From NCBI GenBank assembly GCA_014762645.1, contig JABURP010000061.1, positions 1 through 64,000 on the forward strand: a stretch of DNA of 64,000 bases, written 5' to 3'. The notes under the pieces are model-generated. The model had not been told where the DNA came from. It saw only the letters and a program-made list of their open reading frames with translations, and did no database searches. The translations under genes were made by a program, and so were the position numbers. Below, piece after piece: positions 1-64,000 of the stretch (within the stretch, counting starts at the first letter, position 1; each line of letters begins with the position of its first letter). The stretch is from Crocinitomicaceae bacterium (lineage in GTDB: Bacteria; Bacteroidota; Bacteroidia; Flavobacteriales_D; Crocinitomicaceae).

Positions 1-3000
1 CTTCATCTGTAATCAATAGTGGATCAGCTACTGGTACATCTGCGATACATTCTACCGTTACGTTCGCCGGTGCTGTTCCTGTTGGTGGTGTAATATCGTC
101 TACAGTAATTGTTTGAGTAACATTAATCGAGTTACCACAGTCATCTGTAATAGAATATGTTCTAGTGATTGTCTCAGGACATGTGTTTCCGTCTGATACA
201 TCTGATACAAATGCTACAACTGGGTTTGCTGTACAGTTATCTGCTTCATCTGTAATTAATAGTGGGTCGGCAACCGGTACGTCTGCGATACATTCTACCG
301 TTACGTTTGCTGGTGCTGTTCCGGTTGGTGGTGTAATATCATCCACTGTGATCGTCTGAGTAACATTGATTGAGTTACCACAGTCATCTGTTATGCTGTA
401 TGTACGCGTGATTGTCTCCGGACATGTGTTGCCGTCTGATACATCTGATACAAATGCTACAACTGGATTTGCTGTACAGTTATCTGCTTCATCTGTAATT
501 AATAGTGGGTCAGCTACTGGTACGTCTGCGATACATTCTACTGTTACGTTTGCTGGAGCTGTTCCTGTTGGAGGAGTTGTATCATCAACTGTGATCGTCT
601 GGGTAACAAAAGTTTCATTACCGCAGAAATCCGCTATTCTGTATGTTCTTGTGATGGTTTCCGGACAAGTATTTCCATCAGATGTATTACTTACTAATGA
701 AACTCCAGGTACAGAGCAGTTATCCGCTTCATCTGTTATATCATTAACAGACATTGGAGGTACATCACCAATACATTGATACGTCGCGTTTGCCGGTGCT
801 GTACCAGTAGGTGGTACTGTATCATTTACAGTAATTACTTGAACGACATCAGAAATGTTTCCACAGTCATCTGTTATTCTGTAGGTTCTTGTGATGGTTT
901 TTGGACATACAAGTCCATTATCAACATCCGATAAATGCGTTACAGTTGGTGCTGCTGTACAGTTGTCTGCTTCATCCGTGATCAAAAGTGGGTCTGCGGC
1001 AGGAACGTCCGCCACACACATGACAAGTATATCAGCTGGTGCCGTACCAGTTGGTGGTGTAATGTCGTCTACTGTAATTGTTTGCGTAACATTGATGGAG
1101 TTACCACAATCATCTGTAATACTGTATGTACGCGTGATTGTCTCCGGACAAGTGTTACCATCCGATACATCTGATACAAATACTACAACTGGATTTGCTG
1201 TACAGTTATCTGCTTCATCTGTAATTAATAGTGGGTCAGCTACCGGTACATCTGCGATACATTCTACTGTTACATTTGCTGGGGCTGTTCCCGTTGGTGG
1301 AGTAATGTCATCAACAGTAATTGTTTGGGTCACATTGATGGTGTTACCACAATCATCCGTTACCGAGTAGGTTCTTGTAATTGTCTCAGGGCAGGTATTT
1401 CCATCTGATACATCTGATACAAATGCAACAACCGGATTGGCTGTACAGTTGTCCGCTTCATCTGTAACGACTAGAGGATCTGCTGCTGGTACGTCTGCGA
1501 TACATTCTACTACAACACCTGCAGGGTTTGATGCTGTTGGTGGAGTGGTATCATCTACGGTAATGGTTTGGGTAACGTTTATTGAGTTTCCACAATTATC
1601 CGTAACACTATATGTTCTTGTAATCGTTTCCGGGCAAGTATTTCCATCAGACACATCTGATACAAATGCCACTATCGGAGCAGCTGTACAGTTGTCTGCT
1701 TCATCTGTAACCACTAATGGATTGGCTGCGGGCACATCCGCAATACACTGCACAGTAATACCTGCTGGGTTAGAAGCTGTTGGTGGTGTGGTATCATCTA
1801 CTGTGATTGTCTGTGTTACAAATGTCTCATTACCACAAAAATCAGCAATTCGGTAAACTCTAGTAATGGTTTCCGGACATGTGTTACCATCAGTTGAATT
1901 AGATACGAGCGAAACGCCAGGATTAGTACAGTTATCTGCCTCATCCGTAATGTCATTGACTGACATTGGTGGCACATCACCTATACACTGATAAGTAGCA
2001 TTTGGTGGTGCTGTACCGGTAGGTGGAATTGTATCGTTTACTGTAAAAACCTGAACTGTATCAAAGATATTACCACAATCATCTGTAATCCTATATGTTC
2101 TGGTAACTGTACCGCCACAAATGTTTCCTGACAAACCTGAGTCCGAAAGGTGCGTTACAACCGGGTTACAAGACCCTACAACATTTGTTACAAGTCCTGG
2201 ATTTGCAGCCGGAATATCTGAAGTACATGCTACAGTTTGATCAGCCGGAGGAAGACCATGCGGTAAAATTGGTGCACAACATATATAAGGACTTGTTGTA
2301 ATAAACGTACAGTTCGCCGGTGTAGGCGCGACTTGCTCATAGGTCACATCTAATGTTGCCGTAATTGAAGAGGCATCCCAATAACCATTAGGACCGCATC
2401 CAGCACCTGCACCAAATGTTGTGTTGGTTGCACCACTGCTAAAGGTATTTGGGTAAATATAAATGTCAATGACGCTATTTTCATTGTACCCGTTAGGGAG
2501 GTCACCTAATCCAAGGTTTAAATTGAAGCCGTTTGGTGGTGGATTATACATTTGGTCATAAACAATTACACCATCTACATAAATGGTCACCCAATATTCA
2601 TCTCCTCCACCAAAACCAGGTGGGTTAAAACAAAAACCAGACATGTCTACATCCAGTGAGAAACCAGTTGCATTACCACCTGTTCCATTACCCGGAATAG
2701 TTAAATACGCTGAGTTATTTGTACCTCCAAAAGGAGAATCTTGTGCAGAAAAGTCATTATAAATCCCTCCAGTATTATAGGTGATCGGTAAAACTGGTCC
2801 ACCTGTTGCACAACAACTAGGACCTTGTGAAAACCCAGTATAATCAACGGTAAAATCCTGATTCCCATCCGCACAAATTTGATTTAAGGTATATGGGTCA
2901 GGTGTGATTGTAAAAATATTTCCAACATCAATAGAATCACAATCATTATTAGGTGACACATCCCAAGAACATGTTGCTGTATTATAAGTAATTGTCACCA

Positions 3001-4468
3001 AGTCTGCAGCATCTGTTGGAATTTGTGGAAATACTGTAACAGTATGAGTGCCACTCGCAATAAGAGTACCACTGTTATCACAAACTATTGTCCATGGTAG
3101 GTCTACCGCTATTGGTGTACAGAAATTAGTATTATCAAGGGTAAATCCGACTTCGTGGTCGCTACAATTCCCCATAACACTAGTGACAGGACCAGAAGGT
3201 GTTTGAACTGTGAGTGTTGAAGATGAGACGGTTACTCCAACCTGGATGACATTACAAGAAGAAGCTCCAAAGTTTCCAGATATCGTTCCTGTAAGTACAT
3301 TTCCATTTTCCTGAGCTTCAATGTATCCACCTCCACCATTAAATCCGTCACCCCAAGAATCATAAACGCAAAGCGTATAAACGGTTCCTTCAACGTTAGG
3401 ATCAAGCGGACCTACAGTAGTATTTATAGGACAACTGTTACATCCGGGTCCTCCACTTGCAACAACATTACCAGTTGCATTACTGGTTACGTCCCAGGTA
3501 ATTTCATTTGCAAAAGAAGATCCGTAATTACCAATTATATCAAATTCTACAAAACCATCACAACCTGAGTTCTCAATCTCCATGTAATAAATTTGATTAC
3601 CACAAGCTTCCAATGGACTTGAGGCATTTAAATTATACGTTGGACAGTTATTAATACAAACAGGAGCTACATAGTTTTGAGACTGGGAACAAGCTGGGTC
3701 TGCAGTAAAGTAAGCTTCAACGTCACATGGTAAACCATCTGCTGCCAGCCCGGTCAAACTGTAATTCAAAGGGCTTGCACCAAAGGGTGCTGTATCAACC
3801 ACTGTTATATTACCATTACAATCTTCTACAACAAGGCTACCTGAAGTTGGCGGATCACTAAAAGTGATAGATCCAGTAATGTCATATGTATTCGTAGCAA
3901 ATTGACAACCTCCGATTTGCACATCAAAATTTGCCATACCACAAGGCGGATTATTCACGATACTACAATCTGTTGCTCCAGGACCACCAACCTGAGTTAG
4001 TGAAATATTTTGAACAACATTTGCGTAGTTCGTAATCAACATGATATATACCTCACCTACTTGCGGATTGTTAATCTGTGGGTTCTCATTTGCTGCGGGT
4101 GAATAGCTACAGTCATGAATTGGAGCAGAAGTTCCTAACGAACCACAACCAGCCTGAGCAGCTGAAAGAGATGAAAAAGGTCCCCAAATAATAAAATCAA
4201 CATCCTGCGCAGCGGATAAATCCATATTGATATTACCTGCTGTGGATATCTCAAAATAATACCAGGAAGGATTGGGCTGAGTTATTAAACAACCATAGTC
4301 ATTTCCCGGATCAGTAACAGAAGCTTCCGAAATGTTTGCATTAGACGTATAAGTTGCACCTACATCCGTACAAATCGGTTGCATAGATGCACAGTCGGGT
4401 CCACCGGCTCCACCTTGGGAATACACAAATACCGGGATCAAGGTAAGCAGAAGTAAAAGTCTTTTCAT
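1..4468 (-). CDS. Giant secreted HYR-repeat surface protein (N-terminal part, runs off the left edge)
   Basis: This is one uninterrupted minus-strand reading frame of about 1,489 codons with no stop before the window edge. I checked the frame at about 4300, 3000, 2100 and 20. It starts with a signal peptide (MKRLLLLLTLIPVFVYSQ). Roughly the first 750 residues are Cys-rich beta-sandwich regions, including a CxYDSWGDGxNGG signature common in Bacteroidota secreted proteins. From about 2,100 downward come tandem domains of about 81 residues with four conserved Cys each (QCxADVP, DNCT, NTCPETITRTY, DNCGN) and a TITVDDTTPPT linker, which matches the four-Cys HYR-like family. T9SS export and an adhesive role are inferred, because the C-terminal sorting domain lies outside the window. 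It follows the 4495-4842 gene by 26 bp, so the two are probably cotranscribed. Confidence 0.9.
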   Translation of the reverse strand, partial: MKRLLLLLTLIPVFVYSQGGAGGPDCASMQPICTDVGATYTSNANISEASVTDPGNDYGCLITQPNPSWYYFEISTAGNINMDLSAAQDVDFIIWGPFSSLSAAQAGCGSLGTSAPIHDCSYSPAANENPQINNPQVGEVYIMLITNYANVVQNISLTQVGGPGATDCSIVNNPPCGMANFDVQIGGCQFATNTYDITGSITFSDPPTSGSLVVEDCNGNITVVDTAPFGASPLNYSLTGLAADGLPCDVEAYFTADPACSQSQNYVAPVCINNCPTYNLNASSPLEACGNQIYYMEIENSGCDGFVEFDIIGNYGSSFANEITWDVTSNATGNVVASGGPGCNSCPINTTVGPLDPNVEGTVYTLCVYDSWGDGFNGGGGYIEAQENGNVLTGTISGNFGASSCNVIQVGVTVSSSTLTVQTPSGPVTSVMGNCSDHEVGFTLDNTNFCTPIAVDLPWTIVCDNSGTLIASGTHTVTVFPQIPTDAADLVTITYNTATCSWDVSPNNDCDSIDVGNIFTITPDPYTLNQICADGNQDFTVDYTGFSQGPSCCATGGPVLPITYNTGGIYNDFSAQDSPFGGTNNSAYLTIPGNGTGGNATGFSLDVDMSGFCFNPPGFGGGDEYWVTIYVDGVIVYDQMYNPPPNGFNLNLGLGDLPNGYNENSVIDIYIYPNTFSSGATNTTFGAGAGCGPNGYWDASSITATLDVTYEQVAPTPANCTFITTSPYICCAPILPHGLPPADQTVACTSDIPAANPGLVTNVVGSCNPVVTHLSDSGLSGNICGGTVTRTYRITDDCGNIFDTVQVFTVNDTIPPTGTAPPNATYQCIGDVPPMSVNDITDEADNCTNPGVSLVSNSTDGNTCPETITRVYRIADFCGNETFVTQTITVDDTTPPTASNPAGITVQCIADVPAANPLVVTDEADNCTAAPIVAFVSDVSDGNTCPETITRTYSVTDNCGNSINVTQTITVDDTTPPTASNPAGVVVECIADVPAADPLVVTDEADNCTANPVVAFVSDVSDGNTCPETITRTYSVTDDCGNTINVTQTITVDDITPPTGTAPANVTVECIADVPVADPLLITDEADNCTANPVVVFVSDVSDGNTCPETITRTYSITDDCGNSINVTQTITVDDITPPTGTAPADILVMCVADVPAADPLLITDEADNCTAAPTVTHLSDVDNGLVCPKTITRTYRITDDCGNISDVVQVITVNDTVPPTGTAPANATYQCIGDVPPMSVNDITDEADNCSVPGVSLVSNTSDGNTCPETITRTYRIADFCGNETFVTQTITVDDTTPPTGTAPANVTVECIADVPVADPLLITDEADNCTANPVVAFVSDVSDGNTCPETITRTYSITDDCGNSINVTQTITVDDITPPTGTAPANVTVECIADVPVADPLLITDEADNCTANPVVAFVSDVSDGNTCPETITRTYSITDDCGNSINVTQTITVDDITPPTGTAPANVTVECIADVPVADPLLITDE
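105..2130 (-). repeat. Tandem 243-bp coding repeats (HYR-like domains) with a 1,212-bp higher-order period
   Basis: The TITVDD-coding anchor recurs at 105, 348, 591, 831, 1074, 1317, 1560, 1803 and 2043, giving spacings of 243 or 240 bp. The two 240-bp units recur exactly five units apart, and unit sub-types (SDVVQV, FVTQT, INVTQT) return with a 1,212-bp period. This implies duplication of a five-domain block. The nucleotide identity of the INVTQT-type units is high by eye. These are in-frame domain repeats, not intergenic repeats. Confidence 0.9.
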
Positions 4469-4494
4469 GGATTAATAGTGTTTATGGAGGGGTC

Positions 4495-4842
4495 TTATTT
4501 TTTTGAGTCTAAAAGTTGCTGTCGTTGTAATAGAAGCTCCTGCTTATTGATGGTCATTTGATCAAACCATCCCTCCTCTTCTGCTATTAACTTTTGTTCT
4601 GGGTTATTCATCACCCAATCCCATTTTGTATCAATGGCATTGATTTGTTGATCAATTACATCAATTTGATTATCAATAGAATCGTTGTGGATTTTAACCG
4701 CTTTGAGTGAGTCGTGTTCTGCCGTATTCGGTGGAAATTCTTTAGAAGTAGTGTTTACAGGAACTTTCTGAACAGTTCCATTAGTCTGTTGAGCATAAGA
4801 TACTCCACTCACAAAAGTGATAACAAAAAGTAAGGTTTTCAT
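4495..4842 (-). CDS. Small secreted coiled-coil protein of unknown function
   Basis: This encodes 115 residues. I chose the ATG at 4842 because it opens a clean signal peptide (MKTLLFVITFVSGVSYAQ); the longer upstream frame adds 20 non-signal-like residues. The mature part is short, polar and heptad-like (repeated DxIDxQI patterns at about residues 60-75), followed by a Trp-containing helix and a Gln/Leu-rich end. I recognise no family. It lies 26 bp upstream of the giant HYR gene on the same strand, so it may be an accessory of that surface protein, but this rests only on position. Confidence 0.7.
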   Translation of the reverse strand: MKTLLFVITFVSGVSYAQQTNGTVQKVPVNTTSKEFPPNTAEHDSLKAVKIHNDSIDNQIDVIDQQINAIDTKWDWVMNNPEQKLIAEEEGWFDQMTINKQELLLQRQQLLDSKK

Positions 4843-4863
4843 ATAAGCAGGGCCTAATTCGGC

Positions 4864-4892
4864 GTAAAATTTTACACAAGTTAAACGTTTAA
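4864..4892. promoter_or_regulatory. Two perfect 12-bp palindromes upstream of the small secreted gene
   Basis: GTAAAATTTTAC (4864-4875) and TTAAACGTTTAA (4881-4892) are both perfect palindromes with starts 17 bp apart. The second sits inside a wider inverted repeat with arms GTTAAAC (4880-4886) and GTTTAAC (4894-4900). They lie 22-60 bp upstream of the 4842 start, where an operator would be expected. No regulator can be assigned. Confidence 0.4.
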
Positions 4893-5072
4893 AGTTTAAC
4901 ACGGTTGCTTTCAGAAGGTTAAAATATCAAATCTGTTATTCACAAATGAACAATGAATTGTTAATAACCTAACTTTGTCGACATCTAATTTACTTTCGTC
5001 TAAAGAAAATACACTTTAGTCGTAACCTACAGAATATAAGTTTTTTATGTTTTTTTGAAAAAAGGAGGTATT

Positions 5073-6905
5073 TTATCTGTTTTGAGAGCAATCAATTAAC
5101 TCAAAATCCTGATAACGAATAACCGACACAGACATGTTTTCAAATCCAGATCCAACAGCAATTGGGTTGAATTTAAAGTTGTTTTGTACGAGTTTGATTT
5201 GGTAATTGCTCAATCCGGATTGGAACCCTGTTCCTTTTAGGTACAGTGCACTTAAAAAATACATTCCTACATCAAACCCTTGAGATGAATATACGGTTGG
5301 GTCAGTACCATTGTGTGATCGAAATGCACGGACGAAGTCTAGACCACACCCTCTATTATAATCAACAAAACGGTAAGTTGAATAATGCTGATTTAATCTA
5401 TTTCGGTGAAGAACATCAATGTCGTCATATTTATTCCAATCCTCAAAACCAAATACAACTATCTTTAGATTTTTCGCATACGGATTAAGGTTCATTACTT
5501 TATTCAATCTGTTCAGTGCCCCTGTAACAAACCTAACATCATTAGAAGGTACAATTACAACATTTGTCGTGTCTTTTTTCATGTGTACATTTAAATCCCG
5601 TCCACTTGAACTACCAGGTTCTAGTTCTACAATTTGCGTATTGTATGAAGGTATTTTGGAAATACTATCGTTGAATCGAACTTTAGCACGTTCATAAAGT
5701 GCTTTGTCACCCTCTAAATATGGTTTTAAAATAATGACATTATGATGCGCATGATTCTCCAAGATATAATCGACAGTTCCGTCCATCAATGTCATATTAG
5801 AAGCCACAGCTTTAAATACATAAGGGTTTCCATGAAGCAATGCAGCATCTGATTTAAACGGTAAAACAATCTTAATTCCACGTTTTGTACACTGTTTTAC
5901 TGCATGAGCAATTGTTTGTTTGTAAAGCGGACCCACTACAAGATCCATACTATCAAATTCTGCACTCCGAATTAACTGACCAACTCTGGCTGTATCTCGA
6001 TTTGTATCATATACGTAAAGTTCCAAATTCAATCCAGCTTTGCGCAATGAATCTGCTGCTAATTCAAAACCCTGATAAAATTCAAATGCAATTCTTGTCG
6101 TAGGATATAATTCTCTCTCTTGCCCAAATTTGAGGACCTTATTCATTTCAACATCATTCTTGGCAAACATAAAAGGCAACATCAAAGCCACTCTGTAGGT
6201 GCCTTTCATAATACCATCATTTACCTGTATAACTGAATCCTTATGAATAGGTTCAATTTCTTTTTGAAGTACGGTATAATTAACTCTCTTAACCGGTATC
6301 TTCAACACATCACCTTCTTTAACTTTATTACGCTTAATATCGTTAAGTGCTGCTATCGTGTCAATAGACACCATGTATCGTTTTGATATTGAATAAAGTG
6401 TTTCATGCTTCAGCACGGTATGCATAACCAGAGAATCTGACAACGAAATATTGTACTCATTCTCCACTACCGGATCATCCTGAATAACCTCTGTATACGT
6501 TTCTTTTTTTGGTATTTTAATCTCCTGACCAACCTGGAGACCTTGTGCCACTCCAGGATTGTTCGCTTTAAGGTCATCAATAGAACAATTGTATTTTCTA
6601 GAAATGCCATATAATGTTTCACCATCAGTGACCACGTGAATAATATAATGTTCAGAGTTCTCAGCTTCTATCGGGATTAATATTTGCTGACCAATGGTCA
6701 ACTCATCCGTTAATCCGGGATTTGCATTTAAAATCTCATCCAAATCAGTATTATACAGTTTATGGATTCCATATAAAGTGTTTCCAGCGGCTACCGTGTG
6801 CACGTAGTATTTTTTACCATTCACTGTTTTTACAACTGCATCCTCAGGCTGAGCAAATACAGTAAGTGTAGTAAACACCAGAAGTATTCCAATAATATAT
6901 TTCAT
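5073..6905 (-). CDS. LysM x3 plus periplasmic-binding-protein-like domain, exported
   Basis: This encodes 610 residues. The start at 6905 is chosen because its ATG overlaps the guaA stop as TAATG and opens a signal peptide ([18 protein letters not shown]). Three LysM domains follow at about residues 34-80, 86-132 and 160-205 (TLYGI, TLYGIS and TLYSIS cores ending in IPI/IPK/IPV). A type I periplasmic-binding-protein-like fold fills about 230-600. LysM binds peptidoglycan, and the C-terminal fold is of the ABC amino-acid-receptor type. There is no transporter next to it, so a ligand-sensing or envelope-scaffold role is more likely than uptake. This is inference. Confidence 0.85.
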   Translation of the reverse strand: MKYIIGILLVFTTLTVFAQPEDAVVKTVNGKKYYVHTVAAGNTLYGIHKLYNTDLDEILNANPGLTDELTIGQQILIPIEAENSEHYIIHVVTDGETLYGISRKYNCSIDDLKANNPGVAQGLQVGQEIKIPKKETYTEVIQDDPVVENEYNISLSDSLVMHTVLKHETLYSISKRYMVSIDTIAALNDIKRNKVKEGDVLKIPVKRVNYTVLQKEIEPIHKDSVIQVNDGIMKGTYRVALMLPFMFAKNDVEMNKVLKFGQERELYPTTRIAFEFYQGFELAADSLRKAGLNLELYVYDTNRDTARVGQLIRSAEFDSMDLVVGPLYKQTIAHAVKQCTKRGIKIVLPFKSDAALLHGNPYVFKAVASNMTLMDGTVDYILENHAHHNVIILKPYLEGDKALYERAKVRFNDSISKIPSYNTQIVELEPGSSSGRDLNVHMKKDTTNVVIVPSNDVRFVTGALNRLNKVMNLNPYAKNLKIVVFGFEDWNKYDDIDVLHRNRLNQHYSTYRFVDYNRGCGLDFVRAFRSHNGTDPTVYSSQGFDVGMYFLSALYLKGTGFQSGLSNYQIKLVQNNFKFNPIAVGSGFENMSVSVIRYQDFELIDCSQNR

Positions 6906-8437
6906 TATTCCCATTCTATAGTCGCAGGGGGTTTTGAACTAATATCGTACGTCACCCTATTAATACCTTTAACCCCATTAATTATTTCGTTCGACATCTT
7001 CGATAGAAAATCATAAGGTAAATGACACCAATCCGCTGTCATTCCATCTGTAGATGAAACAGCTCTTAATGCTACAGCATTTTCATACGTTCGTTCATCC
7101 CCCATAACACCGACGGATTGCACCGGAAGCAAAATCACTGCAGCCTGCCACACATCATCATATAGTCCCCAATCCTTCAGCCCTTTTATAAAAATATGAT
7201 CAACCTCTTGCAATATCCGTACCTTTTCAGGTGTAATATCCCCAAGAATTCGAATTCCAAGCCCCGGTCCCGGAAACGGATGCCTTCCCAATATATTATC
7301 TGGAATACCCAGTTCCTTTCCTACTCGTCTAACTTCATCCTTAAATAGTAACTTCAAAGGCTCTACTACTTTTAACTTCATAAAATCAGGTAATCCGCCA
7401 ACGTTGTGATGAGATTTGATCGTAGCAGACGGTCCGCCAGTTGCAGAAACTGATTCAATAACATCTGGATAAATAGTACCTTGTCCTAACCATTTTGCAT
7501 TTTCCACTTCGTGGGATTCTTCGTCAAAAACCTCAATGAAAACATTTCCAATGATCTTTCTTTTCTTTTCGGGGTCGCTCTCCCCTTTAAGTGCTGAATA
7601 GAAACGGTCTTTTGCGTCAACACCTTTAACATTGAGCCCCATTCCTTTGTACGACTCAAGGACGTCTGCAAACTCATTCTTACGCAATAATCCGTTGTCC
7701 ACAAATATGCAATAAAGGTTTTTCCCAATGGCTTTATGAAGTAAAGTTGCAGCTACTGATGAATCAACTCCTCCTGAGAGCCCCAGGATAACCCTATCAT
7801 CATTTAACTTATCTCTCAGTTCATCTACAGTGCTTTCAATAAATGAAGCCGGCGTCCAATCCTGAGAACACTTACAAATATCTACCACAAAATTTCTTAG
7901 CAGATTTGCTCCGTACTCCGAATGATACACTTCTGGATGAAATTGTACACCATAGGTCATCTCCCCTTCAATTTCAAATCCTGCAACATTCACATCAGCA
8001 GTGCTAAAAATCACTTTATAATTATCAGGAATAGTTTTTATAGTATCACCATGACTCATCCACACCTGGCTCGAATTTTCCACCCCTTTGGTGATAAGTG
8101 AATTGCTATCTACGAAAGATAATTTTGCACGGCCGTACTCACGAATTTCTGAAGGAAGAACTTCTCCTCCATAATTGTTGGCAAGAAACTGTGCTCCAAA
8201 ACACACCCCCAACAGTGGTATTTTTCCTTTGTATTTTTCTACTTCAGGATTTGGTGCTTTTTCGTCTCTAACCGAAAATGGGCTACCAGAGAATATAACT
8301 CCTTTATGCGCCTGTGTAAGTTCAGGCGCTTTATTCCAGGGATGAATTTCACAATAGACATTCAACTCCCTCAGTCTTCGGGCAATTAACTGTGTATATT
8401 GCGAACCGAAATCAAGGATCAAAATGGTTTCTTGCAT
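6905..8437 (-). CDS. guaA: GMP synthase (glutamine-hydrolysing)
   Basis: This 510-residue enzyme converts XMP to GMP using glutamine and ATP. The class I amidotransferase domain has Cys79 in LLGVCFGAQ and His167/Glu169 in GVQFHPEV. The ATP-pyrophosphatase P-loop SGGVDSS is at 221-227, and the C-terminal dimerisation domain has the [11 protein letters not shown] motif and the typical PPATIEWE end. The ATG at 8437 is preferred over an upstream in-frame start because it gives the standard [14 protein letters not shown]-terminus. Its stop overlaps the start of the LysM gene, so the two are translationally coupled. Confidence 0.98.
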
Positions 8438-8441
8438 GGTG

Positions 8442-8449
8442 CAAAGATA
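8442..8449 (-). promoter_or_regulatory. Bacteroidota -7 element of guaA (TATCTTTG)
   Basis: The minus strand reads TATCTTTG, a full match to TAnnTTTG, only four bases before the guaA ATG. With normal spacing the transcript would begin at or inside the start codon, suggesting a leaderless or near-leaderless mRNA. No clear -33 TTG is visible. Confidence 0.5.
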
Positions 8450-8478
8450 ACAACTCATGCTGCTTTATCGCGCGAATT

Positions 8479-8525
8479 GTTAATCGAAATTATTTTTCGT
8501 TAATAAGTTGCAAGAAATCGTTAAT
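8479..8525. repeat. Three GTTAAT direct repeats spaced about two helical turns
   Basis: GTTAAT occurs at 8479-8484, 8499-8504 and 8520-8525 (spacing 20 and 21 bp). It lies between the end of the FecR-like gene and the guaA promoter. The first two copies also form a loose hairpin (TTAATCGAAA with TTTCGTTAA). This could be an operator array upstream of guaA or a weak terminator. Confidence 0.3.
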
Positions 8526-8534
8526 AAAACTTAC

Positions 8535-9341
8535 TTATTTAATGTCAAACTCCTCTTCCATCCACACACCAAGATTATCTTTTTGCGGATGTCCGTAGAA
8601 TTCATTCAAATAAGCTGTCACTTCTTTTATCTTGGTTTCATTGTCCTTGTCTTCATATTCAGAAAGAATAATCTCCACCTCTTCTTTAAGATCATTAAGA
8701 TCAGGAAACACAGGAGTAAAAGTGCTTACTTTTTGATTTTTCCCATCTGACATGTAGTAAAGTGTCATTTCTTTCTCTTCTACCGGGATAGGTTCACCAT
8801 CTATCTTATAGATTTCCTCTTTATTCAGAATTAGAAATGCGCCGTCAGAATCCAGCTTTTTATTTATTTTCTCCTCATTGTGGTAATAAGACAGGTAGAA
8901 AAAGCTATCATCATTCATAGGGAATGCTTCTTCGCCTAATTCAAGTCTCATTTCCCCTATGACCAAATATTTACCTGAAAAATGGTTTTGCAGGTCAATC
9001 ATATTAATGAGCGCTCCTGCTCTGGAAGAAATATTATTGGCAGCAGGCAATATTTTTGTTTGACCTTTTTCAGAAGCCGATAATACAAATCTACCTTTCA
9101 GTGCTGAAATAACAGCAGCTCTTGACTGTGGTGTTTCAAAAGACAATGCCATTCCTGACAAGAAGATATCTCCTTTCTTCATATCCTCTTTGGTCTTTTG
9201 AAAGATAATTTTACCATCTACTTTTATCACCTTGTATTTGTCCGTCCCAGCAAGTTCTTCAGCTTTATTAAAACTCACAAAAGACAATGTCGTTGTTATT
9301 GCTATTGCCGTGATTAAGCTAAGTATGATTTTTCTTTTCAT
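8535..9341 (-). CDS. Exported FecR-like protein, paralogue of the 9361-10164 gene
   Basis: This encodes 268 residues with an N-terminal signal or anchor (MKRKIILSLITAIAITTTLS). Residues about 35-105 (KYKVIKVDGKI, KKGDIFLSG, SRAAVISALKGRFVLS) resemble the G-x-V...GD...SRA..L pattern of FecR-type beta-sandwich domains. The remainder (LPAANNISSRAGALIN, KIDGEPIPV, TLYYMSDG, FYGHPQ) is shared almost motif for motif with the next gene upstream. Family and function are not known to me. It is the last gene of the merR-paralogue-paralogue operon, 19 bp after its twin. Confidence 0.75.
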   Translation of the reverse strand: MKRKIILSLITAIAITTTLSFVSFNKAEELAGTDKYKVIKVDGKIIFQKTKEDMKKGDIFLSGMALSFETPQSRAAVISALKGRFVLSASEKGQTKILPAANNISSRAGALINMIDLQNHFSGKYLVIGEMRLELGEEAFPMNDDSFFYLSYYHNEEKINKKLDSDGAFLILNKEEIYKIDGEPIPVEEKEMTLYYMSDGKNQKVSTFTPVFPDLNDLKEEVEIILSEYEDKDNETKIKEVTAYLNEFYGHPQKDNLGVWMEEEFDIK

Positions 9342-9360
9342 AATTCAATTGTTAAATCTT

Positions 9361-10164
9361 TTATTTTAATCCAAATTCGTCTTCTAACCAATCGTTGAGT
9401 TGCGTGACTTGCGGTTTCCCATAAAACTCCGCAATATGTCCGGCTACTTCATCTTGTTTTTTATCAATCGGCTCACTATCAATTATTTCCAAAATTAATG
9501 AAACTTCTGCTTTTAAGTCAACCATATTTGGAAAAACTGGGATAAAAGAACTGATTTTTGTTCCATTTCCATCTTCTCTGTAATATAGAGTCATTTCCTT
9601 TTCAGTAACGGGGATAGGCTCACCGTCAATTTTAAAAATTTCATTTTTATCTAGAATAATATGATCCTCCTCAAACGGCAATTTCTTAGCTATTTCCTCG
9701 CCGTTATGTTCATAAGTAAGGTAAAAAAATTGTTTTTCATTCATTGGGAAATTTTCTTTTCCTACCTGAACATCAAGCTTATCGAGTATTACATATCTAC
9801 CCTCAAAGTGATTTTTTAAATCAATAATATTGATCAGAGCACCACTTCTTGATGATATATTATTTGCAGCTGGTAAAACTTTGACTTTACCCCGGCGGTT
9901 TCCGGTAAGTACAAATCTTCCTTTGTTTTTATTAATAATTGCCGCCCGCGATTCATTGGTGATAAATTCCAACAGGGTACCAGGAACATAAATATCTCCT
10001 CTCTTCATATCTGCTCCAGATTTTTTAAAGAGAATGCGTCCATGCACATGGATCACCTTATATTTATCATTAGCATCAAGCCGTTCTATTTCCGGCTCAC
10101 TCACAGCATAAATAAAGACTGTAGAAAGCAAGAATAGTATACCGCCAATTAATACTTTTCTCAT
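9361..10164 (-). CDS. Exported FecR-like protein, tandem paralogue
   Basis: This encodes 267 residues. I chose the ATG at 10164; the longer frame would need a TTG at 10173. It starts with a signal or anchor helix (MRKVLIGGILFLLSTVFIYA). The body aligns along its whole length with the 8535-9341 product: LPAANNISSR, ALINIIDLKNHFEG, KIDGEPIPVTEKEMTLYY and a short acidic C-terminal tail (WLEDEFGLK). Tandem position and even similarity indicate local duplication. The fold resembles FecR-type ligand or stress-sensing domains, but this is by eye only. Confidence 0.75.
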   Translation of the reverse strand: MRKVLIGGILFLLSTVFIYAVSEPEIERLDANDKYKVIHVHGRILFKKSGADMKRGDIYVPGTLLEFITNESRAAIINKNKGRFVLTGNRRGKVKVLPAANNISSRSGALINIIDLKNHFEGRYVILDKLDVQVGKENFPMNEKQFFYLTYEHNGEEIAKKLPFEEDHIILDKNEIFKIDGEPIPVTEKEMTLYYREDGNGTKISSFIPVFPNMVDLKAEVSLILEIIDSEPIDKKQDEVAGHIAEFYGKPQVTQLNDWLEDEFGLK

Positions 10165-10194
10165 CACTTTCAATTTATCAATTATTATACCAAG

Positions 10195-10509
10195 TTACAA
10201 CTGATCCTTCAATTTGTTCAACTCTGATTTAATTGCCTGTAATTTACGAATAATTTGGGCATTTTCGTCTCCTGAATTTTTGGCAGATTTCAATTCACTT
10301 TTTGCTCCATCAAGCGTATACCCCTTCTCTTTAACGAGATGATAGATTTCTTTTATGGCCTCAATATCTTTCTCCGTAAACAACCGGTTACCCTTTTTAT
10401 TTTTTTTTGGTTTTATGGACTTAAATTCCTTTTCCCAAAATCGAATAAGGGAGGTATTTACTTCAAACATATCGGCGACTTCACCTATAGAATAGTAGAG
10501 TTTACCCAT
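10195..10509 (-). CDS. Small MerR-family transcriptional regulator
   Basis: This encodes 104 residues. The N-terminal winged helix (YYSIGEVADMFEVNTSLIRFWEKEF, about residues 5-30) and the second helix region (GNRLFTEKDIEAIKEI) are characteristic of MerR proteins. A short coiled-coil tail (about 75-104) ends the protein, with no metal or drug binding domain. It lies 30 bp upstream of the FecR-like pair on the same strand, so it is either their regulator or simply their first operon gene. Cognate sites are not identified. Confidence 0.85.
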   Translation of the reverse strand: MGKLYYSIGEVADMFEVNTSLIRFWEKEFKSIKPKKNKKGNRLFTEKDIEAIKEIYHLVKEKGYTLDGAKSELKSAKNSGDENAQIIRKLQAIKSELNKLKDQL

Positions 10510-10656
10510 TACGAGATTAAGTGTTCTCCATAAAAATAGTGATTTAGACCATTATCTGCCATTAAATTTCAGTTCTATTGTAATATATCTACAATTTATC
10601 AACATAATAAAAGAATATCTCTGTGCTTTAAAATGCATTAAACGCTACATTCTCTT

Positions 10657-10664
10657 TATATTTG
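10657..10664 (+). promoter_or_regulatory. -7 element TATATTTG for the pRiA4b-like/methyltransferase/TraB operon
   Basis: This is a full match to TAnnTTTG, with the predicted transcript start near 10671 and a leader of about 16 nt before the ATG at 10687. The -33 region shows only a weak TTA. The A/T-rich 10510-10656 interval otherwise holds nothing I can name. Confidence 0.5.
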
Positions 10665-10686
10665 TAAGCCTAATCAATTTCGTAGA

Positions 10687-11232
10687 ATGCCTTCATACAA
10701 ATTTCGAGTACTGTTGGACACTGAGCAACCTGAAGAAATCTTCAGAGATATTGTCATATCGTCCAATGAAAATTTTGAGATCTTTTACCGGGCAATTATT
10801 ACCGCATTTGGATTTTCAGGACAGGAGTTGGCTTCTTTTTATGTCAGTAATGATCACTGGGACAAAGGGCATGAGATTGCATTGATGGATATGGAATTGA
10901 GTGAAAGTCTGAACGGTCCTTCTATTATGAGAGAAAGCAGACTTGCCGACTACGTTACCGGGAAAGATCAAAAATTCATTCTGGTATACGATTTTCTGAG
11001 AATGTGGTGTTTTTTAATCGAACTGGTTGAAACACTACCAGAGTCATATGAAAATCCAACTCTTGAATTATCTGTAGGTGATGCACCTGATGAAATGTCT
11101 AAAGAAATTGACTTTGACAGTGATATGTCCTCCATGGATCTCGGGAATGAAATTGATGATATTTTCTCTGATTCATCAGAAGATGATGACGAGTTTGAAG
11201 GTTTTGAGAACATTGATGATATGGACATCTAA
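10687..11232 (+). CDS. Plasmid pRiA4b ORF-3-like family protein
   Basis: This encodes 181 residues. The N-terminal half (YKFRVLLDTEQPEEIFRDIVIS, FGFSGQELASFYVSNDHWDKG, LVYDFLRMWCFLIEL) matches the pRiA4b ORF-3-like fold, a widespread soluble domain of unknown biochemical role named after a plasmid gene. The C-terminal tail (about 125-181) is strongly acidic (Asp/Glu/Ser-rich, ending FENIDDMDI). The stop overlaps the next start as TAATG, so it is coupled to the methyltransferase. I see no transposon ends, so this is a chromosomal housekeeping-type copy. Confidence 0.8.
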   Translation: MPSYKFRVLLDTEQPEEIFRDIVISSNENFEIFYRAIITAFGFSGQELASFYVSNDHWDKGHEIALMDMELSESLNGPSIMRESRLADYVTGKDQKFILVYDFLRMWCFLIELVETLPESYENPTLELSVGDAPDEMSKEIDFDSDMSSMDLGNEIDDIFSDSSEDDDEFEGFENIDDMDI

Positions 11233-11942
11233 TGAAATTTGTTAATGATCCCATAGGCTATGCTATTCATGATTACACGGAGACTGCAACAGATGCTAAC
11301 ATAACTGTGAAATCAGATTTATGTGAAGATGATGTCCTACCTATTCCTTACCTTTTTCGTTCCATTGATCAAATGCCTCCAATTGAGCAATTAGCTCTGA
11401 AGAGATGTTCAGGTAAAATCCTCGACATTGGTGCCGCAGCGGGTTGTCATTCCATATATTTGAAAAACAAAGGATTTAATGTTACAGCCCTGGATCGCTC
11501 TGCTGGTGCATGTGCCTATTTAAAGGACAATAATATTCCCTGTCATCAAATGGATTTCATGGAATTCCATGGTGAACAATTTGATACCATATTACTGCTT
11601 ATGAATGGCATAGGACTTGCTGGATCCCTAAATCAATTACCACGTGTTTTGCAGCACCTTAGAAAATTATTGACGCCCACTGGTAAAATCCTTTGTGATT
11701 CTACAGACATCAATTATATGTACAACAATGATGATGGTTCGGTTTGGGTAGATTTAAATGCAAACTACTACGGTGAGATGCGGTTTAATATGATCTACAA
11801 GGAGGTAGAGTCAGGTTGGTTCCCTTGGTTGTACATTGATTCGTTGAAATTGATAGAATATGCCACTCAGGAGGGCTTTGAAACAGAAATACTATTGGAA
11901 GGTAAGAACAATCATTACCTTGCTGAATTAAAACTTGATTGA
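11232..11942 (+). CDS. Class I SAM-dependent methyltransferase
   Basis: This encodes 236 residues. The SAM-binding motif I is LDIGAAAGCHS (about residues 58-68), followed by the acidic end of beta-2 (VTALDRS) and a motif IV-like FDTILLLMNGIG. The substrate cannot be read from the sequence, and N-terminal features do not match RNA or quinone methyltransferase signatures that I know. It is translationally coupled to the pRiA4b-like gene upstream, and the TraB-like lipoprotein gene starts two bases after its stop. The three form one operon. Confidence 0.85.
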   Translation: MKFVNDPIGYAIHDYTETATDANITVKSDLCEDDVLPIPYLFRSIDQMPPIEQLALKRCSGKILDIGAAAGCHSIYLKNKGFNVTALDRSAGACAYLKDNNIPCHQMDFMEFHGEQFDTILLLMNGIGLAGSLNQLPRVLQHLRKLLTPTGKILCDSTDINYMYNNDDGSVWVDLNANYYGEMRFNMIYKEVESGWFPWLYIDSLKLIEYATQEGFETEILLEGKNNHYLAELKLD

Positions 11943-11943
11943 C

Positions 11944-12858
11944 ATGAAACATTACATGATTACATTTTGGACGTTCATATTTGCCTTTATCTCTTGCTCA
12001 GCAAATGGAACCGAGCAAACCACACTACCTGAGAATGATGATGTTGTAGTTGATGATGGAAATTCATTGCTATGGCGTATTGAAGGTGAGGGAATCACCA
12101 CTTCTTATATGTACGGGACCATGCACATGATTGAAGCCGAATATTATCATTTTACTGATAAGATGACAAAGGAAATCGAGTCAAGTGACGCTATTATTAT
12201 GGAAGTTGGAGGGATGCCAAATCCCCTGGAAACACTTGAACTCATGAAATTGGATTCCGGCGACATCAGAAGTGTATTCACAGATGAACAAATGCGAATA
12301 ATCGTTGAGTTTTTTGATAAAGAGTTGGGTACTGATCCGGATGCGTTTTTTAAGACATACGGCGAAATGAAACCATTTTTCATATTGCAGGGCATCACTC
12401 AACATTATTTTGAAGGCGAAACTGAATCGTATGATCTAGATATCATGTCTATTGCCGGACAAAAAGAAATTCCATTAATAGGCCTGGAAACTCTGGATGA
12501 ACAACTCGGTTTTTTTGATATTATTCCTCAGGAAGCTATGGCCAATATGATTGTTGAAAGCATTGAGAATTATAAAAAAGAGAAAAAGAGCACCGCCAAA
12601 ATGATGAAAGCTTATTCCGAGCAAAAAGTTGATAAGTTGATTCCAATAATGAAAAAGCAATCCCCTGAATTTATGGAGTTCAGTGATATCTTTTTATACA
12701 ACAGAAACAAAGCCTGGGTACCTAAAGTCATGAAAGAAATGGCCGACAAAAAATGCTTTATTGCAGTTGGTGCGGCACATTTATTTGGTGAAGGTGGACT
12801 CATTGACCTTCTAAGAAAAGAAGGTCTGACAATCACTCCAGTTTCAACTGATGCTTAA
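11944..12858 (+). CDS. TraB/PrgY/GumN-family lipoprotein
   Basis: This encodes 304 residues. The ATG at 11944 is preferred over an earlier TTG because it starts a lipoprotein signal (FIFAFISC, Cys18). The family GTxH motif is GTMH at 58-61, an EVGG motif follows, and the C-terminal VGAAHLFGEGGL motif is present. The family is proposed to be a metalloprotease-like fold, and experimental function in Bacteroidota is unclear. Its stop codon shares TTAA (12855-12858) with the stop of the convergent universal stress protein gene. Confidence 0.85.
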   Translation: MKHYMITFWTFIFAFISCSANGTEQTTLPENDDVVVDDGNSLLWRIEGEGITTSYMYGTMHMIEAEYYHFTDKMTKEIESSDAIIMEVGGMPNPLETLELMKLDSGDIRSVFTDEQMRIIVEFFDKELGTDPDAFFKTYGEMKPFFILQGITQHYFEGETESYDLDIMSIAGQKEIPLIGLETLDEQLGFFDIIPQEAMANMIVESIENYKKEKKSTAKMMKAYSEQKVDKLIPIMKKQSPEFMEFSDIFLYNRNKAWVPKVMKEMADKKCFIAVGAAHLFGEGGLIDLLRKEGLTITPVSTDA

Positions 12859-13682
12859 ACATCTTCATGTATTATCAGTAATGGAATTGTAGAATGCAAA
12901 ACCAATTTCTTGGCTAAACTTTTATGCCATAACCTTTCCCAAAGGGAGTAATGTCTGGTTAGAATCGCGATCAAATCTGCTTCGTGAACATTGGCAAAAT
13001 CAAACAAGGCTTCTTCAACATTATCCGATTCAAGAAAATGATGACTGTGCTTATAGTCTTCAAAAACATGATCCGTTTCGATTTCAGATGCAGATGGTAC
13101 TTCTTGCAATGAAATTTCAGATTTCACATTTACAATATCGATAGAAGCATTTGTCTTGTCAAGAATATGCAGCAATGGCCAATAGAAATCTTGTTTACCC
13201 GTAGCGTGGAAATCTGCTGCAAGAACGATTTCTTCAATGACCAAATCTCTAGTCTCTTCAGGAATAACCAAAGTTGTACATTTCACATTATTAATTGCAT
13301 TTGAAGCCACACTGCCCAGAACAGCATCAAGGCTATCAGTTTCTCCTTTGGTCCCCATAATTATCAGGTCAATCTTTTCTTTTTCTGAAATTGATTCGAT
13401 CAGATCCACGGCGGACCCATACTCCACCATAATCGAAATATTCAGGTCTTTAAAACCAACAGATAACAGATTTTTTTCATCCTCCAATTTCTTCACCTCT
13501 CCTTTTCTCATTTCAGATATGTAAACCATATCCTCAGAAGTAGTCATTGGAAAGTGATACGCATGAAATAGTATAACATCTGCATTTAACAACTTGGCCA
13601 TACCCAAGCCAAATTTTGCAGCTCTTTTTGCATTTGGAGAATAATCTGTAGGTATTAAAATCTTCTTGATCTGTCTTTTCAT
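12855..13682 (-). CDS. Tandem-domain universal stress protein (UspA family)
   Basis: This encodes 275 residues with two Usp domains (about 1-140 and 150-275). The first carries the ATP-binding signature GTKG-x-GSVASN (about 111-128). The second is degenerate, lacking the glycine motif. Its promoter region holds a perfect FNR-type box centred about 42 bp upstream of the predicted transcript start, the standard position for class II activation. Usp genes are classic members of Anr/FNR-type low-oxygen regulons in other phyla, which fits the adjacent cbb3 operon. Confidence 0.92.
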   Translation of the reverse strand: MKRQIKKILIPTDYSPNAKRAAKFGLGMAKLLNADVILFHAYHFPMTTSEDMVYISEMRKGEVKKLEDEKNLLSVGFKDLNISIMVEYGSAVDLIESISEKEKIDLIIMGTKGETDSLDAVLGSVASNAINNVKCTTLVIPEETRDLVIEEIVLAADFHATGKQDFYWPLLHILDKTNASIDIVNVKSEISLQEVPSASEIETDHVFEDYKHSHHFLESDNVEEALFDFANVHEADLIAILTRHYSLWERLWHKSLAKKLVLHSTIPLLIIHEDV

Positions 13683-13698
13683 AATGTGTTCTTTTCGA

Positions 13699-13706
13699 CA
13701 AAGTTA
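13699..13706 (-). promoter_or_regulatory. -7 element TAACTTTG of the usp gene
   Basis: The minus strand reads TAACTTTG (TAnnTTTG), with the predicted transcript start near 13692 and the ATG at 13682. There is no recognisable -33 TTG. This fits an activator-dependent promoter with the FNR box in its place. Confidence 0.55.
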
Positions 13707-13727
13707 AAGTCCGGTTGTTTTTAAAAT

Positions 13728-13741
13728 TTGATTTATATCAA
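13728..13741. promoter_or_regulatory. Perfect FNR/FixK-type box TTGATTTATATCAA
   Basis: This is a perfect palindromic TTGAT-N4-ATCAA, the consensus for FNR/Anr/FixK proteins. It lies in the divergent usp/cco intergenic region, centred at 13734.5. The centre is about 42 bp upstream of the predicted usp start and about 108 bp upstream of the predicted cco start. The likely ligand is the REC-CRP protein at 25012-26073. Confidence 0.7.
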
Positions 13742-13770
13742 TAATTAAGTTGACTATAATATAAATATAC

Positions 13771-13784
13771 ATGATTTAAGTCAT
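13771..13784. promoter_or_regulatory. Second CRP/FNR-like palindrome ATGATTTAAGTCAT
   Basis: It keeps the TGA-N6-TCA core with imperfect outer bases. Its centre (13777.5) is about 65 bp upstream of the predicted cco transcript start, compatible with class I activation of the oxidase operon. It is weaker than the perfect box 43 bp away. Confidence 0.4.
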
Positions 13785-13828
13785 ACATCCTACTGGTGAT
13801 TGTCAACTCTTATCATGTTGGTGCGATC

Positions 13829-13836
13829 TAATTTTG
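13829..13836 (+). promoter_or_regulatory. -7 element TAATTTTG of the cco operon
   Basis: This is a full match to TAnnTTTG, 32 bp before the ccoS ATG. The predicted transcript start is near 13843. No -33 TTG is present at normal spacing, again fitting activator dependence. Confidence 0.5.
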
Positions 13837-13867
13837 TTTCTGAAAACGAGCAAAACACATTACCTGA

Positions 13868-14056
13868 ATGGAAATCATTTTCATGTTACTCGCAATAAGT
13901 ATTTGCCTTGCACTTTTCTTTCTCTTGTCCTTTTTATGGGCTTCCAAATCTGGTCAATTTGACGACACTTATGGTCCGGCAAGAAGAATGCTGTTTGATG
14001 GTGATGAATCTGAAACCCATTCTGACAATTCTAAAAACACAAAAGAATGCAAATAG
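13868..14056 (+). CDS. ccoS: cbb3 oxidase assembly protein CcoS
   Basis: This encodes 62 residues: one membrane helix (MEIIFMLLAISICLALFFLLSFLWA) followed by the SGQFDDTYGPARRMLFD motif diagnostic of CcoS, which is needed for cofactor insertion into cbb3 oxidases. The end overlaps ccoN by 10 bp. It is the first gene of the oxidase operon here, whereas in Proteobacteria it usually follows ccoI. Confidence 0.9.
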   Translation: MEIIFMLLAISICLALFFLLSFLWASKSGQFDDTYGPARRMLFDGDESETHSDNSKNTKECK

Positions 14057-16272
14057 AAAAATTCAGTTACGACAACAGGATTGTTCGTCTCTTTTTGATT
14101 GCCACCATTGCCTGGGGGGTCATTGGTATGTTGGTTGGGTTGTTCATTGCCTGTGAAATGATTTGGCCCGAATTGAATGTGACCGGTTGGGTGTCCTTTG
14201 GGAGGCTCAGACCACTGCATACGAATGCTGTCATTTTTGCATTTGTTGGGAACGGTATTTTCGCCGGGGTTTATTACTCACTTCAACGCCTTCTAAAAGC
14301 ACGAATGTTTTCAGATACATTGTCCAAAATTAACTTTTGGGGATGGCAGTTGATTATTTTATCGGCTGCTTTAACTCTTCCATTTGGATATACAACAGGG
14401 AAAGAATATGCCGAACTTGAATGGCCAATAGATATTGCTATCGCTTTAATGTGGGTTGTTTTTGGGTGGAATATGTTTGGTACAATTTTAAAACGCCGGG
14501 TAAAACATATGTATGTAGCTATCTGGTTCTATATTGCTACTTTCATTACCGTAGCTGTGCTACACATAGTTAACTCATTTGAACTTCCACTACATTTTTT
14601 AAAGAGCTATAGCTGGTATGCAGGAGTTCAAGACGCATTGGTTCAATGGTGGTACGGACACAACGCTGTAGCTTTTTTCTTAACCACTCCATATCTGGGG
14701 CTGATGTATTACTTTGTACCAAAGGCCGCTAATCGTCCCGTATACTCCTATCGACTTTCCATTATTCACTTTTGGGCACTGATATTTATTTATATCTGGG
14801 CTGGACCTCACCACTTACTTTATTCTTCACTACCAGACTGGGCTCAGGCTTTGGGTGTTGTATTTTCGGTAATGTTGATATTCCCATCATGGGGAGGAAT
14901 GTTGAACGGCTTATTAACACTACGAGGTGCCTGGGATAAGGTAAGAGATGATGCCACACTGAAATTTATGGTTGTTGCTATAACCTGTTATGGTATGGCA
15001 ACTTTTGAAGGCCCCATGCTTTCCCTTAAAAATGTGAATGCCATCTCGCACTTTACTGACTGGACCATAGCGCATGTTCACGTAGGAGGATTGGGTTGGA
15101 ATGGTATGCTCACCTTCGGTATGGCGTACTATTTGGTTCCTAAATTGTGGCGTACAAACCTTTATTCAAAGACACTTGCAAATGCACATTTCTGGGTAGC
15201 AACTTTAGGGATAGTTCTGTGGGTAATCCCAATGTACTGGGCCGGTTTTATGCAGGGTATGATGTGGAAAGACATTAACCCTGATGGAACACTTGCCAAC
15301 AATTTTAATGAAACCGTAACCTATTTGAGACCTTATTTCATGGTTCGGGCACTTGGTGGTTCGTTGTTCATTGTAGGTGCCTTGATTATGGTTTACAACC
15401 TTTTTAAAACGACTAAGCAAGGTAATTTCCTCCATGAGGAAGCAGCTGAAGCTCCAGCCCTCGTGAACCCAAGAGTGGGACACGTAGGTGAACACTGGCA
15501 TTCCTGGATTGAAAGAAGACCGGTGCGTTTTCTCATTCTTTCTCTGATTGCTATTTTAATTGGCGGGATCGTGGAACTTATTCCAACCTTCATGGTTGAA
15601 TCTAATATCACTAAAATTGAATCCGTTGAGCCTTACACGCCTCTCGAATTGGAAGGAAGAGATATTTATATACGTGAAGGTTGTTATAACTGCCACTCAC
15701 AATGGGTAAGACCTTTTAGGGATGAAGTCCTCCGATATGGTGAATACTCCAAGGGTGGAGAGTTTATCTATGATCATCCCTTCCAGTGGGGATCAAAACG
15801 AACCGGTCCTGATTTGCACCGTGCAGGTGCAGGTAATCCGGGAAATCAGTCTGTATCATGGCACTATATGCACCTAATTGAGCCGAGAAGCACATCACCA
15901 AACTCTATCATGCCGGCATACACGTGGCTCAAAGAACCGCTTGACCTGACGTATACGGCCGATAAGATTTCTACCATGCGGAAATTAGGTGTTCCTTATC
16001 CTGAAGGATTTGAAGATCAGGCGGTAGAATTATTGAAAGTTCAGGCTGAGGAAATCTATCAGGAAATCATTGCTCAGGAACCAGACATTAGACAAGCCAG
16101 GGCAGATATGGAGATCATTGCTCTAATTGCCTACTTGCAGCGATTGGGATCTGACATCCATAAATTGAAAGAGGATGAGCAATCGGTTAATTCTGAAACA
16201 TCACAAGACACATTAGTTAACGAACCTAATGTCAATCCAACAGGAGAAGACAGTTTAAATACAAATCAGTAA
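14047..16272 (+). CDS. ccoNO: cbb3-type cytochrome c oxidase, fused subunits I and II (CcoN-CcoO)
   Basis: This encodes 741 residues. The CcoN part (about 1-460) is a 12-helix haem-copper core with a low-spin haem ligand in LRPLHTN (His58), CuB ligands in WWYGHNAV (His205) and GPHHLLY (His255/256), and haem ligands in IAHVHVGG (His343, His345). A linker helix (about 495-515) leads to the CcoO part with one c-haem site CYNCH (546-550) and axial Met622 in SIMPAY. N-O fusion is typical of Bacteroidota. It reduces O2 to water at low oxygen while pumping protons. The stop overlaps ccoQ as TAATG. Confidence 0.97.
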   Translation: MQIEKFSYDNRIVRLFLIATIAWGVIGMLVGLFIACEMIWPELNVTGWVSFGRLRPLHTNAVIFAFVGNGIFAGVYYSLQRLLKARMFSDTLSKINFWGWQLIILSAALTLPFGYTTGKEYAELEWPIDIAIALMWVVFGWNMFGTILKRRVKHMYVAIWFYIATFITVAVLHIVNSFELPLHFLKSYSWYAGVQDALVQWWYGHNAVAFFLTTPYLGLMYYFVPKAANRPVYSYRLSIIHFWALIFIYIWAGPHHLLYSSLPDWAQALGVVFSVMLIFPSWGGMLNGLLTLRGAWDKVRDDATLKFMVVAITCYGMATFEGPMLSLKNVNAISHFTDWTIAHVHVGGLGWNGMLTFGMAYYLVPKLWRTNLYSKTLANAHFWVATLGIVLWVIPMYWAGFMQGMMWKDINPDGTLANNFNETVTYLRPYFMVRALGGSLFIVGALIMVYNLFKTTKQGNFLHEEAAEAPALVNPRVGHVGEHWHSWIERRPVRFLILSLIAILIGGIVELIPTFMVESNITKIESVEPYTPLELEGRDIYIREGCYNCHSQWVRPFRDEVLRYGEYSKGGEFIYDHPFQWGSKRTGPDLHRAGAGNPGNQSVSWHYMHLIEPRSTSPNSIMPAYTWLKEPLDLTYTADKISTMRKLGVPYPEGFEDQAVELLKVQAEEIYQEIIAQEPDIRQARADMEIIALIAYLQRLGSDIHKLKEDEQSVNSETSQDTLVNEPNVNPTGEDSLNTNQ

Positions 16273-16445
16273 TGTTGAAATATATCAAAGGTAATTTGGA
16301 AAGTATTGACGGAATTGAAATCTACCCGATAATCTCATTCCTCATCTTCTTTACATTTTTCATTGGACTAGGGATTTATGTCTTCAAAATGAAACGATCA
16401 AGATTAGAAGAGCTAAAAAACATTCCATTAGACGAAAACGAATAA
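16272..16445 (+). CDS. ccoQ: CcoQ/FixQ-like small cbb3 subunit
   Basis: This 57-residue gene is too short for usual ORF cut-offs. It has one membrane helix (PIISFLIFFTFFIGLGIYVF, about 19-38) followed by a basic stretch (KMKRSRLEELKN) and an acidic end, the layout of CcoQ. It is coupled to ccoNO by TAATG (16270-16274) and lies 2 bp before ccoP. Function as a stabilising subunit is inferred from position and topology. Confidence 0.8.
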   Translation: MLKYIKGNLESIDGIEIYPIISFLIFFTFFIGLGIYVFKMKRSRLEELKNIPLDENE

Positions 16446-16447
16446 TT

Positions 16448-17563
16448 ATGATTAAGCTGATAAATACAAAAACACTGATAGTTGTGGCCGGTTTAGTTCT
16501 GAGTTTTTCCGGTATGGCACAACAGGATGCCACAGAAGTAGTAGAAGCTTCAAGACCTATGTATGAAAGATTCGGAATGACCTCTACTGAACTGTTTTTG
16601 GTCATGCTGTCCTTCACACTGGTTTTGGTCTTTGTACTTGTTGGACTTGCTTTCAGTGCGAAGCAGGTAATAGCTTCCAAGATGACTGATAAACTAAAAA
16701 ATGGGAATCCAAAAGCCATTTTACTTCTTCTTGGATTAATGACCTCAGGTATTTCTTTTGCGGGAGGTGAGTACGAGCAAATATCAATGGAAATTCCATT
16801 CCCCGACGAAAGTTTTTGGTTGTTCGTAACCATTGATGTTCTACTCATTCTGGTCATCCTCTACTTTGTAAAGCTTATTAAAAGTTTTACTTATGATATC
16901 GTGCCTCCAACCAAACGGAAATGGATGAAGCGTTTTCAAAAAACCATGGTAGATGCGCAACCAATTGAAGATGAAGATGCAATTCTCCTTGATCATGATT
17001 ACGACGGTATACGTGAATTGGATAACAACCTACCACCCTGGTGGAAATGGGGTTTCTACATCACAATTGTTTGGTCCGTAGCCTACCTGGCTTATTACAT
17101 GCTTCCGGGAGGTGGAATGTCTCAAAAGGAGGAGTTTTTACACGCCATGGAAGAAGGCAAACTGCAGGTGGCAGAGTATAAAGCATCACATCCGGAACTC
17201 GTAACAGCTGAATCAGCAGTTTTCCTGAACGATCCTTCAACAATTAGTAAAGGAGCCAGTATCTATGATAAGAATTGTAAAACTTGTCATAAAGAACAAG
17301 GTGCCGGTGGTGCAGGACCTAATCTAACTGATAATTATTGGATTTATGGAGAGCCAACAATGAAAACAATCTTTACAACTATCTATGATGGCGGTAAAAA
17401 CGGAATGAAATCCTGGAAAAATGAACTCAACGGTTTAGAAATTCAGGCTGTGGCATCTTACATCCTGCAATTGGACCCCATATTACCTCCTAATGGCCAG
17501 GAAGGAAAAGGAGATTATTATCCTCCCGAATTAAAAGAAAAACCGGCTGAGGCAACTGAATAA
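16448..17563 (+). CDS. ccoP: cbb3 oxidase subunit III, mono-haem CcoP
   Basis: This encodes 371 residues. N-terminal membrane helices lie at about 5-25, 47-70, 88-106 and 122-145. The conserved CcoP segment DHDYDGIRELDNNLPPWW (about 182-199) precedes a further helix (about 202-219). The soluble C-terminal domain has a single c-haem site CKTCH (277-281) with probable axial Met320 in NGMKSW. Proteobacterial CcoP normally carries two haems, so this is the one-haem form. The extra N-terminal helices are also longer than the proteobacterial layout. Confidence 0.93.
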   Translation: MIKLINTKTLIVVAGLVLSFSGMAQQDATEVVEASRPMYERFGMTSTELFLVMLSFTLVLVFVLVGLAFSAKQVIASKMTDKLKNGNPKAILLLLGLMTSGISFAGGEYEQISMEIPFPDESFWLFVTIDVLLILVILYFVKLIKSFTYDIVPPTKRKWMKRFQKTMVDAQPIEDEDAILLDHDYDGIRELDNNLPPWWKWGFYITIVWSVAYLAYYMLPGGGMSQKEEFLHAMEEGKLQVAEYKASHPELVTAESAVFLNDPSTISKGASIYDKNCKTCHKEQGAGGAGPNLTDNYWIYGEPTMKTIFTTIYDGGKNGMKSWKNELNGLEIQAVASYILQLDPILPPNGQEGKGDYYPPELKEKPAEATE

Positions 17564-17584
17564 GAACCAACTACAGTAAATAAA

Positions 17585-18991
17585 ATGGCTGACAAGGGAA
17601 GATTTGACGAAGAGTTTAGAGACAAAATAGCCACGGTAGATGAGAAGGGAAGACGTATTTGGATCTACCCCAAAAAACAACTCGGAAAATACTTTACGAA
17701 AAGAAGTATAGTAGCATATTTTCTTTTGGTCTTAATGTTCAGTGGTCCCTTTATTAAGATTAATGGAGAACCTCTGTTAATGATGAACATCATTGAACGA
17801 AAGTTCGTGATTTTTGGTCAAATTTTCTGGCCGGCTGATATTTTCATTTTTGCTATTGGAATGATTGCCTTTATCGTATTGGTGATTGTATTTACTGTTG
17901 TCTTCGGAAGGTTATTTTGCGGTTGGGTCTGTCCGCAAACCATTTTTATGGAGATGGTTTTTCGGCGAATAGAATATTGGATTGACGGAGACTGGAAACA
18001 GCAGGAAAAATTGGACAAAATGAAATGGAATGCGCATAAAATCTCAAAGCGTATTCTGAAATGGGGGATTTTTTGGGTAATCTCATTCATTATTGCCAAC
18101 ACCTTTCTGGCCTATATTGTAGGAATTGAAGAGTTACAGGCCATCATCACCGACTCTCCTGCTGATCATATTTCCAGTCTTATTGCAATCATCATTTTTA
18201 CCACCGTATTCTTTGCAGTCTTTGCATGGTTCAGGGAACAAGTATGTACAACAGTTTGTCCTTATGGTAGATTACAAGGTGTACTGCTAGATAAAAATTC
18301 GATAGTAGTAGCCTATGACCATAAAAGAGGGGAACAACGTGCCAAATTTAAGAAGAGTGAAGACCGCGAATCGGTTGGAAAAGGAGATTGTATTGACTGT
18401 CATCAATGCGTAAATGTATGTCCAACCGGAATTGACATAAGAAACGGAACCCAGATGGAATGCATCAACTGTACACTCTGCATGGACGCATGCGATTTTA
18501 TGATGGAAAATGTTGGTTTGGAAAAAGGTTTGATTCGCTATGATTCCGAAGAAAGCATCCGCACTCGAAAACCATGGAAGCTTACACGAAGAGCAAAAGC
18601 ATACGTAGCATTGATGATTGGGATAATAGGCCTACTTGCCACCTTAATTCTTACGAGAGATCCAATTGAAGCAACCATATTAAGAGTTAAAGGGAGTACA
18701 TACACGCAGGTTGATGAAGATACATATACCAATATTTTCAATGCCAGTTTTATGAACAAAACAAACAACGATCAGAACGTCCGGCTAGAAGTATTAAGCG
18801 GCAATGCAAGTGTTGAAATTATTGGGGGAGAATTTAAGCTGGAAAGAGGAGAGATTGAGAAAAAAGAACTCTTGGTAAGGATGGATATTAAGTACATAAC
18901 AGGGCCCAGAACTCCATTTACAATTGGAATCTATTCAGGAGACACCTTAATCGAAAAAGAAACGGTTGAGTTTTTTGGGCCTGGATTTTAA
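17585..18991 (+). CDS. ccoG: cbb3 oxidase accessory protein CcoG (4Fe-4S membrane protein)
   Basis: This encodes 468 residues. It has several membrane helices, an Fe-S/membrane motif CGWVCPQT (Cys112, Cys116), CTTVCPYG (Cys221, Cys225), and two 4Fe-4S clusters in CIDCHQCVNVCP (269-279) and CINCTLCMDAC (293-303). The C-terminal Ig-like domain of the family follows (about 370-468). CcoG is reported to reduce copper for oxidase assembly in Proteobacteria. It follows ccoP by 21 bp. Confidence 0.95.
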   Translation: MADKGRFDEEFRDKIATVDEKGRRIWIYPKKQLGKYFTKRSIVAYFLLVLMFSGPFIKINGEPLLMMNIIERKFVIFGQIFWPADIFIFAIGMIAFIVLVIVFTVVFGRLFCGWVCPQTIFMEMVFRRIEYWIDGDWKQQEKLDKMKWNAHKISKRILKWGIFWVISFIIANTFLAYIVGIEELQAIITDSPADHISSLIAIIIFTTVFFAVFAWFREQVCTTVCPYGRLQGVLLDKNSIVVAYDHKRGEQRAKFKKSEDRESVGKGDCIDCHQCVNVCPTGIDIRNGTQMECINCTLCMDACDFMMENVGLEKGLIRYDSEESIRTRKPWKLTRRAKAYVALMIGIIGLLATLILTRDPIEATILRVKGSTYTQVDEDTYTNIFNASFMNKTNNDQNVRLEVLSGNASVEIIGGEFKLERGEIEKKELLVRMDIKYITGPRTPFTIGIYSGDTLIEKETVEFFGPGF

Positions 18992-19003
18992 AATTAAAAC
19001 ACT

Positions 19004-19435
19004 ATGAACTGGGGAAAAGGAATAACAATTGGAATAGTCTTATTTGTAGGGTTTATCCTGAGTTTTGTCTATCGTGCATTCCAGCAGGATTTTGACCTTG
19101 TACGAGATGATTATTATGAACACGAAGCTCATTTTGAAACGGAAAAGATAAATCGATCCAACTACGATCACCTGGAAGAAAAAATAGAAATCACTCAACG
19201 GGAAAAAGGGGTATGTTTTCAGTTCCCGTCCAACATCTCGTCCACCACCAAAGGCACCATTGAATTTTATCGGCCAGATGGGAAGATTTATGACAGAACG
19301 TTCGATTTAGAGTTGGATCAAAATAACCAACAATGGTTAGATTATGAGCATTTCGTAGAAGGATATTACGACGTTACGATCACCTGGAACAAAGATCAAA
19401 GAGGTTATATGTTTGAAGATAATATTCAGTTTTAA
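19004..19435 (+). CDS. ccoH: CcoH/FixH-family protein
   Basis: This encodes 143 residues: one N-terminal membrane helix (GITIGIVLFVGFILSFVYRAF), the conserved DLVRDDYYEHE segment following it, and a periplasmic beta-rich domain. This is the FixH layout; the protein supports cbb3 assembly or stability. It is coupled to the next gene by TAATG at 19433-19437. Confidence 0.9.
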   Translation: MNWGKGITIGIVLFVGFILSFVYRAFQQDFDLVRDDYYEHEAHFETEKINRSNYDHLEEKIEITQREKGVCFQFPSNISSTTKGTIEFYRPDGKIYDRTFDLELDQNNQQWLDYEHFVEGYYDVTITWNKDQRGYMFEDNIQF

Positions 19436-20124
19436 TGTTGTGGTCTGCACTCATATTAGGACTATTGGGTAGTTGGCATTGTGTAGCCATGTGCGGACCA
19501 ATTGCTGTTATGGTGCCTGGTTCAAAAGGCAAGAATAAGTGGATAGCTATGGGACTATACCATTTAGGAAAAATAACTAGTTATGTTCTAATTGGTGCAT
19601 TCTTTGGTTTGTTCACAGCTTTCATTACTTCATTTAAAATACAGGCAGTTATTACCATTTCTGCCGGCATTCTGTTCGGTATCATTGCATTTGCTCCGGC
19701 TATACTTAATTACATTGAAAAAAAGGGATTCAAATTCTTTAACAGTGTGATTCACTTTAAAAACAAGCTCGCAAATTCCCTGAATAAAAACAGTGCAGAA
19801 TATGGTTTGTACATTGGATTTTTTAATGGATTCATTCCCTGTGGAATGGTTTACATGGCAGCAATTGCCGCTATGGTTCAACCCTCTTTAATTGAAAGTT
19901 CACTGTATATGGTTCTTTTCGGACTGGGAACTGTTCCTTTACTCACGTTAGCCATGTACACCTCCGGATTTTTAAAAAGAAAATTATTAATGCGCTCCGT
20001 TTCGATTCGAACGGCGGCGTTAGTCTTCATAAGTATCTTTATGATCTGGAAAGGGATCTCCCACCTAAATACCCAAATCGAACAACCAAAAGAAGGTGAA
20101 AATTTCCAGATTTGTGCGTATTAA
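19435..20124 (+). CDS. Sulfite exporter TauE/SafE-like (DsbD-type) membrane protein
   Basis: This encodes 229 residues and about six membrane helices with two Cys motifs: HCVAMCGP (Cys16, Cys20) and FIPCGMVY (about 138). This DsbD-like family is habitually the last gene of Bacteroidota cco operons and is thought to move electrons or copper for cytochrome oxidase assembly. The automatic name sulfite exporter is probably misleading. It shares its TTAA stop (20121-20124) with the convergent hydrolase gene. Confidence 0.85.
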   Translation: MLWSALILGLLGSWHCVAMCGPIAVMVPGSKGKNKWIAMGLYHLGKITSYVLIGAFFGLFTAFITSFKIQAVITISAGILFGIIAFAPAILNYIEKKGFKFFNSVIHFKNKLANSLNKNSAEYGLYIGFFNGFIPCGMVYMAAIAAMVQPSLIESSLYMVLFGLGTVPLLTLAMYTSGFLKRKLLMRSVSIRTAALVFISIFMIWKGISHLNTQIEQPKEGENFQICAY

Positions 20125-21026
20125 TCTGCAAGGAAATTTCTCAGATATTCCTGAAATACTTTGAAGTTTTCAATATTGGGTGCATGTCCGGCTTTGGGAA
20201 CAACTTTTAATTCAGCTCCTATAAAATCTGCCAGTTTTTTACCTTGTGACAATGGAAAAACCTGATCGTGTTCACCCCAGATGACCAGTGATGGAAGATC
20301 ACCAATGGTGAAATCTTTTAAACGCTCTTTTTCTTCAGGTAATGTTGCCAACAATTGATATTGTTCCTCATGATTAAATGAAAAATATACCTCATACGTA
20401 TCTTTTAAAATACCTTTTGGGATTTTTCTGCTTTTATAAGTAGCAACATCAAAGAGCTCCTGCACATCTTTATAGTCACTTAACACAAAAATTTCCTGTA
20501 CTTCCTCCACATTTTCCTGTTCACATAAGGTATCGAGTAATGACACGTCATAGGTCATACCTGGTGAATCTACAATACAAACCTTTTGAAATAACTCCTT
20601 TTTAGCGTGAATCATACCCAAGGATACAAATCCACCATATGAAATACCAACCAAACTACAATTGGAAACTTTTCGGTGATCCAAAAGTGTGAGCATAGCA
20701 TCTACCTGAGAAGTTAAATTCGGCTCCATCTTACTGGTACTTCCTCCAAACCACAACAAATCAGGAACAATAACATGATAATCCTTAGCTAGGTCTAAAA
20801 TGGTTTTGTTCCACGTCATCTGACCATCTGCACCAAAGCCATGAATCAGAACTACAGTATCTCCTTCGCCACCCTCAAAATAACGAATGCTGTGATTGTC
20901 AGTTTGCAATACCTTTTCCTCAACGCCTTTTCTGCTGTACTTTTTTGTAAGACGTTCTTTGTTCCATTGAACCAGGTTACAGCCTAAAAATGAAAAACAG
21001 ATCAAAACAATTCCTAATTTTTTCAC
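20121..21026 (-). CDS. Alpha/beta hydrolase lipoprotein
   Basis: This encodes 301 residues. The lipoprotein signal ends at Cys16 (FSFLGC). The oxyanion region is LIHGFGADG, the nucleophile is Ser129 in GISYGG, and the catalytic His is His281 in KAGHAPNIE. The substrate is unknown. It lies 17 bp after ccoI on the same strand, so it is cotranscribed with the copper ATPase, but a link to oxidase biogenesis is only positional. Confidence 0.88.
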   Translation of the reverse strand: MKKLGIVLICFSFLGCNLVQWNKERLTKKYSRKGVEEKVLQTDNHSIRYFEGGEGDTVVLIHGFGADGQMTWNKTILDLAKDYHVIVPDLLWFGGSTSKMEPNLTSQVDAMLTLLDHRKVSNCSLVGISYGGFVSLGMIHAKKELFQKVCIVDSPGMTYDVSLLDTLCEQENVEEVQEIFVLSDYKDVQELFDVATYKSRKIPKGILKDTYEVYFSFNHEEQYQLLATLPEEKERLKDFTIGDLPSLVIWGEHDQVFPLSQGKKLADFIGAELKVVPKAGHAPNIENFKVFQEYLRNFLAD

Positions 21027-21043
21027 AGTGCAAAATTAGAACT

Positions 21044-23413
21044 TTATGCTAATCGGCGGGATTTTAAATTGATCATTATCGTTACAAAAAGTAAAACGGA
21101 TATAGAGCTCAACGGCATCAGAATTGCCGCAATAAGAGGTGTTAACTGTCCGGTGAGTGCAAAATAAAGACCCGTTAGGTTATAGAGTAAGGAAAAGCCA
21201 TAACTCATCCAGACTACTTTGCGTCCGTAATCAGTCAAACCTAAATATGTCAGCAATTTCCTCAGCTTCTTACCTTCTATAATTCCATCTGATGAAGGTG
21301 AAAATGTATGCACGTCATCCACAACTGCGAGACCGACATTTGCCTGTGCTAATGCACCTGCATCATTTAATCCGTCACCAATCATCATAACTTTTTTACC
21401 CGACTCCTGTAAGTGAGCTATGTACGCCATTTTATCTTCGGGTGACTGGTCAAAATACATCTCTGTGTCATCACCGATAATTTCACTTAATCGGCTTTTT
21501 TCTGAAGCATTATCACCGGAAAGTAAGTGAAGCTTGTACTTCTTCTTCAATGAGGATAAAAGATCAGCAATTCCCGGACGATACGCATTAGCAAATTCAA
21601 ACCTACCCAAATACTTATCGTTCCTGGTAATTATAACGCTTGTTTTACCTTGAATTTCCGGAATACCAATCCATTGAGCACTTCCCATTTTCCATTGAGC
21701 CCCTTCCACTTGAGCCTTTACACCTTTGCCTGAAAACTCTTCGAAATCATCAATATCTACCAGCATTGCAGATTTTTTAAAGTGCTTAAAAATACTTCTG
21801 CTCAGTGGGTGAGATGACTGATGCGCTATGGTGAATATAGCGTTGATATCTTCCGTTAATAAATCTTCGCCCTTCCAGATCACCTGAACATTATCAGTAA
21901 GTGTAAGTGTTCCCGTTTTGTCTAAAACAACATCATCAATATCATTCAATGGATCAATTACTTTTGAAGACCTGAGGTAAAATGATTTTCTACCCAATTG
22001 TCTGATGATATTACCGTGTGTAAATGGAACCGAAAGCGCAATGGCACAAGGACAGGCAACAATCAATACAGATGTAACAACAAATGGAGCCTTTTGTGGA
22101 TCTATTTGCAACCAAACAAACCCGGCAATAAGGGCAATTACTATAACAGCAATCGTGAAATAAGTACTTATGTTATCCGACAAGGAACGGCTTTCCTTTT
22201 CCTTATGAAATACAGGATTATTCCATAAGCGCGTCAAGTAGCTGTTCTCTACTTCCTTTACAACTTCAACTAGAATAGATGTACCGGTTTGTCTTCCACC
22301 TGCGTAAAGCGAATCTCCTTCTACCTTCCGCACCTCCGTTGATTCGCCGGAAACAAAACTATAATCTATTCTTCCTTTCCCTTCAATCAGGACAGCATCT
22401 GCCGGAATGAGTTCATTGTTCCGAATTAACAGGCGATCTCCGACAACTACTTTCTTGAGAGGAATAACCTCTTCATTTTCATCATTTTTTCTCGTGGCAG
22501 CAATTGGGAAATACGATTTGTAATCACGTTCAAAATTGATGGCTTTATAGGTTTTTTGCTGAAACCATTTACCAATTAGCAAGAAAAAAATCAGACCAGC
22601 AAATGAATCCAGATACCCTGCTCCTACTCCAGAAAAAATTTCATACAAGGATCGAAAATAAAGCGCAAAGATTCCCAATGTTATCGGTACATCTATATTA
22701 ATGTGCTTTGCTCTCAACGCCTTGAATGAGGATATTATATAATCCTTTGCTCCTACAAGCAAAACAGGAATAGAGAATAGAACATTGAGGTAATTAAAAG
22801 TGCGTTGAAAGTTTGAGAATGACTTGTCGATTCCAACATATTCTGGAAAACTCATCAACATGATGTTACCAAAGCAAAATCCAACAACACCAATTTGTAC
22901 AATTAAACGACGGTCACTTTTTTTGACCTTTCTACTGTCGTATTCTTGGAGTGAAATATCCGGGGGATATCCAATCGCTGAAAGTAATTCAGCCAATTCC
23001 ATTAAGGAGATTTCACCTTCTTTAAATGTGATCTCAGCCTCCCGATCGTTAAAATAAACTTCGCTTTGAATCACACCCGGATTAAGTTTATGTAGACGCT
23101 CTAATAACCACAAACAAGAGCTACAGTGAATTTGTGGTAAACTAAATCGAACTCTTGCAACTCCTTCATTGGAAAATAACAACAATCTGTTCCGAATTTC
23201 ATCTAACTCCAGAAACTTAAATTTACCGCCCAACTTTGACGCAACCTGAATACCAGGGTTAGCATTGAGATCATAGTACATATCCATGGCATTATCATGC
23301 AGGATGCTATATACCATTTTACAGCCTTCACAACAAAACACCTTATCATCAAGGCATATCTCTTCCTCGCACGCACTATTGCAGTGGTAGCATGTACTTA
23401 AGGCTCCGTCCAT
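21044..23413 (-). CDS. ccoI: Copper-translocating P1B-type ATPase for cbb3 oxidase assembly
   Basis: This encodes 789 residues. The N-terminal Cys-rich metal-binding segment (CYHCNSAC, CCEGC) typical of CcoI/FixI precedes an HMA domain with CSSC (97-100). Membrane helices follow, then the transport motif CPC (454-456), the phosphorylation site DKTGT (Asp498), the nucleotide-binding SSHPLS and the hinge MIGDGLNDAGAL. It exports Cu for the CuB centre of the oxidase. It is transcribed away from the PAS kinase gene across a 70-bp intergenic region that holds a CRP-like palindrome. Confidence 0.95.
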   Translation of the reverse strand: MDGALSTCYHCNSACEEEICLDDKVFCCEGCKMVYSILHDNAMDMYYDLNANPGIQVASKLGGKFKFLELDEIRNRLLLFSNEGVARVRFSLPQIHCSSCLWLLERLHKLNPGVIQSEVYFNDREAEITFKEGEISLMELAELLSAIGYPPDISLQEYDSRKVKKSDRRLIVQIGVVGFCFGNIMLMSFPEYVGIDKSFSNFQRTFNYLNVLFSIPVLLVGAKDYIISSFKALRAKHINIDVPITLGIFALYFRSLYEIFSGVGAGYLDSFAGLIFFLLIGKWFQQKTYKAINFERDYKSYFPIAATRKNDENEEVIPLKKVVVGDRLLIRNNELIPADAVLIEGKGRIDYSFVSGESTEVRKVEGDSLYAGGRQTGTSILVEVVKEVENSYLTRLWNNPVFHKEKESRSLSDNISTYFTIAVIVIALIAGFVWLQIDPQKAPFVVTSVLIVACPCAIALSVPFTHGNIIRQLGRKSFYLRSSKVIDPLNDIDDVVLDKTGTLTLTDNVQVIWKGEDLLTEDINAIFTIAHQSSHPLSRSIFKHFKKSAMLVDIDDFEEFSGKGVKAQVEGAQWKMGSAQWIGIPEIQGKTSVIITRNDKYLGRFEFANAYRPGIADLLSSLKKKYKLHLLSGDNASEKSRLSEIIGDDTEMYFDQSPEDKMAYIAHLQESGKKVMMIGDGLNDAGALAQANVGLAVVDDVHTFSPSSDGIIEGKKLRKLLTYLGLTDYGRKVVWMSYGFSLLYNLTGLYFALTGQLTPLIAAILMPLSSISVLLFVTIMINLKSRRLA

Positions 23414-23447
23414 GTTACAAAATTCGTGTATTTTTCTTTAAATTATA

Positions 23448-23461
23448 CTGATATTTGTCAT
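23448..23461. promoter_or_regulatory. CRP/FNR-like palindrome CTGATATTTGTCAT between ccoI and the PAS kinase gene
   Basis: It has a TGA-N6-TCA core with imperfect flanks, in the middle of the divergent 70-bp intergenic region. It overlaps a one-mismatch -7 element (GATATTTG, 23450-23457) for the kinase gene, so binding there could act as feedback or repression. It is weak alone but matches the pattern of the other three sites in this cluster. Confidence 0.35.
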
Positions 23462-23483
23462 TTGATAAGCTTATATTTATCGC

Positions 23484-24998
23484 GTGAAAATATCCAGTCT
23501 TGAAGGCATATATAAAGTTCTGTTCGACACAATTGCTGAAGGGTTACTTATTGTAAACAGTGAGGGGAACATTGTGATGGCTAATCCCAGCGCATGTGAG
23601 ATGTTTTTATGCGAGCAAGATCACATTATCGGTGTTAAGGTAGAAGAGTTGGTTCCCATGCCTTCAAGAAAAAAGCATGTGAAGCTGCGTGAAGAGTATC
23701 AAAAGGATCCGCATGCCAGGCAAATGGGACAAAACATCAATTTACAAGCTGTCAGAAGAGACGGTAGTCATTTTGATGTTGAGATTAGCTTGAACCATTT
23801 TAGGTCAGAAGGTGAATTGTTTATTCTTGCCATGCTGACGGATATTACTGAGAGAATTGAACAGGAAAAACACATCCGCCATTTAAATGCCACATTAGAA
23901 GAGAAAGTAGAGGAACGAACTAAGCAGGTTCTTGAAAGTCAGAAATTGTACTCTGCCATTGCCCGGAATTTCCCCAATGGAACGATCAATGTATTTGACA
24001 GGGATTTGCGATACATTTTCGTGGAAGGATTGGAACTACAGGAGCTTGGTGTGAGCAAGGATAAGCTTATTGGTACGTGTTACCTTGACCGGATATCCCA
24101 GGAGATAAGACCAACCATTGAAAAAGAATTGGCTGAAGTATTTCACGGACAATCCAAACTCTTCGAACTGCAGCATCAGGGAGAAACGTATAAAATAAAT
24201 GCTGTACCTCTATCAGATGACAAACACAGCATTGATAAAATTCTTGTCGTTGAAGAGAACATCTCTTTACAAAAAGAAATTGAGGTACAACGAGAAGCAG
24301 CACTTCAAAAAGAAAAGCAGTTAAATGAACTGAAATCTCGTTTTGTTTCAATGGCTTCTCATGAATTCAGAACTCCTTTGAGTACTGTGCTGTCTTCAGT
24401 TTCCCTTATTGAAAAATATATTGAACGAGGACAAACAGATAAAACAGAAAAGCACATAAAACGAGTAAAAGGTGCTGTTGCCAGTCTTACTGAAATACTT
24501 AACGACTTTCTTTCTGTTGAAAAACTTGAAAGTAATAAAGATGTTGTTAAAAAAGTACACTTTAATTTCTGTGACTTTGTTGAGGATATGGTGGAGGAAA
24601 TGCGAACAATCTGCAAAAAAGGCCAGAAGATCAAACTTGATATTATTGGAGATTGTACCGATATTGAAGCGGATCCCAAAATTCTGAAAAATGTATTGTA
24701 TAATTTGATCTCCAATGCTATAAAATATTCCGGAGAAGGTCAAACCATTTATTTTACGAATAAAATTAGCGACTCAGAACTTAAAATAGAAGTTCGGGAT
24801 GAAGGTATCGGTATTCCTGATGAAGACCAACAAGACCTGTTTGGCCGATTCTTTAGAGCAAAAAATGTAATTAATATCAAGGGAACAGGACTGGGACTAA
24901 ATATTGTAAAAAAATATATTGAAGCGTTGGGTGGTAGTATTTCTTTCAAAAGCAAGTTAAATGAAGGGAGTACGTTTATCGTTGAAATACCCTTATAA
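23484..24998 (+). CDS. Cytosolic PAS-PAS sensor histidine kinase (FixL-like)
   Basis: This encodes 504 residues, starts with GTG and has no membrane helix. PAS1 (about 8-125) resembles the FixL haem PAS: His65 in RKKHVKLREEY aligns with the FixL haem-ligand His, Tyr72 and the DPH (75-77) with following residues, and RRDGSHF with RRDGTTF. A coiled coil (about 126-155) leads to PAS2 (about 155-262). The kinase core has the H-box SHEFRTPLS (His293), N-box SNAIKYSG, G1 DEGIGIPD, F FGRFF and G2 GTGLGLNI. Its response regulator starts 13 bp downstream. Oxygen sensing is inferred; many non-haem PAS domains also keep a His here. Confidence 0.9.
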   Translation: MKISSLEGIYKVLFDTIAEGLLIVNSEGNIVMANPSACEMFLCEQDHIIGVKVEELVPMPSRKKHVKLREEYQKDPHARQMGQNINLQAVRRDGSHFDVEISLNHFRSEGELFILAMLTDITERIEQEKHIRHLNATLEEKVEERTKQVLESQKLYSAIARNFPNGTINVFDRDLRYIFVEGLELQELGVSKDKLIGTCYLDRISQEIRPTIEKELAEVFHGQSKLFELQHQGETYKINAVPLSDDKHSIDKILVVEENISLQKEIEVQREAALQKEKQLNELKSRFVSMASHEFRTPLSTVLSSVSLIEKYIERGQTDKTEKHIKRVKGAVASLTEILNDFLSVEKLESNKDVVKKVHFNFCDFVEDMVEEMRTICKKGQKIKLDIIGDCTDIEADPKILKNVLYNLISNAIKYSGEGQTIYFTNKISDSELKIEVRDEGIGIPDEDQQDLFGRFFRAKNVINIKGTGLGLNIVKKYIEALGGSISFKSKLNEGSTFIVEIPL

Positions 24999-25011
24999 TT
25001 TGTATTGAATA

Positions 25012-26073
25012 ATGAGTAAAAAAATTGTTTTAATCGAAGATAATCCTGAAATGCGAGAAAACATTCAGGAAATTTTAGAATTGGCTGATTATGACGTATC
25101 TGCTGCTGAAAATGGGAAAAAAGGAGTTGATCTTGTTAAGGAAGTAAAACCCGATCTTATTTTATGTGATATTATGATGCCTGAATTGGATGGATATGGC
25201 GTCTTACACATGGTTTCCAGAAATCCAGAGACAGCAAGTATTCCATTCATTTTCCTAACAGCTAAATCTGAAAAAGATGATTTTAGAAAAGGGATGAACA
25301 TGGGGGCAGATGATTACCTCACAAAGCCTTTTGATGATATCCAGCTTCTTGACGCAGTAGAAAAAAGAATGCGTAGAATTGAACAGCTTTCATCCGAGTT
25401 TGGCGGTTCAGTGAAAGAACTTAACGAATTTTTAGATCAAAGTGGAGTTGATTCTCTTGAAACGCTCAAAAAATCTGAACGCATTAAAAAATTTCAAAAG
25501 AAGGATACCATATATTTTGAAGGAGATTATCCCGGGTTTCTTTATTTCATTAAGTCAGGAAAAGTAAAGACCAGTAAGATGAATGAAGATGGTAAGGACT
25601 TTGTAACTGGCTTATACAAAGAAGGAGACTTTATTGGGTACATGGCATTAATCAAAGACAACTCGTACGAAGAAACCGCCATTGCACTTGAAGAAAGTGA
25701 ATTAGCAATGATTCCTCGCGAAGATTTTATTCAGTTGCTTAATTCTTCTAAAGAGGTGTCTTCGAAATTTATTAAAATGTTGGCCGGCTCAATTACAGAA
25801 AAGCAGGATGAACTGTTAAACCTCGCTTATGACTCTGTTAGAAAAAGAGTAGCAGACGCCTTGTTGAAATTATTGGAGACATACAGAAAAGAAGAATCTA
25901 CTGACGAATTTACCATGTCTATTTCACGTGATGACCTGGCTTCTATTGTTGGTACTGCAACTGAATCTGTAATTCGTACGCTATCTGAATTCAAAGCAGA
26001 CGGTTATATTGCCATAAAAGGCTCAAATATTACCATTTTGAACGAAGAGGAACTGAGAAACTTTAGATTCTAG
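25012..26073 (+). CDS. Response regulator with CRP/FNR-type output (REC-cNMP-HTH)
   Basis: This encodes 353 residues. The receiver domain (about 1-122) has Asp10, the phosphoacceptor Asp53 (LCDIMMPE) and Lys105 (LTKPF). A cyclic-nucleotide-type beta-roll fills about 150-265 and a CRP winged helix about 270-350. The recognition helix TESVIR (317-322) keeps the Glu and Arg (318, 322) that read TGA/TCA half-sites in CRP/FNR. It has no FNR-type Fe-S cysteines, so the oxygen signal must come from the partner kinase. The stop shares CTAG (26070-26073) with the convergent usp gene. Confidence 0.93.
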   Translation: MSKKIVLIEDNPEMRENIQEILELADYDVSAAENGKKGVDLVKEVKPDLILCDIMMPELDGYGVLHMVSRNPETASIPFIFLTAKSEKDDFRKGMNMGADDYLTKPFDDIQLLDAVEKRMRRIEQLSSEFGGSVKELNEFLDQSGVDSLETLKKSERIKKFQKKDTIYFEGDYPGFLYFIKSGKVKTSKMNEDGKDFVTGLYKEGDFIGYMALIKDNSYEETAIALEESELAMIPREDFIQLLNSSKEVSSKFIKMLAGSITEKQDELLNLAYDSVRKRVADALLKLLETYRKEESTDEFTMSISRDDLASIVGTATESVIRTLSEFKADGYIAIKGSNITILNEEELRNFRF

Positions 26074-26927
26074 TCATATTCCAATGAGAGTATAGGAAGT
26101 TTTGCCTGCTCTACTAATTCCTTGGAAATACTTCTGTGAAATAAACGATCAAAAAAGCCGGTGTGTTTAGGAAGTATAACAAGTAAATCAGCAGATTTCT
26201 CATTGCAATATTTAGTTACCTCCTCTGCCACATCATTTCCTGCTACACTTGAGTGGTGTGCATTTTCAATTTTTATTCCTGTGTGATTCCAATCAACATG
26301 TTTACCATTCCTTTCAACAGAGAACAAGGTAATTTCTGAATTAAACTGCTTGTGGAGTTTTTCTATCGGTGCTAACACCTCCGTATTCTCGAGTTCCTGT
26401 CCATCTGTTGCAAAAACGATTTCTTTGAAGCCATTAAATTGACAGTCCGGCGGAACTGAAATTACCGGAATAACGGTGGCACGAATCACAGTTGATGCGA
26501 CACTTCCAAAAAGCACGGCGTCGACACCTGATGCTCCTTTTGTACCCATCACCACTAAATCACTTTCTACTAGCCGTTTGAGACGCTTAATAGCATCTAC
26601 CGGACTTCCAAAAATTGAATGTGATTTAATAGTAAGATTTAAATCAGGAAAAGTTTCCTTGATCCAATTCAATTCATCTGTTAATCCCTGTTCAGATTCT
26701 TTCGCCAGCATTTCATTCAAATCCAACAATGTTGCAGATGATGTCCTGGCATAATACGCGTTCACCAGATGATACTCCACTTGATCACCAAAAGCATCAA
26801 TTGCATACTTTATGGCATTTCTGGCCGGTTCAGAAAAATCCGACAATAAAATTATAGATTTTACTTTTTCCACATTTTCATTTTTGGCGGTGATTTCACT
26901 CTTCTTCAAGTCGCTGTCATCAAACAT
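26070..26927 (-). CDS. Second tandem-domain universal stress protein
   Basis: This encodes 285 residues with two Usp domains. The first has the ATP-binding signature GTKGASGVDAVLFGSVAS. The start at 26927 follows family layout with an N-terminal extension of about 20 polar residues. It is a distant paralogue of the 12855-13682 protein (both end in a short second domain with LW/FDRLFHRS-type motifs before the last strand). An FNR-like site lies about 50 bp upstream of its predicted transcript start. Confidence 0.92.
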   Translation of the reverse strand: MFDDSDLKKSEITAKNENVEKVKSIILLSDFSEPARNAIKYAIDAFGDQVEYHLVNAYYARTSSATLLDLNEMLAKESEQGLTDELNWIKETFPDLNLTIKSHSIFGSPVDAIKRLKRLVESDLVVMGTKGASGVDAVLFGSVASTVIRATVIPVISVPPDCQFNGFKEIVFATDGQELENTEVLAPIEKLHKQFNSEITLFSVERNGKHVDWNHTGIKIENAHHSSVAGNDVAEEVTKYCNEKSADLLVILPKHTGFFDRLFHRSISKELVEQAKLPILSLEYD

Positions 26928-26980
26928 AACTCTTGATTAGTAATATTAAGACAAAAATCACCACATTCTCGCCGTAAAGC

Positions 26981-27018
26981 TATGATGTTTGATCTATATG
27001 AAAGTGAGTTTCATCATA
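26981..27018. promoter_or_regulatory. Near-perfect FNR-type box nested in inverted repeats, usp/FKBP-queD-hemN intergenic
   Basis: TTGATCTATATGAA (26989-27002) differs from TTGAT-N4-ATCAA at one base. Its right half is part of a perfect inverted repeat ATGAAA-GTGAG-TTTCAT (26998-27014). Outer arms TATGATG (26981-26987) and CATCATA (27012-27018) also pair. The cluster can serve both the usp gene (minus) and the FKBP-queD-hemN operon (plus). Confidence 0.5.
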
Positions 27019-27056
27019 ATTTTTATATCTACTCCCATGAAATGCCCAATTCCTGC

Positions 27057-27064
27057 TATCTTTG
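27057..27064 (+). promoter_or_regulatory. -7 element TATCTTTG of the FKBP-queD-hemN operon
   Basis: This is a full match to TAnnTTTG, with the predicted transcript start near 27071, about 15 nt before the ATG at 27086. The FNR-type box centre lies about 75 bp upstream. Confidence 0.55.
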
Positions 27065-27085
27065 GGGTCGTTAAATTTTATTAAA

Positions 27086-27970
27086 ATGATCAAATATTTG
27101 TTATTTACACCGGCTGTTTTTCTTCTTTCATGTGGTGGTAGTTCAGAAGATGAATTGGATTACGAAGAAACTGAATATGATATCAAAATAAAGGATTATC
27201 TCGCCGATAAGGACTGGGATGTTGAGCGACAGGAAAGCGGGTTATATATTTATGTTGAAGAGGAAGGATCAGAAGAAAAACCGACTCAGGATTCATACAT
27301 GAAAATTATCTATGAAGGAAGACTTCTGGACGGAACTGTATTTGACGGCACTAATGGCGAATCCATTGAATTTGGTCATCCATTAGATTATACCATTGCC
27401 GGATGGAGAGAAGGTATTCCTCATTTTGGTAGAGGTGGTAAAGGTACATTGATCATTCCCCCGGATATGGGATACGGTGAAGAAGATATGGGACCCATCC
27501 CGGGTAATTCTGTAATTGTATTTGATATTGAAGTGGTTGATTTTGGTAACTCCCCACCTCCACCACCAGATTATTCAGAAGAAATAATCACGTATATGGA
27601 GATGAAGGACATGGATACATCAGATGCAATTGTTACACCTTCAGGTCTCTATGTACTAATTGAAAAAGAAGGAGGAGAAAGCAAACCTTCTGTACATGAT
27701 TATGTTACAATTCACTACACCGGTCGCCTAACAAATGATAACAAATTTGACGGTACTGAAGGTGAACCTGCTACTTTTCTATTAGGGAACTTAATTGCCG
27801 GTTGGAAAGAAGGTATTCCTTATTTTGGAGAAGGAGGCAAAGGGAAACTCATTATTCCACCATACCTTGGATATGGGTCTAGAGATACACCAGATATTCC
27901 TGCTAATTCAGTACTCGTTTTTGACATTGAACTAGTTAGCTTTTCAGCAACTCCACCTGAAGAAGGATAA
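27086..27970 (+). CDS. Tandem FKBP-type peptidyl-prolyl isomerase lipoprotein
   Basis: This encodes 294 residues. I chose the ATG at 27086; an earlier TTG overlaps the -7 element. The lipoprotein signal ends at Cys16 (FLLSC). Two FKBP domains (about 45-150 and 165-285) each contain the YEGRL/YTGRL, GTVFDGT/NKFDGT, GWREGIP/GWKEGIP, IIPP and VFDIE motifs. A proline-rich hinge joins them. It probably assists folding of exported proteins. It begins an operon with queD (2 bp downstream) and hemN. Confidence 0.93.
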   Translation: MIKYLLFTPAVFLLSCGGSSEDELDYEETEYDIKIKDYLADKDWDVERQESGLYIYVEEEGSEEKPTQDSYMKIIYEGRLLDGTVFDGTNGESIEFGHPLDYTIAGWREGIPHFGRGGKGTLIIPPDMGYGEEDMGPIPGNSVIVFDIEVVDFGNSPPPPPDYSEEIITYMEMKDMDTSDAIVTPSGLYVLIEKEGGESKPSVHDYVTIHYTGRLTNDNKFDGTEGEPATFLLGNLIAGWKEGIPYFGEGGKGKLIIPPYLGYGSRDTPDIPANSVLVFDIELVSFSATPPEEG

Positions 27971-27972
27971 GA

Positions 27973-28416
27973 ATGAATCTAAGGGTTTCCAAGACATTTG
28001 AATTTGAAACAGCCCACGCGTTATGGGGGTATGATGGGAAGTGTGCAAATATCCACGGGCATTCGTACCAACTTACCGTAACAATTTCCGGTAAGGTTAT
28101 CGAGGATATAAACGACCCAAAGTACGGAATGATCATTGATTTTGGTGATATAAAGAAAGTAGTGAAGAAAGAAATTGTGGATGTATACGACCATTGCTTG
28201 TTAGTACGGAAAAATACTCCACATGAAAAATATGCAGAGGTAGAAACTGCCTTTAAAAAGATCTGGTTAACCGATTTTCAACCAACTTGTGAGAATATGC
28301 TGATTGATATGATTCAGCGGTTAAAGGAAAGCTTACCAGGTCACATTGAACTAAAATATGCAAGGTTACAGGAGACCAGAAGCAGTTATGCTGAATGGTT
28401 AGCAGAGGAGAATTGA
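27973..28416 (+). CDS. queD: 6-carboxy-5,6,7,8-tetrahydropterin synthase
   Basis: This encodes 147 residues. Zinc ligands are His15 (ETAHAL), His28 and His30 (IHGHSY), the catalytic Cys is Cys24 (GKCANIHGH), and the substrate motif PTCENM is near residue 105. It catalyses the second step of 7-deazaguanine (queuosine) synthesis; the third enzyme, QueE, is at 63132. Its stop is 2 bp before hemN. Confidence 0.93.
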   Translation: MNLRVSKTFEFETAHALWGYDGKCANIHGHSYQLTVTISGKVIEDINDPKYGMIIDFGDIKKVVKKEIVDVYDHCLLVRKNTPHEKYAEVETAFKKIWLTDFQPTCENMLIDMIQRLKESLPGHIELKYARLQETRSSYAEWLAEEN

Positions 28417-28418
28417 TT

Positions 28419-29783
28419 ATGGCCGAAGCCTTTATTCAGAAATACAATATCCCGGGACCCAGGTACACATCCTATCCCACAGTTCCATTTTGGGACAAAG
28501 AAGGGATTTCAATAGACGATTGGAAACGCACCATGATTCGTGCGTTCAATGAGAGCAACAAGACGGAAGGAATTAGTCTTTACATCCACTTGCCGTTTTG
28601 TGAAAACTTATGTACGTTTTGCGGATGCCACAAACGCATCACCAAACGCCACGAAGTTGAAGAACCATATATTCAAACTGTCTTAAAAGAATGGGATCTT
28701 TATTGTGACTTACTCCCAGAAAGGCCGAGGATCAAAGAGATTCATTTGGGCGGTGGTACACCTACATTTTTTAGCCCTGAAAACCTGACAGAATTAATAG
28801 AAGGTATTTTAAAACGTGCTGATAAATGTGAACAATACGAGTTCTCATTTGAAGGTCACCCAAACAATACTACTCGGCAACATCTTGAAACCCTTTATAA
28901 GCTTGGATTTAAGAGAAATAGTTTTGGTGTTCAGGACTATGACCCGGTTGTTCAGAAAACAATCAATCGCATTCAACCATTTGAAAAAGTGGAACAAGCT
29001 ACTCAGGCTTCGCGAGAAATTGGATACACCTCTGTAAGTCACGATCTCGTGTTTGGACTGCCGCATCAAACCAAAGAGAGTATCATTGATACCATAACTA
29101 AAACCAAAGAATTAAAACCGGATCGTATTGCTTTTTATTCTTATGCTCATGTTCCCTGGATAAAAGGTGTGGGACAAAGAGGTTACGACGAAAAAGATCT
29201 TCCTTCAGCAGAAGAAAAACGCGTGTTGTACGAGACGGGCAAACGTATGTTGGATGAATTAGGGTATGTAGAGATTGGAATGGACCATTTTGCGCTGAAA
29301 TCTGACAATATGTATGAGGCCATGGTATCCAAATCGTTGCACCGAAATTTCATGGGTTATACGGCTGGGAAAACAAAGCTTATGATCGGCCTGGGAATGA
29401 GTTCTATTTCAGATAGCTGGTATAGCTTTGCGCAGAACGTAAAAACGGTGGAAGAATATCAGAAACTCGTAAATGAAGGTGAAATTCCTTTGCTACGTGG
29501 GCACTTGCTGACAGAAGAAGATCTGATCATCCGGGAACACATCCTCAATATCATGTGTCACTTTGAAACATCCTGGGAGGAAGATCGTCTGAAATTCCCG
29601 GAATTGGAAGAATGTTTGGAACGACTTTCTGAAATGGAAGCCGACGGCCTGGTAAAAATTAACGAAACAGGTCTTCAATTACCCGAACATGCACGTCCTT
29701 TTGTGAGAAACGTGTGTATGGCATTCGACTTAAGATTGGTGCGTAACAAACCTGAGACACGCATATTTTCCATGACGATTTAA
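28419..29783 (+). CDS. hemN: Oxygen-independent coproporphyrinogen III oxidase
   Basis: This encodes 454 residues. The ATG at 28419 is preferred to an overlapping upstream start because it follows queD by 2 bp and matches the family N-terminus (YNIPGPRYTSYPTVPFW). The radical-SAM site CENLCTFCGC (Cys61, 65, 68, 70) is the CX3CX2CXC pattern of genuine HemN rather than HemW. GGGTPTF and the C-terminal HemN domain follow. It makes haem without O2, which fits the FNR-type box upstream of the operon and the cbb3 oxidase nearby. Confidence 0.96.
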   Translation: MAEAFIQKYNIPGPRYTSYPTVPFWDKEGISIDDWKRTMIRAFNESNKTEGISLYIHLPFCENLCTFCGCHKRITKRHEVEEPYIQTVLKEWDLYCDLLPERPRIKEIHLGGGTPTFFSPENLTELIEGILKRADKCEQYEFSFEGHPNNTTRQHLETLYKLGFKRNSFGVQDYDPVVQKTINRIQPFEKVEQATQASREIGYTSVSHDLVFGLPHQTKESIIDTITKTKELKPDRIAFYSYAHVPWIKGVGQRGYDEKDLPSAEEKRVLYETGKRMLDELGYVEIGMDHFALKSDNMYEAMVSKSLHRNFMGYTAGKTKLMIGLGMSSISDSWYSFAQNVKTVEEYQKLVNEGEIPLLRGHLLTEEDLIIREHILNIMCHFETSWEEDRLKFPELEECLERLSEMEADGLVKINETGLQLPEHARPFVRNVCMAFDLRLVRNKPETRIFSMTI

Positions 29784-29975
29784 CAGGTTAGATTTTCGCT
29801 GGAATTCTTTTTTTTACTATGTATGCATAATTATTTATCCACAATAGCTAAACCGTTTAAAATTTACATACCCTAGTGTTTTCAGGCGTTTTTACGCTAT
29901 AAATGTTAATATCCGCTATTGACTCAGGCTTGCTTTTTTCGTAAATTGATGACACCACTTTTAAACCTCAATTTC
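29784..29975. other. Intergenic region with a single DnaA-box-like site
   Basis: TTATCCACA at 29835-29843 is a perfect DnaA 9-mer. I find no second box, no AT-rich unwinding cluster and no dnaA gene, so this is not called an origin. The rest of the interval is AT-rich without a clear promoter. Confidence 0.3.
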
Positions 29976-30347
29976 ATGAAAGCGACAGCAACAATTACAT
30001 TACTGATTTTCTCTGTTATATCATTCTCACAAACAGATTTTAGCGGAACGTGGTTCCTACCGGATGATGATCACAACACACCATTTGGATTAGAGTTTCA
30101 TGCTGATGGCAGGTTCACACAATTTGAAGTTGACCCAGAATCCAACAATGTTTATGAACGAATAGAAGGTAGTTATTACTTTGAAGAAGGAAGTAACCTA
30201 CTGGTTACAATCACCTGGTACGGAACCGAGGCCGTCACCTCTAAGTACGAATACAGCTTCAATAATGGCAACCTTATTCTGAAGCAAACTTACCCTAGCA
30301 CGTTTGCTTTAACGCTTGTTCGTGAATTGGATATTGCAGAGCTGTAA
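29976..30347 (+). CDS. Small secreted lipocalin-like protein
   Basis: This encodes 123 residues. The ATG at 29976 starts a signal peptide (MKATATITLLIFSVISFSQ). The mature part is short beta-strands with the N-terminal DFSGTWFLPDD and internal EFHADGRFTQF motifs seen in lipocalin-like small Bacteroidota proteins. Function is unknown. It stands 35 bp upstream of the GH25 gene, whose N-terminal half is also lipocalin-like, so the two may work together. Confidence 0.7.
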   Translation: MKATATITLLIFSVISFSQTDFSGTWFLPDDDHNTPFGLEFHADGRFTQFEVDPESNNVYERIEGSYYFEEGSNLLVTITWYGTEAVTSKYEYSFNNGNLILKQTYPSTFALTLVRELDIAEL

Positions 30348-30382
30348 GACTGTTCTGAAATAGGATCACTATATTTATTCCC

Positions 30383-31549
30383 ATGAAATTATGGTCTATC
30401 CTATTTGTATGTACGATACTTGTCAACCCAACCTTTGCACAAAACACGCTAGATGGTAGGTTTAAATTACAACAGGTTGTTTTTAAAGGGCAAGAGTTTT
30501 TTGACCGTTCAAAAGAGCCAAAAAATGAAGAGGACAAGCGTATTACGGTGATTTTTGCTACTGCTGATGAGCAGTTCAATGAACAAATGAATCAAAGACC
30601 ATACGACTTTTTCAAAAAATCTGAAATTACATTTTTGAAAGATTCTGTTTATGTACGTGTAGGAACTTCTGCTACTAACGGGACCTATCAGAATGAATTC
30701 CACTATGGATTTTTCAGTGTGATTCCCGATACAAATCTCATCACCTTTTCTATCGCCGGTAATCCACCAAAGGTTAACCAGTTTATTTATGAACTCAGGG
30801 ATAGTTTATTGATCCTAACCTCAATGAATCATCAATTAGTTGCTACGTATCAATGGCATCCCTATAAGATTGATGATCCTTACAATCAGCCTTGGAAAAA
30901 CTACAACGTTCCTATTATCATTGATGCTTATCATTTGAATGATATAGAGTGGGATGAACTTCTGATCGACCCAAAAGTTACCGCGGTTATTCATAAGGCA
31001 GGAGAAGGTACCATGGCAGACACAAAATATTCGGTGCGAAAATCAGCTGCTAAAAACCGAAATTTACTGTGGGGTTCCTATTTCCTGGGAACTGATGATA
31101 ACCCGGAGAAGCAAGCAGAATTATATTATAGCATCACGGGAAATGACTCAACCGAATTGCATTGTTTGGATTTGGAAGATGTTAACGCAAAGGGAAGGAT
31201 GAGCTTGAAGCAAGCGGAAAAATTCATAAAATGTTGGTTTGAACTAACAGGGAAATACCCTGTGTTATATTGCAATAAGGATGTGCTGAGTCAAATAAAT
31301 AAAAAGTACGGCCCAAAGAGCGTCTTTGCAAAGTGCCCCCTTTGGTATGCTCGTTTCCGTAAAGACATTCCGGATTGGGAAAGTTCAACCTGGGACACCT
31401 ATACATTTTGGCAATTTTCTTCTGAGATCAATTGCGAGCAAACGGGTGAGTGCCTTTACAATGTACCAGGTGTAAATTACGACATGGATGTTAATGTATA
31501 CAACGGTACTATATTTGAATTGAGGATATTTTGGCCGAATTTAGATTAA
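30383..31549 (+). CDS. Secreted lipocalin-like/GH25 muramidase fusion
   Basis: This encodes 388 residues. The signal peptide is MKLWSILFVCTILVNPTFAQ. Residues about 20-165 form a lipocalin-like beta domain. Residues about 175-388 match glycoside hydrolase family 25: IIDAYHLNDIEW at the first strand, VIHKAGEGTMADTKY, the DLED acid pair, YPVLYCNKDVL, PLWYARF and WQFSSE. GH25 enzymes cut the glycan of peptidoglycan, so a cell-wall lytic or remodelling role is likely. It ends at a hairpin terminator. Confidence 0.85.
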   Translation: MKLWSILFVCTILVNPTFAQNTLDGRFKLQQVVFKGQEFFDRSKEPKNEEDKRITVIFATADEQFNEQMNQRPYDFFKKSEITFLKDSVYVRVGTSATNGTYQNEFHYGFFSVIPDTNLITFSIAGNPPKVNQFIYELRDSLLILTSMNHQLVATYQWHPYKIDDPYNQPWKNYNVPIIIDAYHLNDIEWDELLIDPKVTAVIHKAGEGTMADTKYSVRKSAAKNRNLLWGSYFLGTDDNPEKQAELYYSITGNDSTELHCLDLEDVNAKGRMSLKQAEKFIKCWFELTGKYPVLYCNKDVLSQINKKYGPKSVFAKCPLWYARFRKDIPDWESSTWDTYTFWQFSSEINCEQTGECLYNVPGVNYDMDVNVYNGTIFELRIFWPNLD

Positions 31550-31559
31550 CAGCACTAAA

Positions 31560-31587
31560 AAACCGCCTCCATTTTTGAAGGCGGTTT
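31560..31587. terminator. Bidirectional hairpin terminator between the GH25 gene and dnaK
   Basis: The arms AAACCGCCT (31560-31568) and AGGCGGTTT (31579-31587) form a perfect 9-bp stem with a 10-nt loop. It serves the convergent GH25 (plus) and dnaK (minus) transcripts. Confidence 0.8.
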
Positions 31588-31610
31588 AGAAACCTGGAAC
31601 TTATTGTAAA

Positions 31611-33515
31611 TTATTCCTTCTCCTCATCTACTTCTTCAAAGTCTACATCTTCCGCATCTTGTCCGTCTTGTGTACCGTCTGCAGATCCGGAAGCTTCACC
31701 AGCTCCGTTATCGCCAGCTTGCTGATACATATCAGCTGAAGCCGCCTGGAACACGGTGTTTAGTTTCTCTATTGCTGTATCAATGGCTGCAATATCTTTA
31801 GCTTCGTGCGCTTTCTTCAACTCAGCCAATGCTTCGTCAATTGGGCCACGCTTATCTTCAGGTATTTTGTCGCCATATTCATTCAACTGCTTCTCAGTTT
31901 GGAAGATCAAAGCATCTGCCTGATTCAATTTATCTACTTCCTCTTTTTTCTTCTTATCTGTTTCAGCATTTTCCTCTGCTTCAGCTTTCATTCGTGCAAT
32001 TTCTTCTTCAGACAATCCGGAAGAAGCTTCAATTTTAATTGATTGCTCTTTTCCTGTTGCTTTGTCCTTCGCAGAAATACTCATGATTCCGTTCGCATCT
32101 ATATCAAAAGTTACCTCAATTTGCGGTTCACCTCTTCTAGCTGGTGGAATGTCAGCCAACTGGAATCTTCCAAGTGTTTTGTTGTCAGCGGCCATAGGTC
32201 GCTCACCTTGAAGCACATGGATATCAACAGCTGGTTGATTATCCGAAGCAGTTGAGAATACTTCTGATTTCTTAGTAGGGATTGTTGTATTAGCCTCAAT
32301 AAGTTTGGTCATTACTCCACCCATTGTTTCAATACCCAGTGATAATGGCGTTACATCCAATAGAAGTACATCTTTTACTTCTCCGGTTAAAACTCCACCC
32401 TGAATAGCAGCACCAACGGCAACCACCTCATCCGGGTTCACTCCTTTAGAAGGATCCTTTCCGAAGAATTTTTTCACTGCTTCCTGGATAGCCGGAATCC
32501 TTGTTGATCCACCTACCAAAATAATCTCGTCAATATCAGATGTTGATAACCCAGCACTTTTTAATGCAGTTTTACAAGGCTCAATGGTACGCTCTACCAA
32601 GTCAGCAATCAATTGCTCAAATACTGCTCTGGACAATGTTCTTACAAGGTGTTTTGGTACCCCGTCAACCGGCATGATATACGGTAGGTTAATCTCTGTT
32701 TGCGTTGAAGATGATAATTCAATCTTAGCCTTCTCTGCTGCTTCTTTCAAACGTTGAAGTGCCATAGGATCTTTTCTCAGGTCAAGACCTTCATCCTTCT
32801 TGAACTCATCTGCCAACCAGTTGATGATCTTGTCATCAACATCATCACCTCCAAGGTGTGTATCACCATCTGTTGATAATACTTCAAATACACCATCACC
32901 TAACTCTAATACAGATACGTCATGTGTACCTCCACCAAAGTCAAATACAATGATTTTTTGATCGGTTGATTTTTTATCAAGTCCATAAGCCAAAGCTGCG
33001 GCAGTTGGCTCGTTAATGATTCGCTTAACAGATAATCCGGCAATTTCTCCGGCTTCTTTGGTTGCCTGTCTTTGAGAATCATTAAAATAAGCAGGAACTG
33101 TAATCACAGCCTCAGTTACTTTTTGTCCTAAATAATCTTCTGCGGTCTTCTTCATTTTTTGAAGAATCATAGCAGAAATTTCTTGTGGAGTATAAAGTTT
33201 GTCGTCAATTTTTACACGTGGTGTGTTATTATCTCCTTTTACTACTTCGTACGGTACTCTTTCAATCTCTTTACTAACCTTATCATAACTGGTTCCCATA
33301 AATCGCTTAATCGAATAGATCGTTTTATGAGGATTCGTAATAGCCTGTCTTTTGGCAGGATCTCCAACCTTGCGTTCGCCTCCTTCAACGAAAGCAACTA
33401 CTGAAGGTGTCGTTCTCTTTCCCTCTGCATTGGTGATCACTACCGGCTCATTCCCCTCCATTACAGAAACGCATGAGTTGGTTGTTCCCAGATCGATTCC
33501 AATTATTTTACTCAT
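31611..33515 (-). CDS. dnaK: Chaperone DnaK (Hsp70)
   Basis: This encodes 634 residues. The ATG at 33515 is chosen for the canonical N-terminus [21 protein letters not shown]; the longer frame is not conserved-looking. The ATPase signatures [13 protein letters not shown] and [13 protein letters not shown], the substrate-binding domain and the acidic end [10 protein letters not shown] are all present. It stands alone here without dnaJ or grpE. Its upstream region carries a sigma-54-like promoter and TGACA repeats. Confidence 0.98.
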
Positions 33516-33562
33516 ATCTTTTGTGTTGTGTTTTCGATTATTGTTTTTCAATTTCTTAATGG

Positions 33563-33577
33563 TCAAGCATTATGCCA
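33563..33577 (-). promoter_or_regulatory. Sigma-54-like -24/-12 element upstream of dnaK
   Basis: The minus strand reads TGGCAT-N5-TTGA against the sigma-54 consensus TGGCAC-N5-TTGC, with GG and TG at the correct spacing. The predicted transcript start is near 33551 with a leader of about 36 nt. TGACA/TGTCA motifs at 33609, 33642 and 33664 could be activator sites. There is no TAnnTTTG element between here and the ATG. Confidence 0.4.
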
Positions 33578-33667
33578 TTGGAAAATATGACGGATATATC
33601 TTCAATTTTGTCAGTTAGGGGAGTAACAAGCCGTAGAAAGGTGACAGAACGGCATAAAAATACTGAC

Positions 33668-33803
33668 ATAAAAAAGAGCGATCCTCCGATCGCTCTTAGT
33701 CTTGGTTAAATCTCTCGGTAAGATGTGAAAGCTACTACACACTAATGAGTTGAACCGAGAGACCCTACAATACACATCTAATGTACATTGAGGTTCAAAA
33801 TGG
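33668..33803 (-). ncRNA. Candidate structured small RNA or leader with alternative pairings
   Basis: The minus strand has a promoter-like TTG (33838-33836), N18, TTATTTTG (33817-33810). A perfect 9-bp helix TCTCTCGGT/ACCGAGAGA (33762-33754 with 33719-33711) then encloses 34 nt. Next comes a strong terminator. A competing 7-bp helix TTGAACC/GGTTCAA (33798-33792 with 33756-33750) overlaps the first, so two mutually exclusive folds are possible. No plausible protein is encoded. It fills most of the 360-bp gap between dnaK and the LuxR-type regulator gene. Confidence 0.5.
33674..33697 (-). terminator. Strong intrinsic terminator (minus strand)
   Basis: A perfect 10-bp stem AAGAGCGATC/GATCGCTCTT with a 4-nt loop is followed on the minus strand by six T. 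It ends either the candidate RNA above or the 33876-36526 operon, and isolates dnaK from both. Confidence 0.85.
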
Positions 33804-33875
33804 TTCAGCCAAAATAAGAAATTTTTAGTTGAAAACAATATAAATCGATTAAAATTAGTACTTGCGGGGAGAAAA

Positions 33876-34529
33876 TCACTGGCTATCTATCAGTTCTTTA
33901 TTTTCAATACACCATTTATAGAGTGTATTGCTACCTCCTGTAAGCTCAAGCTTTTTGCAAATCCGACTACGGTAGTTTTCGACGCTTTTTTCAGTAACAA
34001 ACAATAGAGCGGCTATTTCTTTAGACGTTTTGTTTTGGGCAACCAACTTCAAGGTGTTTTTTTCTGCATTTGTCAATGAAGAAATGGCAGATCGAATTTG
34101 GCTCACCCGTTCATTGAATTTGGATCGGTTTTCCAAGTATGGCCGTAATTTTTTGCTGACAAAATTATGTTCTTCAATTACCTGTTTCAAACAATCAATT
34201 ATCTCAATACTGGAGTCCTCTTTTAACAAAAATCCATTCGCCCCTCTGTTAAAAGCTTCGTTAAAGAACAATTCGTCATTGTGCATAGTGAGGATTACAC
34301 TTTTACACTTGTACGATTGAGTATTGATGTGATCCAAAACATCAATTCCCGATTTTTCCGGCATATCTATATCCAAAATCACGATATCAAATTGATTTTT
34401 ATCAATGATCTCAATCGCCTCTTCACCGTTTTCTGCTTCCATGATGTCAGCATCCTGGTACTCATCACGAATCAATGCTACCAGTCCCTTCCTAAAAATC
34501 GGATGATCATCTACAGCCAATATCTTCAT
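33876..34529 (-). CDS. NarL/FixJ-family response regulator
   Basis: This encodes 217 residues: a receiver domain with phosphoacceptor Asp53 (VILDIDMPEKSG) and a LuxR-type helix-turn-helix (NKTSKEIAALLFVTEKSVENYRSRI, about 168-193). It overlaps the partner kinase gene by ATGA (34526-34529) and is coupled to it. Targets are unknown. Confidence 0.93.
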   Translation of the reverse strand: MKILAVDDHPIFRKGLVALIRDEYQDADIMEAENGEEAIEIIDKNQFDIVILDIDMPEKSGIDVLDHINTQSYKCKSVILTMHNDELFFNEAFNRGANGFLLKEDSSIEIIDCLKQVIEEHNFVSKKLRPYLENRSKFNERVSQIRSAISSLTNAEKNTLKLVAQNKTSKEIAALLFVTEKSVENYRSRICKKLELTGGSNTLYKWCIENKELIDSQ

Positions 34530-36526
34530 AATGCAGCCGGTATATTCACTTCAACTTTGAAGCCCGTTTTGGGTTTCTCCACCTTAATAGAACCATTAAG
34601 ATACTTCAATCTTTGCTGAATACTCTTGAATCCCACTGAATTTCTGGCAGATTTCCATTTTTCCAGATCCAACCCTGAACCATTATCCTGAAAAACAAAG
34701 AGTAAATTACCTTCTTCGCCCTTTATTGCTTCTAATTTAATACTGGTTGCGCCTGAATGTTTAACCGAATTGGTACACAACTCCTGGATTATTCTGTAAA
34801 TACGAATACTCTGATGCTCTTCAAACTTAAAATCTGAAAGAACATCCAATTCCGTGGTGACAATCATTCCGGTTGATTTTTCAATATCCTCCATCATGGA
34901 AACGATCGCCTGCTTTAACCCTAATCTGCGCAACTCTGGTGGAATCAAAGATCTGGATATGGACCTTACCTCTTCAATGACCTCACTAAAATTGTCATCC
35001 AACTGCTGAATTGACTTATCATCTGACACCTTGAGATGGTGAAATTTATTCTTCAGAATAATTAGACTTTGCCCCAATCCATCATGCAGATCCCTTGCAA
35101 TACGTCCGCGTTCTTCTTCTAGTTTATTGGCAATAGTATAACTGAAAAGGTTATCACTTTTTTGTTTGAGCTTAAAATAGAGAATAACAATTAAAAAGAT
35201 AATGGCAAGAAACACTGCAATCAGGATAATCACCTTCTGTCTAAAAGTTGCCATATCTACTTCACCTTGCTTAATTTGAAGTTTAAGTTTATTCTCTTCA
35301 ATACTTCTGATCCGTTCCTTCTTTTCATCATCATACCGAAATTGCAACTCTGCCAATAGTTTCGAATCTCCAATTTTATCCAGTGAATCATCTACTGCTA
35401 CTTTTTCTTTGTAATACTCAAATGCTTTTTTATAATCTCCCTTTTCTTCATAAACCCTGTATCTCAAATGATAATAAGGAGGCATCACTTCACTGTACGG
35501 AGCATATTCTGCATACGCAAGAACGCTATCCAACATCTGCAAGGCCTCATCATATTTGTTTGTCTGCATTTTGTAATAGGTCCTGCCCAGGTAAATATTG
35601 GCGACCGAATAGAGGATCCCACCTTCTTTGGCAATTTTAAGGGCCATTTCTCCCAAAGAATCACTGGCTTCAGCATTGCCTTCACTCATTTCCAGAGTGG
35701 CCAAATTTGTCATGGATGACAGTTCATACAAGGTATAGCCAAACTCCCTTCCAATTTTTAAAACCTTGTGATACTCTTCCCTCGCTTTGCCAACGGAGTC
35801 AATACGCATGTAATACAAACCGAGATTTTGCCTGGCTATCCCCTCAAGACTAACATTCTTATATTTTAATCCAATTTTTAGACACTGGCTAAAATCAGAA
35901 TAAGCCGAGTCAAGCGCACCCAGATCGTACTTTATCAACCCTAAATTATTGAGGATAAACCCTTTTTCGTACATGTTTTCACTTCTATCTGCCAGTTGGA
36001 GTGCTTCGTAAAAGATTTTTAATGAAAGTGAAACGCTATCCATATCACCATAAAAAATACCAAGGCCATTTAAGCTGTACAGCATGTTAATGGTATCCCT
36101 TTTATTATAGGAGTCGACATAAATCTCTTCCATTTCCTTAGCCATCTGGTACTTTGTCTTCTTATACTCATCCGTAAATATTTTACGAATCTTTGCCGTA
36201 CGAAAAATCTGGTCGTTGCCAATTTCTCTTGATACTGCCATGGCCTTATCAAAGGAAACAGATGCCGCATTCATGCGATTTGAATAATAGTGAAAAGACC
36301 CCTGAAAGACGTGTAGAATTGCTTTTAAAGTCTTGTCTTTATTCGCCATCTGAACTGTCTCCAATTCATCAAACAGACGTTTAAATTCTTTGGGGTTTGA
36401 TTTTAAGAAACCGTCCAGACTATCTAATTCAGTTCGGTATCGGTTTAATCCCTGAATACCTCTATATATCTGTGCCTTTGATAGCACAGTCATTAACAGG
36501 AATGTTAAAAGGACTAAAAACTTCAT
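34526..36526 (-). CDS. TPR-containing sensor histidine kinase (HisKA_3/NarX type)
   Basis: This encodes 666 residues. It has a signal peptide, then an extracytoplasmic array of TPR-like helices (about 30-400, for example YSLNGLGIFYGDMDSVSLSLKIFYEAL), a coiled coil and one membrane helix (VIILIAVFLAIIFLIVILYF). HisKA_3 has RDLHDGLGQS (His481), and an HATPase_c has ELCTNSVKHSG and DNGSGL. Such TPR kinases paired with LuxR regulators are common in Bacteroidota. The signal is unknown. Confidence 0.93.
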   Translation of the reverse strand: MKFLVLLTFLLMTVLSKAQIYRGIQGLNRYRTELDSLDGFLKSNPKEFKRLFDELETVQMANKDKTLKAILHVFQGSFHYYSNRMNAASVSFDKAMAVSREIGNDQIFRTAKIRKIFTDEYKKTKYQMAKEMEEIYVDSYNKRDTINMLYSLNGLGIFYGDMDSVSLSLKIFYEALQLADRSENMYEKGFILNNLGLIKYDLGALDSAYSDFSQCLKIGLKYKNVSLEGIARQNLGLYYMRIDSVGKAREEYHKVLKIGREFGYTLYELSSMTNLATLEMSEGNAEASDSLGEMALKIAKEGGILYSVANIYLGRTYYKMQTNKYDEALQMLDSVLAYAEYAPYSEVMPPYYHLRYRVYEEKGDYKKAFEYYKEKVAVDDSLDKIGDSKLLAELQFRYDDEKKERIRSIEENKLKLQIKQGEVDMATFRQKVIILIAVFLAIIFLIVILYFKLKQKSDNLFSYTIANKLEEERGRIARDLHDGLGQSLIILKNKFHHLKVSDDKSIQQLDDNFSEVIEEVRSISRSLIPPELRRLGLKQAIVSMMEDIEKSTGMIVTTELDVLSDFKFEEHQSIRIYRIIQELCTNSVKHSGATSIKLEAIKGEEGNLLFVFQDNGSGLDLEKWKSARNSVGFKSIQQRLKYLNGSIKVEKPKTGFKVEVNIPAAL

Positions 36527-36712
36527 GGGTATACAACAGATAAATATACGATTTTTCTGTAAGGATCACACTCCCGAAACCATTATAATTACTGATTGTT
36601 CAGCCCAAATTGCAACTCTGAAAAAAATGTTGAGAAAATCATTAACAATACACACTGTTGATAATGTTAATAAAAAAGGAAAATCAAGATTTCAATGCGA
36701 AATTATTCCAAC

Positions 36713-36720
36713 TATATTTG
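36713..36720 (+). promoter_or_regulatory. -7 element TATATTTG of dnaN
   Basis: This is a full match to TAnnTTTG, about 22 nt of predicted leader before the dnaN ATG at 36749. The rest of 36527-36712 is AT-rich with no gene. Confidence 0.5.
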
Positions 36721-36748
36721 TCTACATTTTAATCTAAACCTTTGATTT

Positions 36749-37867
36749 ATGAACTTCATCATTTCGAGTTCAGCATTACTGCGAAATATTCAAAACATTG
36801 GCGGGGTACTTAACACCAATAACTCCCTTCCAATTCTTGATAATTTTTTATTTGAACTTTCTAATGGCGAATTGACCATATCAGCTTCTGATTTGGAAAA
36901 CACCATGAAAACAACTGTTCGACCTGATGAAGCAAAGGAAGATGGACGCATAGCCATTCCCGCCAAACTGTTGTTAGATACGCTTAAGAATTTTTCCGAT
37001 CAACCATTAGCATTTGCTATAGATCAGGACAACTACGGGATTGAGATTTCATCTGATTATGGAAAATACAAACTGGTTGGACAGAACCCGGATGATTTCC
37101 CTAAATCACCTGATATTGATGCAACCAATAAATTGAATATCCCAGGAGAAATTGTTGCCAGCGCAATTGATAAGACACTTTTTGCAACAGGAAATGATGA
37201 ACTTCGACCGGTAATGAGCGGAGTGTTTTGTCAGTTTTCATCTGACAAACTGACGTTTGTTGCTACTGATGCACATAAACTTGTGAGATATGATCGTACG
37301 GATGCTTCTGCTCCAAATGCCACAGATTTTATCTTGCCTAAAAAGCCGTTAAACCTGTTGAAGCAGAATTTAACCGGTGAAGAGCAAATCGAAATCAGTT
37401 ATAACGAAACTACAGTTCGATTTAATTTTGGAACCATTGAATTGACCAGTCGTTTGATTGATGGGAAGTACCCCAATTATGAAGCAGTGATCCCAAATGA
37501 AAATCCAAACGTGCTGACAGTAGATCGTATGTCATTTCTGAATTCCATCAAAAGGGTTTCAATCTTCTCAAATAAAACGACTCATCAGGTGAAGTTAAAA
37601 GTCGCAGGAAGTGAACTTTCTATTTCTGCAGAGGATTTAGACTTTTCGAATGAAGCTAAAGAAAGACTTACCTGCAGCTATTCAGGAGATGATATGGAGA
37701 TCGGTTTCAATTCCAAATTTCTATTAGAAATGCTGAATCACATTAGCACGCAAGAAGTAATATTGGAAATGTCAGAACCTAACAAAGCTGGTATTTTGTT
37801 ACCAAGTAGCAATGAAAACGAAAATGAGGATATTCTGATGCTTGTGATGCCGGTAATGATCCGATAA
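36749..37867 (+). CDS. dnaN: DNA polymerase III sliding clamp, beta subunit
   Basis: This 372-residue protein is the normal length for the three-domain clamp. Recognisable segments are NSLPILDNFLFEL, SASDLENTM, RPVMSGVFCQF, FVATDAHKLVRYD, RLIDGKYPNYEAVIP and the conserved C-terminal LMLVMPVMIR. It is not next to dnaA or recF here, which is usual for Bacteroidota. Confidence 0.97.
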   Translation: MNFIISSSALLRNIQNIGGVLNTNNSLPILDNFLFELSNGELTISASDLENTMKTTVRPDEAKEDGRIAIPAKLLLDTLKNFSDQPLAFAIDQDNYGIEISSDYGKYKLVGQNPDDFPKSPDIDATNKLNIPGEIVASAIDKTLFATGNDELRPVMSGVFCQFSSDKLTFVATDAHKLVRYDRTDASAPNATDFILPKKPLNLLKQNLTGEEQIEISYNETTVRFNFGTIELTSRLIDGKYPNYEAVIPNENPNVLTVDRMSFLNSIKRVSIFSNKTTHQVKLKVAGSELSISAEDLDFSNEAKERLTCSYSGDDMEIGFNSKFLLEMLNHISTQEVILEMSEPNKAGILLPSSNENENEDILMLVMPVMIR

Positions 37868-37955
37868 TTTCATTGATTCGAACATAATACATCAGGAAAT
37901 CAACCGTTCAAGAACTTCTAGGAACGATTTTTGCTCTGAATTGGCAAATCCACGT

Positions 37956-38894
37956 ATGAAACGAACGATCGCACTATCCTTATTTCTGGGAGGAATTCTT
38001 TCCTCGTGTTTCTTTGTCAATGACATTTTTGAACCACCTCCTGAAAATGAAGAGACCCTTCAACAGAAATCCGAAAAAGCAGTTTCAGCTTATATTCGAA
38101 AAACGACGCACAATGAGATCTACGAACCTTATGGATTTGGCAGCATAACCATTCGTAAACCGATAGAAATTGTTGAATTGGAAAAATTGCAAAAGAAACA
38201 AAAGTCAGAACCATCTGTAGAATTGGACTCAGCGATCGCACAAAAAAAACGCTTTATAAAGCAAAATAATATTGAACGAACCCTTGACCTCGACCACTTT
38301 TTCACCTTGAAGGATACAACAGGAATCCTCAAAATCTTTGAAACTACTTTCATTCTGAATGACACACTTGGAGTTAAAGACCTTTCCGCAAAAATTATAC
38401 TCTATTTACCTGAAAAATATGAGGATGCACTCACGTACTATTTCTATGAGTACAATATTTTCAATACGCCGTCTTACTATGAATCAAGAAATTTATCTAA
38501 TAATTTCTATGCCTTTTTCAAAGAGGAATTAGAAAAGAGAAAAGGTCGTGACGCAAAATCGGCATTCCTTTTGCATGTGATAAAAATGACTCAGGCAGTA
38601 AAAGACCGTGGTGAGTTCAAGCAACAAGAAATTTTAGAAGAAAATGTAAAGGAATTTATTTCTACTCAAAGAACTGATATTAAGGATTATGAAGAATTGC
38701 AATTCTCAAATCTATATCAAACTCAACAAGATGATACGGCAGAAGTAAACGGCTACTATTTTTTTCATAAATTTATTGGAACCTTTCAGGGAGAGCTTGA
38801 CACCAATGTTGTACTGGTAGAGTTCAATAAATTTTACGAAATAGATAACATTTACCAGATGGATCGACCATTTGGAGCTTACTTTAACGAATAA
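37956..38894 (+). CDS. Lipoprotein of unknown function
   Basis: This encodes 312 residues. The ATG at 37956 starts a lipoprotein signal (MKRTIALSLFLGGILSSC). The mature chain is helical and charged, with no family I recognise. Notable segments are EPYGFGSITIRKP and RTLDLDHFFTLKD, and a C-terminal beta-rich part (GYYFFHKFIGTFQG). It is 6 bp upstream of the 38901 gene and so cotranscribed with it. Confidence 0.75.
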   Translation: MKRTIALSLFLGGILSSCFFVNDIFEPPPENEETLQQKSEKAVSAYIRKTTHNEIYEPYGFGSITIRKPIEIVELEKLQKKQKSEPSVELDSAIAQKKRFIKQNNIERTLDLDHFFTLKDTTGILKIFETTFILNDTLGVKDLSAKIILYLPEKYEDALTYYFYEYNIFNTPSYYESRNLSNNFYAFFKEELEKRKGRDAKSAFLLHVIKMTQAVKDRGEFKQQEILEENVKEFISTQRTDIKDYEELQFSNLYQTQQDDTAEVNGYYFFHKFIGTFQGELDTNVVLVEFNKFYEIDNIYQMDRPFGAYFNE

Positions 38895-38900
38895 GGAAAT

Positions 38901-39458
38901 ATGAAACTGTTTTTTTACCTGTTAACCCTTGGAACTCTTACCGCAAATACCGCATTCTCTCAAAATTTTGAAATTGATTCTTCTGAGGATGAAGAAAAAA
39001 CAAAAGAAGCCGTCTTGGCATGGGCCGATTCTGTTTTCTATATGCACAAAGAATGGAAGTTTGAAAATTTCCGCCCTTTTTACACCGAAGAATATGAAAT
39101 AGCTTTTTTGAGAGCAAATGCGTATAAGGATCGTGTTGAGGATTTGGAGAAAGAAAAAGAAAGCGGAAGATATAAAGGCTCTGATGAAGAATACGAAAAA
39201 GAGCATAAAGAGCTCCAGGAAGCTTACCTAAAGATCAAAGAAGAGTTGGAGAATATTCAAATCAGAGTAACTCATTTTCAAATACATTTTTGGTCTAATA
39301 TTCAAACCACAGACGGTATCACAGTTTATTACGAGCACATTGTTAAATTAGATCACAACTTTAATGTCACAGAAGCTGTCATCAATTCAGCTATTGGAAA
39401 GAAAAATGAGAAAACAGAGATTCTCTATAAGAAGGATGTTAAAGAAAAAAAAAAGTAG
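38901..39458 (+). CDS. Secreted charged coiled-coil protein ending at a slippery A10 tract
   Basis: This encodes 185 residues in frame 0. The signal peptide is MKLFFYLLTLGTLTANTAFS. A helical domain follows (WADSVFYMHKEWKFENFRPFY, then a long Lys/Glu coiled coil at about 80-125), then a beta-rich part. The frame ends as GAA AAA AAA AAG TAG, so the dnaX-type slippery heptamer A AAA AAG sits directly before the stop. An open 69-codon tail continues in the -1 frame. No family is recognised. Either both forms are made, or a homopolymer error or mutation has split the gene. Confidence 0.75.
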   Translation: MKLFFYLLTLGTLTANTAFSQNFEIDSSEDEEKTKEAVLAWADSVFYMHKEWKFENFRPFYTEEYEIAFLRANAYKDRVEDLEKEKESGRYKGSDEEYEKEHKELQEAYLKIKEELENIQIRVTHFQIHFWSNIQTTDGITVYYEHIVKLDHNFNVTEAVINSAIGKKNEKTEILYKKDVKEKKK

Positions 39459-39664
39459 ACAGCTCGAATAGCAGTGAAAACTCATCTGAAAAAGGAGGGA
39501 GTGCCACACTAATTATCAATAGTGATAGTGAGCAATCCGATCAAAAATCCTCTGAAGAAAATAACGAAGAAATCAAAGAAACTCCCAAGGAGCGAAAAAA
39601 GCGATTAAAAAAGGAGGCGAAGGAACTGAAAAAGCAGAAGAAAAGGGAGAAAAACTCTCAATAA
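39455..39664 (+). CDS. -1 frame extension of the 38901 gene (69 codons), reachable by slippage
   Basis: After slippage at 39449-39455 translation would continue as VDSSNSSENSSEKGG and end in a Lys/Arg-rich helix (KERKKRLKKEAKELKKQKK) before TAA at 39662-39664. Composition and charge match the coiled-coil part of the same protein. The segment has no start codon or leader of its own, so it is best explained as the tail of the 38901 product. Confidence 0.6.
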   Translation, partial: VDSSNSSENSSEKGGSATLIINSDSEQSDQKSSEENNEEIKETPKERKKRLKKEAKELKKQKKREKNSQ

Positions 39665-39737
39665 CCTTCTCTAATTAATGTTTTGACAAAAGGACGAAAT
39701 TTCTACTTCTAACCAAAAGTAATTCGTGTTAAAATTA

Positions 39738-39783
39738 AAAAGCCCGAATCCTGGCCATTTGGCTATAATAGACTCGGGCTTTT
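39738..39783. terminator. Bidirectional hairpin terminator
   Basis: AAAAGCCCGA (39738-39747) pairs with TCGGGCTTTT (39774-39783), with an inner small hairpin GCCA/TGGC in the 26-nt loop. It serves the convergent 38901 and porP-like genes. The interval 39665-39801 holds nothing else. Confidence 0.75.
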
Positions 39784-39801
39784 CCTTCACACAATAAAAT
39801 C

Positions 39802-40860
39802 TTAGTACCTCGAATGATCTGCTCCGTAAGTAGACATAAAAGGATTAGGCGCCACAAAACGAAGTGAAAATTCTAATCCACCTCTGGTATTACTAGCTAC
39901 TTTAAGGGACGATACGTTAATGTCATAACTTACACCAAATCCCCATCCAGCATATTCGATAATAAATTTAGCAGTAATCGCATCTCTGGTACGTAGGTAA
40001 GCACCCCCATACAGGGCCGCTCCATGTCTAAACCCAGTAAACTTACTGTCCTGAGCCAGGAGATACCGGAACAATGTTCCTACATATATTTCCTGCGCAG
40101 GTCCCTGTCGGTAATACATAAATCCGGGACAAACTGCCATTTTAGATGACTCTCCTAGACTTATAACTCCGTTTCCATGCAGGACAACTTTCATAGGAAG
40201 ACGTTCATCTGTGTTTAAAAATGAAAATTTAGGTCGATTAATATGCATCACTGCAACACCTGCAGTAAAATTAAGATCATGATTATCGGTCACTTTAATA
40301 TCTCCACCGGTATTGTTATATACCCAGCTCACTCCTGCTCCAACATCCATCCTAGTAAAGGAAGCCTGTCCTGCCGGAATACCAGCGGGTAAAGAAGCGT
40401 TGTAGGCTGTACCATCAAATTGGGTGGCCCATTGAAGGTTTGTATAGTCAATCTTTCTCTGAAAATACCCAACCTGAACACCACCACCTATTCTGTTGTA
40501 TTCATTGGCTTTAAAATGATAGGCCATTGCCAGATTTCCTTGTCCTGTTCCCATTTGCGAATCTCCGGCTTTATCGCTAAAGAAATTTACACCTCCAGCT
40601 AAAAAACCGCCCTGTGAACGCTTCTTCTCATAACGCATATGATATCCTAATGCAAATGTTTTATACGGCGCTCCAACCGCTCTCCATTGGTCTTTATAAT
40701 TGATGTTTGCTTCAATTCCATAAACCGCTCCGGCCATAGCTGGGTTTTGTTGCAGCGGATTCATATAAAATTGTGAGAAATGAATATCCTGCGCAACAAC
40801 TTGAGAAGAGTGAAATAACCCTAGCCCAATAACTGTGATAATAATGACTAAATTTTTCAT
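39802..40860 (-). CDS. PorP/SprF-family type IX secretion membrane protein
   Basis: This encodes 352 residues. The signal peptide is followed by the family signature QDIHFSQFYMNPLQQNPAMAG at the mature N-terminus and an outer-membrane beta-barrel (YKDQWRAV, GAGVSWVYNN). PorP/SprF proteins anchor or help export specific T9SS substrates; SprF is needed for SprB in Flavobacterium johnsoniae. The gene lies 19 bp downstream of the 1,652-residue type B sorting-domain protein, its probable client. Confidence 0.93.
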   Translation of the reverse strand: MKNLVIIITVIGLGLFHSSQVVAQDIHFSQFYMNPLQQNPAMAGAVYGIEANINYKDQWRAVGAPYKTFALGYHMRYEKKRSQGGFLAGGVNFFSDKAGDSQMGTGQGNLAMAYHFKANEYNRIGGGVQVGYFQRKIDYTNLQWATQFDGTAYNASLPAGIPAGQASFTRMDVGAGVSWVYNNTGGDIKVTDNHDLNFTAGVAVMHINRPKFSFLNTDERLPMKVVLHGNGVISLGESSKMAVCPGFMYYRQGPAQEIYVGTLFRYLLAQDSKFTGFRHGAALYGGAYLRTRDAITAKFIIEYAGWGFGVSYDINVSSLKVASNTRGGLEFSLRFVAPNPFMSTYGADHSRY

Positions 40861-40879
40861 AACAACAAGTTTTTACACC

Positions 40880-43800
40880 TTACCGGATCAAACTAATATT
40901 TCCTTTTTTGTTTATTTGCTGCCCATCTGCCAGCGTAGCATCAAGTACGTAAACATATACACCCGTACTCATCATTTTACCATTACGCTTGTGGGTACCA
41001 TCCCAACAAATATTCTGATCAAAACACTCAAATATCAATTCTCCCCAACGATCATAAATTCTAAAATGCATATCTACTATACACCCTCCAAGTACACACT
41101 CCATAGCGTTATCGTCACCACTGGATGGAGTAAATGCTGTCGGTACATAAACTTCACCACAATCAAGATCTACTGTTACAATTGTACAAGCAGTATCCGA
41201 ACATGTTCCATTGTATGCTGTCACACAATACGTTGTTGTGGATAAAGGGCTGGCAATTGGATCTGGACAGTTTGAACAACTCAAATCTGCATCAGGGCTC
41301 CACGAATAATTGGTGCCACCAGAAGCTGTAATTTGAACCGAAGATCCCCATGAAATTGTAAAAGGACCATCTGTCGTAACTGTTGGCTGACCATATACTT
41401 CTATATCGATAGTATCTGCATCTGAACAAGTTCCTGTTAGCGTGTAAATAATTTGATGGATACCTGGTCCCGCGGTACCAGGATCAAAATTACCTGTTGC
41501 ACCATCCGTTATCCCTGTTCCGGTCCATGTTCCACCAGGAGTAGAGGCAACAAGTAATGTTGAATCATCTGTCACACAGAAAGGACCAGCAGGATTTATG
41601 GCCGCACTTGTAGAGTTTGAGATTGTAACGGTGAAAGTTCCAACAGCAGGACACGCTCCGGATGTTGTATATGTTACAGTATAAGACCCTGCACCACTGG
41701 CTCCCAAATCAATCTGTCCTGTCGACGAATTAATTACGCCTCCGTTATCTATGGTGAATGTACCGCCCATTGTTCCTGTAATCACTGCAGTTGGGTCCGA
41801 GTCATCCAAACAATAGACAGATGCGGAATAAGAGATTGTCGCATTTTCCGCCGGATTAACCGTTATTATTTCTGTATCAGTATCACCACAAGCTCCAGAA
41901 ATTGTATAGGTAATAGTATGTGTACCTGCTCCTGCTACCGACGGATCAAATGTGCCCAAATTTGGATCTGTAATCCCTGTACCTGACCAGGTTCCACCTG
42001 GATCAGCAGCTGTTAAGTTAAGCGGTAAATCATTTTCGCAAAATGGCCCAGCCGCTGTAATGGTAGCATCCATGGTATTAACTATGGACAAAGCTACTGT
42101 GGTAGAACTTGGACATGGTCCATTCGTTTGATAAGTAACGTTATATGAACCAACACCTGATGCATCTAAATCCACTACTCCGGTAGACGCATTGATAACT
42201 CCGGTTCCGTCTATAGTGAATGTACCTCCAGAGAGACCTGTAATAGTCGGATTTGGATCTGTGTCTGTTACACAAAATGTGGATTGTACATAATTAAACG
42301 AAGCATCATCTGTTGCATTCACTGTGATCGTTTCTGTATCAGTATCACCACAAGAACCGGAAATTGTATAGGTAATGGTATGTGTACCAACTCCCGCAGT
42401 TAGCGGATCAAATGTACCCAGGTTAGGGTCTGTGATTCCGGTTCCGCTCCAGGTTCCTCCGCCATCTACAGCTGTTAAGTTTACAGATGGATCGGTTTCA
42501 CAGAATGGACCCGCAGGGGTAATGGTAGCATTTGCTCCATTGGTGAGTGTTATACCAAAGGTAGCAGTGGTTGGACATGGCCCGTTGGTTTGATAAGTAA
42601 CCGTATAAGACCCTGCTCCGGATGATGCTATATTTATTTCTCCCGTACTTGCATTGATCACTCCGGTTCCGTCAATGGTAAATGTACCACCAGGTAATCC
42701 GGTAACCGTTGGTGTCGGATTCGGATCTGTCAGGCAGTATGATCCTTGTGCGTAACTGAATGATGCATCATCTGTTGCATTAACCGTGATGGTTTCTGTG
42801 TCAGTGTCACCACAAGAACCGGAAATTGTATAGGTAATAGTATGTGTACCAACTCCTGCAGTTAGCGGATCAAAAGTACCCAGGTTAGGGTCTGTGATTC
42901 CGGTTCCGCTCCAGGTTCCTCCGCCATCTACAGCTGTTAAGTTTACAGACGGATCGGTTTCACAAAATGGACCCGCAGGGGTAATCGTTGCATTAGATGT
43001 TGTATTAATGGTCAGGTTAAAGGTTCCTGAAGTCGGACAAGGGCCGTTCGTTAAATAGGTTACCACGTAACTATTGGCTCCGGATACATCCAAATCTATG
43101 ACACCCGTTGATGCATTAATGACTCCACCATTATTTATAGAGAAAGTACCACCACTTAAACCAGTAATTGTAGGTACAGGGTCAGTATCTGTTGTACAGT
43201 AGATAGCTTGAGCATAAGAGAATGACGGATCATCAGTTGCATTTACCTGAATGGTTTCTGTATCGGAACTACCACACGCCAAAGAATAAGTAATGGTGTG
43301 AGATCCAGGACCTGCTGTAGCCGGATCAAATGTACCGAGGTTTGGATCTGTAATTCCCGTACCACTCCATGTCCCACCGGGATCAACTGCTGTAAGGTTG
43401 ACAGATGGATCCGTTTGACAGAAAGGACCGGCAGCCGTAATTGTTGGATCGCATCCTACCGCACAAGCAGCTAACTGATTTAACGAATCAATCGTAATGG
43501 TTGCACCTGTTCCATCTGTGACCTGAATCGGCCAGTTACCAGTAGGTGTTTCTGTAATTGTACCAGTGGCAAAAGTACTCCACCCGGTTGTAGTAATAGT
43601 ACAAGGTAACGGAACCGAACAAATTCCAAATATGAGAACCCCACCACAGGTTGCACAATCATTTGATTGTGTGTTAATAGTGGTCCATTCTTCCCAGGTA
43701 TTATTTCCATCACCATTAGTAATAGTAATATCCCCATTAGCTTCCTGACAAGCAGTAAGGTTCACACATGGATCAACAGTAACACTAATTGCATCCGAAC

Positions 43801-45838
43801 CACAAGCTAAGGTATATGTCACCTGGAAGGTACCTGAACCAGACACAGCAGGATCAAAAGTTCCGTTATTAGGGTCTGTAATACCTGTTCCGGAAAATGT
43901 TCCTCCACCCGTTGTGGGTATCAGGTCAAAAGCAGGATCGGATTCACATACGGTATTTGGAATACAAATATTGGCATCACAACAAACCAAGGCATATTGT
44001 GAACATGCTCCCATAGACAACGAAGCTACATGACCAACCCTATTTACATTACTGTTGTTGAATTCTGCTCCTACCGCCAATACTTCTCCGTTAGAATTTA
44101 CAGACACGTCATAAACGGCAAAGTTGGTGGTACTTTGAGAAATAAAATTCAGATTGGCATCAAATTTTACTACACGGTCACTGGAACCTGCATAAACATT
44201 ACCGCAGTCATCAACATCCAATCCGCTACAATGCACAACTATATCACCAAATAAATCCGTTGCTGCTGCTCCACCAGGTAAGGCTACTGTATTAATTAAA
44301 GTACCATCTGCAAGGTTTCTTTGGTAGATCTGATCACCATCATGTGTATAGAAGTACTGATCATTAGCTACTAAAGCTTTTAAGCCCCCTCCATTTTGTG
44401 TTTCAGGCAAATAGTTTTCACATTTATAAGCAAGGTTGTGGTTATTATTTACCTGGTAAACTGGTAAATCTGTTGGACACGCACCGATATTTTGATTAAT
44501 GGCCCCAACGTCGTGATGAGTGAGGTAAATGTATTTTGCGTTCTTAGAGGATGATATTGAACGAACCTCTACTGGTGTAGCTCCGAATCCACCAATATTT
44601 GTGGTATCCATTGTCACAAAATTGTTTACACTCCCGTTGTTAATGTCAATATCAAAGATGGCTGACATATAGTCAAAACTAAAGATGCCTGGGACGTAAG
44701 TTCCGCCAACTAAAAGCTTTGTGTTATCACAATTAAATGTGATTGACCAGTATTCGTTTACACCGTTACCGTTATTGTGCCAAACCATAGACCCAGTATT
44801 ATCTACCCGTTCAATTTCAGGCGAAGTCCCGGATGTAATGAATGAAGTTCCAACATCATCAGTTGCCAAGGTTCCTAACCACACCGAGTTGGTGTCCCAA
44901 GGTGTAACATATATCCATTGCTGTGCGCCGGCCGCATTATATTTTCTCAATTCCATTGGTGTTTCACCACCAATTACATAAGAGTTTCCGGCTCCATCCG
45001 TTTCAACTTCCCACACCGCTGTAGAAGAATTGAAATTAGGTGACAACACCCAGGGATCAATAATAACTTCCTTCGTGTTATCGTATTGACCTAGTTCAAA
45101 TGTCAGTATGTTATTCTCAAATTTGTAGTGAGAAGAAATCTCAGCCTTCGTTAATGCCTCAAAAGTATAGGGTTCGTTTTCAATTACCTGACCAAGCGAG
45201 GTTTGGATATCCATTTGTCCATTCTCATTCAATTCAATGGAGATATTCTCATCTTTTGTATTGGTATGCCCAGAAGAGTATTCCAATTTGATTTGTGATG
45301 GATCGGCACCAGGATGTAGTATAATTGAATATTTTATCCCTCCGTCCGGATGAATAACGTATTCAACATCTATGTTGTCGTACAGGTTGTTGTAGGTAAT
45401 CTTCTTATAACCTTTAATACCGGGAATATTAATAACGTCTTTGGAAGGCCAATCTCTCACGGCGTATGAATAATGGAACGGCACGACTTCTTCAGCTGTG
45501 ATTTCCACATTCTCATTAGCGCCTACCCAGGTGGCATGAATAAGCTCTGAGATATTGATCCGTTTTGGGTTAGAAGGATCTCCCTTTTTGTACCTGGGGT
45601 TCTTAATGATCTTATCAAATCGATAGGTCAGTCCTTTTTGAGTGAAGAATACGTAAAAAGGATTTTGATCATATCCGTAGACAATTTCATTTTTCTGCCA
45701 GTTACGGCCATCAAATTGCCCCATATTCTTAATAAAGGATCTTTCCTTATCAAGATTGAAATGATTGATTTGAGCGTTTAGATTATTTACTGTTAAAATA
45801 CACAGTATGGAGGTGAGGGTAAGAGCTAATCGTTTCAT
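40880..45838 (-). CDS. Giant T9SS-secreted protein with gliding-motility C-terminal domain
   Basis: This encodes 1,652 residues. A signal peptide is followed by an N-terminal domain (about 25-270; FIKNMGQFDGRNW, WPSKDVINIPGIKGYK, NIDVEYVIHPDGGIKY) of the type that precedes SBBP repeats. A beta-propeller-like region (about 270-620) follows, then long tandem repeats (GPFC-NLTA-GGTWSGTGITDPNLGTFDP). The C-terminal type B sorting domain has VYVPTAFTPSSGDD, FRIYDRWGELIFE, WDGTHKRNGKMMSTGVYVYVLDA and KKGNISLIR. It is likely a surface adhesin or gliding filament subunit, SprB-like in architecture but shorter. Confidence 0.93.
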   Translation of the reverse strand: MKRLALTLTSILCILTVNNLNAQINHFNLDKERSFIKNMGQFDGRNWQKNEIVYGYDQNPFYVFFTQKGLTYRFDKIIKNPRYKKGDPSNPKRINISELIHATWVGANENVEITAEEVVPFHYSYAVRDWPSKDVINIPGIKGYKKITYNNLYDNIDVEYVIHPDGGIKYSIILHPGADPSQIKLEYSSGHTNTKDENISIELNENGQMDIQTSLGQVIENEPYTFEALTKAEISSHYKFENNILTFELGQYDNTKEVIIDPWVLSPNFNSSTAVWEVETDGAGNSYVIGGETPMELRKYNAAGAQQWIYVTPWDTNSVWLGTLATDDVGTSFITSGTSPEIERVDNTGSMVWHNNGNGVNEYWSITFNCDNTKLLVGGTYVPGIFSFDYMSAIFDIDINNGSVNNFVTMDTTNIGGFGATPVEVRSISSSKNAKYIYLTHHDVGAINQNIGACPTDLPVYQVNNNHNLAYKCENYLPETQNGGGLKALVANDQYFYTHDGDQIYQRNLADGTLINTVALPGGAAATDLFGDIVVHCSGLDVDDCGNVYAGSSDRVVKFDANLNFISQSTTNFAVYDVSVNSNGEVLAVGAEFNNSNVNRVGHVASLSMGACSQYALVCCDANICIPNTVCESDPAFDLIPTTGGGTFSGTGITDPNNGTFDPAVSGSGTFQVTYTLACGSDAISVTVDPCVNLTACQEANGDITITNGDGNNTWEEWTTINTQSNDCATCGGVLIFGICSVPLPCTITTTGWSTFATGTITETPTGNWPIQVTDGTGATITIDSLNQLAACAVGCDPTITAAGPFCQTDPSVNLTAVDPGGTWSGTGITDPNLGTFDPATAGPGSHTITYSLACGSSDTETIQVNATDDPSFSYAQAIYCTTDTDPVPTITGLSGGTFSINNGGVINASTGVIDLDVSGANSYVVTYLTNGPCPTSGTFNLTINTTSNATITPAGPFCETDPSVNLTAVDGGGTWSGTGITDPNLGTFDPLTAGVGTHTITYTISGSCGDTDTETITVNATDDASFSYAQGSYCLTDPNPTPTVTGLPGGTFTIDGTGVINASTGEINIASSGAGSYTVTYQTNGPCPTTATFGITLTNGANATITPAGPFCETDPSVNLTAVDGGGTWSGTGITDPNLGTFDPLTAGVGTHTITYTISGSCGDTDTETITVNATDDASFNYVQSTFCVTDTDPNPTITGLSGGTFTIDGTGVINASTGVVDLDASGVGSYNVTYQTNGPCPSSTTVALSIVNTMDATITAAGPFCENDLPLNLTAADPGGTWSGTGITDPNLGTFDPSVAGAGTHTITYTISGACGDTDTEIITVNPAENATISYSASVYCLDDSDPTAVITGTMGGTFTIDNGGVINSSTGQIDLGASGAGSYTVTYTTSGACPAVGTFTVTISNSTSAAINPAGPFCVTDDSTLLVASTPGGTWTGTGITDGATGNFDPGTAGPGIHQIIYTLTGTCSDADTIDIEVYGQPTVTTDGPFTISWGSSVQITASGGTNYSWSPDADLSCSNCPDPIASPLSTTTYCVTAYNGTCSDTACTIVTVDLDCGEVYVPTAFTPSSGDDNAMECVLGGCIVDMHFRIYDRWGELIFECFDQNICWDGTHKRNGKMMSTGVYVYVLDATLADGQQINKKGNISLIR
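41400..43440 (-). repeat. 462-bp coding repeats inside the 40880-45838 gene
   Basis: The GPFC-coding segment recurs at 41575, 42037, 42499, 42961 and 43417 (spacing 462, 462, 462 and 456 bp). That makes four two-part units of about 154 residues plus a terminal half unit. Copies at 42361 and 42823 differ at about five positions over roughly 175 bp by eye, indicating recent duplication or gene conversion. Confidence 0.9.
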
Positions 45839-45860
45839 GGATTTAAACGTTTATTCCGGG

Positions 45861-45868
45861 CAAATGTA
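45861..45868 (-). promoter_or_regulatory. -7 element TACATTTG of the giant-protein/porP operon
   Basis: The minus strand reads TACATTTG (TAnnTTTG), giving a predicted leader of about 16 nt before the ATG at 45838. The 45839-45955 gap otherwise shows only AT-rich sequence. Confidence 0.5.
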
Positions 45869-45955
45869 GAGGATGCTCTTGCTCAGGGAAAGGGGGATTC
45901 CCCCTCAGTTTATTAAAAACGTTGATTTATTAACAGTTGACGCGATTATTGTTAA

Positions 45956-48900
45956 TTACTTGAGCACTGTTACGTGACCGTAAAGCTCATGTTCATTTCC
46001 ATTCGTGTCGTAGGCAACTATTTTCCAGACGTACACATCATCCTGAACCAAAACACCATTGTAGGTTCCATCCCATGAATCGTTGATGTCCTCAGTTTGC
46101 CAAATTTGCTCGCCCCAGCGATTGAATATGCGCATGTCAAAACGATCTACAGCCATGCCATACGCTCTGAAATATTGATTTTTACTATCCCCATTGGGTG
46201 TAAATGTATTTGGAACAAAAATGGCATACTCACCGAACATCTTTACAGATCCATACGCAGTATCCGTGCAACCAAAATCTGAATAAACAATTTGCATTAC
46301 CTGATAGAAACCAGTATCCGAATATTCATGTAATGGATGTTGATTATTACTATAATTTCCATCACCAAAATACCATTCCCAGTTAACTGCATCAAATGAC
46401 AAATCTGTAAATTGTACTTCCGGTGTAAGTATAGATATTTCCGAATAAACAGGATCAAATCCAGCATTAGGTTTAGGGTACACGATCACAGGGTATGCAA
46501 GTGAGTCAACGAAAGTGCATCCCTGAGATGTAGTCACAGACATTCCAACATAATACGTTCCTTCATTGGCAAAAATATGAATTGGATCCTCAGCATAGGA
46601 AGCAGAACCATCATCAAAATACCATTCCCAATTTGTTATTACTCCACCCACCACAGTAGATGAATCGTTAAATTGTAATACTAACGGCTGGCACCCGGCT
46701 GTCCAATCCGGGCCATATTGGAAATAAGGAAACGGGTACGTTTGCACCAATTGAACAGTAGTATCAGTACACCCAAAATTGGAAGTCACCACCAATTCAA
46801 CATAAAAACTATCGTTTAACACCTGAAACTGATGCTGCGGATGTTGAACCGTGCTATTACCTCCATCATCAAAGTCCCATAACCAATCAACTATTGTCCC
46901 TGAACTGATGATAGATTGATCCGTGTATTGTACGGTATCATCAGGACAAGATAACGGAGATGTAAAGTTGGCAACTGGTGCCGGATACACAATGGTTGGG
47001 ATAACAACAGAATTTGAACATCCCAGATCAGAAATAACGGTGAGCGTAACATTATAATTACCATCTGACATAAAGGTATGAACAGGGTTTTGATTGGTTA
47101 CTACCGGTGATCCATCTCCAAAATCCCAGATCCAGGAACTAATTGTACCATTATTAATACTGGAAAGATCACTAAATACGGTTGGGTTATTCTGACAGGC
47201 CTGTAAATCAAGAAATAGAGTTGAAGGTACATCCATAACTGTAACATCTGCTGTTACGGATTGTGAACATCCGCCTGAAGCATACACAGTATGCGTAACT
47301 GTATAGGTTCCCGGAGTCGCATAGGTATGGTTTGCATTTTGTGTATTTGCCGTATTTCCATCTCCAAAATCCCAAGCGTATCCAACTATTGCCCCTAATG
47401 TAATGGTTGAATTATCAACAAAATTGAACGTGCTACCGTCACACAAACTATCCTGAGAAGTAAAATCAGCCTGGACATTATCAATAACCTCAACTAGTTG
47501 AAACACCTGGTCCTGACAAATACCACCTGCGGTAACTAAAAGTGATGCAATATAGGAACCGGGGGAATTGTACGTATGTTGCGTTACAGGTCCTATATTT
47601 GAACTGTTTCCGTCACCAAAAGTCCATGTCCACTGATCGGGGGAGCCGGTAGAGACATCAGTAAATGTAGTTGGATTCCCCAGACATACGGTATCGGTTG
47701 TAAAATTTGCAACCGGTATATCTGAAACATGTACAGGTAATGTAATGGAACTGTCACAACCGTTAACATTAGTAACGATCAATTCCACATCAAACTGTCC
47801 CGGTGTTTGAAAAATATAGGTGGGATTCTGTTGAAACGAGGTGTTTCCATCATCAAAATCCCAATCCCAGGTCGCTAATGGCGCCGAATCTACAGTTAAA
47901 TCAGTAAACGTTGTAACACTGAAAAGGCAAACTGTATCTGCAGTGAAATTCGGAACAGGCACTGTATAAACATTAACGGGAACAACGGTTGTGTCCATAC
48001 ATCCCGCAATGTTTCCAACAATCAATGTCACATTATATATTCCACCGGGGTTAAACAGATGTACCGGGTTCTGAACGTTATCCAAAGGTGAACCATCTCC
48101 AAAATCCCATTGCCAGGTGCTTGGTCCTAAAGTTGAAGTATCCGTGAACAAAACAGATTCACCTGCACAAACATTACTGTTAGTAAATCCTGCCTGCGGT
48201 TGAACCAGCACATCAACATTTTGGAATGCTGTATCTGTACATCCGAATACATTCACTACAATCATCTCTACCAAATACGAGCCTGAACTTGCGTATGTAT
48301 AAACTGGTGAAACAGCACTGTCAATCGGTGATACATCCCCAAAATCCCAATAATAACTTACTGCTCCTGATGAACTATCACTAAAGAACGTAGGATATGT
48401 ATGACAAGCAGTAGTTGCGGAAAAATCCGCTATTGGATTTGGATTCACCGTTACTGTTTGCACAGATGTATCTGTACACCCATCCACATTAGTCACGACC
48501 AATTGTACATCAAAATTTCCAGAAGAATTATAAATATGTGAGGGCGACTGTAAATTACTCAGCGGACTTCCGTCACCAAAGTTCCATTCCCAAGCTACAG
48601 CACTGGTTGAACTATCCGTAAAATTTGTTGTGGCGTTTAAACACACAGTGGTGAACGCAAAATCTGCCGTGGGCAGAGGATAAACCTCAACAGTAGTTAT
48701 CAAGGTATCTGAGCATCCAAATGTATTTTCAGTAATCAGTTGCACATTAAAAATTCCGGGTGTTGAATAAACGTGTACAGGATTTTGAAGTGTCTCTACC
48801 GGCGATCCATCTCCAAATGTCCATTCCCATTGATTCGGGGTACCACCAGTAAAATCAGTAAAACTTGTGCTCCCTCCAAGACAAGGCGTATTTGTTGTAA

Positions 48901-51900
48901 AGGCAGGTGTAGTTAATGGATGAGCGTCTACGGTGTATATTATTGTATCTGTACACCCACTTGCAGCATAGCCTGCAACCAGCATTACATTGTAAGTTCC
49001 CGCGGTACTAAATATATGTGTCGGATTTGGATTATTGGTATTATCTGTATTTCCATCTCCAAAATCCCAATACCAAGTGTCTGGATTTCCTAATGATTGA
49101 TCTGTAAAAGCAGTTACATCACCGGTACAAACCGAAACAAACGAAAAATCAGCCGTTGGTATTGGAGTGACAGTGATCGGCATTGTTGTTGTGTCTGAGC
49201 ATCCATTCCCTGCCTGTGCTATTAGCGTCACATTATAGGTTCCGGTATCTCCATAAACATGAGTCGGATTTTGATTAGTATTAATTGGTGCTCCATCTCC
49301 AAAATCCCACTGCCAACTGGTTGGTATACCAGAAGTAATATCCGTAAAGATTGTTGGTGAAGTTAAACAAGTGGGATTTGTAACAAAATCGGCGACCGGA
49401 ACTAAACTCACATCCACCAATTGATTTATACTATTTGTACAACCTGCTGGATTGGTTACGGTAAGAATAACATTGTAGGACCCAGCTACCCCATAAAAAT
49501 AATTGGGATCTTGATCATTACTCAAAGGAGATGCATCTCCAAAATCCCATTCCCACTGTGTCGGCGCCCCACTTGATAAATCAGTAAAATGGGTAGTGTC
49601 AATATCACAAACAATATCAAAGCTGAAGTTTGCGGTCGGAATAGAATCAACGTATACCGGAACTTGTAAGGTATCTGTACACCCAAATGTAGTAATGGCA
49701 ACCAGTTGAGTTATGATATCACCCGTTTGTGTGTACGGATGTGCCGGACTAGTTTGTGTAGATGAATTACCGTCGCCAAAATCCCATTGATAGGAAGAAG
49801 CACCTATCGAGTTATTCAGAAAAGCAATCGGATCACCAGCACAAGTCGTATCCGGTAATGGAGTATAATCAGCTACTGGAAGTGGGTGTACCGTAATCGT
49901 TTGCTCAACAGAGTCAATACATCCTTCAGCAGAAGTAATTATCAGCTGTACTGTATAAACACTGTCATTAGAAGCTGCTACATACACTTCATTGAGGGGG
50001 TTCTGACCAGTAAAGGAAGTGCCGTTACCAAGATCCCAATCAAACACATCTCCCGGATTAACTGGTGAGGTATTTGAGAACGCTACATCCAATGGTGTAC
50101 AGCCGCTCACTGGTGTAACAGTGAAAGCCGGAAGAGGTAAAGGATTCGATTCTATAACTACCGTATCCGAATTTATGCAACCTAATACATCCACATCCAA
50201 AATGACAGTATAAGTTCCTGGTGATGAATAATTCACCGGAGCCGGTGCGTAAACAATGGAATTAGCAGGTGTTCCACCATTAAATGCCCAAGTATAATTG
50301 CCTCCAAGTGTGGAGTTATTAGTGATTGTTACATCAAAATCCACGCAACCGGAATCGACATCAACGGTAAAATCTGCTACCGGATATGGCAAGACTACAA
50401 TATCAACAGTTGCCGTATCGGAGCCGCAAAAGCCATCCACAATTAATTCAATCGTATAATTTCCATCTGAATTATATGTTATAGTATGAGGACCTTGCGT
50501 CGATTCAGCTTGAATACCAAAATCCCAGTCAAATGTCAGTGCTTCACCAAATGAGCCATCCGTAAAAGTAATTGACTCACCAACACAAATGGTATCATCA
50601 GAAATTGTAAATATTGCTTCCGTTTCAGGGTGCACGGTAATCATCTCCTGGTCAGAATCACTTCCACAGATGTTACTCCCGTTTAGTTGAATAGTATGGT
50701 TGGCTGGAGTTGTTGAACCTGTATTAATAAAAGTCTGATCTGGTAAATTTTGAGCTGATGTTATAAATACTCCATCCACAAACCACGAATAGTTAATTGG
50801 GTTTGTATACGAATTATTTGCAGTCTGAACGGTGAGCGGAGAACATCCATCCAAAGGGATAGAAGTAATGTCAATGACCGGTACTGTATCAATTGTGATA
50901 TCCAATATCATAGTATCCGGACCACAAGCATTACCGGCAACCAGCATTATCGTATAAACGCCCGTTGTATCATAATTTTGAGTTGGTGGAGTAATTGTAT
51001 TCGTATAAGTATTACCATTACCCATGTCCCAATAATAATTATTTATGGGTTGTGCATCCTGAGACAAATTGGTCACATCCATATTTTGAGGAGCACAACC
51101 AATTGTCCCTCCTCCAAATGGTAGATTCGTAGAAAAATTGGCTGTTGGTCCATCAATGATAATAATTGGACTTATGGTAGCATTTGCCTGATTACAGCTA
51201 TTAATTGCAGTTAGTGAAATGGTGTAGGTTCCTTCAGTCAAATAACTGTGCGCCGGAGGAGTGGAACTAGTTGTGGTTATTACAGTTCCGTCCCCGAAAT
51301 CCCATACATATGAGTTAGCATTAACAGATAAGTTGGTAAGGGTTGACAGGTCATGTGGAGCACATCCTGAATACTCTGTTATGTCCAATGTCATAGCTGC
51401 AGACACGTACTTTTCGAACACTACGGTTAACGTGTCCGTAGCTGTACACCCATTGGCGTGGGTGGCTGTCATGGTCACCATATACGTTCCAAAAGAAGTG
51501 TAATCATGTGTAAATGGAGCAGTTGAACCTGTTGTAAATGGCGGTGAACCATCCCCGAAATCCCAGGTATAACTAACACCTCCAGTAGTAAAATTTGAGA
51601 ACGTTACCATTTCAGAAGTCGACGGATCTGCCGGTAATAAACAATTCACGAGATCTCCATCTCCATCATCACCTGCAATACTAACATTGGGAATATCCAT
51701 TACTGAAATATTCTGAGATGAATTACTTGTACACCCCGGTCCATTATTAATCAGATAACTGATTGTATAACTCCCTCCTGCTCCATATTGATGAGTCGCG
51801 TTTTCTGTATTAGCATTGTTTCCATCACCAAAATTCCAAAGGTATGTTGTACCTCCCCAAGTACCCGTAGCTGTACCATTATATGAAATTGTCGTTCCGG

Positions 51901-52294
51901 CACACGCATTATTCGGTCCGAAAGTAAATGATGAATTGGGTGTCGGGTAAATATATACAGTGACAAAGGCCGTATCTGTACAGGGTACAGTCGCATCAGT
52001 TGCTACTAACATATAATTATACACTCCTACGGCAGATATATTGGAATTAGAGGGGGCAGCAAGGCCGGCAGTAATGTCAAATGATGTTCCGTTTAAAAAC
52101 CATTCGTAAGTGGCAGTTCCGGAATTTGCTCCTGAAGATGTATTGATAAAAGAAATGGTTTGAGGTCCGGGTCCGCAAATATCTGTCTGTGAAGTGGTAA
52201 ACGAAGCGTTCACATCAGGACACTGAGCCTGTATTCCTTTGTGAACAAGGATAAAACACACCACAACAACTACCAGGTAAGCTCTTCTCATCAA
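45956..52294 (-). CDS. Giant PKD-repeat protein with gliding-motility C-terminal domain
   Basis: This encodes 2,112 residues. The signal peptide is MMRRAYLVVVVVCFILVHKG. About 23-24 tandem PKD-type beta-sandwich domains of 80-85 residues follow, each with a WDFGDG-like core (YTWDFGDGSPP, WEWDFGDASPL, WLWDFDDGGNS and others), ending in the type B T9SS sorting domain (AIFVPNTFTPNGDSKNQYF, MRIFNRWGEQIWQ, DSWDGTYNGVLVQDDVYVW). PKD ladders of this kind form long surface stalks or adhesins. It is on the same strand as its neighbours, but the gap to 45838 contains a separate promoter for the next gene. Confidence 0.95.
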   Translation of the reverse strand: MMRRAYLVVVVVCFILVHKGIQAQCPDVNASFTTSQTDICGPGPQTISFINTSSGANSGTATYEWFLNGTSFDITAGLAAPSNSNISAVGVYNYMLVATDATVPCTDTAFVTVYIYPTPNSSFTFGPNNACAGTTISYNGTATGTWGGTTYLWNFGDGNNANTENATHQYGAGGSYTISYLINNGPGCTSNSSQNISVMDIPNVSIAGDDGDGDLVNCLLPADPSTSEMVTFSNFTTGGVSYTWDFGDGSPPFTTGSTAPFTHDYTSFGTYMVTMTATHANGCTATDTLTVVFEKYVSAAMTLDITEYSGCAPHDLSTLTNLSVNANSYVWDFGDGTVITTTSSTPPAHSYLTEGTYTISLTAINSCNQANATISPIIIIDGPTANFSTNLPFGGGTIGCAPQNMDVTNLSQDAQPINNYYWDMGNGNTYTNTITPPTQNYDTTGVYTIMLVAGNACGPDTMILDITIDTVPVIDITSIPLDGCSPLTVQTANNSYTNPINYSWFVDGVFITSAQNLPDQTFINTGSTTPANHTIQLNGSNICGSDSDQEMITVHPETEAIFTISDDTICVGESITFTDGSFGEALTFDWDFGIQAESTQGPHTITYNSDGNYTIELIVDGFCGSDTATVDIVVLPYPVADFTVDVDSGCVDFDVTITNNSTLGGNYTWAFNGGTPANSIVYAPAPVNYSSPGTYTVILDVDVLGCINSDTVVIESNPLPLPAFTVTPVSGCTPLDVAFSNTSPVNPGDVFDWDLGNGTSFTGQNPLNEVYVAASNDSVYTVQLIITSAEGCIDSVEQTITVHPLPVADYTPLPDTTCAGDPIAFLNNSIGASSYQWDFGDGNSSTQTSPAHPYTQTGDIITQLVAITTFGCTDTLQVPVYVDSIPTANFSFDIVCDIDTTHFTDLSSGAPTQWEWDFGDASPLSNDQDPNYFYGVAGSYNVILTVTNPAGCTNSINQLVDVSLVPVADFVTNPTCLTSPTIFTDITSGIPTSWQWDFGDGAPINTNQNPTHVYGDTGTYNVTLIAQAGNGCSDTTTMPITVTPIPTADFSFVSVCTGDVTAFTDQSLGNPDTWYWDFGDGNTDNTNNPNPTHIFSTAGTYNVMLVAGYAASGCTDTIIYTVDAHPLTTPAFTTNTPCLGGSTSFTDFTGGTPNQWEWTFGDGSPVETLQNPVHVYSTPGIFNVQLITENTFGCSDTLITTVEVYPLPTADFAFTTVCLNATTNFTDSSTSAVAWEWNFGDGSPLSNLQSPSHIYNSSGNFDVQLVVTNVDGCTDTSVQTVTVNPNPIADFSATTACHTYPTFFSDSSSGAVSYYWDFGDVSPIDSAVSPVYTYASSGSYLVEMIVVNVFGCTDTAFQNVDVLVQPQAGFTNSNVCAGESVLFTDTSTLGPSTWQWDFGDGSPLDNVQNPVHLFNPGGIYNVTLIVGNIAGCMDTTVVPVNVYTVPVPNFTADTVCLFSVTTFTDLTVDSAPLATWDWDFDDGNTSFQQNPTYIFQTPGQFDVELIVTNVNGCDSSITLPVHVSDIPVANFTTDTVCLGNPTTFTDVSTGSPDQWTWTFGDGNSSNIGPVTQHTYNSPGSYIASLLVTAGGICQDQVFQLVEVIDNVQADFTSQDSLCDGSTFNFVDNSTITLGAIVGYAWDFGDGNTANTQNANHTYATPGTYTVTHTVYASGGCSQSVTADVTVMDVPSTLFLDLQACQNNPTVFSDLSSINNGTISSWIWDFGDGSPVVTNQNPVHTFMSDGNYNVTLTVISDLGCSNSVVIPTIVYPAPVANFTSPLSCPDDTVQYTDQSIISSGTIVDWLWDFDDGGNSTVQHPQHQFQVLNDSFYVELVVTSNFGCTDTTVQLVQTYPFPYFQYGPDWTAGCQPLVLQFNDSSTVVGGVITNWEWYFDDGSASYAEDPIHIFANEGTYYVGMSVTTSQGCTFVDSLAYPVIVYPKPNAGFDPVYSEISILTPEVQFTDLSFDAVNWEWYFGDGNYSNNQHPLHEYSDTGFYQVMQIVYSDFGCTDTAYGSVKMFGEYAIFVPNTFTPNGDSKNQYFRAYGMAVDRFDMRIFNRWGEQIWQTEDINDSWDGTYNGVLVQDDVYVWKIVAYDTNGNEHELYGHVTVLK

Positions 52295-52395
52295 ATTTTA
52301 GGTCCTAATACAGAGTACAACTCGTATTTAACTCAACATTCGTTGCGAAATTATTCATTTTATTTAGCTAATGTTATGGGGTATTTCCCGTAAAT

Positions 52396-54438
52396 TTAAA
52401 AATATAACTCGAAAGCACCTTTTTCATTGAGATCTATTATTCTGGAATCTTTAACAATACTTTTCACGAAGTTCTTCAATTTATACCCTACTCCGCCGGC
52501 CAGAATTAATGTAATATTTTGATCTTCTATTGCTTGCAAAACAAATTCATCCACAAACTCAATATCGTGTAAGATGAGATAATCAGTTATTGGAATACTT
52601 CTTCGATAATCATTCAATTTAGCATCACTCAATAGACCAAAAGTGTGTTTTCCGACTTGAATAAATGGCTTATCAAAAATGTTCTGCCATTTGGTTGGTT
52701 CTTCATTTCCATTTCGGTAAAACCAGTTGTGCTTTACATGGAAAAGTAATTTTTCCTCATCCTTTTGTAGTTCTTCCGAACTAAAGAAGATATTTTTCTG
52801 ACCATAGAATACATCTATTGCCAATTCATCCTGAATATTATAGATATACAGGACATTTTCAGATTGGAGTTTTTGCTGTTCACCAGCATTTATTACGAGC
52901 ATTACTACGCAACCTACAAGCGCCGCAATTAATACTTTGGTCTTTCGGTACATAAATGCAATAGCGCCAAGGAGAATAGTTATGTACAATAAAAAAACTT
53001 CGTACCATTCAATTGAAATCCCCCAAAGGATTGAATAAGGCAATTTTTCAACCCACTCTACACCTAAATTAAGAATAGAAATGAGGCCATCAAAGATCCA
53101 AAAAATGACATCACTGATGAATGGCACAATATGTAAGGTCAAATAAGCAATACCCACTATCAGGATAAAAAATGCCAGTGGTATCACGAGTAAATTTGAG
53201 AGCAGGAAAAAATTAGGAAACTGGTGAAAGTAGTATAAACCTAATGGAAATGTTGCAATTTGAGCGGCAATTGAAACAGCTGAAATTTGCCAGGCTTTAA
53301 ACAGAATTTTGTTCTTGATGTACAGTAAGTTTTCAATTTTCGGCTGAAGAAATACGATTCCCAATACTGCAAGATAGCTCAATTGAAATCCAACCTGAAA
53401 AATGATATAGGGCTCCAATATAATTAACAAAAAAGCCGATACCATTATACTTTGATAGATGCTTGTATCTCTCTGCAATTCTTTACCAACAACAATAAAC
53501 GTAAACATTACCGCAGCTCGCATTACAGAGGGTGAAAAGCCGGTTATTAACGCGTAAAACCAGATTCCACACACAACGATCAATACAAACAGTTTTCTTC
53601 CATATTTAAATTGCTTAATGGGTTTGACTAAAAATGAAAGGATCAGCATGACGATACCAACATGTAACCCAGAAACTGCCAATACGTGCATGGCGCCTGC
53701 ACTTGAGTAAGAACGCAGAACATCTTTATCCAGGTACTCCTTTTGCCCCAACAACAATGCATTAGCTACCATGGCATTTTTCTCTGACATCCCTGAAGAC
53801 TTTAGAACATTACTAAAGTATGTTCTTAGATCAAACACCCATTCTAGAAATGGATTAGCCTCATTACCAACTTTTTTCCAACTTTCATTTTTTACATAAG
53901 CCTGTGCCTCTATATTATGAATTCGTAGATATCTTGCATAGTCAAATTCCTTTGGGTTCCCGTTTGACTTTACCTTATTAAATCGCGCATTCAAATAGAT
54001 TAAATCACCATATTCAGGCGGTGACACTTGCGCATCTTTTTGGAAATAGACAAGGCCTTTTCCACAAGCTGGCGTACCATCAACCGATTGCACCTCAACA
54101 ATACATTTTATAGATTTTTCTTTTTCCTGAGGACTTTCAGTGACCTTTACCAAATAATTGGCCCATCCGTTTGTCTGCTCCAGAAAATAATGATCATTAA
54201 CAGAACTTTTATGTGCATCAGCCAAATATCCACCTAGAAAAAAGAACAGCAAGGGATAGATTGAATGGAACAAGATCGAACCAGCCCGTAACTTAGAGAA
54301 CATTGGTGTTGTCAGAACTAAAATAGTAAGCAGAAAAACAACCAACAACGGTAAGCCTATGGCAAATTCCGTATAAAAATGAACAATAACTCCCATCATA
54401 AGGGGAAGTAGGAGCCGAAGAATAATTGGGTATTTCAC
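52396..54438 (-). CDS. comEC: ComEC/Rec2-family DNA uptake channel
   Basis: This encodes 680 residues. N-terminal helices and an OB-fold-like DUF4131 domain (about 30-190) are followed by the Competence domain with LLLGQKEYLDKD and HVLAVSGLHVGIV (about 245-260) and about eight membrane helices. The last 150 residues are a degenerate beta-lactamase-like domain without the HxHxDH metal motif. The protein would import single-stranded DNA across the inner membrane during transformation. It is the last gene of a three-gene operon. Confidence 0.93.
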   Translation of the reverse strand: MKYPIILRLLLPLMMGVIVHFYTEFAIGLPLLVVFLLTILVLTTPMFSKLRAGSILFHSIYPLLFFFLGGYLADAHKSSVNDHYFLEQTNGWANYLVKVTESPQEKEKSIKCIVEVQSVDGTPACGKGLVYFQKDAQVSPPEYGDLIYLNARFNKVKSNGNPKEFDYARYLRIHNIEAQAYVKNESWKKVGNEANPFLEWVFDLRTYFSNVLKSSGMSEKNAMVANALLLGQKEYLDKDVLRSYSSAGAMHVLAVSGLHVGIVMLILSFLVKPIKQFKYGRKLFVLIVVCGIWFYALITGFSPSVMRAAVMFTFIVVGKELQRDTSIYQSIMVSAFLLIILEPYIIFQVGFQLSYLAVLGIVFLQPKIENLLYIKNKILFKAWQISAVSIAAQIATFPLGLYYFHQFPNFFLLSNLLVIPLAFFILIVGIAYLTLHIVPFISDVIFWIFDGLISILNLGVEWVEKLPYSILWGISIEWYEVFLLYITILLGAIAFMYRKTKVLIAALVGCVVMLVINAGEQQKLQSENVLYIYNIQDELAIDVFYGQKNIFFSSEELQKDEEKLLFHVKHNWFYRNGNEEPTKWQNIFDKPFIQVGKHTFGLLSDAKLNDYRRSIPITDYLILHDIEFVDEFVLQAIEDQNITLILAGGVGYKLKNFVKSIVKDSRIIDLNEKGAFELYF

Positions 54439-54447
54439 AGCCGCATT

Positions 54448-54774
54448 TTATAGATAACGAACCCAGTACCAGGGTTTTCGGCCTGCAATATAATGGAAAT
54501 CTTTTTCGTTTCTAAACGCTTCACGTTCAAAGGATATTCTCCTATACGCCTCAATACGTGAACGTTTCCTTAAAAAATGAATTAAAAACTCTACAAGATA
54601 GATCACATAAAAGAGAACAATCAGACATTCAAGCTGCTGGCGTAAATGAATACGTTCATGATTAAGTAACACCTTATCCTTTCTCAGTTTGTTGTTTTTT
54701 AAGAACACAAACGGAAATATTGTCATAGCCCGGTGCGATTTTGGCACCAGATATTTAGATACGATTATGATCAA
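54448..54774 (-). CDS. Small membrane protein with HExxH (zincin-like) motif
   Basis: This encodes 108 residues. The HExxH motif is NHERIHLRQQLE (about 39-50), followed by a hydrophobic stretch (LIVLFYVIYLVEFLIHFL) and ISFEREAF, whose Glu could be the third zinc ligand as in M56-type minimal proteases. It probably starts at TTG 54774, overlapping the stop of the beta-barrel gene (TTGA); the first ATG is at 54726. It lies 9 bp before comEC. Function is unknown. Confidence 0.65.
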   Translation of the reverse strand: MIIIVSKYLVPKSHRAMTIFPFVFLKNNKLRKDKVLLNHERIHLRQQLECLIVLFYVIYLVEFLIHFLRKRSRIEAYRRISFEREAFRNEKDFHYIAGRKPWYWVRYL

Positions 54775-55508
54775 AAAGTCAGGAACGCAACTCGTTTACC
54801 ACATCCTGAGGTATTCTTGGCGAAATAACCTAACGAATAATTAACCTCCATAACTATCTGAGCGTTAATTGGGTTAGTTTTTGTATGTGTTGTAATATCC
54901 GGATAATTGTTAAACGGGAAACTTGAATCCACCCAGTCATCAGCAGTTAAATCTGAAAGGACGTAATTAAATCTTAATCCCATCATTAGCGAAATAACTT
55001 CATTACCCAGCATATGTGCACCAAAGCCAAAAACGAGGCCAGTTAATCGGCTTGAAATATAATCACCCGACGGTGCTGAGCCCGGATATGCTTCATCTTC
55101 TATGGAAGGATTTCTTACAAACTGAAATTGCGGACCTACTTCCAAGTAAGACGCATCTTTTGTAAACCGAAACATTGGCATCACATTGATAGAATTATAT
55201 GCCATTGTAAATTTATAACTTTCCGTATCCGGTTTTCCTGGTACTTCTGCTTGTTGAAAGCCATATTTATATGCTCCATAATCAACATCACAGGTAATAC
55301 CAACATAATGCCCGTAATTGATCCCGAATTTACCACCAAAAAAGTAATTAAATCCGGCTGAAGGATTGAAACGACCGTCATCATTAATCGTTTTGTTCAT
55401 AGCTATACCAGATCCAACACCACCTTTTAGGCCTAAATCAAACCATAGCTGAGCTTCAGAAGTGTATGAGAGGAACAAAAGGCTAAGAAGAATTATCAAC
55501 TTTTTCAT
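54771..55508 (-). CDS. Outer-membrane beta-barrel protein
   Basis: This encodes 245 residues. The signal peptide is MKKLIILLSLLFLSYTSEA. A barrel of alternating strands follows (LWFDLGLKGGVGSGIAM, YFFGGKFGINYGHYVGI, YLEVGPQFQFVRNPS) ending in YSLGYFAKNTSGCGKRV. It belongs loosely to the PorT/OmpA-like beta-barrel group. It is the first gene of the operon with the HExxH protein and comEC. Confidence 0.85.
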   Translation of the reverse strand: MKKLIILLSLLFLSYTSEAQLWFDLGLKGGVGSGIAMNKTINDDGRFNPSAGFNYFFGGKFGINYGHYVGITCDVDYGAYKYGFQQAEVPGKPDTESYKFTMAYNSINVMPMFRFTKDASYLEVGPQFQFVRNPSIEDEAYPGSAPSGDYISSRLTGLVFGFGAHMLGNEVISLMMGLRFNYVLSDLTADDWVDSSFPFNNYPDITTHTKTNPINAQIVMEVNYSLGYFAKNTSGCGKRVAFLTF

Positions 55509-55659
55509 AGCGCAATTTTAATAAAAAGGAGTTTATCAATTTAGAATTGACAGAATTCAAAAGTACAACAATTCATGAATAACTTGCAAAAAAGCACTGG
55601 AATTAAAAAACTTATTAATCATTTTATTATTTTAGTCGCCTAATTAAACCTAGAGTAAA

Positions 55660-56535
55660 ATGAGTAAACCAAGTATTAAGATTGCGGTGATTGCATTGGC
55701 TTCTACTTTCATGTTAGGATCATGTGGTGGGGACGAGCCTGAAGATGTATTAGTTGTGGAACCAGACTCGTTAGGCGAGGATATAGATGTGGATATATTC
55801 GAGTCTCCGGATATCGACTATCACTTACCCTCCCCCCTTCAGGTTGCCAGTATTTTTAAAAAATCCGGATTGGAGTACAATTCTGGCGTAACGAACGACC
55901 CTGACAATGCTGGTAATTATACCGGTGAGCTGAAGAAAATGCTGAATTTTGGGGTTTACTCAGCCGATATGGCGTATTGTGTGCTCAATGAACAGTCAAA
56001 CGAAGGAAGAATTTACCTGGATGCAATTACAGATCTTGCTGAAGAAATCGGGATGGAAGCCGTTTTTGAAAACAAGGACTTAATGGAGCGTTTTGACAAA
56101 AACATTGAAAATAAAGACTCGATTGAGATCTTGATGATCGATATTCACGAAAGAACGGAAGAGTACATGGAAGAAAATGATATGCAGCATCATTCTGCTA
56201 TTCATTTTGCTGGTGCATGGACCGAGGGAATGTACCTGGGAGTGTACGATTACGAGAATAATGGTGGTAAAGATGGCCTTGGTGCACAAATCACTGAACA
56301 AATGGCAATTTTAGGAAATATCATCAAAGGATTGAAGGATCCTAAAAATGATGGCATGGAACTTGGATGGTTAATCTCAGACCTTGAGAAAATCCAATCC
56401 ACTTTTGATTCATTTGATTCGGTAGTTGCGTACTATGAAGACGAAACTGCAGAAGAGTTAACACTCTCTGATGCTGAATACACTGAGCTTGGTGGATTGA
56501 TCAAGGACTTAAGAGCAAAGATTATTAACGGTTAA
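55660..56535 (+). CDS. Lipoprotein of unknown function
   Basis: This encodes 291 residues. The lipoprotein signal is MSKPSIKIAVIALASTFMLGSC (Cys22). An acidic linker follows, then an all-helical domain (SPLQVASIFKKSGLEYN, YSADMAYCVLNEQ, FAGAWTEGMYLGVYDYEN). I know it only as a recurring helical Bacteroidota lipoprotein. It is 13 bp upstream of the 56549 gene. Confidence 0.8.
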   Translation: MSKPSIKIAVIALASTFMLGSCGGDEPEDVLVVEPDSLGEDIDVDIFESPDIDYHLPSPLQVASIFKKSGLEYNSGVTNDPDNAGNYTGELKKMLNFGVYSADMAYCVLNEQSNEGRIYLDAITDLAEEIGMEAVFENKDLMERFDKNIENKDSIEILMIDIHERTEEYMEENDMQHHSAIHFAGAWTEGMYLGVYDYENNGGKDGLGAQITEQMAILGNIIKGLKDPKNDGMELGWLISDLEKIQSTFDSFDSVVAYYEDETAEELTLSDAEYTELGGLIKDLRAKIING

Positions 56536-56548
56536 ACGAATATCACCT

Positions 56549-57073
56549 ATGAAGAAGATTTTAACTATTGTAGCGATTTTTGGCCTTGGGCTTGTAATTG
56601 CACAAACCGCATCCAACTTAACCGAATTTAAAGAGAACATTTCAAGACAGAAAGTAGAAGCTAAAAAAGCGCTGAAGCCTTATCGCTATGATGGGTCTAA
56701 AGTGACTTACTTCAACTTCAAAACCTATAAACAGGTAAAAGAAGTTGAAATCTACCTGTTCAACAACACGGATTATAGATTTTCTTTCAATGGGAAATCA
56801 CTTCCAAATGACGTAAAGATCAAAATCTTTGATGAAGATAAGACAAGTTCTGAACGAATCTTGTTAAAAGAAATTGATGGCGTTCAAGGGAATAACCTCT
56901 TAGTTGAATCTGGAGACCTAAACAAAACATACCAATCTAAAAAAGATGGTGCTCCAAGATTAAAACGAGTGTTTGTTGACTACGAAATCCCTGGTATTCC
57001 AGGTGCTCAGAACAAGAAACCGACCATGAAAGAACGTGGGGCAGTGATACTTGTAATGGGATATAAGAATTAA
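56549..57073 (+). CDS. Secreted protein of unknown function
   Basis: This encodes 174 residues. The signal peptide is MKKILTIVAIFGLGLVIAQT. The mature part has alternating charged helices and strands (PYRYDGSKVTYFNFKTYKQVKEVEIYLFN, YRFSFNGKSLPNDVKIKI), apparently a single beta-sandwich. No family is recognised. It is the second gene of a two-gene operon ending at a strong terminator. Confidence 0.75.
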   Translation: MKKILTIVAIFGLGLVIAQTASNLTEFKENISRQKVEAKKALKPYRYDGSKVTYFNFKTYKQVKEVEIYLFNNTDYRFSFNGKSLPNDVKIKIFDEDKTSSERILLKEIDGVQGNNLLVESGDLNKTYQSKKDGAPRLKRVFVDYEIPGIPGAQNKKPTMKERGAVILVMGYKN

Positions 57074-57098
57074 TAAAAAGTAATCACACTATAATGAG

Positions 57099-57130
57099 CC
57101 CTGACGCGCAGACCGCCGTCAGGGTTTTTT
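57099..57130 (+). terminator. Intrinsic terminator
   Basis: CCCTGACG (57099-57106) pairs with CGTCAGGG (57117-57124), followed by six T. It separates the 55660-57073 operon from thrS. Confidence 0.9.
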
Positions 57131-57178
57131 AATGACATAAAAGGTGGTTTACCACAACAATGCCACGGACTATTATAT

Positions 57179-57186
57179 TATTTTTG
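57179..57186 (+). promoter_or_regulatory. -7 element TATTTTTG of thrS
   Basis: This is a full match to TAnnTTTG, 22 bp before the thrS ATG, with a predicted leader of about 16 nt. There is no room for a T-box or long leader after it. Confidence 0.5.
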
Positions 57187-57208
57187 CAACCATAATTAAG
57201 TACCCATT

Positions 57209-59143
57209 ATGATTGAAGTAACTTTGCCAGACGGTTCAAAGCGAGAATATGAAGACGGATCCACTGCGCTGGATGTCGCCAAAAGTATTAGTGAAGGTTT
57301 AGCAAGAAATGTACTTGCTGCCGAGGTAAACGGAGAGGTAATTGACTCTACCCGTCCACTTCCTCAAAAAACCGAACTAAAACTTTTGACCTGGAATGAT
57401 GATGGCGGAAAATCTACCATGTGGCATTCCTCGGCTCACTTAATGGCAGAAGCCATTGAAGCTTTATATCCTGGAACGAAACTGGCAATTGGGCCTCCTA
57501 TTGAAAATGGGTTTTACTATGATATCGATCTTGGTGAACATCACATTACAGATGAAGATTTACCCAAGATCGAAAAGAAAATGAAGGACCTGGCCAGTCA
57601 AAAAAACGAATACATCCGTCAGGAAATTTCTAAATCTGATGCCGTTCAATATTACAAGGAGAAGGGTGATGAATATAAATTAGAGCTCCTGGATGGTTTG
57701 GAGGATGGCGAAATTACTTTTTATACCCAGGGAAATTTTACAGACCTCTGTCGTGGTCCTCATATACCACATACCGGGTACATTAAAGCCATAAAACTAA
57801 TGTCCATTGCTGGCGCGTATTGGCGCGGTGACGAAAACCGTCAACAACTTACGCGTATATATGGTATAACTTTCCCAAAACAAAAAGAACTGACAGAGTA
57901 TCTGGAGATGCTCGAAGAGGCGAAAAAGAGAGATCACAGAAAACTTGGCAAGGAGCTCGGGCTATTTACTTTTTCTCAACGTGTTGGGCAGGGCTTGCCT
58001 TTATGGTTGCCAGCAGGAGCTGAACTTAGAGAACGCCTTGAGAATTTTCTAAAAAGAACACAACGAAAAGCGGGATATGTCCCCGTAATCAGTCCACATA
58101 TAGGAAGTAAAGATTTATATGTTACTTCAGGACATTACGCCAAATACGGAGAGGATTCATTTCAACCTATCCACACACCGCATGAAGGTGAAGAGTTTTT
58201 ATTGAAACCTATGAACTGCCCTCATCATTGTGAAATCTATAAATCTGCACCACGATCTTACCGGGATCTTCCCCTAAGATTTGCAGAATTTGGTACAGTT
58301 TACCGGTATGAGCAAAGCGGTGAGTTGCATGGATTAACCCGTGTAAGAGGATTTACACAAGACGACGCACACCTGTTTTGTACACCAGATCAGGTAAAGG
58401 ATGAATTTAAAAATGTAATCGATATCGTTCTGTACATCTTCAAAACATTGAAATTCGAAAGTTTCAGAGCGCAGATTTCATTGCGTGACCCGGATGATCC
58501 AGATAAGTATATCGGTTCAGATGAGAATTGGGATAAAGCCGAGCGCGCCATTATTGAAGCCACGGAAGAAAAAGGCCTTGAAACGTTCATTGAATATGGT
58601 GAAGCAGCCTTTTACGGACCGAAATTGGACTTTATGGTTAAGGATGCACTGAATAGAGAGTGGCAACTCGGAACAATTCAGGTGGATTATAACTTACCTG
58701 AACGATTTGAATTAGAGTATACTGGAGCCGATAACGAAAAGCACCGACCTGTTATGATACACCGGGCGCCGTTCGGTTCTATGGAAAGATTCGTGGCTGT
58801 TTTGATTGAACATTGCGGTGGACGATTCCCATTATGGCTCACTACCAATCAATTTGCGATCTTGCCAGTGTCCGAAAAATTCAATGATTACGCTGAAAAA
58901 GTTTTAAATTTCTTAAAAAATTACGATATTCGCGGATTCGTTGATGACCGAAATGAGAAGGTTGGAAAGAAAATTCGTGACAACGAAGTAGATAAAATTC
59001 CATTTATGCTCATTGTCGGAGAAAAAGAAGAAGAGAAGAATGAAGTGAGTGTGAGAAAGCAAGGTGAAGGTGATTTAGGAGTGATGTCTCTTGAAGCTTT
59101 CAAAGATTACATTAACGAAGAAATTGAAAAAGAATTGAACTAA
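57209..59143 (+). CDS. thrS: Threonyl-tRNA synthetase
   Basis: This 644-residue enzyme is full length. It has a TGS domain (about 1-62), the editing domain ([19 protein letters not shown]), a class II catalytic core with [11 protein letters not shown] and [21 protein letters not shown], motif 3 [11 protein letters not shown], and the anticodon-binding domain (about 545-644). It charges tRNA-Thr. It heads the thrS-infC-rpmI-rplT translation operon. Confidence 0.98.
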
Positions 59144-59169
59144 AGCTCGTGTTTACGTCTAACGTAATC

Positions 59170-59199
59170 ATGGACAAAGAAAGGAGGAACGACCTATAG
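59170..59199 (+). CDS. Possible nine-codon leader ORF overlapping the infC start
   Basis: ATG at 59170 opens MDKERRNDL and stops at TAG 59197-59199, overlapping the AUA infC start (59196-59198) by two bases. The infC ribosome-binding site lies inside it. It may be chance, but the placement would couple termination with infC initiation. Confidence 0.25.
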
Positions 59200-59747
59200 C
59201 GATAAAAAGAAGAAATAATCAGAGACGTGGACCTCGTAGAAGAGAAGAGGCTCACCGAATTAATGAAAAAATTACAGCTCCGGAAGTACGTGTAGTATGG
59301 GATGGCGGCGCAGAGGTAATGTCAGTTAAAGATGCCTTGAAGAAGGCTGATGAAGCTGAATTGGACCTGGTGGAAATATCGCCCAATGCGAAACCACCGG
59401 TATGTAAAATTATCGACTATAAAAAGTTCCTTTTTGAACAAAAGAAAAAGCAAAAAGAACTGAAATCAAAACAGTCCAAAGTGGTGATAAAGGAAATCCG
59501 AATGGGTCCTAACACTGAAGAACATGATTTCAATTTTAAGCTGAACCATGCAAAGTCTTTTCTTAAAGATGGAGCAAAAGTTAAAGCATACGTCTTTTTT
59601 AAAGGAAGAAGTATTGTTTTTAAAGACAGAGGTGAAATACTACTGTTGAAGTTTGCCCAGGAATTGGAAGAATATGGAACTGTTGAACAGTTACCTAAGC
59701 TTGAAGGGAAGAAAATGATCATGATGATCAACCCTAAAAAGAAGTAA
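59196..59747 (+). CDS. infC: Translation initiation factor IF-3, apparent AUA start
   Basis: This encodes 183 residues. The conserved N-terminal region ([25 protein letters not shown]) is encoded upstream of the first in-frame ATG (59319). That region holds no in-frame ATG, GTG or TTG after the stop at 59160. AUA at 59196 follows a strong AAGGAGG (59181-59187) by eight bases. E. coli infC starts with AUU for autorepression by IF-3, so a rare start here is expected. Family motifs [21 protein letters not shown] and [12 protein letters not shown] are present. Confidence 0.93.
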
Positions 59748-59752
59748 GAAAA

Positions 59753-59822
59753 AGACACTAGAACATAGACTATAGAAACCAGCCAGAAAGTCTGGAATCT
59801 AGCAGCTAACATCTAGCGTCTA
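59753..59822 (+). promoter_or_regulatory. Long imperfect hairpin in the infC-rpmI spacer
   Basis: The left arm has three TAGA motifs and the right arm four TCTA/CTA motifs; they pair imperfectly around a perfect central stem CCAGA-AAG-TCTGG (59783-59795). It could be an L20 autoregulatory leader or a CTAG-rich intergenic element. There is no T-run, so it is not a terminator. Confidence 0.4.
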
Positions 59823-59853
59823 ATTATAAATAGAGAGTAAAAAAGTAGAAGAA

Positions 59854-60054
59854 ATGCCAAAGATGAAGTCGAACTCCAGTGCTAAGAAGAGATTTAAAGT
59901 AACTGGAACAGGGAAGTTGAAGAGAAAACATGCTTTTAAAAGTCACATTTTGACAAAAAAGTCAAAAAAGAGAAAAGCAAGATTGACGAAGGCAACATTA
60001 GTTCACAAAGCTGATGAGCCAAACATCAAAATTCAATTACCTAAAAAAGCATAA
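59854..60054 (+). CDS. rpmI: Ribosomal protein bL35
   Basis: This encodes 66 residues. The N-terminus [31 protein letters not shown] and the basic end are diagnostic of bL35. It lies between infC and rplT as in most bacteria. Confidence 0.98.
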
Positions 60055-60154
60055 TCCCGAAGATTAGGGATTGGTTAAATTTATTTAAACCCGGTATCGA
60101 GTAACTAAGCGTCAGTGAAACAGATGACCACTTCCTACCAAAAAAATTAAAATT

Positions 60155-60499
60155 ATGCCTAGATCAGTAAATGTAGTAGCCGCAAGAGCAAGAAGAAAAA
60201 AAACAATGAAACTTGCAAAAGGTTACTTTGGAAGAAGAAAAAACGTATGGACCGTATCTAAAAATGCCGTTGAAAAAGGGCTTGTATACGCATACGAAGG
60301 AAGGAAACAAAAGAAAAGAACCTTCAGAGCATTGTGGATCCAACGAATCAATGCTGCAGCAAGAGAGCACGGAATGAGCTACTCTCAATTCATAGGAAAG
60401 GTAAATTCAAAAGGAGTTAAGTTAAACAGAAAAGTACTTGCCGACCTTGCAATGAACCATCCTGCAGCATTTAAAGCTGTTGTGGATCAAGTAAAATAA
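60155..60499 (+). CDS. rplT: Ribosomal protein bL20
   Basis: This encodes 114 residues. [29 protein letters not shown] and [33 protein letters not shown] are the bL20 signatures. It is the last gene of the translation operon, followed by a strong terminator. Confidence 0.98.
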
Positions 60500-60523
60500 G
60501 ACAAACAACTCTCTATTTATTAT

Positions 60524-60561
60524 AAAAAACCCGGATACCTTCTTATGGATCCGGGTTTTTT
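60524..60561 (+). terminator. Intrinsic terminator after rplT
   Basis: A perfect 13-bp inverted repeat, AAAAAACCCGGAT (60524-60536) with ATCCGGGTTTTTT (60549-60561), and a 12-nt loop. Confidence 0.92.
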
Positions 60562-60625
60562 GTTTTCGTTAACTTTATCAAAACTCAATCGTTACTCTTA
60601 GCATAAGTCTGTATTAATAGCTTAA

Positions 60626-61534
60626 ATGGTCGGTAAAGAAAAATACTTCAGGATATTAGGAATCAATCCTACATCCGATCAAAATGCTATAAAAAAAGCA
60701 TATCGTAAGCAGGCACTCATCTATCATCCTGACAGAAACGATTCTCCGGACGCACATTACAGATTTATAAAGATTACGGAGGCTTACGAAATACTCACTG
60801 GTCAAAAACGGATTAATACCTCAACCCAAACCACGTATCGCCCCAAAACAAAAGAAGAAATCTTTGCAGAGAAAATAGCCGCGGCAAAAGAGAGATGGAA
60901 ACGACAACAGGCAGAAGAAGCCAGAAAAGACAGAGAATACTACCGTCGTATCGCCTTTGGGTGGAAGTGGAAAGTTTATCAGGTGTTTGCTGTATATTCT
61001 GCTATCTTCTCAGTACTACTTGTTTGTGATTATTTTCTGGACGGTAAAGAGGTAAGCTATCCCATCAATCACAGCGAAGTTTCACTGGACTGGCTTGAAA
61101 AAATGGTGTTAGTGGAAGAGGATAAGTTTCATGTGGACAACAGTACTTTCTGGCATGATATGCGTGGCAATTCGCCAATCAAAGCAAACTACAGTTATTT
61201 GTTCGGTGACATGAAATCCATAAGCGTCCTTATTGAACCACTACCCTACCGCTATAGAGAATCTTATTCCTCCAAACGCATGTGGAAATACAATTACTTT
61301 GAAGGGAAAAAGCTTTACACGACCATGTCTTATGAATCGGTATATGGCGCTTTCCCTATTTTACATCTTTTCTTTTTTGTACCGCTACTTTCGGTGATAT
61401 TTAAACGACCTAACCTCCGTTTCTCCATTTGGAGACTGGTTTCCATCTGGATCATTTTCCCGGTAGTTATATTCTTCACTTTCAATAATGATCGTATATA
61501 CCACCTGATGGACCTCATCAAAGAAAGCATCTAA
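60626..61534 (+). CDS. J-domain membrane protein
   Basis: This encodes 302 residues. The N-terminal J domain (about 4-68) has the HPD motif at 34-36 (YHPDRNDSPDAHYRF). A charged helix is followed by a membrane helix (VYQVFAVYSAIFSVLLVCDYF) and two further hydrophobic segments near the C-terminus (LHLFFFVPLLSVIF, IWIIFPVVIFFTF). It would recruit DnaK to the membrane. It lacks the zinc-finger and client-binding parts of DnaJ. Confidence 0.85.
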   Translation: MVGKEKYFRILGINPTSDQNAIKKAYRKQALIYHPDRNDSPDAHYRFIKITEAYEILTGQKRINTSTQTTYRPKTKEEIFAEKIAAAKERWKRQQAEEARKDREYYRRIAFGWKWKVYQVFAVYSAIFSVLLVCDYFLDGKEVSYPINHSEVSLDWLEKMVLVEEDKFHVDNSTFWHDMRGNSPIKANYSYLFGDMKSISVLIEPLPYRYRESYSSKRMWKYNYFEGKKLYTTMSYESVYGAFPILHLFFFVPLLSVIFKRPNLRFSIWRLVSIWIIFPVVIFFTFNNDRIYHLMDLIKESI

Positions 61535-61562
61535 CAGAAAAGGGGAATAAAATCCGATCTTG

Positions 61563-61570
61563 TAATTTTG
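61563..61570 (+). promoter_or_regulatory. -7 element TAATTTTG of the chaN-like operon
   Basis: This is a full match to TAnnTTTG; the predicted start is near 61577, about 30 nt before the ATG at 61607. Confidence 0.45.
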
Positions 61571-61606
61571 GGTGATATTAGCACAGAAAAAAGTATTTTT
61601 AAGGTC

Positions 61607-62470
61607 ATGAAAAATTTAATACTACTCCTCATTATTGCACTGGTTTCATTTAATGGTCAGGCAAAAGAACTTGAAGCTTACGTAATCTATACCGCTGAAG
61701 GTAAAAAAGTGGATATTGACAAGGTCATGCGTGCTGCAGACGGTAAACGCTATATCTTTTTTGGTGAACTGCACAACAACCCTATTTCACATTGGCTGCA
61801 GTTTGAACTGACGACCCGCCTCTATGGTATGTATAAAAACCGTGTAATGCTCGGAGCAGAAATGTTTGAAGCAGATAATCAATATATTATTGATGAATAC
61901 CTGCAAAATAAAATTTCCGGAAAAAACTTCCAGAATGAAGTAAGACTTTGGCCCAACTACAACACTGATTATAAGCCTCTCATGGAATTTGCCAAGGACA
62001 AAGGATTAAGGTTTATAGCGACTAATATCCCCAGAAGATACGCTTCAATGGCATACAAACAAGGCATTGATTCACTTAAAACCTTAAGTGATGAAGCCAA
62101 AAAATACATTGTCCCTTTGGAAACATTTGAATTCGATTCAACAGTGGAGTGTTATAGCAAGATGATCTTTGAATTTGGTGATCATGGTGGTGTGAATATT
62201 GCGATTGCACAAGCTTTGAAAGATGCGACAATGGCTCATTTCATCCTACAAAATGTCGAAAACAGAAATGTGTTTATTCACTACAACGGTGCGTACCATT
62301 CCGACAATAAACAAGGTATTATCCATTACCTGAAAAAAGAAGTGGATGAGGATAAAATCATGACGTTAACAACTGTTTTACAGCAAGACACGGATAAGCT
62401 TTTAGAAGAAAATCAGGGAAAAGCAGATTTTATTATTTGTGTGCCTGAAACAATGACAACTACGCATTAA
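61607..62470 (+). CDS. ChaN-family (haem-binding uptake) exported protein
   Basis: This encodes 287 residues. The ATG at 61607 starts a signal peptide (MKNLILLLIIALVSFNGQA). The body has the ChaN/haem-binding-uptake signature: YIFFGELHNNPISHWLQ, GAEMFEADNQ, IATNIPRRYASM, FVHYNGAYHSDN-like FIHYNGAYHSD. Family members bind haem in Campylobacter and are iron-regulated; the role in Bacteroidota is unknown. It is coupled by TAATG to the AhpD-like gene. Confidence 0.85.
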   Translation: MKNLILLLIIALVSFNGQAKELEAYVIYTAEGKKVDIDKVMRAADGKRYIFFGELHNNPISHWLQFELTTRLYGMYKNRVMLGAEMFEADNQYIIDEYLQNKISGKNFQNEVRLWPNYNTDYKPLMEFAKDKGLRFIATNIPRRYASMAYKQGIDSLKTLSDEAKKYIVPLETFEFDSTVECYSKMIFEFGDHGGVNIAIAQALKDATMAHFILQNVENRNVFIHYNGAYHSDNKQGIIHYLKKEVDEDKIMTLTTVLQQDTDKLLEENQGKADFIICVPETMTTTH

Positions 62471-63030
62471 TGCCGTTAATAGATATTATTCAACCGGAAG
62501 AGGCAGAGGGAGAACTCAAAGAGATATATGACAGTCTCCAAAAGTCACGCGGTAAAATTGCCGAAGTACACAAAATTCAAAGTCTTAATCCCCGGTCCAT
62601 AGTCAATCACATGGATCTTTACATGACGCTTCTCTATGGTAAAAGTCCTTTAAAAAGGGTGCTTAGGGAAATGATGGCCGTCGTTGTTTCCAGAGCAAAT
62701 GAATGCCAGTATTGCCAGATACATCACATGGAAGCCATGGACCATTACTGGAAAGACAGGGATAGATCGCTCGCATTTATGCAGGACTATAAATCTGTTG
62801 AGCTTTCGGAAGTTGAAAAAGCTTATTGTACGTATGCCCATCAGCTCACAGCCACACCAGGTAAAGATACATCCGCCATCATCCAACAACTCAAGAATCT
62901 AGGAGAAAGTGACCGCGCCATACTCGACGCAACAATGATTACCGGATATTTTAATTTTGTCAACAGAATAGTTTCCGGATTACAGGTAGAACTGGAAACT
63001 GAAGGTGCCGGAGGGTACAAGTTTGAATAA
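62470..63030 (+). CDS. AhpD/carboxymuconolactone decarboxylase-like peroxidase-related protein
   Basis: This encodes 186 residues. The core ANECQYCQIHHMEA has the redox pair Cys79/Cys82 and His86, the ExxC...CxxxH pattern of alkylhydroperoxidase AhpD-type proteins. A peroxide-reducing role is a family inference. It is coupled to the ChaN-like gene. Confidence 0.85.
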   Translation: MPLIDIIQPEEAEGELKEIYDSLQKSRGKIAEVHKIQSLNPRSIVNHMDLYMTLLYGKSPLKRVLREMMAVVVSRANECQYCQIHHMEAMDHYWKDRDRSLAFMQDYKSVELSEVEKAYCTYAHQLTATPGKDTSAIIQQLKNLGESDRAILDATMITGYFNFVNRIVSGLQVELETEGAGGYKFE

Positions 63031-63118
63031 AAAAGCTAATCTCTCTTTCGTTTTCTATTTCCGCTTATAAACCTTTGTGAAGAGCAAAACGGTGACAGTA
63101 ACTTACAATCCTTTTCAG

Positions 63119-63126
63119 TATTTTTG
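63119..63126 (+). promoter_or_regulatory. -7 element TATTTTTG directly before queE
   Basis: This is a full match to TAnnTTTG only five bases before the queE ATG. Like guaA, this implies a leaderless or near-leaderless transcript. Confidence 0.5.
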
Positions 63127-63131
63127 CGTCC

Positions 63132-63731
63132 ATGGCTACAATCCCTTTAATGGAAGATTTTTACTCCCTGCAAGGTGAAGGATATCATTCCGGACGCCCT
63201 GCTTATTTCATTCGCCTGGCCGGATGTGATGTGGGTTGTGTATGGTGTGATGTCAAAGAATCATGGGATAAAAATGCTCATCCGGAGGTAGAAATTTCCG
63301 CTATAATTCAAAGGGTAAAAGAATCTGGAACCGATTTTGTAGTCATAACAGGCGGAGAACCGGCTATGTATGATCTCACAGAGCTAACAAAAGCCTTGAA
63401 AGAAGAAGGCATGGAAATTGCCATTGAAACATCCGGAGCGTACAAGCTAATCGGAACGTTCGATTGGATTTGCCTTTCTCCCAAGAAATTTAAGATGCCA
63501 CTGGAAGAGAACTACGCCTTAGCGCAGGAATTAAAAATGATTATATTTAACAAGCACGACTTTCAATGGTCCGAAGAACTTAAAAGCAAAGTCGCTAAGG
63601 ATTGTAAACTGTATTTACAACCTGAGTGGGACAAAGCAAATGAGATGTTACCATTGATGCTTGATTACGTTAAAAAAAATACGAATTGGACAATTTCACT
63701 GCAAACGCATAAATTTTTGAATATTCCTTAA
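63132..63731 (+). CDS. queE: 7-carboxy-7-deazaguanine synthase (radical SAM)
   Basis: This encodes 199 residues. The radical-SAM site is CDVGCVWCD (Cys32, 36, 39), CX3CX2C as in QueE, with FYSLQGEGYHSG at the N-terminus and GGEPAMYDL following. It converts the QueD product to 7-carboxy-7-deazaguanine on the way to queuosine. QueD is 35 kb away; QueC is not in the window. Confidence 0.96.
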   Translation: MATIPLMEDFYSLQGEGYHSGRPAYFIRLAGCDVGCVWCDVKESWDKNAHPEVEISAIIQRVKESGTDFVVITGGEPAMYDLTELTKALKEEGMEIAIETSGAYKLIGTFDWICLSPKKFKMPLEENYALAQELKMIIFNKHDFQWSEELKSKVAKDCKLYLQPEWDKANEMLPLMLDYVKKNTNWTISLQTHKFLNIP

Positions 63732-63740
63732 TTGAATAAA

Positions 63741-64000
63741 ATGAAAAACTTATTAGCCCTGATCATAACCGTATTTATTGCGTCTTGCAGTATTGCGCAA
63801 CCCGGAGATTGGACCACCAAAAACAAAAAGGCTATTAAATTGGTGGAGAAAGGTTTGGAAGCCGCAAGATATGCTCCTTTTGACGAATATGGTCGGCTGG
63901 ATTATTCCGAAGCACTGGAATATTTTGAAAAAGCCATTGAGCGTGACCCGGCGTTTGCAGAAGCTTACCAGTTAAAAGCAGAATACTGTATGCGCGGAGG
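63741..64000 (+). CDS. TPR lipoprotein, N-terminal part (cut by the right edge)
   Basis: 86 residues are visible. The signal ends in a lipobox (VFIASC, about residue 16). A TPR-like helix pair follows (YSEALEYFEKAIERDPAFAEAYQLKAEY). Such a start is typical of TPR-PD40-OmpA lipoproteins, including the T9SS protein PorE, but the rest of the gene lies outside the window, so the family cannot be fixed. Confidence 0.75.
   Translation, partial: MKNLLALIITVFIASCSIAQPGDWTTKNKKAIKLVEKGLEAARYAPFDEYGRLDYSEALEYFEKAIERDPAFAEAYQLKAEYCMRG

Follow-up and report, generated by a model that had tools for sequence, protein, structure and literature searches.

A conserved adenine run by which one gene of Crocinitomicaceae probably encodes two exported proteins

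Introduction

In a bacterium of the family Crocinitomicaceae, an open reading frame with a signal-peptide-like start ends at a stop codon directly behind a run of ten adenines and the −1 frame continues beyond this stop, which raises the question of whether the gene gives rise to one protein or to two. The locus resides on contig JABURP010000061.1 of assembly GCA_014762645.1, of which we have analysed the first 64,000 nucleotides, a stretch that will be termed the window. An earlier note, made from the letters of this stretch, had proposed a programmed −1 frameshift at this position, with slippage of RNA polymerase as an equivalent route and an assembly error of one base (A11 instead of A10) as the plain alternative.

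Results

The frame-0 open reading frame (38,901–39,458, plus strand; ATG…GTT AAA GAA AAA AAA AAG TAG) codes for a protein of 185 residues, the putative short product, which starts with a signal-peptide-like N-terminus (MKLFFYLLTLGTLTANTAFSQ). Its final codons contain the run of ten A (39,445–39,454, plus strand), the proposed slippage site at the junction between body and tail, and the frame-0 stop TAG is found directly on the 3' side of the slippery stretch (39,456–39,458). The heptamer A_AAA_AAG (39,449–39,455), a motif known from E. coli dnaX, is placed in frame-0 phase. The tail opens in the −1 frame of the same strand at G39455 and extends over 69 codons (39,455–39,661) to a TAA at 39,662–39,664. 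In these particulars, which concern the end of frame 0 on ten A, the correct phase of the dnaX-type heptamer and the length of the open −1 frame, the description in the earlier note is exact. Further downstream, an inverted repeat (AGCCCGA…TCGGGCT followed by TTTT; 39,741–39,780) was read by eye and is not listed by the hairpin scanner, for which its loop is too long. It constitutes a probable shared terminator past the −1 stop, which would therefore place the tail inside the transcript. In the related genome G001, a hairpin (AAGCGGGTCAATGACCCGCTTTTTTT) begins a few bases past the −1 stop. A search of Rfam returned no match.

Judged by inspection, the N-terminus of the body looks like a signal peptide, suggesting that the protein is exported. 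No family model in Pfam or NCBIfam matches the body. Its AlphaFold2 model, built from 19 homologues, displays a confident α+β domain (mean pLDDT 90) with a helix (residues 28–45), a strand (49–61) and a long helical hairpin (63–118) that is followed by three strands. In our own reading, the predicted domain resembles a helix-on-sheet fold (NTF2/cystatin-like) with an inserted hairpin. A Foldseek search with this model found no match at E ≤ 0.001 and VIA-align gave Z-scores of up to 9, mostly against helical hairpins, with neither of the fold searches revealing a clear relative of the body. The gene is the third in a cluster, preceded by dnaN (36,749–37,867, plus strand) and by a gene for a lipoprotein-like protein of about 317 residues (37,941–38,894, plus strand), which has no family in Pfam or NCBIfam and no homology to the body that is detectable in a profile comparison, and which is thus not a detectable paralogue. 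This three-gene order is kept in the related genera examined and we therefore regard the copies of the gene as orthologues. Relatives found in genome contigs originate from metagenome assemblies of Crocinitomicaceae or of other Flavobacteriales and Bacteroidota; viral contigs and a first scan of genome contigs contained none.

We have compared the gene in four species of the genus, each represented by one assembly, with G001 consisting of a single contig of 4.37 Mb. It is present in all four, with bodies that are 61–65% identical to that of the window. In each case, a run of nine or ten A (A10 in the window, A9 in G001, G002 and G003) is followed by a G occupying the third base of a frame-0 codon, and the frame-0 stop is located 0–4 codons past the run, in three of the four species directly after the site. 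The −1 frame continues without a stop for 69, 66, 58 and 58 codons, an extension whose probability of arising by chance is 0.02–0.06 per congener under an order-1 Markov model matched to its own composition, and the remaining two frames of the tail DNA contain 3–9 stops each. Across the four whole genomes we counted only five copies of AAAAAAAAAGTAR, three of them at the orthologous junction, where the fourth species contains A9G followed by TCC instead. Runs of A9G are rare (20–41 per genome), and among 30 inspected loci no other one connects a long open reading frame with a long extension in the −1 frame. Within this sample, the arrangement appears specific to this gene. Elsewhere in the genome of the window, a 232-codon ATPase-like open reading frame (L078, G000:C122:9700–11100) ends in GTA AAA AAA AAG TAG, with its run at C122:10400–10412 on the minus strand and a −1 frame that shuts after about ten codons, which probably reflects chance or a minor slippage product.

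The tails are composed of a linker that varies and a C-terminal block that is common to the congeners. In the window, an acidic linker rich in Ser, Asn and Glu precedes a basic C-terminal block (ETPKERKKRLKKEAKELKKQKKREKN). The best shared block of 22 codons, searched for in each frame of the tails, scores 391 when they are read in the −1 frame. The remaining two frames reach 149 and 88, and 300 Markov nulls score 78 ± 39, with none of them attaining 391. Changes within the block are distributed as 15, 12 and 31 on the first, second and third codon positions of the −1 frame, equivalent to a third-position excess of 17.5, compared to 2.3 ± 3.3 in nulls treated alike, which correct for the protein-guided alignment. 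Aligning the tail DNA without regard to frame gave no information, as the linkers fail to align. Since both the block score and the third-position excess exceed the nulls, the tail is very probably translated in the −1 frame and under purifying selection there. We also considered whether the tail could be translated on its own, and reject this: its DNA contains no ATG or TTG codon in any species and a single interior GTG in G001 only, with none in the window. Without ATG or TTG, the tail must therefore be reached from the frame-0 body by slippage. The shadow of an antisense gene was equally considered as origin of the open −1 frame, but no antisense open reading frame of at least 50 residues covers the tail of the window. 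No other gene with the same tail was found in this genome.

Since four independent assemblies, including one that consists of a single contig, show the same arrangement, we reject an A11 assembly error in the window. This recurrence also argues against the broader view that the 185-residue protein is the sole product, with the tail being a remnant in decay or the frameshift an artefact of assembly or sequencing. The many homologues outside the lineage that presumably work without a tail would be in line with such a view; however, all four congeners, at high divergence, retain an open −1 frame that carries the signature of purifying selection, which renders this view exceedingly improbable.

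The earlier note had described the tail as charged and Lys-rich; in the species of the window, its basic charge is concentrated in the last 26 residues or so (+10) and the linker is acidic (−8). A neutral or acidic part followed by a basic one (+6 to +11) is found in all five tail-bearing species, and the basic end could tether the exported protein to an anionic surface.

The fifth of these species, G022, belongs to another genus of the same family and is represented by one metagenome assembly. Here, body and tail are fused in a single frame of 238 codons. The alignment of homologues suggested in the earlier note thus finds the tail conserved in the −1 frame in four out of four congeners and fused in frame in a further species, and the opposite outcome, homologues that all stop in frame 0 with no conservation of the tail, is not observed within the genus. 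The tail of G022 combines a Ser/Thr-rich linker with a Lys-rich end and is predicted to be disordered (pLDDT about 30). Its junction reads GAT AAA AAA AAA GCA GAT AGT, with A9 in the tail-fusing phase and outside of the A_AAA_AAG phase. Addition of one A (A10) would lead to KKKSR-stop and removal of one (A8) to a stop roughly twelve codons further downstream. Neither the gene tree nor a tree of dnaN and dnaK settles the placement of G022 as sister to the genus. Just 5' of its A9 run, G022 contains the sequence AGGGAG (L005/L031), which resembles a Shine–Dalgarno-like frameshift stimulator, although ribosomes of this lineage reportedly do not read such sequences.

Among the homologues, a junction run of at least nine A is present in 5/5 tail-bearing and 0/23 tail-less proteins (Fisher P = 1e-5, with related species not being independent). 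The −1 extensions of tail-less homologues are short (2–34 codons), except for L022 (G093), where an open −1 frame of 99 codons merely mirrors an antisense gene, which calls for caution in frameshift screens. Outside of the lineage, homologues end without a tail, which is thus lineage-specific.

The long homopolymer and the occurrence of both phases among species, four encoding the short and one the fused form, would be in line with phase variation, where replication slippage in the DNA would toggle the tail between cells and each assembly would sample one state. However, all four congeners are found in the same phase despite differences in their 5' sequence and run length (A9 or A10), and the alternative state is not seen within the genus among one assembly per species. 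We thus regard phase variation as quite improbable.

If instead the product is altered during expression, slippage could occur on the ribosome or on RNA polymerase. If ribosomal frameshifting of the programmed −1 type on A_AAA_AAG were the sole or main mechanism, the additional adenines of the run would be incidental. Such a mechanism would be consistent with the in-phase heptamer preceding the frame-0 stop in all four congeners, the immediate proximity of this stop in three of them and the retention of AAA AAA AAG throughout, although lysine codons in the genes of the window are distributed as 133 AAA to 70 AAG. It would also agree with a UUU anticodon in the only lysine tRNA identified by ARAGORN (2 of the 35 tRNA-like hits were left unclassified), since in E. 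coli the slipperiness of AAG depends on tRNA-Lys UUU being the sole lysine tRNA (PMC5009743), and A_AAA_AAG is among the most slippery sites there. However, the downstream region folds no better than shuffled sequences (z of −0.8 to −1.7 in the two species folded), and purine-rich Shine–Dalgarno-like stretches upstream are irregular. Because the ribosomes of Bacteroidia fail to recognise Shine–Dalgarno sequences (PMC9976891), a stimulation of the dnaX type by such elements is unlikely. Moreover, the fused relative G022 keeps A9 in another phase, so that the constant feature is the run of at least nine A and not the phase of the heptamer. For this reason, we favour transcriptional slippage over a purely E. 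coli dnaX-like ribosomal shift, which we consider unlikely as sole or main mechanism. The interpretation in the earlier note is supported, with the correction that the conserved element is probably the length of the run rather than the heptamer.

Transcriptional slippage is in line with the properties of known systems. Bacterial RNA polymerases slip efficiently on nine A, as exploited by T. thermophilus dnaX (PMC1088944, PMC5009743), and two-ORF dnaX genes with A10 have been ascribed to the same mechanism (PMC3711429). Of the insertions made during transcription, 80% are single-base and most occur within homopolymeric runs (PMC5574713); the tail would be opened by precisely such an insertion of one A. 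Against the transcriptional level stands the constancy of the A_AAA_AAG phase and of the direction of the shift in all four congeners, as a constant −1 direction points to ribosomal shifting by the criterion of PMC3711429; the counterweight is solely the phase switch in G022, observed in one metagenome assembly. On balance, we lean slightly towards transcriptional slippage as the main level with a possible ribosomal contribution, and both may act together. The slippage of RNA polymerase that the earlier note had offered as an equivalent route has thereby become the better-supported mechanism.

Discussion

Our analysis suggests, with a probability of roughly 0.6, that one gene encodes two exported proteins by slippage on a conserved run of A. 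Both proteins would share a precursor of about 185 residues and differ by a tail of about 58–69 residues with a strongly basic end, and slippage on the conserved junction run of at least nine A would act as the switch between them. In the genus, the template would be read to the stop right past the run to give the short product, and the long product would arise when RNA polymerase inserts one A into the mRNA (A10 to A11) and/or when the ribosome shifts by −1 on A_AAA_AAG. In G022, the template would be read through into the tail, with the short product arising once an A is gained or lost, and both lineages would be expected to make both proteins. More tentatively, the poly-A tract may have been selected as a two-way recoding switch, with the genus encoding the short form and slipping to the long one and the genus of G022 encoding the long form and slipping to the short one, in which case the dual output, rather than either frame, would have been preserved by evolution.

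The proposed arrangement shares features with established cases of recoding. In Thermus thermophilus dnaX, tau and gamma are generated by transcriptional slippage on A9. As in this gene and in the A10 two-ORF dnaX genes of Antonov et al. 2013 (PMC3711429), a shared N-terminal body is separated from a C-terminal extension by a run of A9–A10, two products would be made, and both fused and split templates are found among relatives. Unlike these systems, the gene described here belongs to an unrelated exported family with a short tail (predicted to be disordered in G022) and no role in replication, and the occurrence of slippage, its level and its efficiency are here inferred from sequence. With E. 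coli dnaX, the gene shares the heptamer and its phase (in the four congeners) and apparently the presence of tRNA-Lys UUU only. In contrast to E. coli dnaX, where the shift gives the short product, it would here give the long one, and no comparable hairpin or functional Shine–Dalgarno-like stimulator was found. Transcriptional slippage has also been described for S. aureus mapW and Shigella spa13 (PMC1088944, PMC5009743), where slippage on an A or T run likewise adds a C-terminal part encoded in another frame. In some strains mapW is an uninterrupted open reading frame, comparable to the fused tail in G022, although mapW and spa13 concern different proteins and lineages.

To our knowledge, documented conserved bacterial recoding genes outside mobile elements are few, and in the full text of open papers we found none reported for Crocinitomicaceae. 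With the hidden tail conserved across the genus, we regard the locus as a genuine case, hitherto unlisted, of a gene that probably makes two proteins. With the same tract in opposite phase, G022 provides an internal natural control that allows the separation of ribosomal from transcriptional slippage. Finally, standard gene calling would truncate a conserved C-terminus in every species of the genus.
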